From the IMG/VR virus record IMGVR_UViG_3300047095_000089, positions 1 to 23,830 of that record: 23,830 nucleotides of DNA. One strand, 5' to 3'. Below the pieces are notes generated by a model. The model worked only from the letters and a program-made list of their open reading frames with translations, made no database searches and was not told where the DNA came from. Source of the DNA: a virus. Position numbers and translations under genes: made by a program. This document shows positions 1 to 23,830 of the stretch, piece by piece (the first letter of the stretch is position 1; every line of letters starts with the position of its first letter).

Positions 1-255
1 GGTGGCCTGCGTATGTTCCAGTACGCCTCCGAGATTGCGGCGAATACCCAAGACCCGTCGAGCCTTGACTGGTTCAACGTCGATACGATGATCCCCGACC
101 TCGCAGACGCTCAAGGGATGCCAGCCTCCTGGATGAACTCTCAGGAGTCCGTGGATGCCAAGCGTGAAGGTCGTCAGCAGCAACAGGCTCAACAGCAGAT
201 GCTGGAAGCCGCCCCATCAATGGCCGCAATGGTTAAAGCTACAGGAACGCGATGA
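1..255 (+). CDS. Portal (head-tail connector) protein, C-terminal fragment
   Basis: The reading frame is open from the first base, so the N-terminus lies outside the window and only about 84 residues are present. The tail has the look of T7-type head-to-tail connector proteins: a segment FNVDTMIPDLADAQGMPASW followed by a Gln-rich helix (repeated QQQ) and a short Ala/Met-rich end. Portals form the dodecameric ring at the capsid vertex through which DNA is packaged and ejected. Position directly upstream of a Bbp19-like gene, scaffold and capsid supports this. The stop overlaps the next start as ATGA. The assignment rests on the C-terminus and gene order only; the ATG at 13 is an internal Met, not a start. 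Confidence 0.72.
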   Translation, partial: GGLRMFQYASEIAANTQDPSSLDWFNVDTMIPDLADAQGMPASWMNSQESVDAKREGRQQQQAQQQMLEAAPSMAAMVKATGTR

Positions 256-512
256 ATCTTTTAGAGCAGGCAAGAGAGTTTCTGAATCAACGCAGAAACG
301 CTTACAAACGGCTGTTCAATCTGGATAATCGGGATGCGAAGTTAGTACTCACTGACCTCGCAAAGTTCTGTAGGGCTAATGAATCTACTTTTCATGTAGA
401 TGAAAGAACTCACGCTCTGCTGGAGGGGCGTAAGGAAGTTTTCCTCAGACTCCAGCAACACCTGAACCTGACCGAAGAAGAACTCTGGTCGCTCTATTCC
501 CGAAAAGGATAA
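252..512 (+). CDS. Bbp19-like small phage protein
   Basis: An 86-residue protein starting at an ATG that overlaps the portal stop (ATGA), with AGGA shortly upstream. The middle and C-terminus match the pattern I know from the Bbp19 family of Bordetella phage BPP-1 and relatives: LTDLAKFCRANEST, then EGRKEVFLRLQQHLNLTEEELWSLY, that is, a D-L-x-x-F-C motif followed by GR-[KR]-x-[VF]-[FW]-L-R-[LI]-Q and LNLTEE. The biochemical role is unknown to me. The gene sits between portal and scaffold, as in that phage group, so a role in head assembly or in the virion is a reasonable guess. It is predicted to be largely helical and charged, with no membrane segment. Confidence 0.75.
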   Translation: MNLLEQAREFLNQRRNAYKRLFNLDNRDAKLVLTDLAKFCRANESTFHVDERTHALLEGRKEVFLRLQQHLNLTEEELWSLYSRKG

Positions 513-515
513 ATC

Positions 516-1364
516 ATGACTGAAGCTATTGCCTCCGCTGATGGCGGGAACGGCGCTGTATCTGGCGCTATTGAATCTTCTGCTGCGCCTGCTTCTGGCA
601 ACTGGTATTCCAGTTTCGATACTGAAACCTCCGGCTGGCTCGAGAACCGTGGCCTCACTAAGCTGGATGAGAAAGCCGCTATCCCGGAACTCGTCAAGGG
701 ATTCCGTAATGCGGAAAAGTATATCGGCACTCCAGCCGACAAACTCCTCCGACTCCCTGATTGGGACAAGGCCGACAAGACTGAACTTGACCAGTTCTAC
801 AACAAGATTGGTCGTCCGAATGACCCGAAGGACTACAACATCCCCGTTCCTGAAGGCTTCCCGACTGATGTCGCTGAGTCTGCCCGTACCAAGTTCCATG
901 AGATTGGCCTGAACTCGCGTCAGGCAGAAGCCCTCATCAAGTGGAACGAGGAAATGATTTCCCAGTCCGTCGAAAAGGGTTCTGCTGCACAGCAACAACA
1001 GGCACGTGATCAGGAAGCCGCCCTTCGTGCTGAATGGGGTCATGCCTACGACAAGCAGATCGCTACCGCCAAACATGCTGCTGCCTCTATCGGCCTGACG
1101 GCTGACAAGATCGACGCCCTTGAGATGGCCCTTGGCTACGATGGTGTTATGAAGATGATGGTGGAGATCGGCGGGAAGATTGGTGAAGCCAGTTACATCT
1201 CCGGCAGTGGCCCGACTCAGACCGGCCCGATGACTCCTTCCCAGGCAGTATCCAAACTTGCTTCTCTCCGTGAGGACAAGGAATGGGTATCCCGCTATAT
1301 GAACGGTAATGCCGAAGCGCGGAATGAGATGGATCGCCTGATGCGTATGGCGTACCCGGAATGA
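516..1364 (+). CDS. Scaffold-like capsid assembly protein
   Basis: A 282-residue protein, preceded by an AAGGA ribosome site and placed immediately before the capsid region. The N-terminal 35 residues are Ala/Ser/Gly-rich and probably disordered. Residues 40-130 carry a conserved-looking block (WLENRGLTKLDEKAAIPELVKGFRNAEKYIG and GRPNDPKDYNIPVPEGF, quoted here in parts), which I associate with putative scaffold proteins of many podophages. A Gln/Ala-rich helical region follows, and the C-terminus is a short charged helix (EARNEMDRLMRMAYPE), as expected for capsid-binding scaffolds. Such proteins direct procapsid assembly and leave before maturation. No protease motif was recognised. Function is inferred from position, length and composition, not from a signature. 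Confidence 0.68.
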   Translation: MTEAIASADGGNGAVSGAIESSAAPASGNWYSSFDTETSGWLENRGLTKLDEKAAIPELVKGFRNAEKYIGTPADKLLRLPDWDKADKTELDQFYNKIGRPNDPKDYNIPVPEGFPTDVAESARTKFHEIGLNSRQAEALIKWNEEMISQSVEKGSAAQQQQARDQEAALRAEWGHAYDKQIATAKHAAASIGLTADKIDALEMALGYDGVMKMMVEIGGKIGEASYISGSGPTQTGPMTPSQAVSKLASLREDKEWVSRYMNGNAEARNEMDRLMRMAYPE

Positions 1365-1570
1365 TGACCCAAGCCGAGCTAAAGCTTGAGTGTATGAAGT
1401 TGGGGTTAGCACTCACTTCTCCCTCAAGCGCCAACAGGCATGAAGAAGTTGTAAAACTTGGAAATTTGTTATACAGTGAAATCATTGCTGTGGAACCACA
1501 AGTTCCTGCGGATACGTTAGTAGCGGAAGGCCGAAAGAAACCTGGCCCGAAGCCAAAGCCCCGGTACTGA
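1361..1570 (+). CDS. Small protein with basic Lys/Pro tail, unknown function
   Basis: A 69-residue protein whose start overlaps the scaffold stop; ATG codons at 1361 and 1364 are both possible. The body is a helical, mildly acidic segment (LECMKLGLAL, HEEVVKLGNLLYSEII). The end is a basic repeat, GRKKPGPKPKPRY, resembling an AT-hook or other unstructured nucleic-acid-binding tail, although the core G-R-P of a true AT-hook is not exact. I do not recognise a family. Small proteins with basic Gly/Lys/Arg/Pro tails are common beside phage capsid genes. Coupling to the scaffold gene suggests similar expression. A DNA- or capsid-binding role is only a guess. Confidence 0.6.
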   Translation: MMTQAELKLECMKLGLALTSPSSANRHEEVVKLGNLLYSEIIAVEPQVPADTLVAEGRKKPGPKPKPRY

Positions 1571-1586
1571 ACGGACTTGTAGAACA

Positions 1587-1671
1587 GTGTCCGGCCCCTC
1601 CTAGAGAGGACACGCCAAGGAACGCAACCGCCTCAAAGGGATGCGAACTTTGAACATAACTCTCTAGGAGG
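1587..1671 (+). promoter_or_regulatory. Capsid leader with two alternative stems, one masking the ribosome site
   Basis: A perfect 12-base inverted repeat joins CCTCCTAGAGAG (1597-1608) to CTCTCTAGGAGG (1660-1671). The right arm contains the whole AGGAGG Shine-Dalgarno (1666-1671) of the capsid gene, which starts at 1677. The left arm also lies inside a local hairpin, GTGTCC (1587-1592) with GGACAC (1608-1613). The two stems share bases and cannot form together. A nine-codon leader (1641-1667, ATG to TAG) ends inside the right arm. This is compatible with translational control, coupling to ribosome passage, or an RNA-processing site. The pairings are read directly; the regulatory role is inference. 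Confidence 0.5.
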
Positions 1672-1676
1672 ACATC

Positions 1677-2567
1677 ATGTCCGCGAATCTGCCTACCCAT
1701 TTCGTACAACAGTACAGTACGAACATTCAACTTCTGCTCCAGCAGAAGGGTTCCAAACTCCGCAACACCGTTACCACTGGTGCCTACACCGGCAAGCAAG
1801 CCTCGCCCGTGGATCAGTTCGGCGCTGTTGAAATGCAGTCGGTTGCTGGCCGCTTCAGCCCGATGACCCGTGTTGATGCCGCTGCTGATCGCCGTTGGGT
1901 TTTCCCATTGGATTACGATCTGCCGCAGTTGATCGATGAATTCGACAAGCTCCGCCTGATTACCGACCCGTCGAGTACTTACGTCCAGAACGCCGTTATG
2001 GCCGCTGGTCGCCAGATGGATCGCCTGATCTGCTCCGCATTCACCGGCACCGCCAAGACTGGCGAATCGGGTGCTACCTCGACTTCCTTCACTGCTGCCA
2101 ACGAAGTTGATGTAGCTGTTGGTGGTGCGAACTCGAAACTGAACGTTGCCAAGATCAAGGCTGTTCGCGAACTGATGATGGCTCGTCATATCGACTTCGA
2201 TATGGAAGAGTGCTACATCGGTATCACTGCTGCTGACCACGCCTCGCTGCTGAACGAAATCCAGGTCGTTTCGACCGATTTCAACAGCCGTCCGGTTCTG
2301 GTTGATGGCAAGCTGACTCAGTTCCTCGGCTTCAATCTGGTTCATTGCGAACTGATCGAAACCGCGCTGGCTGGCACCAACGAAGTCACCCTCCCGGTGT
2401 GGGTCAAGTCCGGTATGCACCTCGGCATCTGGAATGACATCCAGAACTCCGTGTCGCGCCGTAACGACCTCCAGGGTGAGCCGTGGCAGGTTTATACGAA
2501 GATGACTGCTGGTGCGACTCGTCTGGAAGAGAATCGCGTCTTCGCCATCGAATCGTACCGCGCTTAA
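1677..2567 (+). CDS. Major capsid protein
   Basis: A 296-residue protein with a near-ideal Shine-Dalgarno (TAGGAGG, five bases before ATG). It matches the general pattern of HK97-fold phage capsid proteins found with Bbp19-like and scaffold genes: an N-terminal helical stretch rich in Gln (VQQYSTNIQLLLQQKG), a region with RWVFPLDYDLPQLIDEFDKLR, then TDPSSTYVQNAVMAAGRQMDRLI and the conserved helical spine. Residues 185-240 include an MEECYIGITAADHASLL segment typical of the A-domain, and the protein ends in a beta strand with ENRVFAIES. Hundreds of copies form the shell. The leader holds a possible RNA switch, and codons look biased towards C- or G-ending codons, fitting high expression. Confidence comes from pattern plus position. 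Confidence 0.88.
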   Translation: MSANLPTHFVQQYSTNIQLLLQQKGSKLRNTVTTGAYTGKQASPVDQFGAVEMQSVAGRFSPMTRVDAAADRRWVFPLDYDLPQLIDEFDKLRLITDPSSTYVQNAVMAAGRQMDRLICSAFTGTAKTGESGATSTSFTAANEVDVAVGGANSKLNVAKIKAVRELMMARHIDFDMEECYIGITAADHASLLNEIQVVSTDFNSRPVLVDGKLTQFLGFNLVHCELIETALAGTNEVTLPVWVKSGMHLGIWNDIQNSVSRRNDLQGEPWQVYTKMTAGATRLEENRVFAIESYRA

Positions 2568-2580
2568 TTAGGAGAATAAA

Positions 2581-3099
2581 ATGGCTGTCGATCTGACTCT
2601 CAAATCAACCGCGATCACTAACCGTGAAGCGACTCCGCGTGTCTTCAATAACCCTGGTGCTGGCGCTCCTGGTATCCTTCGTGTTGTTCAAGGGTACTAC
2701 GCCTCGGTTCCGGCTGCGTTGTCGGACACTTCCGTCATTCGTATGTGCGAAATCGACGCTTACGCTATCGTTGATAGTGTTTCGTTCGCTTCGGCTGCTC
2801 AAACCGCTGGCAACTTCAGTATCGGTGTGTACAAGACCAATGCTGACGGCGGCGCTGTCATCGACATGGACTTCTTTGCTACCCGCATTGACTGTGCCTC
2901 GGCTGTCGCTCTGACCGATGTCACCAACGAATCGACGACCAACACCCTCGCCAAGCAACAGCAGCCGCTGTGGCAAGCTCTGGGCGTTTCTACTGCTCCT
3001 GCTCCTGGCACGAAGTACGATGTCTGTGCAACGGTTGATACGACTGCTGTCACGACTGGTACGGGCGCAATCGCACTGAAGGTTCGTTACACCATCTAA
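2581..3099 (+). CDS. Probable capsid decoration (cement) protein
   Basis: A 172-residue protein 13 bases after the capsid stop, with a strong TAGGAGA ribosome site and a strong terminator hairpin just behind it. It is rich in Ala, Thr and Val and alternates short beta-like segments (LRVVQGYYASVP, FSIGVYKTNADGG, YDVCATVDTTAVTTGTGAIALKVRY), suggesting a jelly-roll or Ig-like fold. In BPP-1-type phages the gene after the capsid gene encodes a cement protein that clamps the shell. Position, apparent co-transcription with the capsid gene and beta-rich composition support the same here, but I cannot show sequence homology. A head-tail joining role is an alternative. Confidence 0.55.
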   Translation: MAVDLTLKSTAITNREATPRVFNNPGAGAPGILRVVQGYYASVPAALSDTSVIRMCEIDAYAIVDSVSFASAAQTAGNFSIGVYKTNADGGAVIDMDFFATRIDCASAVALTDVTNESTTNTLAKQQQPLWQALGVSTAPAPGTKYDVCATVDTTAVTTGTGAIALKVRYTI

Positions 3100-3105
3100 G
3101 GGCAA

Positions 3106-3128
3106 GGGGGCTTCGGCCCCCTCCTTTT
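3106..3128 (+). terminator. Rho-independent terminator after capsid/decoration genes
   Basis: GGGGGC (3106-3111), loop TTCG (3112-3115), GCCCCC (3116-3121), then TCCTTTT (3122-3128). This is a six-pair all-GC stem capped by a stable UUCG tetraloop and followed by a modest T tract. It starts seven bases after the decoration stop. T7 has a comparable arrangement, with a partial terminator after its capsid gene. Because the T run is short and interrupted, I expect partial termination that lowers transcription of downstream genes relative to capsid. Confidence 0.75.
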
Positions 3129-3136
3129 GAAAGGAG
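3121..3136 (+). promoter_or_regulatory. Inverted repeat covering the ribosome site of the next gene
   Basis: CTCCTTT (3121-3127) and AAAGGAG (3130-3136) are perfect complements separated by TG; realistically the innermost one or two pairs open to form a loop. The right arm holds AAGGAG, the Shine-Dalgarno for the gene starting at 3143, six bases upstream of its ATG. The left arm abuts the terminator stem and includes its T tract. The element could reduce initiation on the next gene or be a by-product of a CT-rich terminator tail. The pairing is certain on paper; function is inferred. Confidence 0.4.
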
Positions 3137-3142
3137 CCTAAC

Positions 3143-3337
3143 ATGGCTGATCGTTTTCTCTCTGTTGTTAAGGGTGAGCAGATGGCGCACATGGTTACTG
3201 AAGGTGCTTCTACCTCCAGCGAAGCCATTGAACTGCGTATCAATGACACCGTTTATGCGAACAAGCTTGATGTAATCCTGAGCCTCCAAGCTATTGTGGA
3301 TTATCTGAATAGCACCGAAACCTCTCCGATTGCTTAA
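3143..3337 (+). CDS. Small hypothetical protein in the structural block
   Basis: A 64-residue protein with a good AAGGAG site six bases upstream of ATG. It has a mixed N-terminus (MADRFLSVVKGEQMAHMVTEG) and a helical C-terminal half (VYANKLDVILSLQAIVDYLN). No motif, membrane segment or cysteine cluster is visible and I do not recognise a family. It is the first gene after the capsid terminator, ten bases before the next gene, in a block of otherwise structural genes, so a small virion or assembly protein is possible. Codon use resembles its neighbours, supporting that it is real. Confidence 0.65.
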   Translation: MADRFLSVVKGEQMAHMVTEGASTSSEAIELRINDTVYANKLDVILSLQAIVDYLNSTETSPIA

Positions 3338-3347
3338 GGGGTAGATC

Positions 3348-3707
3348 ATGGCTGAACGCTCTGCTACCCGTACAGACCTCCAGACGGGCGTTCCAGCCTG
3401 TGTCATTGGCTGGTCTGGACTTCTAAACGGTGATACCGGCGCTGCCGTAGAGTTGGTTGATTACGCCGACAAGACCTGTACCGTTACTGGTACGTTCGGT
3501 ACTGGCGGATCAATCACGCTGCAAGGTTCCAACGACAATTCCAACTGGTTCGCTCTGACTGATGCTCAGACCTCTGCCGTCACCAAGACTGCTGCTGGCA
3601 TGGAACTGATTGTCGAGAACCCGCGCTACATTCGTCCGAGTGTAACTGCTGGCGACGGTACTACAAACCTCGCTGTTCAAATTTGCTGCCGCAGGAGTGT
3701 ACGATGA
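3348..3707 (+). CDS. Beta-rich phage structural protein, unknown role
   Basis: A 119-residue protein, probably beta-sandwich. The central part reads ITLQGSNDNSNWFALTDAQTSAV and then IVENPRYIRPSVTAGDGTTNL, a pattern I have seen in small virion proteins annotated only as hypothetical: G-S-N-D-x-S-N-W, then E-x-P-R-Y-[IV]-R-P. This resembles carbohydrate-binding or Ig-like modules that average over noisy signal in many phage structural proteins. The ribosome site (AAGGGG) is weak. The stop overlaps the next start at 3704 (ATGA), so the two are probably translated together. A minor head or neck component is my best guess. Confidence 0.65.
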   Translation: MAERSATRTDLQTGVPACVIGWSGLLNGDTGAAVELVDYADKTCTVTGTFGTGGSITLQGSNDNSNWFALTDAQTSAVTKTAAGMELIVENPRYIRPSVTAGDGTTNLAVQICCRRSVR

Positions 3708-4174
3708 GCGACATGACCCTTACCCAAGCTGCTGATGAAATCCGCAAGATTCTCCGTGGCTTCAAGGCTGTGGAACAAGTGTCTGAGGCTCTTGAAAGCG
3801 TCGGTTCGATCCAGAACGCCGGGAAAGAAGCCGAAGCCCAACTCAGCGCACTCAAGGCAGAAATCCAGAAAGCACAGGAAGAACTGACGCTTGCCAAAGC
3901 AGATGTTCTGAGTGCCAAGGACGAAGCGAAGAAGGTTGCTGCTACTGCCAAGCAGAAAGCAGAAGAGAAGTTGGACAAGGCCGCTGAAGACGCTGCAAAG
4001 ATCATCTCTGCCGCGACTGACAACCAGTGCGCTGCGACTGCAAAAGCAGAAGCCATCAAGGTTGAAATTGCTGATCTGAACGCGAAGAAGGAAGAAGTCG
4101 CCAAGGAACTTGCTGACCTGGAAGGAAAGATCGCCAAGGTCAAGGCACAAGCAGCCAAGATGCTTGGAGGTTAA
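3704..4174 (+). CDS. Ala/Lys/Glu-rich coiled-coil protein
   Basis: A 156-residue protein. I place the start at ATG 3704, which overlaps the previous stop and has GCAGGAG seven to thirteen bases upstream; a TTG at 3683 would add seven residues inside that ribosome site and is less likely. From about residue 35 to the end the protein is almost wholly heptad-like Ala, Lys, Glu and Gln (AEAQLSALKAEIQKAQEELT, AKKVAATAKQKAEEKLDKAA), so a long alpha-helical coiled coil is expected. There is a single internal Cys. No enzymatic motif is present. Possible roles are a head-fibre, tail or scaffold-like component, but none can be assigned. Confidence 0.65.
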   Translation: MSDMTLTQAADEIRKILRGFKAVEQVSEALESVGSIQNAGKEAEAQLSALKAEIQKAQEELTLAKADVLSAKDEAKKVAATAKQKAEEKLDKAAEDAAKIISAATDNQCAATAKAEAIKVEIADLNAKKEEVAKELADLEGKIAKVKAQAAKMLGG

Positions 4175-4176
4175 TC

Positions 4177-4617
4177 ATGTCCAAGTCAAACACCTTTGAA
4201 ACTGACCTGCTCAACCTGATCTTCCTGAATACCGACATCACGCTTATTGGCGATGCTGCCGGTCTTCAGAACTCTGCTACGGCAGGTTCTTTGTATGTCT
4301 CTCTGCACACAGCAGACCCCGGCGAAGCAGGTAGCCAGACCACCAACGAAACCGCATACACGAACTACGCACGAGTTGCTGTTGCTCGTACTGGTGGGGG
4401 TTGGACGGTATCTGGTGCTACGGTGTCGAATGCTGCCCTGGTTCAGTTCCCGCAGTGCGGTGTTACTGGTGCAACCTTGACCCACTTCGGTGTTGGCACT
4501 GATTCAAGCGGTGCTGGAAAGTTGCTGTACTCCGGTGCGCTGACTTCTTCACTCGCGGTATCGTCTGGTATTCAGCCACAGTTCGCGGCTGGAGACCTGG
4601 ACATTACCGAAGACTAA
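4177..4617 (+). CDS. Conserved phage tail-fibre-like structural protein
   Basis: A 146-residue protein, two bases after the previous stop, with GGAGG before ATG. It fits a widespread phage family often labelled tail fibre protein or Gp80-like: SLYVSLHTADPGEAGSQTTN, then YTNYARVAVARTGGGWTVSG, N-A-A-L-V-Q-F-P, a TLTHFGVGTDSSGAGKLLYSG strand pair (quoted in part) and a closing P-Q-F-A-A-G-D-L-D-I-T strand. The order LHTADPGEAG, Y-x-N-Y-A-R, F-P, F-G-[VI]-G, G-x-G-x-L-L is the signature. The fold is beta-rich and its precise place in the virion is not known to me. The gene is in the accessory structural block rather than beside the receptor-binding gene, so the fibre label should be read loosely. 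Confidence 0.65.
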   Translation: MSKSNTFETDLLNLIFLNTDITLIGDAAGLQNSATAGSLYVSLHTADPGEAGSQTTNETAYTNYARVAVARTGGGWTVSGATVSNAALVQFPQCGVTGATLTHFGVGTDSSGAGKLLYSGALTSSLAVSSGIQPQFAAGDLDITED

Positions 4618-4618
4618 T

Positions 4619-5488
4619 GTGTTTAAGAACTTCCGCACACTTGGCGCGGCGTTCGATGGCGGCAAGTCATGGATAAGCACGTTCCGTAAGGTTCCTGCTT
4701 CCACGGCTACCGTTCAAGGGCAGTGGTACGACTACGGGTATGCCTCTGGAAACCCGATTCCAAACTACTACGCTGCTGCCCCTTTGGTTTCTGCTGTACT
4801 GGAGTCGGATAAGGGGATCATCGTTCCGCGCATGGGGTCTGGTAGTTCTCAGTATCTTCATCGTCTGTCTGTGATGAGCAGTGGAGCAACGGCAAGCACT
4901 CAGCCACTGATCCTTCTGGACTATCTTCTGTATTACCCGTTCGTGGATATGGATGCTGCCGGCGAAGATCAGACGATGGATAACACTGTCAGTCTTCCGC
5001 GCTACACAGACGGAATCGGCGTTCAGATGATGGTGGTTGCTCAGTCTCCGACAGTGGGTGGTGGGCGATTCACCATTACCTATATCGGTTCTGACGATGT
5101 GCAATACACCACAGAAAGCATGTACTGCGGTGCTGCACAACCATCCGGCGCTCTTGTCAATGCGACAGGCGCAGTAGCTGGGTTGAATCCTTTCGTTCCG
5201 CTGAATGCCGGGGTTAAAGGGGTCAAATCGGTTGTCTCGTCCAACTTCTCGGTCGCTAACGGTGGCTTGTGTTCCATCGTGCTTGTAAGAGCGTTGGAAA
5301 CGACTATCGCACTTGAATCTACAAGCGTTGCGGGTATCGGTGCTGCCGTGGAGAAAGAAGCATTGCGCCTTCGTGGTGGCATCGTTGAAATCAAAGACGG
5401 CGCGTTCCTCGGACTAATCGGGCAAGGGGTAGCAGGCTCCCTGGCTTCCTCGCCGCTGGTCGGCACACTAGAAACAGTTTGGAGTTGA
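4619..5488 (+). CDS. Phage structural protein, copy 1 of a diverged pair
   Basis: A 289-residue protein that must start with GTG at 4619, one base after the previous stop; the overlapping ATG at 4617 is in another frame and soon closes. I do not know a named family. Landmarks are W-Y-D-Y-G-Y-A-S-G near residue 37, L-L-Y-Y-P-F-V-D-M-D, LPRYTDGIGVQMMVVAQSP, a G-G-R-F-T-I-T-Y strand and PFVPLNAGVKGVKSV. The same landmarks in the same order occur in the next gene, so the two look like an ancient tandem duplication. It is rich in beta strands, with no signal peptide or membrane helix. It is probably a virion protein. Confidence 0.65.
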   Translation: MFKNFRTLGAAFDGGKSWISTFRKVPASTATVQGQWYDYGYASGNPIPNYYAAAPLVSAVLESDKGIIVPRMGSGSSQYLHRLSVMSSGATASTQPLILLDYLLYYPFVDMDAAGEDQTMDNTVSLPRYTDGIGVQMMVVAQSPTVGGGRFTITYIGSDDVQYTTESMYCGAAQPSGALVNATGAVAGLNPFVPLNAGVKGVKSVVSSNFSVANGGLCSIVLVRALETTIALESTSVAGIGAAVEKEALRLRGGIVEIKDGAFLGLIGQGVAGSLASSPLVGTLETVWS

Positions 5489-5492
5489 TAAC

Positions 5493-6407
5493 ATGGGCTT
5501 TTCGTCTACTGATGACCTTTTGAACCAGATCACCGTCAACGGAAAATATGGTCGCATTGATTACCAAAAGACTACGGCAGTTGCTGGTGTTGCAGGTACT
5601 TGGACTGACCTCGGCACAGCGACTGGCTCCGTACCTGCCAGCACCTACGCCGGTACGTCACTGACCTTTGTTCCGACTGATGACACATGGTCTGAGGGTG
5701 CGGTGTATCACGGTGGCGATGTATCTACTGCTACCAAGCACTTCCTGAACGCTTCTGCTTCGGTGTTTGCTGCTGCTGGTGCGCCTTGGATTCTGATGTG
5801 TGTGGATCAGGTAGGTTATGTGCCTATCACTGGCGCTGACGTAACGGGTACGACTTCGCGCACCGTCACCATGACGCCGATTTCCAACACCGCAGCGAAA
5901 GTAGATCGTTACCCAAACGGTATCGGCCTTCGCGCTTACTTCTCGACGGAAGTGGCCCCTACTGCCGGTGGCCCTAACATGACGGTATTCACCTACACAT
6001 CAACGGGTGGAACGACAGGCCGTACTGCTCCCGCGACTGTAGGTTTCGCAGCTACTCCGGTCACTGGTCAGATTCCGCACTCTGGCAACGCCGCAACCCG
6101 ATACGCTCCGTTCATTCCTCTCGCGGTTGGTTACGCTGACGGTATCAAGGATATTGAGAACTTCACCCTGACGGGTGGTACGGCATACACGGGTACTGGT
6201 CAGCTTGTACTGCACCTTGTAAAGCCGTTGTGGCAGATTCCTATCCCCGCATCCGGCATCTTGTCTGAGCGTGATTTTGTGAATCAACTGCCTTCGATGC
6301 CCAAGATTCCTGATGGTGCTTGCTTGCGATTCCTGCTGTTCCAGACCGGCGCTACCACGACTACTTCTCCTTTGATTGTTTCGGCTGATTACGCTTACGG
6401 TGGTTGA
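5493..6407 (+). CDS. Phage structural protein, copy 2 of a diverged pair
   Basis: A 304-residue protein, four bases after its neighbour, with GGAG upstream. It parallels the preceding protein along its whole length: W-T-D-L-G-T-A-T-G at the position of W-Y-D-Y-G-Y-A-S-G, RYPNGIGLRAYFSTEVAPTA at the position of RYTDGIGVQMMVVAQSPT, MTVFTYTSTGG against RFTITYIGSDD, PFIPLAVGYADGIKDI against PFVPLNAGVKGVKSV, and P-K-I-P-D-G-A-C-L against V-E-I-K-D-G-A-F-L. The composition is Thr/Ala/Gly-rich and beta-like. Function is unknown; adjacent duplicated virion proteins may form hetero-oligomeric head or neck decorations. The next gene starts two bases after the stop. Confidence 0.65.
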   Translation: MGFSSTDDLLNQITVNGKYGRIDYQKTTAVAGVAGTWTDLGTATGSVPASTYAGTSLTFVPTDDTWSEGAVYHGGDVSTATKHFLNASASVFAAAGAPWILMCVDQVGYVPITGADVTGTTSRTVTMTPISNTAAKVDRYPNGIGLRAYFSTEVAPTAGGPNMTVFTYTSTGGTTGRTAPATVGFAATPVTGQIPHSGNAATRYAPFIPLAVGYADGIKDIENFTLTGGTAYTGTGQLVLHLVKPLWQIPIPASGILSERDFVNQLPSMPKIPDGACLRFLLFQTGATTTTSPLIVSADYAYGG

Positions 6408-6408
6408 T

Positions 6409-6555
6409 ATGGATAAGCGAATCCTTGAACTTATCAACGACTTCAGCCAGTGGAAGGGCGATTCTTTTCGCCTTGCCATGCTTGTGTCTGAACTCCAGAA
6501 AGAGATCGACAGAGAGAAAGTTTCAGCCTTTCCTGAAGCGGTGGAGTTGATCTGA
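6409..6555 (+). CDS. Very small helical protein (48 residues)
   Basis: A short frame starts at ATG 6409 just after the previous stop and ends in TGA 6553-6555, overlapping the next ATG as TGATG. It encodes MDKRILELINDFSQWKGDSF and a second helix with LVSELQKEIDREK, ending AVELI. The ribosome site is weak (GGTGG), so initiation may depend on ribosomes arriving from the gene upstream. Without it there would be an unexplained 147-base gap in a tightly packed operon, and it fits both neighbours exactly. No family is recognised. It could be a small chaperone or a minor virion component. Confidence 0.6.
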   Translation: MDKRILELINDFSQWKGDSFRLAMLVSELQKEIDREKVSAFPEAVELI

Positions 6556-7418
6556 TGGCACTGATCCGCAACGGTTCGCATCAACTGTGTGGCCTGTCAA
6601 GATTTGACGGTGCTTTCGGTGCTGCTTCGTTGCGGGATCAGTTCGACAAACGTGGGCGGTTCAAGAACTTCGACTCTGGAACACACGCAGTATCTGGAGT
6701 CACCAACAAATCCTCTATTCCTTCCGGCGCAAGACATCCTATAGCTTGGAGAATGGGAACCAAGGCAGGTTCTCTTTCAAGTACAAACGAAGCAGAAGGC
6801 GACTGCTCTCTGTCTCTGTCGCTTGCGGCAGGCAGGAACATTTCTGGTCTCGCTGAAGGTACGACACCTACCGCAGAAGCTACGCTTCAGTTGGTTGTGT
6901 CTATGGTTGCATCTGCCCTTGGCGAAGCAACTACCAGTGCGAACCTGAATGCTGCTCTTGGTCTTTCAGGTAGTGCGGCAGGGGTGGCAACCAACAACGC
7001 GATTATCTCTGCACTGGCATGGGCTATAGGTCAGGCAGACGGTGAAGCGACTGCTACCCTCGTCAGTTATGCAACCGGGCAACTGCAAGGAAACATTACG
7101 CCCTTCACGGAACTGAGTCCTGAAGGTCTGGCTGCTGCGGTATGGAATTCACTGCTCATCAATTACCAGGATGCAGGAACAGCAGGGAATGCTCTGACTA
7201 ACGCAGGAGCAGGTGGCAATCCTTGGTCGGCAATCATTGAGAACGGCATGACCGCAGAAGAAGTATTGCGAGTGATGGCATCCGTCCTTGCCGGAAAGGT
7301 TTCTGGCGCTGGAACTGGAACTGAGACTTTCGTTGGGCTGGATGGAGTCACCAACAGAGTCATCAGTAGTGTTGATAACGACGGCAACCGTAGCAGTGTG
7401 ACCGTAGATGGCACTTAA
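6555..7418 (+). CDS. Phage structural protein with conserved GLDG-type C-terminus
   Basis: A 287-residue protein coupled to the gene upstream through TGATG. The N-terminal 95 residues are of mixed composition (FDGAFGAASLRDQFDKRGRF). Residues 95-190 are Ala/Gly/Thr-rich with loose repeats. The C-terminal third has a pattern common to many phage virion proteins: ELSPEGLAAAVWNSLLINYQ, then GMTAEEVLRVMASVLAGKVS, and finally TFVGLDGVTNRVISSVDNDG. The signature is W-[ND]-[SA]-L-L, M-x-A-E-E-[VI]-L-R, A-G-K, and F-x-G-L-D-G. The role is not known to me. Position before the tail-tube genes suggests a neck or head-completion role. A tiny gene overlaps its last 11 bases. Confidence 0.65.
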   Translation: MALIRNGSHQLCGLSRFDGAFGAASLRDQFDKRGRFKNFDSGTHAVSGVTNKSSIPSGARHPIAWRMGTKAGSLSSTNEAEGDCSLSLSLAAGRNISGLAEGTTPTAEATLQLVVSMVASALGEATTSANLNAALGLSGSAAGVATNNAIISALAWAIGQADGEATATLVSYATGQLQGNITPFTELSPEGLAAAVWNSLLINYQDAGTAGNALTNAGAGGNPWSAIIENGMTAEEVLRVMASVLAGKVSGAGTGTETFVGLDGVTNRVISSVDNDGNRSSVTVDGT

Positions 7419-7536
7419 CCATTTTAAGGCGAAGCATTTCGGATCAAAACATTTGTCTTTGCTGGGTCACATAAGCAACGCAATTGCTGCGATAATTGAC
7501 TGGATAACGATAGCAAGACGCAAGAGCAGGAGATAA
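7408..7536 (+). CDS. Tiny FKAKHF-type phage protein (42 residues)
   Basis: A 42-codon frame starting inside the last codons of the previous gene and ending one base before the next start. It reads MALNHFKAKHFGSKHLSLLG, then a hydrophobic stretch (NAIAAIIDWITIA) and a basic end (RRKSRR). Repeated [FL]-[KR]-[AS]-[KR]-[HY]-[FL] motifs are typical of very small proteins encoded in phage structural operons, whose role I do not know. It exactly fills what would otherwise be a 119-base gap, and its last codons contain the AGGAGA ribosome site of the tail-tube gene. Its own ribosome site is weak, consistent with coupled translation. A small membrane or virion protein is possible. Confidence 0.6.
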   Translation: MALNHFKAKHFGSKHLSLLGHISNAIAAIIDWITIARRKSRR

Positions 7537-7537
7537 T

Positions 7538-8110
7538 ATGGCTTCAGAAGTTGATATCGCCAACCGTGCCTTACAGAAGCTTGGCGCTGACCGGATTGTT
7601 TCGCTGTCTCAGGATAGTGAGAACGCCCGTGCGGTCAATCTCTGTTTCAATCCTATCCGTGATGCAGAGCTTCGCGCACACCCTTGGAACTTTGCCATTA
7701 AACGGGCTTCCTTGGCTGCTGACGCGACTGCTCCCGCGTTCGGGTACTCGTATGCCTATACGCTGCCTTCGGACTGTCTGAGGCTTCTTCCGCCTGATGT
7801 GTCGGTTAATTACAACTCGCACGACTGGCAGATCGAAGGCCGGAAGATTCTCACGGAAGATGGCGCTCCTCTAGAAATCCGCTACATCTATCGCGTAACT
7901 GATCCGAACCAGTTTGATTCGCTGTTCGTCGAATGTCTTTCCTCCAAGATTGCCGTTGAACTCGCAGAGCAATTGACGCAGAGCAACAGCAAAGGGCAGG
8001 CAGCGAGGGATGACTACGTTCGCGCTATCCGGGAAGCCCGTAAGCTGAATGCTTTCGAGAACATCTCCGCCGTTGAACAAACAGATACTTGGATCACCTG
8101 TCGCTTATGA
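7538..8110 (+). CDS. Tail tubular protein A (T7 gp11-like)
   Basis: A 190-residue protein with CAGGAGA upstream of ATG. It fits the gp11-type family: start MASEVDIANRALQKLGADRI, then NARAVNLCFNPIRDAELRAH, H-P-W-N-F-A, the Y-x-Y-x-Y-x-L-P-x-D-C-L-R motif (YSYAYTLPSDCLRLLPP), G-R-K-I-L-T and a helical C-terminus. The length equals T7 gp11. In T7-like phages this protein forms the dodecameric gatekeeper adaptor between portal and nozzle. The stop overlaps the next start (ATGA), and the next gene is the expected gp12-like partner. This is one of the firmest assignments here. Confidence 0.88.
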   Translation: MASEVDIANRALQKLGADRIVSLSQDSENARAVNLCFNPIRDAELRAHPWNFAIKRASLAADATAPAFGYSYAYTLPSDCLRLLPPDVSVNYNSHDWQIEGRKILTEDGAPLEIRYIYRVTDPNQFDSLFVECLSSKIAVELAEQLTQSNSKGQAARDDYVRAIREARKLNAFENISAVEQTDTWITCRL

Positions 8111-10266
8111 AAGCATCTCCGCTCAAGGACAGTTTTAACGCAGGAGAGATGTCGCCTCTGATGGCGGCAAGGGTTCGTATCGACAAATACGCGAACGCTC
8201 TCAAGACATGCGAGAACATGATCCCACTGGTTCAGGGTGGCGTTACTCGTCGCCCAGGAACAATGTTCGTTGATGAGGTTAAGACCAGTTCTCTGAACAC
8301 CAGATTGATCCCGTTTGAGTTCTCCGTAACTCAGGCTTACGTCATCGAACTCGGCAACCAATACCTCCGGTTCTACAAGGACAGGGGTCAGATTCAAACC
8401 TCTGGTGTATCTGCATGGGTAACGGGTACTGTCTATGCTGTTGGTGCGCTAGTCACCAATACTGGAACAACCTACTACTGCAAGACGGCACACACCGCTG
8501 GCGCTACGTTCGCCGGTGATGCTGCCAACTGGTACGCTCAGACTGGAACGATCTATGAGATTCCGACTCCGTACCTGACTGCTGATATCCCGAAACTGAA
8601 ATTCACGCAGAGCGCGGATGTCCTGTACATCACGCATCCGAGCTATGAGCCAAGGAAACTCTCCAGAACAGGTCACACGACTTGGACGCTAACCGTAATT
8701 GAGTTCATTGATGGCCCCTATCTCGCGACCAACACCACAACGACGACAATTACTCCTTCGGCTACTACGGGAAGTGTCACGCTTACCGCGAGTGCTGCAA
8801 CGTTTGTTAGTACCGATGTTGGCCGCTTGGTACGGATCAAGCATTCCTCCACATGGGGATATCTGGTCATTACTGCCTACACCTCTTCAACGGTGGTTAC
8901 GGCAACGGTTAAATCGACGCTAGGCGGTACAGGTGCGGTTACAGAGTGGCGTCTAGGGGTCTATGGAACAGCGAACGGATATCCTTCGTGCTGCATGTTC
9001 TTTGAGGACAGACTGTTCTTCGCTGGATGTACGGCTTATCCTCAACGTGTAGATGGTTCTCAGTCGAGTCTCTATGAGAACTTCGCCACTACCAGTACGG
9101 CAGGGGTTGTAGCAGACAGCAACGCAGTAGCCTTCTCCCTGAACGCCTCTGACGTGAATGTGATCCGCTGGATGCAGGACGACGAGAAGGGTCTGTTGAT
9201 CGGCACGGTAGGCGGGGAATGGATGCTTCGTCCGAGTAGCCAATCTCAGGCTTTGACCCCTACCAACGTTACCGCAAAACGCTCTACGGCATTCGGGTCT
9301 GCGAACGTACAGGCAGTGAGAGCAGGACGAGCCTCTATCTACGTTCAACGAGCAGGACGCAAGGTAAGAGAACTTGCCTACGTCTATGAGGTTGATGGCT
9401 TCCGTTCTCCTGACATGACCGTTCTATCTGAGCATATCTCCGAGAGCGGTTTGATCTACTCCGACTATCAGCAAGAGCCTTGGTCTATTGTGTGGTTTGT
9501 CAGGAATGACGGTCAGTTGATCGGCTTCACATATGAGCGGGATCAGGATGTAGTCGGATGGCACAGACATATCCTCGGTGGTTCTTATAACGGTGGTAAT
9601 GCAGTAGTCGAGTCTGTCGCTACGATTCCAACGCCGGATGGAACCTCTGATGAAACTTGGCTTGTGGTCAAGAGAACCATTGACGGAACGACCAGACGTT
9701 ACATTGAGTACATCACGCCAAGGTTTGACGGCGACGACTCTACGGATGCCTTCTTTGTGGATTGTGGATTGACCTACGACTCCACCCCGGCAACGACTAT
9801 TTCAGGGTTGGATCATCTTGAGGGCGAGACTGTTCAGATTCTCGCTGATGGTGCGACACATCCTGACAGAACTGTAAGCGGTGGATCAGTCACGCTGAAC
9901 CGTTCCGCGAGTGTTGTTCATGTCGGATACGGGTATGACTCCGACCTCCAGACTCTGAACATTGAGGCTGGTGCAGCAGATGGTACAGCACAGGGCAAAA
10001 CCAAGAGAATTCACCGTCTTGGACTACGCCTTTACAAGACATTGGGGTTAAAATTTGGCCCTAGCATAGATGGTCTTGATGTGATGACCTTCCGTACTTC
10101 GGCAGATGAAATGAACAATCCTCCGGCGCTATTTACCGGGGATAAGTCGATCAACTGGAACGGCGGCTATGAAGTGTCTGGAACCGTGTATCTGAGACAA
10201 GACCAACCACTGCCATTCACGTTGCTTGGCCTGTTTCCACAACTCGTTACCCAGGATAGAGGATGA
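8107..10266 (+). CDS. Tail tubular protein B (T7 gp12-like nozzle)
   Basis: A 719-residue protein. I start it at ATG 8107 because it overlaps the gp11-like stop (ATGA) and gives the family-typical beginning with S-F-N-A-G-E-[ML]-S-P, followed by L-x-G-G-[VA]-x-R-R-P-G-T-x-F (here VQGGVTRRPGTMFVDEV). Later landmarks are NQYLRFYKDRGQI, RLFFAGCTAYPQRVDGSQSS and a segment matching the W-x-x-D-D-E-K-G-L-L-I-G-T-x-G-G-E-W pattern. These proteins form the hexameric nozzle at the tail tip and bind the fibres. Similar length (T7 gp12 is about 790 residues) and position after gp11 make this secure. The stop overlaps the next gene. Confidence 0.88.
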   Translation: MKASPLKDSFNAGEMSPLMAARVRIDKYANALKTCENMIPLVQGGVTRRPGTMFVDEVKTSSLNTRLIPFEFSVTQAYVIELGNQYLRFYKDRGQIQTSGVSAWVTGTVYAVGALVTNTGTTYYCKTAHTAGATFAGDAANWYAQTGTIYEIPTPYLTADIPKLKFTQSADVLYITHPSYEPRKLSRTGHTTWTLTVIEFIDGPYLATNTTTTTITPSATTGSVTLTASAATFVSTDVGRLVRIKHSSTWGYLVITAYTSSTVVTATVKSTLGGTGAVTEWRLGVYGTANGYPSCCMFFEDRLFFAGCTAYPQRVDGSQSSLYENFATTSTAGVVADSNAVAFSLNASDVNVIRWMQDDEKGLLIGTVGGEWMLRPSSQSQALTPTNVTAKRSTAFGSANVQAVRAGRASIYVQRAGRKVRELAYVYEVDGFRSPDMTVLSEHISESGLIYSDYQQEPWSIVWFVRNDGQLIGFTYERDQDVVGWHRHILGGSYNGGNAVVESVATIPTPDGTSDETWLVVKRTIDGTTRRYIEYITPRFDGDDSTDAFFVDCGLTYDSTPATTISGLDHLEGETVQILADGATHPDRTVSGGSVTLNRSASVVHVGYGYDSDLQTLNIEAGAADGTAQGKTKRIHRLGLRLYKTLGLKFGPSIDGLDVMTFRTSADEMNNPPALFTGDKSINWNGGYEVSGTVYLRQDQPLPFTLLGLFPQLVTQDRG

Positions 10267-10694
10267 TGAAAGTAGTTCCGTTCAAAGTAGAACACCTGAA
10301 ACAGATGATTCATCAGGAAAGGAACGGAGGGATGGACTGGTTGGAAATTTCTGAGACATTCAAGTCGCTGGAAGGAGAAGCGTCTTACTCCATTATTGAC
10401 CAAGATGTTGTTCTGGTTTGTGCTGGAACGGTTTGTATGCACAATGGTCGTGGCGTGGCATGGGCTTACATAGCTGATGGCCTTAGTTTGAGAACAATGG
10501 TTGGAGTGACAAAGTGCGTCAAGGAATATTTGACCTCTGCTCCATTCCACAGAATAGAAATGCACGTTGATTGTGACTTTGAGAAAGCCCATAACTGGGC
10601 AAGGCATCTAGGGTTTGAGATGGAGTGCGAGAGGATGAAGGCTTTCACTCCAGACAAAAGAGACTGTGCGCTATACGCAATGGTGAAGCTATGA
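10263..10694 (+). CDS. T7 gp13-like / GNAT-type protein
   Basis: A 143-residue protein starting at ATG 10263 or 10266, overlapping the nozzle stop. It has the layout of the gp13/DUF2833 group, which resembles acyltransferases: an N-terminal helix (FKVEHLKQMIHQERNGG), strands around SYSIIDQDVVLVCAGTVCMH, an A-W-A-Y-I strand, a helix (MVGVTKCVKEYLTSAPFHRI), and the terminal H-x-x-x-x-H-N-W-A-R-H-L-G-F-E block seen in GNAT folds. Acetyl-CoA-binding Q/R-x-x-G-x-[GA] is not obvious, so catalysis is doubtful. In T7, gp13 is needed for virion assembly but is not in the particle. The neighbours are the tail nozzle and the gp14-like protein, matching the T7 order. Confidence 0.75.
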   Translation: MMKVVPFKVEHLKQMIHQERNGGMDWLEISETFKSLEGEASYSIIDQDVVLVCAGTVCMHNGRGVAWAYIADGLSLRTMVGVTKCVKEYLTSAPFHRIEMHVDCDFEKAHNWARHLGFEMECERMKAFTPDKRDCALYAMVKL

Positions 10695-11314
10695 AAATTC
10701 TAATGGATGTTATTTCAAGCAAGATGTTCTTTGGAACATCGCTGTTCTTTGTTTGCGACATTGCCCTAGCAGAACCAGTCACCGCCTTCATGGCTGCTTA
10801 TGGAGGATACATTTCCGCAGCAATGTCGGCAGTATCTGCTGTCAGCCAAGCGCAACAACAAAAATCTGCTGCCAAGTACAACCAGAAGGTAGCTGAGAAC
10901 CAAGCAATCGCAGCAAGGCAGCAGGCCGCTTCAAATGCCGAGATGCAGCGTAGGAGTTCAGCGAAGAAGATTGGCTCCATGCAGGCCGCGTATGCAGCTT
11001 CTGGGGTATCTCTTGAAGGCTCCGCTCTGGATGTGCTGGAAGAATCTGCCCGTAATGCTGAACTGGACAGACAGAACATCCTCTACGGTGGCGAACTGCG
11101 TGCGATGGGAAGCGAATCTACTGCGGCTCTTGAGAAGTCTCGCGGAGACAACGCCATGTCTTCAGGCTACCTGAGTGCTGCCGGTTCTTTGTTCAAAGGT
11201 GCAAGCGTAGCCTATGGCAGTGCTGGTGCAAAGGAGGCACCGTTCAAAGGAACAGAGACTTCAAATCCTGCTGGAACTGCACCTGAATTCGCTAATCTTT
11301 GGAGAGAAGGTTAA
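10691..11314 (+). CDS. Internal virion (ejection) protein, T7 gp14-like
   Basis: A 207-residue protein starting at ATG 10691 (ATGA overlap). After a hydrophobic start comes the usual gp14-type body: QAQQQKSAAKYNQKVAENQ, ARQQAASNAEMQRRSS, then MQAAYAASGVSLEGSALDVL and the helix ELDRQNILYGGELRA. The pattern A-S-G-V-x-[LF]-x-G-S-x-x-x-V-L-x-[ED] is typical. In T7 this protein is ejected first and inserts in the outer membrane. The unusual part is the N-terminus: KILMDVISSKMFFGTSLFFV is followed by A-L-A at 25-27, which looks like a signal peptide cleaved before Glu28. An in-frame ATG at 10789 would remove it. The stop overlaps the next gene as TAATG. Confidence 0.8.
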   Translation: MKILMDVISSKMFFGTSLFFVCDIALAEPVTAFMAAYGGYISAAMSAVSAVSQAQQQKSAAKYNQKVAENQAIAARQQAASNAEMQRRSSAKKIGSMQAAYAASGVSLEGSALDVLEESARNAELDRQNILYGGELRAMGSESTAALEKSRGDNAMSSGYLSAAGSLFKGASVAYGSAGAKEAPFKGTETSNPAGTAPEFANLWREG

Positions 11315-13884
11315 TGGCTATCGTTCGTGAATATGATCGTCAGGTAGGCGCACCTTCTGCTGACATGGGGCGTCGTGCAGACGCATCCGACATGGGGTTC
11401 GCTCAAGGACTGTATGACCTCGGCCAAGGTATCAGCCAAGGCTTGAATGTCATGGCGAAGTACGAAGAGCAGCGAGAGATTTCCGATGCTCAGATCAAAC
11501 TCGCAGAAGCAGATGCCGAGTGGGATGCGAAGATGAGAGCAGACCGTGAGACTGCTACGCCTGGAGTCTCTACAGCTATCCAGACCAAAGCGGGGATGAC
11601 CGACTACTTCACGAAGATGCAGCAGAACTACAAGACCAAGGCTGCTCAACAGTACATCGCGCTTCATGGTACGAAGATGACCACGAGCGCAACCAATCAG
11701 GCTGCGGCTTTCGATCTTGACCTGAGCGTAAGGGATCGTAAGGTTAAACGTGAGCAGATTGGTGACGGATTAGCCAAGCAATCTTTTGCTGACCCTGGCA
11801 AGTATGAGGAACTGAAGAACCGGCTAATCACTGACTCAGAGGCCGGTGTAGGAAACTACGCGAAGTCTGGTGACGCTCGCTACGATGTGGCAATGGGCGC
11901 TGAACTCTCCAAGACCGTTCAAAATATGGCTTTCATGGCAGCACAAGGGGCCATTCAAGACCCCGCTTTCCGTGGAACGCTTGTTGGATCGGTGAAGGGC
12001 GCAGTAACCAATCTTCCGTTTGACGCTGTATTCGATAAGGTTCTTAGTGCAGAGTCAGGGAAGAAGCAAGTTGATTCTGGCGGCAACCCGATAACCTCTC
12101 CAAAGGGGGCCATTGGGATTGCTCAGGTAATGCCTGGAACTGCTCCTGAAGCAGCAAAACTGGCGGGTCTTCCGTGGGATGAGCAAAAGTACAAATACGA
12201 TGCTGAGTACAACAAGGCACTTGGTAAGGCATACCTACAAGCAAAGATTTCAGAATTCGATGGCGACGTTGCAAAAGGTCTTGCTGCATACAATGCGGGG
12301 GCTAGTCGTGTCATGTCTGCGGTTGGTTCGCGAGGAACTGACTGGCTCTCTGGTATGCCGCAAGAGACTCAGCAATATGTGAAGAAGATCGCTGGCAACG
12401 ATGTCGGAGTTGATGTTGTTGAGAAGCCGCCTGAGTTGAAGCAGAAACCCGCATGGTGGGATGACATGTCTGTTGAGCAGCAGATTCAAGTAACTCGCGC
12501 CGCTCAAACACTAGAGAAGCAGAACAGAAACATCGCTGATCGTGCTAATGCGAAGCTTATCAATGATGAACAGAACCACTTTGCGGCTACCGGCAAGCTG
12601 TCTGAGAACGCTCCAAAGATGAGTTCCGTAACTGATCCAGAGCAGAGACAAGAACTTCAGACGCTCTACGACGCAAGCAACAAACTCGCAGGGATCATGG
12701 ACAAGCCTGCTGCGGAACAGAATGCGTTTCTTGCGGCTAACAAGCCAGAAGCATCAGGCATTCCGGGCGATTACACGCACAAGCTTAGAGTCTATGGGCA
12801 GATGGTGAAGTTCGTTCAAGACAACCAGAAACTTCGACAAGAAGATCAGGTAACTGCCGCCTATCGAATGGGCTTTGGTGGAAAGCAGGCAGAGATAAAG
12901 CCGATTACTGACTACGCAGATGGCGACAAACTCGGACTGGAACTGAGCACTCGTGTTGCACATACTGACGCCATTCAGAAAACATGGGGAATGAAGGACA
13001 ACAAAATCCTCATGGAGAATGAAGCACAGAACGTGCGAAACAAATTCCGCGACCTGAAGGTTGAAGAACAGCCGGCGTACCTTGCTGGTCTTGCAAAGAA
13101 CATCACCAAGGAACACTTTGACGCACTGACGCAACAGGTGTGGAAGAACGATCACGAGATTCGTGGCGCAGCAATACTTTCCAATCTTGGAACGAGCAAG
13201 TCTCAGAATGGAAGCAGCGCACAAAGAACGTCTGAACTCATCCTTCTCGGAAGAAAGGTGCTTGACTCCAATGTAATCAAGGAAGGTGGCGAGAAGATGC
13301 CCGGATTCAAGGGCGTTCTTCCTAGCGATGAAAGTGTCCGTGAATATGTCGGCGCTCACTTGGCTGGTCAATACCTTCCTGAGACAACAATCAATGCACT
13401 GGTTCAGAATGTAAAGGCTCACTACATCGGGCATCTTCAGACGAAGGGCGTTCAGAAAACCTATGAACTGGATGAGTCTGATAACAAGACCTACCTGAAA
13501 GACTCCATCAAGACAGTGATTGGAGAACCTTCAACTGTTGGCCCGACAAAAGTTACTCGCCCTTGGGGAATGAGTGATGCACAGTTCCAAGAAGAGGTAA
13601 AGAATCAGGCTGCTGACATGGGATACTTGGGGCGTAACTATGGCTTGATTGCGCTGGAAGGAAAGAAGTACGCGCTGACCATCAACGGCGTTGCAAAAGA
13701 AACGATTGATTTTAATCAATACAGTTTGAGAGGTTTGCCGAATGCAGCCTATGCACCAGAGGAAAAGAAAACAGGCGTATATGCTGACGCCTTCAATCCA
13801 GCCTCAGTGAAAGAAGCACTCGGCATCTCTGGCTTCAAGCTACCTAAGGGCCGTGCTGACGAACTCGGCTGGTGGGAACAATGA
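11314..13884 (+). CDS. Ejection protein with soluble lytic transglycosylase domain (gp15 position)
   Basis: An 856-residue protein; ATG 11314 overlaps the previous stop (TAATG) with GGAGAGAAGG upstream, and a TTG at 11299 is less likely. Residues 1-235 are helical and Gln/Ala/Lys-rich. Residues about 240-365 form an SLT (lysozyme-like) domain: VLSAESG carries the likely catalytic Glu247, followed by KGAIGIAQVMPGTA, LGKAYLQ, GLAAYNAGASRV and LSGMPQETQQYVKKI, quoted in parts. The rest is long helical repeats with conserved-looking blocks. The domain should cut peptidoglycan strands so that the ejection tunnel can cross the cell wall. In T7 this activity sits at the start of gp16, here in the preceding gene, as in several T7-related groups. 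Confidence 0.85.
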   Translation: MAIVREYDRQVGAPSADMGRRADASDMGFAQGLYDLGQGISQGLNVMAKYEEQREISDAQIKLAEADAEWDAKMRADRETATPGVSTAIQTKAGMTDYFTKMQQNYKTKAAQQYIALHGTKMTTSATNQAAAFDLDLSVRDRKVKREQIGDGLAKQSFADPGKYEELKNRLITDSEAGVGNYAKSGDARYDVAMGAELSKTVQNMAFMAAQGAIQDPAFRGTLVGSVKGAVTNLPFDAVFDKVLSAESGKKQVDSGGNPITSPKGAIGIAQVMPGTAPEAAKLAGLPWDEQKYKYDAEYNKALGKAYLQAKISEFDGDVAKGLAAYNAGASRVMSAVGSRGTDWLSGMPQETQQYVKKIAGNDVGVDVVEKPPELKQKPAWWDDMSVEQQIQVTRAAQTLEKQNRNIADRANAKLINDEQNHFAATGKLSENAPKMSSVTDPEQRQELQTLYDASNKLAGIMDKPAAEQNAFLAANKPEASGIPGDYTHKLRVYGQMVKFVQDNQKLRQEDQVTAAYRMGFGGKQAEIKPITDYADGDKLGLELSTRVAHTDAIQKTWGMKDNKILMENEAQNVRNKFRDLKVEEQPAYLAGLAKNITKEHFDALTQQVWKNDHEIRGAAILSNLGTSKSQNGSSAQRTSELILLGRKVLDSNVIKEGGEKMPGFKGVLPSDESVREYVGAHLAGQYLPETTINALVQNVKAHYIGHLQTKGVQKTYELDESDNKTYLKDSIKTVIGEPSTVGPTKVTRPWGMSDAQFQEEVKNQAADMGYLGRNYGLIALEGKKYALTINGVAKETIDFNQYSLRGLPNAAYAPEEKKTGVYADAFNPASVKEALGISGFKLPKGRADELGWWEQ

Positions 13885-15197
13885 TAGAGCTTATGACAGC
13901 ACAGGAAGGGAGAGATAACCTTTCTGTTGCCAACATCACACCGATGAATCCTCAAGAAGCGGGTGTATTTGAGGGTGCGATTACATCTCCGTTCGTTGGC
14001 GTAAAACACGCATGGGATGTTGGCGCTGTTGGACTAGCCGATGCAGTTATGCCCACTCTGGAGAAATATACTCCAGAAGCAGCATCTGATTGGTTCAAGG
14101 AACAACGTGCCGTAGCGTACAACTCCATGAAGGAGACCAGAGCAGACCCAATGAACATGGGGGCTGTTGCTCAAGTTGGACATGCACTGGGTTCTGTACT
14201 CACGATGGGCTTGGCAGGAGGCTTGATTGCTGGCCCCGCTGGTGCTGCTGCCGCTATCGGTGGTGGAAGCATGTTCGACAAGTACAACGAACTCCGCGAC
14301 CAGAATGTTGATAGGGAAACCGCTCTTGATGTGGCTGGAGTTACTGGCGCTGTAATGGCGGTAGGTTCTGCACTACCTGCCTTTATGGGAAAGACGCTAA
14401 CCACTCAAATCCTGTCCGGCATTGGAATGAACGTTCCTCTCGGCATGGTTGAGCGAGGCGGTTCTTCTGAGCTATTGGAGAACGCTGGCTATTCCGAGAT
14501 GGCGCAGCACTACAAGGCATTGGATGGTGCAGCTATCGCGGTTGATATGGTGCTCGGCGCAGCATTCCCGATTGGAGCCAGGGCATTAAGACGCAATGTT
14601 CCATTGGCCGAGATGGATTCATCGATGGACGCCAACAGGACTATCGCCAACGACAATGTACATCCTGCTCTTCCGGGAACACTTGAAGATGCTGCTGCCG
14701 TCAAAGCCGCTGAGGACTCTTTCGCCAAGCAACTGCTGGAAGATGGGAAGTCTTTAGAGGAAATTGATATTCCTCGAAACCTGTATGAGAACGCAGTAGA
14801 GAACCCTGCTGTCGCCAAAGCAACTGCTGAGACAGTTTCTTCATTCGATGACCTTGCCGCCAAAGAAGGCTATGTTCCTCTGAATAAGATGGAATCTGAT
14901 GTTGATTCCATGGGTCGTGCTTATGCAGAGGTTCAGGCAGAGAAAGACACTGTTCAGGTATTGCCTGAGAAGCCTGTTGAAGTAAAAGCAGAAGGCGAGA
15001 AGGTAGATACATACACCAGTGACAGAGCCAGCAATATCATCGCTCAGATAGATGGTATGACGGTTGTGGATGACAACGGCCAAGTGGTAAAAGCATCTGA
15101 TCTGGTAGCGAAATCTGAAGAACAATTCAAACAAGAGCAGAAGGAAATCGACTTGTACAAAGTTGCCGTTGAATGCGCCGTGAGGGTTGGAACATGA
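13881..15197 (+). CDS. Internal virion/ejection protein with Gly/Ala hydrophobic segments
   Basis: A 438-residue protein; ATG 13881 overlaps the upstream stop, and the GTG at 13872 would only add three residues. Residues about 102-130 (SVLTMGLAGGLIAGPAGAAA), 150-170 (GVTGAVMAVGSALPAFMG) and 213-232 (LDGAAIAVDMVLGAAF) are hydrophobic and Gly/Ala-rich, suited to membrane insertion during DNA ejection. Residues 250-400 are acidic and helical. The last 40 residues end with EIDLYKVAVECAVRVG, a short motif I have seen at the end of internal virion proteins. No catalytic motif was found. It lies between the transglycosylase and the giant ejection protein, so membership of the ejection machinery is likely. 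Confidence 0.7.
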   Translation: MIELMTAQEGRDNLSVANITPMNPQEAGVFEGAITSPFVGVKHAWDVGAVGLADAVMPTLEKYTPEAASDWFKEQRAVAYNSMKETRADPMNMGAVAQVGHALGSVLTMGLAGGLIAGPAGAAAAIGGGSMFDKYNELRDQNVDRETALDVAGVTGAVMAVGSALPAFMGKTLTTQILSGIGMNVPLGMVERGGSSELLENAGYSEMAQHYKALDGAAIAVDMVLGAAFPIGARALRRNVPLAEMDSSMDANRTIANDNVHPALPGTLEDAAAVKAAEDSFAKQLLEDGKSLEEIDIPRNLYENAVENPAVAKATAETVSSFDDLAAKEGYVPLNKMESDVDSMGRAYAEVQAEKDTVQVLPEKPVEVKAEGEKVDTYTSDRASNIIAQIDGMTVVDDNGQVVKASDLVAKSEEQFKQEQKEIDLYKVAVECAVRVGT

Positions 15198-18100
15198 GAG
15201 CCGAATGTATTGATGCAGTAAATAAGGCTGCGCAAGCCATTGGCAAAAAGCTGACTGTTGCCGATGTTAAGGACATTGAAGGGAAGATTTATCAGGCGCG
15301 TAAGCAGATAGCGAAGCAGGACATTGACGCCTATCGTGCCATGACCAACGAGCAGCAGATTGAAAAGGCTGGCGAACTGGTAGCCAAGCAAGCCCTTCAC
15401 GATGCTATCAAGAAACGCCAACGTGCCGACCTGACGGTTATCAAGAAAGCAGAACGTGAAGCCGTGATGGGGCGCATGATCGCTGATGGAATTGACCATC
15501 TTGAAGCCCTTCGCAGATTCACTTTCTCCGTTGCTGACGGTAAGGGAAAAGTCGTTCCTTTCGAGGCATATTCAAATGGCCTGTCTCGCTACTACTTGAG
15601 CAAGCTTACGGACTTCAACGAGTACGTTAAGGAGTCGTCTTTCCTTGGCGTGATGACCGACAAGAAGATGCGTGATGATTTCGAGATGGAATCATTCGGC
15701 ATCAGTAGTGGGAATCCGAAAGCGAAGAAGGCATGGGATAACCTGAATTCCGTTCGTCAGGAAATGATTGAACACAACAACAGGCTTGGTGGAGATGTTG
15801 TTCCTCTCGCGAACTACCGAAACCCTCAGTCTGCATCGCAGTTCCTTGTTCTCCGAAGAGGCGGAAAGGATGGCAAGGCATACGTTGAAGATCATTTGCA
15901 ATGGGTTGATCGCAGTGAGTATGTGAATGCAGACGGCACAATGATGAATGACGATGCTCTGCGTAAGTTCCTGCATGAAGCGTTCATCACTCAGGCAACT
16001 GATGGAGCCAATAAGCCTGCTGGCTTCGGTGGTTCAATCGCCAACCGTGGCAAGGCTCATCGTCAGATACATTACAAATCTCCAGAAGCTTACCGTGCTG
16101 CGATGGAGAAGTACGGCGCTGGCAACTCGTTCGACCAAGCGATTAACTCTATTGAGGCTATGGCAAATGACATCGCCCTCATGGAGAAGTTCGGCCCTAA
16201 CGCTGTACATGAGTTCAACGCTGCGTATAGCGATGCCGCTAGGAACAGTGGTGGAAGAACTGACAACCTGATGAGGTCTGCCTTTAAGCGGATGAGCGGT
16301 CAGATATCTACCGAAAGCCCGATTGTTGCTCACTACGTTGGCGAACTGAAGTCTGCAATGGTAGCTGCTCGTCTTGGCTCAATGCTGTTCTCTCAGATTT
16401 CAGACCTCTCCACGTTTCAGGCTGCTGCCAGGGCAATGAACATCCCCGCTACCGAGATGGCATCGTGGATTGCGAACGTAGCCGCTGATGGTGACTTGCG
16501 CTCTACTTTGAGGATTCACGGCCTTGGTGTTGAGAGTGCTTTGAATACCATCGTCAGGTTTGCTGAAGGTGCTACTAATACCGGAATGTTCGGGAAGCTG
16601 GCTACCGCTATCCCAACGATTCAAGGCGCACACCTTTGGACGAAATCACTGCGCCAAGCATTCGGCGCAATGATGGAAGCAAAGATAGGAGACATGGCCT
16701 ACAAATACGATTCAATGGCGAAGCTTCCAGAGACTGACCGACAGATATTTGAAGCCATTGGCATCAATGATACTGACTGGGCAATCTACAGAGCCGCCAA
16801 GCCTTTTGAGTACAAAGGCAACAAGCTGATGAATGCGGAGGCGATTGAGAACATTCCGACCAGTGAGATTGCGAAGGCAATCCCTGAGAAGGTTGCTCAG
16901 ATCAGGCAAGATGCTGCCGATGTGATTCAACGTATGGACGAGCAGAATGCTATCGACGCATCTCGTCTTGAGGCAAGACAAACAAAGTTCGCAGAGTACA
17001 AGGACAAAGTATCGAAGATCATTAGCGACTACATCTCTACGCGAGAGAAGCGTGTTCAGGACTACTCAGAGACAAACCTGAAGCGCGGTGGTGAGATGAT
17101 GGCACGAGTCGATCAGGCAGAAGTCGATCTTGAGATTGCTCAGAAGTCTGTTGAAGCAGTTAATGAGCGCCGTGCTGACAAGTTCGCTGATGAAGTAAAG
17201 CGCGGCATGGAGAACTATGGCCGTCGTCGTTCAGAGATTGGCGAGACTCTTGGCGCTAAACGGCATTCCGCTAAGTTACAGGCAGCGGGGGCTGATCGTG
17301 CCTATGAGAAACTGTCTGAGCAACTGATTGCAAAAAAGAACGAACTATTCGGGCCTGAGCGTGTAGAGGATGGGTTTGTAGTCATCGGCAAGCTGACCAA
17401 AGCAGTCAAAGAACTTGATGACTACACAGCCAAGATGGAAAAGCGAATTGCCAACGCTACCAAGAAGGACGGCACTGTAAAGAAAGGCAAGGAAGGAACA
17501 ATCGAACGTGCAGAGCGTTTGACTGAGGACGCAAAGATTGAGTTTGAAGCAATCAGCCAGATGGTTGATAAGCAGATGGCCGACCTGAAAGGAAAAGTTC
17601 AGGGTTCGCAGATGGAAATTCGCGCCATGTTTGACGCGATTCAATCGAAGAAAGCCAGAGCAGAAGCAGAAGCTGACATTGCCGCATACATCGCTACTGA
17701 AAAGAGCGAGGCAAAAGTGCAGTCAATGATTGATACGCTGGAGTTCAGATTCAATCAGACAGCGGATCGCCTGATGTCTGAAGGCGAACGTCTTGGCTAT
17801 AAGAAGGCAATGGCCGAAGCCAGAGTCAAGGCAATGGTCAAGCGTGAAGAAGCCTATGCAAAGACCGCAAACAAAGAAGTATTTGCCAAGGCAACTGAGC
17901 TAGAGAAGCGCATAGACAAGCGCATGAAAGAGTTCGATGAGTATGAGAAATCAGCCAATGAACGGATGGCAAAGCGAGAGTCAATAGTTGCTGAACTACA
18001 GTCGAAGATCGGATCACGCATTGAGCGTGAAGCAGAGATAGTTCGTCAAGATGCCGCTATCAAGTTCCTCTCTCTAGTTGCAGAGCAATCCGAACAAGCG

Positions 18101-18793
18101 GTTCTACAACCCGGTGCATTGAGCCAATCAACACTCATGGGCAGTGCCTCCAGAGGTTCAGTGGCAGGGGAATTGACTTCTCTGATGACTCAGTTCAAGT
18201 CATTCCCCATGGCGTTCTTCCGTCAGACACTAATGGAACGAGCCAACTTCCAAGCCGCAGGATATAACCCTTGGGTATTCCGGGCAAAGATGATGGCATC
18301 AACCACGATACTAGGGGCCATGGCTGTTCTTCTCAATGAACTCGCTTCAGGTAAAGACTTGAGAGACTTTGAGAAAGATGGCGCTCTGACCAAGCTGGCT
18401 AGAGAGGGGTTCCTTAAGGGCGGTGGATTGGGCTTCGGTAACGAGGTTATTGAGGCTATGACCGGAGCAGTGGAAAACCCTTGGAGTTCTGGCACCAAGA
18501 TACTTGGCCCCGGCATTGGATACCTAGTTGGGAACGTGGCTCCTACCATTGGTTACGGTGTTCAGTATGCTGCATCAGGTCTTGAGGACGAGAAGGCTCA
18601 AAAGAACTTCACCAAGAACCTGTACAAATCAACCATTGGCGCAGCGCCAGGGCAGAACCTTTGGTTCCTGAAAGGGTTTCTCCATAACGTGATGCTGGAC
18701 GACTTTCAGGAAATGGCAAACCCAGGATACAAGCAACGGACAAAAGAACGAGCAGCCAAACAAGGCCAAGAGTATTGGCTTGGTATGGACTAA
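15194..18793 (+). CDS. Large internal virion protein, T7 gp16-like
   Basis: A 1199-residue protein from ATG 15194, overlapping the upstream stop. Three parts are visible. Residues 1-560 are mixed and helical, including a KLTDFNEYVKESSFLGVMTD region. Residues about 570-955 are an unusually long charged coiled coil (for example VDLEIAQKSVEAVNERRADK and MKEFDEYEKSANERMAKRES). Residues about 968-1100 hold a conserved phage block, RGSVAGELTSLMTQFKSFPM, then F-R-A-K-M-M-A-S-T-T-I-L-G-A with a hydrophobic helix at about 1033-1050. That last block occurs in many large virion proteins of podophages. T7 gp16 is of similar size and forms the inner ejection tunnel; the SLT domain is absent here because it is in the gene at 11314. 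Confidence 0.82.
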   Translation: MRAECIDAVNKAAQAIGKKLTVADVKDIEGKIYQARKQIAKQDIDAYRAMTNEQQIEKAGELVAKQALHDAIKKRQRADLTVIKKAEREAVMGRMIADGIDHLEALRRFTFSVADGKGKVVPFEAYSNGLSRYYLSKLTDFNEYVKESSFLGVMTDKKMRDDFEMESFGISSGNPKAKKAWDNLNSVRQEMIEHNNRLGGDVVPLANYRNPQSASQFLVLRRGGKDGKAYVEDHLQWVDRSEYVNADGTMMNDDALRKFLHEAFITQATDGANKPAGFGGSIANRGKAHRQIHYKSPEAYRAAMEKYGAGNSFDQAINSIEAMANDIALMEKFGPNAVHEFNAAYSDAARNSGGRTDNLMRSAFKRMSGQISTESPIVAHYVGELKSAMVAARLGSMLFSQISDLSTFQAAARAMNIPATEMASWIANVAADGDLRSTLRIHGLGVESALNTIVRFAEGATNTGMFGKLATAIPTIQGAHLWTKSLRQAFGAMMEAKIGDMAYKYDSMAKLPETDRQIFEAIGINDTDWAIYRAAKPFEYKGNKLMNAEAIENIPTSEIAKAIPEKVAQIRQDAADVIQRMDEQNAIDASRLEARQTKFAEYKDKVSKIISDYISTREKRVQDYSETNLKRGGEMMARVDQAEVDLEIAQKSVEAVNERRADKFADEVKRGMENYGRRRSEIGETLGAKRHSAKLQAAGADRAYEKLSEQLIAKKNELFGPERVEDGFVVIGKLTKAVKELDDYTAKMEKRIANATKKDGTVKKGKEGTIERAERLTEDAKIEFEAISQMVDKQMADLKGKVQGSQMEIRAMFDAIQSKKARAEAEADIAAYIATEKSEAKVQSMIDTLEFRFNQTADRLMSEGERLGYKKAMAEARVKAMVKREEAYAKTANKEVFAKATELEKRIDKRMKEFDEYEKSANERMAKRESIVAELQSKIGSRIEREAEIVRQDAAIKFLSLVAEQSEQAVLQPGALSQSTLMGSASRGSVAGELTSLMTQFKSFPMAFFRQTLMERANFQAAGYNPWVFRAKMMASTTILGAMAVLLNELASGKDLRDFEKDGALTKLAREGFLKGGGLGFGNEVIEAMTGAVENPWSSGTKILGPGIGYLVGNVAPTIGYGVQYAASGLEDEKAQKNFTKNLYKSTIGAAPGQNLWFLKGFLHNVMLDDFQEMANPGYKQRTKERAAKQGQEYWLGMD

Positions 18794-18840
18794 TTTGTTA
18801 ATATACAGGAACAGTGAGCACTCACTAACGGAGCAACGCA
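18794..18840 (+). promoter_or_regulatory. Short intergenic region with inverted repeat, possible weak promoter
   Basis: This is the only real intergenic gap inside the ejection-to-fibre stretch. AGTGAG (18813-18818) and CTCACT (18821-18826) are perfect complements around CA, and there is no T run, so it is not a terminator. TTGGCT near 18776 and TAATAT at 18799-18804 could be poor -35 and -10 elements about 18 bases apart, each matching four of six consensus bases. It may allow separate expression or control of the tailspike gene. The inverted repeat is certain; the promoter reading is weak. Confidence 0.25.
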
Positions 18841-20622
18841 ATGACCATATCCAGTACAACCAATCGGGTTAGCTATACGGGCAATGCCGTTACTACCGAC
18901 TTTTCTTTCCCCTATAAGTTTCTCGCCAATGCCGACCTGAATGTATATCTGGAAGATGTACTCCAGACTATTACCACTCACTACACAGTGACAGGCGCAG
19001 GCGATGACTCAGGAGGAACTGTAAGTTTCCTGACCGCACCTCCGAACAGCGACTCTGTTGTTATTGTTCGCGACCCAGCCATTACCCAAGGGCTTGATCT
19101 TGTAGAAAACGATCCTCTCCCCGCAGAATCTATTGAAGAATCTTTGGACAAACTGACAATCATTTGCCAACGACTAGGCGACCGGATTGATAGATCAGTA
19201 ACAATTCCAGATTTCGTTGAAGGTGTTGATGCAAATCTACCGGCCCCAGAAGCAGGAAAGTTGATTGGTTGGAATCCAACTGGTGACGGTTTTGAAAATT
19301 ATACTAGCCTCACAACGACCAATGCTGATTCCGTAATATACACTCCATCAGGAACCGGAACTACGGCAAGAACCGTCGAAACCAAACTGCGAGAGTTTGT
19401 CAGCATCCTAGACTTTGGTGGTGCAGGGGACAATTCAACCGACAACACCACTGCGCTGAACGCCGCCATTGCATCTATTGCTTCTAACAAGACAACGCGC
19501 ATCTATTTCCCGGCAGGAACATACAAGTTCAACTCAAAACCTGACAATATTACGAAGAAGGTATTTATCCACGGCGACGGCAAGAGCGCAACAATTCTGT
19601 ACCGAAACTATAACGGGGCTACGTCCAGCGACGGTCTATTCAACCTTCGCCCCGGATCAAACGGATCCGTCATAGCAGACTTGGGAATCCTATCGTTGTC
19701 TGGAACGACGGGCGGAAGCCTGATTTCAAACGTATCCGACGCTTCTAGCGCAGCTGACTTCTGCCGCTTCAGCAACCTGTACCTTTCCACAACCGGGACG
19801 GATACACACAACTATGCTGTGTGGTTCGATGGTTCTTTGCGAACCAGCGGAGCAATCGGTATCCGTGACACTTTCTTTGATGGCTGCTCAATATTTGGTG
19901 GTGTGAGCGGAGCGGTGTATGCCCAAGGGGTTCAAGCCTTCCATATCGAAAACTCAGACACATTTCAAGCAGGCGGGACAACCGGGAAAATAATTATCAC
20001 AGGCGACGCTACCGTTCCAAGCAACTATGTTTCATTAACTGGAAGCACTTGCAACGGACTGGGACTTGATCGTGTTACCTATTTAACTGCTAACTATTCT
20101 GTTATTTCCGGTGATGTATCTAACGCCAATACGGCAAACCACTGCTCTGTAATTGGTTTGTGTTCTGGAACGGTTCAGACATTTTGGGTCAATAGCTCAT
20201 ATCAGGATCACTACGGAAACAGAAAAGGTCAATTCCTTGTCGAGCAGGGAGTTGTCACTGCGTCGTTCCAACAGGAATCCGTCACAAAGGTCGGGACAAT
20301 CGGATTCCCTTACCAAACACCGGGCGTGCTTGTTGGTCAGACTATTTCAATCACCCTGCCGTCATCAAAGTTGATAGCTATCAATACAGGAGGCGGCGCT
20401 GCGGTTCTAATGTACGCCGATTACAAGAGCGCGACGGTAACTCTCCTGGCTAACCCATCCGGTGAGTTTGAGGCCAGCAGTACGCCGGCGGCAGGTAAAA
20501 CAGGCATTTACAAAACCGGCACATCCAACCACACCATTTACATCAAGAACAACACTGCGGGCACGATCAACTACAGCATTCTTTGTTACAGCAATGTCTC
20601 AGGTACGCAAGACCCGTTCTAA
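18841..20622 (+). CDS. Tailspike with T7 tail-fibre N-terminus and pectate-lyase-like beta-helix
   Basis: A 593-residue protein. Residues 1-125 match the T7 tail-fibre N-terminal domain that docks to the tail: start TISSTTNRVSYTGNAVTTDF, then P-Y-K-F-L, L-N-V-Y-L, and VENDPLPAESIEESLDKLTI. After a linker with G-K-L-I-G-W-N-P-T-G-D-G-F, a pectate-lyase-type beta-helix begins near residue 188: SILDFGGAGDNSTDNTTALN, YFPAGTYKFNSKPDNITKKV and IHGDGKSATILYRNY. The C-terminal 100 residues look like a beta-sandwich cap. Such proteins are trimeric spikes that bind and often cleave surface polysaccharide. A catalytic centre cannot be named. The region differs in style from its neighbours and is probably the most exchanged gene. 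Confidence 0.85.
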   Translation: MTISSTTNRVSYTGNAVTTDFSFPYKFLANADLNVYLEDVLQTITTHYTVTGAGDDSGGTVSFLTAPPNSDSVVIVRDPAITQGLDLVENDPLPAESIEESLDKLTIICQRLGDRIDRSVTIPDFVEGVDANLPAPEAGKLIGWNPTGDGFENYTSLTTTNADSVIYTPSGTGTTARTVETKLREFVSILDFGGAGDNSTDNTTALNAAIASIASNKTTRIYFPAGTYKFNSKPDNITKKVFIHGDGKSATILYRNYNGATSSDGLFNLRPGSNGSVIADLGILSLSGTTGGSLISNVSDASSAADFCRFSNLYLSTTGTDTHNYAVWFDGSLRTSGAIGIRDTFFDGCSIFGGVSGAVYAQGVQAFHIENSDTFQAGGTTGKIIITGDATVPSNYVSLTGSTCNGLGLDRVTYLTANYSVISGDVSNANTANHCSVIGLCSGTVQTFWVNSSYQDHYGNRKGQFLVEQGVVTASFQQESVTKVGTIGFPYQTPGVLVGQTISITLPSSKLIAINTGGGAAVLMYADYKSATVTLLANPSGEFEASSTPAAGKTGIYKTGTSNHTIYIKNNTAGTINYSILCYSNVSGTQDPF

Positions 20623-20633
20623 GGAATATAAGA

Positions 20634-21047
20634 ATGACACAGTATAAATACCACGACTCGAATCATGTTGTTGATAAGAACAATGTCGATACTCTTATTC
20701 CAATAGATGATTCTGTTTATGTTGCATGGCTCGCAGAGGGTAATACCCTAGAGCCAGTTGATCCTCAGACCACCGAGCAGATCATTGCTGGCTTCGCTGC
20801 TGCGGTTCAGTCTCGCCTTGATACCTTTGCCCATGAGCGTAACTACGATGGCATCATGAGCCTCTGCACCTACGCAACCGATCCGAATCCACGCTTTGCA
20901 GCAGAAGGCCAGTGCGGCGTTGATCTTCGTTCTTCGACGTGGGCGGCCTGCTATCAGATCATGGGCGAGGTTCAGGCTGGTACGCGCACCATGCCTGCGA
21001 CTGATGAATTGCTTGCTCTGCTGCCGGCGATGGAATGGCCTGTGTGA
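20634..21047 (+). CDS. Probable tail fibre assembly/accessory protein
   Basis: A 137-residue protein. I start it at ATG 20634, which has AAGGAATA upstream and lies after the tailspike stop; an upstream Met at 20583 would overlap the spike. The C-terminal 75 residues show the pattern seen at the end of many phage tail fibre accessory proteins: AVQSRLDTFAHERNYDGIMS, then CTYATDPNPRFAAEGQCGVD, R-S-S-T-W-A-A-C-Y-Q-I-M, QAGTRTMPATDELLALLPAM and E-W-P. The N-terminal 45 residues are variable and acidic. The gene follows the spike, as expected for a chaperone or fibre-tip partner. Which of these it does cannot be told. Confidence 0.7.
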   Translation: MTQYKYHDSNHVVDKNNVDTLIPIDDSVYVAWLAEGNTLEPVDPQTTEQIIAGFAAAVQSRLDTFAHERNYDGIMSLCTYATDPNPRFAAEGQCGVDLRSSTWAACYQIMGEVQAGTRTMPATDELLALLPAMEWPV

Positions 21048-21262
21048 AACAGGTGCTGATAGCTCTCGACCAATTAGCCAACGCCATTATTGGCGGGATG
21101 GCTGACGAGACTATCAGCGCGAGAGCGTACAGAAAAGGATGGAAGCGACTGGAATCTTTCATCAACTGGCTATTCCGTGATGAGAGCCATTGCCGAGACA
21201 GTTACAACAGCGAGATGTTGCGCTCACAATTACCGAAATCATATAGGCAAAACAATGACTGA
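21044..21262 (+). CDS. Small conserved phage protein of unknown function
   Basis: A 72-residue protein. I choose GTG 21044 because it overlaps the upstream stop (GTGTGA) and gives the family-like start M-K-Q-V-L-I-A-L-D-Q; the ATG at 21035 would add three residues. The pattern ALDQLANAIIGGMADETISA, R-A-Y-R-K-G-W-x-R, F-I-N-W-L-F, H-C-R-D-S-Y-x-S-E and Q-L-P-K-S-Y-R recurs in small proteins next to lysis genes of Pseudomonas and Burkholderia phages, as I recall. It is soluble and basic, with a single Cys-His pair (HC). Function is unknown. It overlaps the next gene by 8 bases. Confidence 0.65.
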   Translation: MKQVLIALDQLANAIIGGMADETISARAYRKGWKRLESFINWLFRDESHCRDSYNSEMLRSQLPKSYRQNND

Positions 21263-21665
21263 ACACAACAGACGCGCATCAGATAAATGCCCTGCTACTG
21301 ACATCGAACAGATGATCCTCCTGGAAGATGACCCGAAGCAACGGGCTTTCCTGATCGTCCTGAACAACATCAACAAGTCGCTGGTGGCAAACACCGACAC
21401 CATTCGTGAGGTTAGCGAGAAGCTGGAAACGCACCTTGAGCACTTCGAGAAGCACACTCGCGAGGAAGAAGCGCTGATGAACAAGGGCCGTGGCGCCTGG
21501 CATGTGGCAACGTGGGTTATCGGCATCGCGCAAGTTATCGGCCTTGGCATCTGGACGCAAGCGCGCGAAGAACTGAAGGACATTCATCAGGCGGTCAGCA
21601 AGAGCCAGATTCAACTGATGCAGTTGGAAAGCCGTGTGCTGTTCGTGGAGAAGGTGCAGAAATGA
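21255..21665 (+). CDS. Small membrane protein with coiled coil, lysis region
   Basis: A 136-residue protein from ATG 21255, which lies inside the end of the gene upstream. Residues 35-75 are a coiled coil (NNINKSLVANTDTIREVSEK, LEHFEKHTREEE), followed by one predicted membrane helix at about 80-102 (AWHVATWVIGIAQVIGLGIW) and a second helical stretch (REELKDIHQAVSKSQIQLMQ). The layout of coiled coil next to a single membrane helix recalls XhlA-type lysis proteins, but there is no clear signature. Membrane topology and lysis context suggest a holin partner or regulator. The stop overlaps the next start (ATGA). Confidence 0.65.
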   Translation: MTEHNRRASDKCPATDIEQMILLEDDPKQRAFLIVLNNINKSLVANTDTIREVSEKLETHLEHFEKHTREEEALMNKGRGAWHVATWVIGIAQVIGLGIWTQAREELKDIHQAVSKSQIQLMQLESRVLFVEKVQK

Positions 21666-22072
21666 AACTCCTAGTCCAACGCGAACTGCTGACCGATAAA
21701 TCCACCATTGGCACGCTCTACGTTGATGGTATCAGGGAGTGTCACACACTCGAAGACAAGGATCGTCATCTCGAAGAAGGCGGCGAAAAAGTATATGGAG
21801 AAACCGCTATACCTCGCGGTATTTACGGCGTCGTTATCAACTTCAGCCAGCGGTTCAAGCAACCGATGCCGCAGGTGTTGAACGTTCCCGGCTTCGAGGG
21901 TATCCGTATCCATCCTGGCAACACGGCAGAAGACACGCACGGCTGCATCCTCGTTGGCATCGGCATCGGGCAGGACAAGCTCTACAACTCGCGGCAGGCT
22001 TACGAGCGGCTGTTCAACAAACTGGAAGCAGCGGAAGCACTTGGTGAGGAGATCACCATTGAAGTCCGATGA
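21662..22072 (+). CDS. DUF5675-like protein with THGC motif, candidate endolysin
   Basis: A 136-residue protein; ATG 21662 overlaps the stop upstream. It fits the DUF5675 pattern: T-L-E-D-K-D-R-H-L near residue 27, YGETAIPRGIYGVVINFSQR, VLNVPGFEGIRIHPGN, and DTHGCILVGIG. The THGC quartet (residues 92-95) equals the [ST]HGC active-site core of YkuD L,D-transpeptidases, with another His at 84, although the usual 14-17-residue gap is shorter here (7). Cys95 could attack peptidoglycan cross-links. No other muralytic gene is seen in the lysis block, so it is the best endolysin candidate. There is no signal peptide or membrane helix, so export would need the holin. Biochemical function is inferred, not established. 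Confidence 0.7.
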   Translation: MKLLVQRELLTDKSTIGTLYVDGIRECHTLEDKDRHLEEGGEKVYGETAIPRGIYGVVINFSQRFKQPMPQVLNVPGFEGIRIHPGNTAEDTHGCILVGIGIGQDKLYNSRQAYERLFNKLEAAEALGEEITIEVR

Positions 22073-22227
22073 AAAGCCAATTCAGCTTCATCGACAAGGA
22101 GATTCTTCTTGCCCTAGCGCAGACTGCCCTGATCGGACTTTTGCTTGTTGGTTTGGGCGCGGGTGCCGCGATGATCGCCCGGTGGACATATTGTTTGGTT
22201 GTGCCGTTGTGTCCTACGTTGCACTGA
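22069..22227 (+). CDS. 52-residue single-helix membrane protein
   Basis: A 52-codon frame whose ATG overlaps the DUF5675-like stop (ATGA). It starts MKSQFSFIDKEILLALAQTA and continues with LIGLLLVGLGAGAAMIARWT, giving one membrane helix at about residues 12-36 and a short Cys-containing tail. The overlap start, charged N-terminus and hydrophobic helix make it credible despite its size. It may be a pinholin-like or antiholin protein. It shares 46 bases with another tiny frame at 22182 that ends exactly at the next gene's start. The lack of a strong ribosome site fits coupled translation. Confidence 0.6.
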   Translation: MKSQFSFIDKEILLALAQTALIGLLLVGLGAGAAMIARWTYCLVVPLCPTLH

Positions 22228-22268
22228 TAAGCACACTGGCTTGGTGTTGGTATGAGACGTGGCGATGA
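22182..22268 (+). CDS. Possible 28-residue membrane peptide, alternative frame
   Basis: A GTG-started frame (GTG 22182) reads MDILFGCAVVSYVALISTLA and then WCWYETWR, ending at TGA 22266-22268, which overlaps the next ATG at 22265 by ATGA, as other genes here do. It overlaps the 52-residue gene in the -1 frame. The peptide is one hydrophobic helix with an aromatic, basic end. No ribosome site is visible before the GTG, so it could be only fortuitous, or reached by reinitiation. No slippery heptamer was found to join it to the 52-residue protein. Confidence 0.3.
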   Translation: MDILFGCAVVSYVALISTLAWCWYETWR

Positions 22269-22480
22269 ACTGGACAGACAAATACAAGATAACCCGCCGT
22301 CTGATGGTTGCTCTGTCCATGTGGATGACGTGGCTGGTGAGCGAATGGGCGATGTGGTTTTGTACGGGGAACAGCCGGAACGGCATGGAGATAGCCGCGA
22401 TTGTTGCTGCGGTCACCTCGCCCGTTATGGCCATGACTGCGGTTGTTTTCCGAGCTTACGTTGATGGGGATAAAGTATGA
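22265..22480 (+). CDS. Two-helix membrane protein, likely holin
   Basis: A 71-residue protein from ATG 22265. It has a basic N-terminus (MNWTDKYKITRR), helix 1 at about 13-33 (LMVALSMWMTWLVSEWAMWF), a short loop TGNSRNG and helix 2 at about 43-65 (IAAIVAAVTSPVMAMTAVVF). The K-Y-K-[IV]-T-R-R-L-M start and G-M-E-[IV]-A-A-I-[IV]-[AG]-A-V-T-[SA]-P pattern recur in small membrane proteins of phage lysis clusters. Two helices with short ends fit class II holins, which open the inner membrane at lysis. It sits directly before Rz with an ATGA overlap. I favour this one as the holin over the smaller neighbours. Confidence 0.7.
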   Translation: MNWTDKYKITRRLMVALSMWMTWLVSEWAMWFCTGNSRNGMEIAAIVAAVTSPVMAMTAVVFRAYVDGDKV

Positions 22481-22902
22481 ACCCGCTACTCTGGGCAAGG
22501 CTAGGAATGGCTGTAGCTGTGGCGTCTGTCGGCTTCATGCTGGCTTGGTACATCCAAGGCGTAAGGCTGACGGCTGCCAAGCAGGAGCTTGTTGCGTACA
22601 AACAGGCAGCGACGGCTCAGAAGCAAGCGGAGAAAGACCGCACGGACAAGCTCAACGAGGAGATAAGCAATGACTGGATCAAGAATCTCGATGCTCTGCA
22701 TCAGTGTTACAAGTCTGGCCGTTGCGGGGTGCGCCCCAGCCCAGGTGGTATGCCCTCCGGTGGAATATCCGCGCCCACCGGCAAACCTGATGCAGCCGGC
22801 ACCAACACAGTACCTGCTCCCGAAAGAGTTGCAGAAGAGTGCGCCTACACAACCCTCCAAATAAACACATTGCAACGCTGGATTGAAGGAGTAGGAAAAT
22901 GA
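22477..22902 (+). CDS. Inner-membrane spanin (Rz-like)
   Basis: A 141-residue protein; ATG 22477 overlaps the holin stop. Residues 8-26 are a membrane helix (RLGMAVAVASVGFMLAWYIQ), then a coiled coil (LTAAKQELVAYKQAATAQKQ, AEKDRTDKLNEEI). A Gly/Pro-rich stretch precedes the end, ECAYTTLQINTLQRWI, as in Rz C-termini. A second lipoprotein gene is nested inside in another frame, the hallmark of Rz/Rz1. Together they bridge the periplasm and fuse the inner and outer membranes in the last step of lysis. This is strong evidence for a Gram-negative host. A 17-codon frame overlaps the stop. Confidence 0.88.
   Translation: MNPLLWARLGMAVAVASVGFMLAWYIQGVRLTAAKQELVAYKQAATAQKQAEKDRTDKLNEEISNDWIKNLDALHQCYKSGRCGVRPSPGGMPSGGISAPTGKPDAAGTNTVPAPERVAEECAYTTLQINTLQRWIEGVGK
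22670..22864 (+). CDS. Outer-membrane spanin lipoprotein (Rz1-like), nested in Rz
   Basis: A 64-residue protein wholly inside Rz in the +1 frame, with GAGGAG seven bases before its ATG. The start is a lipoprotein signal: a basic residue, a hydrophobic stretch and the lipobox V-A-G-C (residues 18-21). The mature part, CAPAQVVCPPVEYPRPPANL and onward, is short and proline-rich (10 of about 44), as expected for Rz1. Cys21 would be lipidated and the protein held in the outer membrane, where it meets the Rz C-terminus. The own ribosome site and lipobox make translation of both frames likely. Confidence 0.88.
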   Translation: MTGSRISMLCISVTSLAVAGCAPAQVVCPPVEYPRPPANLMQPAPTQYLLPKELQKSAPTQPSK

Positions 22903-22949
22903 TTGCAACGTCGCCAAGCTGGCGCAGACATTTTTGGAAAGGCAAGTGA
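22899..22949 (+). CDS. Possible 16-residue leader peptide
   Basis: An ATG overlapping the Rz stop (ATGA) begins MIATSPSWRRHFWKGK and then TGA 22947-22949, which overlaps the next ATG as TGATG. A short hairpin, CGCCA-AGC-TGGCG, lies inside (22912-22924), followed by five T at 22931-22935. The reading frame would couple Rz translation to the next gene. The double overlap is suggestive, but such a short frame can arise by chance, and the GGAAAGG site for the next gene would work alone. Confidence 0.3.
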   Translation: MIATSPSWRRHFWKGK

Positions 22950-23224
22950 TGGGAAACTTAACTGATATCTTCGGGAAGAATGACGTTTCAAGCACAACGA
23001 AAGCCGGATTCAAAAGATCAGGGCTAGATGCCAATGGTGGATATGGTGAGACACCACCACCACCACCACCTCCACCTCCTCCAATCAAAGATCAGATGGC
23101 GGAAGTTAATCCGAGAGCCACAATCCCTCATCCGAGACAAGAAGGAGTAAAAATCACTCCAGAAGAATACGAAAAGCTTAACAAAGCACTCGTGGAACGG
23201 GATAAGAAGTACAAACGCCCATAG
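22949..23224 (+). CDS. Small hypothetical protein with ten-proline tract
   Basis: A 91-residue protein; ATG 22949 has GGAAAGG upstream and overlaps the leader's stop, whereas a start at 22934 would lie inside that site. Residues 1-34 are polar (GNLTDIFGKNDVSSTTKAGF), residues 36-45 are ten consecutive prolines, and the rest is charged and helical (ITPEEYEKLNKALVERDKKY). The tract would stall ribosomes unless EF-P is active. No family is recognised. It is the last + strand gene before the convergent - strand pair, only two bases away, and its place after lysis suggests a late protein. The tract may be a spacer between two small binding segments. Confidence 0.65.
   Translation: MGNLTDIFGKNDVSSTTKAGFKRSGLDANGGYGETPPPPPPPPPPIKDQMAEVNPRATIPHPRQEGVKITPEEYEKLNKALVERDKKYKRP
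23054..23083 (+). repeat. CCN triplet run encoding ten prolines
   Basis: Ten successive proline codons: five CCA, then CCT, CCA, CCT, CCT, CCA. The first five are identical triplets, so slippage may vary the length between relatives. The run lies in the gene starting at 22949. Confidence 0.85.
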
Positions 23225-23226
23225 AG

Positions 23227-23610
23227 CTATCTGCTGAACGCTCTAATCGCATTCTCTGTCGATTCCGACCATTGATATTCCCGACCTTCCGTTCGTTCGT
23301 TACAGAGCGATTGTGAAGGTCGATTTTCCTTCTCCGACCTCAGTTCATTAGCCAAAGCGAAATATCCTGCTCCATCTATCGCGTTGTCATCAGAGTGTTG
23401 TCCGATACCGAATCTCGCTACCTTGAACAGCGTCATCAGTACGCAGACATCGTAAGGTTCAAGACTGAAATCCATGTTGTACTTGTGGGCTAGATACATT
23501 TCCCACAGGTCTGCAATCATCGCGAACGTGTTCTCAGGATTGCCATGTTGATCCTGGCGGGTCTTGGTTACGCATTCAATCGCTGCCTCAAGAACTTCTT
23601 TTCTGTTCAT
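23227..23610 (-). CDS. DUF6378-like phage protein
   Basis: A 127-residue protein on the opposite strand, ending two bases from the + strand gene. The pattern is MNRKEVLEAAIECVTKTRQD, then Q-H-G-N-P-E-N-T-F-A-M-I-A-D-L-W, MDFSLEPYDVCVLMTLFKVA and R-F-G-x-G-Q-H-S-D-D-N-A-I-D-G-A-G-Y-F-A-L-A. This matches the general signature of DUF6378 proteins, common in phage early or replication regions; the conserved D, E and N residues suggest an all-alpha nucleotide-binding fold similar to MazG-type proteins, but that is inference. The C-terminal 35 residues are variable. It overlaps the gene upstream (ATGA), so the two form an operon directed away from the window end. Confidence 0.7.
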   Translation of the reverse strand: MNRKEVLEAAIECVTKTRQDQHGNPENTFAMIADLWEMYLAHKYNMDFSLEPYDVCVLMTLFKVARFGIGQHSDDNAIDGAGYFALANELRSEKENRPSQSLCNERTEGREYQWSESTENAIRAFSR

Positions 23611-23825
23611 AGATTCCTCATCTTCTCAATATACGAAACATCCTTCTGAAACTCGCACCCATGACACGCCGGGTCAGTTTCAAAGCTGGCATTCCGACAT
23701 CCGGTGCTGCTGGTGTCTTCGATCCACTCCGGGCGTAGCGCATAAATTCCCGTGTAGATGTACTCCCGAGTCAGTACCCAATACCCCGGCTTCCGCACCT
23801 TCTGCTGACACGCCGTATAGCGCAT
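23607..23825 (-). CDS. Small cysteine-containing protein, possibly N-terminally truncated
   Basis: A 72-residue frame on the - strand. The ATG at 23825 is five bases from the window end and the frame stays open beyond it, so the true start may be outside. It has aromatic-rich middle segments (KPGYWVLTREYIYTGIYALR) and four Cys, three of them in C-R-N-A-S-F-E-T-D-P-A-C-H-G-C-E, which could bind a metal. The pattern D-P-A-C-x-G-C recurs in tiny phage proteins of unknown function. It overlaps the DUF6378-like gene by ATGA and probably shares its transcript. Function cannot be assigned. Confidence 0.55.
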   Translation of the reverse strand: MRYTACQQKVRKPGYWVLTREYIYTGIYALRPEWIEDTSSTGCRNASFETDPACHGCEFQKDVSYIEKMRNL

Positions 23826-23830
23826 GTCGT

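Follow-up and report, generated by a model that had tools for sequence, protein, structure and literature searches.

The capsid locus and its genes

The window, by which the whole stretch of DNA analysed here is meant, is a 23.8 kb virus record of IMG/VR whose gene order is that of the HTVC010P-type podoviruses. It carries the structural module of this type, with the major capsid protein gene at 1677-2567 (PHROG 3437, E 5e-68; Pfam PF19821 Phage_capsid_2, E 8.5e-67) and, immediately upstream, a gene for a scaffold or capsid assembly protein at 516-1364, which matches phrog_3742 and phrog_458 and whose pelagiphage homologues are annotated as capsid assembly protein. A small open reading frame (ORF) at 1361-1570 lies between the two and encodes a basic, AT-hook-like tail (GRKKPGPKPKPRY) with a weak SAP match (E 0.09). 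These genes, as well as the RNA helices and elements P1 to P4 described below, are on the + strand. Distant blastn returned no close DNA relatives from public phage records, and a promoter or terminator explanation of the region was dropped, as 300-3400 gave nothing clearly above shuffles.

The protein encoded by the small ORF and by its counterparts in other loci (L007, L024, L043, L112, L116) is small and has an LECxKL-like N-terminus that is conserved; these ORFs stand directly before the RNA element that is the subject of this study. Their basic tails vary by lineage and resemble the AT-hook (GRKKPGPKPKP, RGRPPKP, KKRGRPKSRP).

A helix that masks the capsid Shine-Dalgarno sequence

A perfect 12-base inverted repeat, 1597-1608 with 1660-1671, is the only repeat of at least 12 nt within 1400-1900, and we estimate the chance expectation for such a repeat in 500 nt at about 0.008. 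The right arm of the resulting helix (P4) contains the whole Shine-Dalgarno (SD) sequence of the capsid gene, AGGAGG, which the left arm would bury as an anti-SD strand. The preliminary description of this DNA had pointed to this repeat, which is thus confirmed, and had named a folding energy no better than that of shuffled sequence as a refutation. For the RNA 1571-1690 the folding energy is -44.7 kcal/mol, whereas its shuffles average -29.4 (sd 3.8; z -4.0; 0 of 200 as good), P4 is present in the minimum-energy fold, and the energy model puts the probability that the SD is paired at about 1.0, its closure being worth 15 kcal/mol.

The compensatory changes on which the same description had made its claim depend are found in the relatives. 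Fifty-two of these were taken from IMG/VR by capsid similarity and others were added through a clade-specific pattern; the alignment used for covariation of P4, P1 and P3 consists of 14 distinct leaders of close relatives. P4 is paired in 92% of the cells of this alignment, with both-side changes in four pairs, and its covariation score exceeds that of all 500 shuffles (500/500), with no slid register near it. No informative pair within alignment columns 14-23 is lost, and the both-side changes fall at columns 19-21. As these covarying bases sit in the loop of a different hairpin, P2 (see below), their covariation is not attributable to local folding. The right arms CTCTCTAGGAG, CTCTTTAGGAG, CTCTTGAGGAG, CTCGATAGGAG, CTCGTTAGGAG, CTCTATAGGAG and CTCATCAGGAG each have a left arm to match, and RNAalifold, unaided, returns P4 together with an inner hairpin, P3.

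P3 spans 1617-1651 between the competing element and the SD (1617-1620/1648-1651, 1623-1626/1642-1645 and 1628-1629/1639-1640). Its column pairs 40/63, 42/61 and 44/59 of the alignment change in a compensatory manner; it fits both states of the leader, and is seen in the window's clade only, with a highly conserved loop (GCCUNAAA). The sequence of this loop at 1630-1639 (CGCCUNAAA-GG) is near-invariant in the 14 relatives despite the covarying stem, and is perhaps a tertiary contact or a binding site. An H-type pseudoknot AAAG/CUUU in P3 was considered and rejected, because its geometry (a 2-nt loop across 7 bp) is unfavourable and a nested pairing with AAGG fits better.

One way of opening P4 was proposed in the preliminary description, namely the passage of a ribosome along a nine-codon frame at 1641-1667. 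Such a frame is present, with its stop codon inside the right arm of P4. However, only 1 of the 14 clade members, the window itself, has its ATG, which falls at an unpaired mismatch column of P3, and AAAGGG abuts this ATG with zero spacing, leaving the frame no spaced SD. As the start codon is private to the window, the upstream-frame mechanism is rejected; the alignment effectively refutes it and makes it scarcely credible.

The competing element at 1593-1616

The preliminary description had set against P4 a local hairpin of GTGTCC (1587-1592) with GGACAC (1608-1613). The sequence is there, but its left arm is unconserved and it does not serve as a competitor. The real competitor of P4, judging from the alignment, is an RNA element at 1593-1616. 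In the window it is made of helix P1 (GGC/GCC, 1593-1595/1614-1616), a single unpaired C (C1596), hairpin P2 (CCUC/GAGG, 1597-1600/1606-1609) with its loop at 1601-1605, and the bulge ACAC (1610-1613). Its general anatomy is a helix P1, one pyrimidine (Y), a hairpin P2, a four-base bulge RYAM and the return strand P1'. The pairing of P1 is kept in several of the 14 relatives through both-side changes from GC to AU.

The left arm of P4 covers the 5' strand and the loop of P2 entirely and most of its 3' strand. As P4 thus uses up P2, the P4 state and the element state are mutually exclusive. The earlier proposal that the leader is switchable, with two states controlling access to the capsid SD, is well supported, since both of the alternative pairings covary, and the capsid leader is likely to be such a switch.

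A family of elements in capsid leaders

Of 76 distinct capsid leaders, 63 satisfy a strict descriptor of the element (a P1 with three or more pairs, then Y, P2, RYAM and P1', with the pyrimidine and the first bulge base restricted to C/A or U/G); after dinucleotide shuffling the number is 1.6. When leaders are picked by protein similarity alone, 42 of 53 distinct ones carry the element (the shuffled mean of 1.6 refers to all 76), and about one fifth fail the strict descriptor. In these counts near-duplicates were removed and the remaining related phages were treated as separate, although shared ancestry means that they are not independent; start codons were assigned by rule, and the loci L058-L097 and L135-L148, which were picked for holding the motif, are left out where stated.

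Very distant relatives show the same anatomy of P1, C, P2 hairpin, ACAA and P1', in which P1, P2 and the loop are variable. With the loop sequence left unconstrained, C opposite A-C/U-A-A/C still predominates, and the pyrimidine and first bulge base are C/A in 28 cases and U/G in 3, against 0 C/G and 1 U/A. This exchange of C/A for U/G is what interchangeable A.C and G.U wobble pairs would produce. Conservation of the internal loop, C/ACAA or U/GCAA, extends from relatives of more than 80% identity to those of about 30%. The leaders thus possess a conserved structured core with covariation, as a two-state cis-regulatory leader would.

The 400 nt before the capsid gene hold 65 sense copies and 6 antisense ones, and copies are rare elsewhere. 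Several leaders carry two to four copies in tandem, and a circularly permuted form (P-ACAA-hairpin-C-P') is found in 17 of the 76 leaders, against 0.75 in shuffles. The exact sequence GGCCCCGNRAGGACAAGCC occurs in 40 stretches of IMG/VR, most of them directly upstream of the window's capsid family. A pattern close to it had 13 matches in GTDB genomes (257 billion bases), none adjoining this capsid family; the number is chance-like, and the motif was accordingly rejected as a widespread bacterial element. Two further patterns were written by rule and copied from no sequence, one for a covaried core (GGG-U-CC-GNRA-GG-GCAA-CCC) and one for a permuted core. Each had 7 matches, of which 4 lie 60-66 nt (covaried) and 4 lie 81-134 nt (permuted) before a capsid gene, so that together 8 of 14 are at new loci 60-134 nt before capsid genes. 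Some of the other matches look like ordinary coding sequence, and L144 was rejected as an extra capsid locus, its downstream ORFs not being capsid-like.

A conserved core joined to lineage-specific anti-SD platforms is riboswitch-like anatomy, and tandem copies occur. Hence the C/ACAA loop could be thought to bind a small molecule or nucleotide signalling the state of the host, and the leader to open the capsid SD in response. In the loci examined, however, no association with metabolic-pathway genes was found, and the specific copies are those at capsid leaders and scaffold gene starts. The core is also very small (5 non-Watson-Crick nucleotides) and tolerates permutation, which suits recognition by a protein better. 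Moreover, the element is absent from Rfam: in a scan with Rfam 15 to E 5 the window showed nothing but a nadA match, below threshold and far from the leader, and 13 relatives had no match at the gathering threshold. A metabolite riboswitch is therefore improbable.

Three other structures were noticed in passing. A strong hairpin at 3098-3130, just past the gene after the capsid gene (AAGG-GCAA-GGGGGC-UUCG-GCCCCC-U-CCUU), has the permuted U/G form with a score of 28; it was not found at the corresponding place in relatives, and may just as well have arisen by chance or be a hairpin for processing or of a terminator-like kind. At L070 (2004-3317) and L077 a 437-aa ORF is preceded, at about 106 nt, by the exact element. 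This ORF does not match the window's capsid family and has weak matches (E 0.04 and 0.11) to two other major head families; a different capsid lineage may use the element there. Finally, arrays between the scaffold and capsid genes of L013-L017, L020, L023, L029, L036, L051 and L052 contain further recurring hairpins, among them GCAGGGAAGACUGC and GCGGGAACUC-AUAA-GAGCCGC, which may be a second kind of element.

Co-evolution of the element with the Shine-Dalgarno sequence

In 41 leaders outside the window's clade, duplexes between an element and its own SD are more stable than duplexes formed between phages (z -7.0), and in the protein-selected subset the value is z -5.4. As controls, the stretch just upstream of the element gave z -0.5, and its duplexes with the element gave z +1.7; G+C content was rejected as the cause of the complementarity because these control stretches carry no signal. 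The part of the element that masks the SD differs in other lineages, as do the strands of the helix, for example GACAAGCCC/GGGCUUGUC in L030. Taken singly, leaders often fall short of significance, with 20 of 63 below 0.05. Across lineages, then, there is an alternative helix that would expose or hide the SD and that excludes the core.

This complementarity bears on another reading of the leader. Messages of T7 are processed by RNase III, and P4 with P3 makes a long, partly double-stranded stem, at which RNase III or another activity might trim or stabilise the capsid mRNA. Cleavage has no need of selection on two incompatible pairings or of complementarity to the SD, and in other clades the element frequently measures just 19-25 nt and has a tetraloop. 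Nothing specific speaks for a processing site, which is a decidedly improbable account of the leader.

A copy at the start of the scaffold gene

Copies of the element peak a second time where the scaffold gene begins, most often +14 or +15 from its ATG. The strict form is present there in 19 of 67 distinct genes, against a mean of 1.2 (maximum 4) in 200 synonymous recodings, which preserve the protein and the codon usage. Likewise, pelagiphages carry the permuted form at +11 of the scaffold gene, and the scaffold-start copies, inspected by eye, obey the C/A-or-U/G rule. The window's own copy is at 531-554, with P1 GCC (531-533)/GGC (552-554), U534, P2 CCGC (535-538)/GCGG (544-547) and the bulge GAAC (548-551). 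This bulge puts it below the strict descriptor; it was recognised by eye from its position and pairing, and is the weakest entry among the parts listed here, while the same position in relatives shows the strict form.

The scaffold copies encode N-terminal peptides such as GSAPAGNP, APxxGQG and ASADGGNG (for example at the starts in L061, L012, L036, L117 and L001), which seem to be dictated by the encoded RNA fold and not by protein function. Such peptides (APAGQG and GSAPAGNP among them) and the tandem copies would also suit a repeat that acts as DNA, in recombination or packaging, or as a conserved stretch of protein, with no role for RNA. The strong bias to the sense strand and the wobble-type covariation from C/A to U/G speak against this, as do the compensatory changes in P1, P3 and P4 and the co-evolution with the SD, and the scaffold copy is destroyed by synonymous recoding. 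A feature of the DNA or protein level is thus very improbable. Comparison among the phages shows both leader helices to be, as far as aligned sequences can tell, under selection and mutually exclusive, with the element recurring at the scaffold start.

A probable switch and its candidate ligand

In the proposed switch, pairing of 1597-1608 with 1660-1671 (P4) would hide the SD and turn the capsid gene off, and folding of 1593-1616 as P1-Y-P2-RYAM-P1' would consume the anti-SD strand, free the SD and turn the gene on. In the energy model the SD-closed state is preferred by 7-16 kcal/mol in the window's clade, and so the open state must come from a factor or from co-transcriptional folding. The second of these would allow a kinetic timer without a ligand, in which the element, being 5' of the SD, forms first and leaves the SD open until the RNA rearranges to the stabler P4, giving a burst of translation before shut-off. 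That the model strongly prefers the closed state, P4 being far more stable than any SD-open fold, speaks for the timer. It leaves unexplained, however, why a specific internal loop is retained over so wide a range of identity, and likewise the permuted form, the tandem arrays of up to 4 copies and the copy in the scaffold gene; we regard it as unlikely.

The reading preferred here, with moderate confidence and from sequence comparison, is a two-state cis-regulatory RNA with a candidate trans-acting factor. Such a factor would read the internal loop, in which a pyrimidine stands opposite RYAM, and shift the balance between the states, the folding or binding of the element opening the capsid SD. 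A protein fits as ligand because the internal loop is small and permutable, and there is perhaps an even chance that some protein plays this part. The best guess is a head-assembly protein of the phage, with the scaffold protein as first candidate, a specific choice that is tentative and has the chances somewhat against it. It would give a sensible feedback logic, for which the autoregulation of P22 gp8 is a precedent: free scaffold protein would open the capsid SD and, bound about 15 nt inside its own gene, would repress its own translation, since binding at that place is more likely to hinder initiation. More doubtful still is a single head protein, the scaffold protein, that recognises one internal-loop motif in both genes to opposite effect, blocking its own gene and activating that of the capsid. 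The presence of the same fold at the scaffold and capsid genes is only suggestive as a sign of an autogenous operator. The small basic protein of 1361-1570 is a possible RNA binder but not a universal one; it was rejected as universal ligand, as ORFs resembling it are found in only about half of the loci.

Relation to known systems

Autogenous translational operators are known in phage T4, for example the gp32 pseudoknot and the gp43 hairpin (PMC3014915). As in these, structured RNA near the initiation region would control the translation of a phage gene. A phage protein is the usual ligand of the T4 operators, whereas that of the window's element is only putative; the element further differs in freeing an SD by excluding an anti-SD helix, in serving two structural genes, and in being permutable and found in tandem arrays. 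Other examples include the leaders of T4 genes e, soc, 49 and I-TevI, which have SD-sequestering helices, those of gene e and I-TevI being described as dependent on the length of the transcript, with long early and short late messages (PMC3014915). The window's leader similarly hides the SD in a helix but, unlike those of gene e and I-TevI, holds a conserved competing element and a helix that are mutually exclusive within one leader.

The scaffolding protein of P22 (gp8) is post-transcriptionally autoregulated, so that the level of scaffold feeds back to match that of the coat protein. To our knowledge no such RNA element is known for P22, while in the window's group the same RNA fold is on both the scaffold and the capsid messages. 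The element resembles translational riboswitches in joining a conserved core domain to a variable anti-SD expression platform, and differs from them in its non-metabolic gene context, tiny core and putative ligand. A further likeness is to the pelagiphage HTVC010P (NC_020481), which shares the gene order and capsid family and has a permuted element both where the scaffold gene begins and ahead of the capsid gene. Its capsid is about 38% identical to the window's, and the anti-SD pairing described above is that of the window's clade.

No earlier description of the element was found in the literature searched, most subscription journals lying outside it. Masking of the SD and autogenous leaders are already known, but we know of no other phage group in which both head genes share a permutable element. 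In our reading the element would be a new cis-regulatory RNA that many short-tailed phages, a large group, have in common. It would also be a small RNA-recognition motif that tolerates permutation, maybe with a cognate protein, and an RNA family to be added to annotation. The tuning of scaffold against capsid in tailed phages is a long-standing question, which a shared element at these two genes makes directly testable. The findings suggest that these phages balance the production of shell and scaffold through RNA; if one head protein does act at both genes, an RNA circuit would set the scaffold-to-coat ratio across a very abundant phage group.
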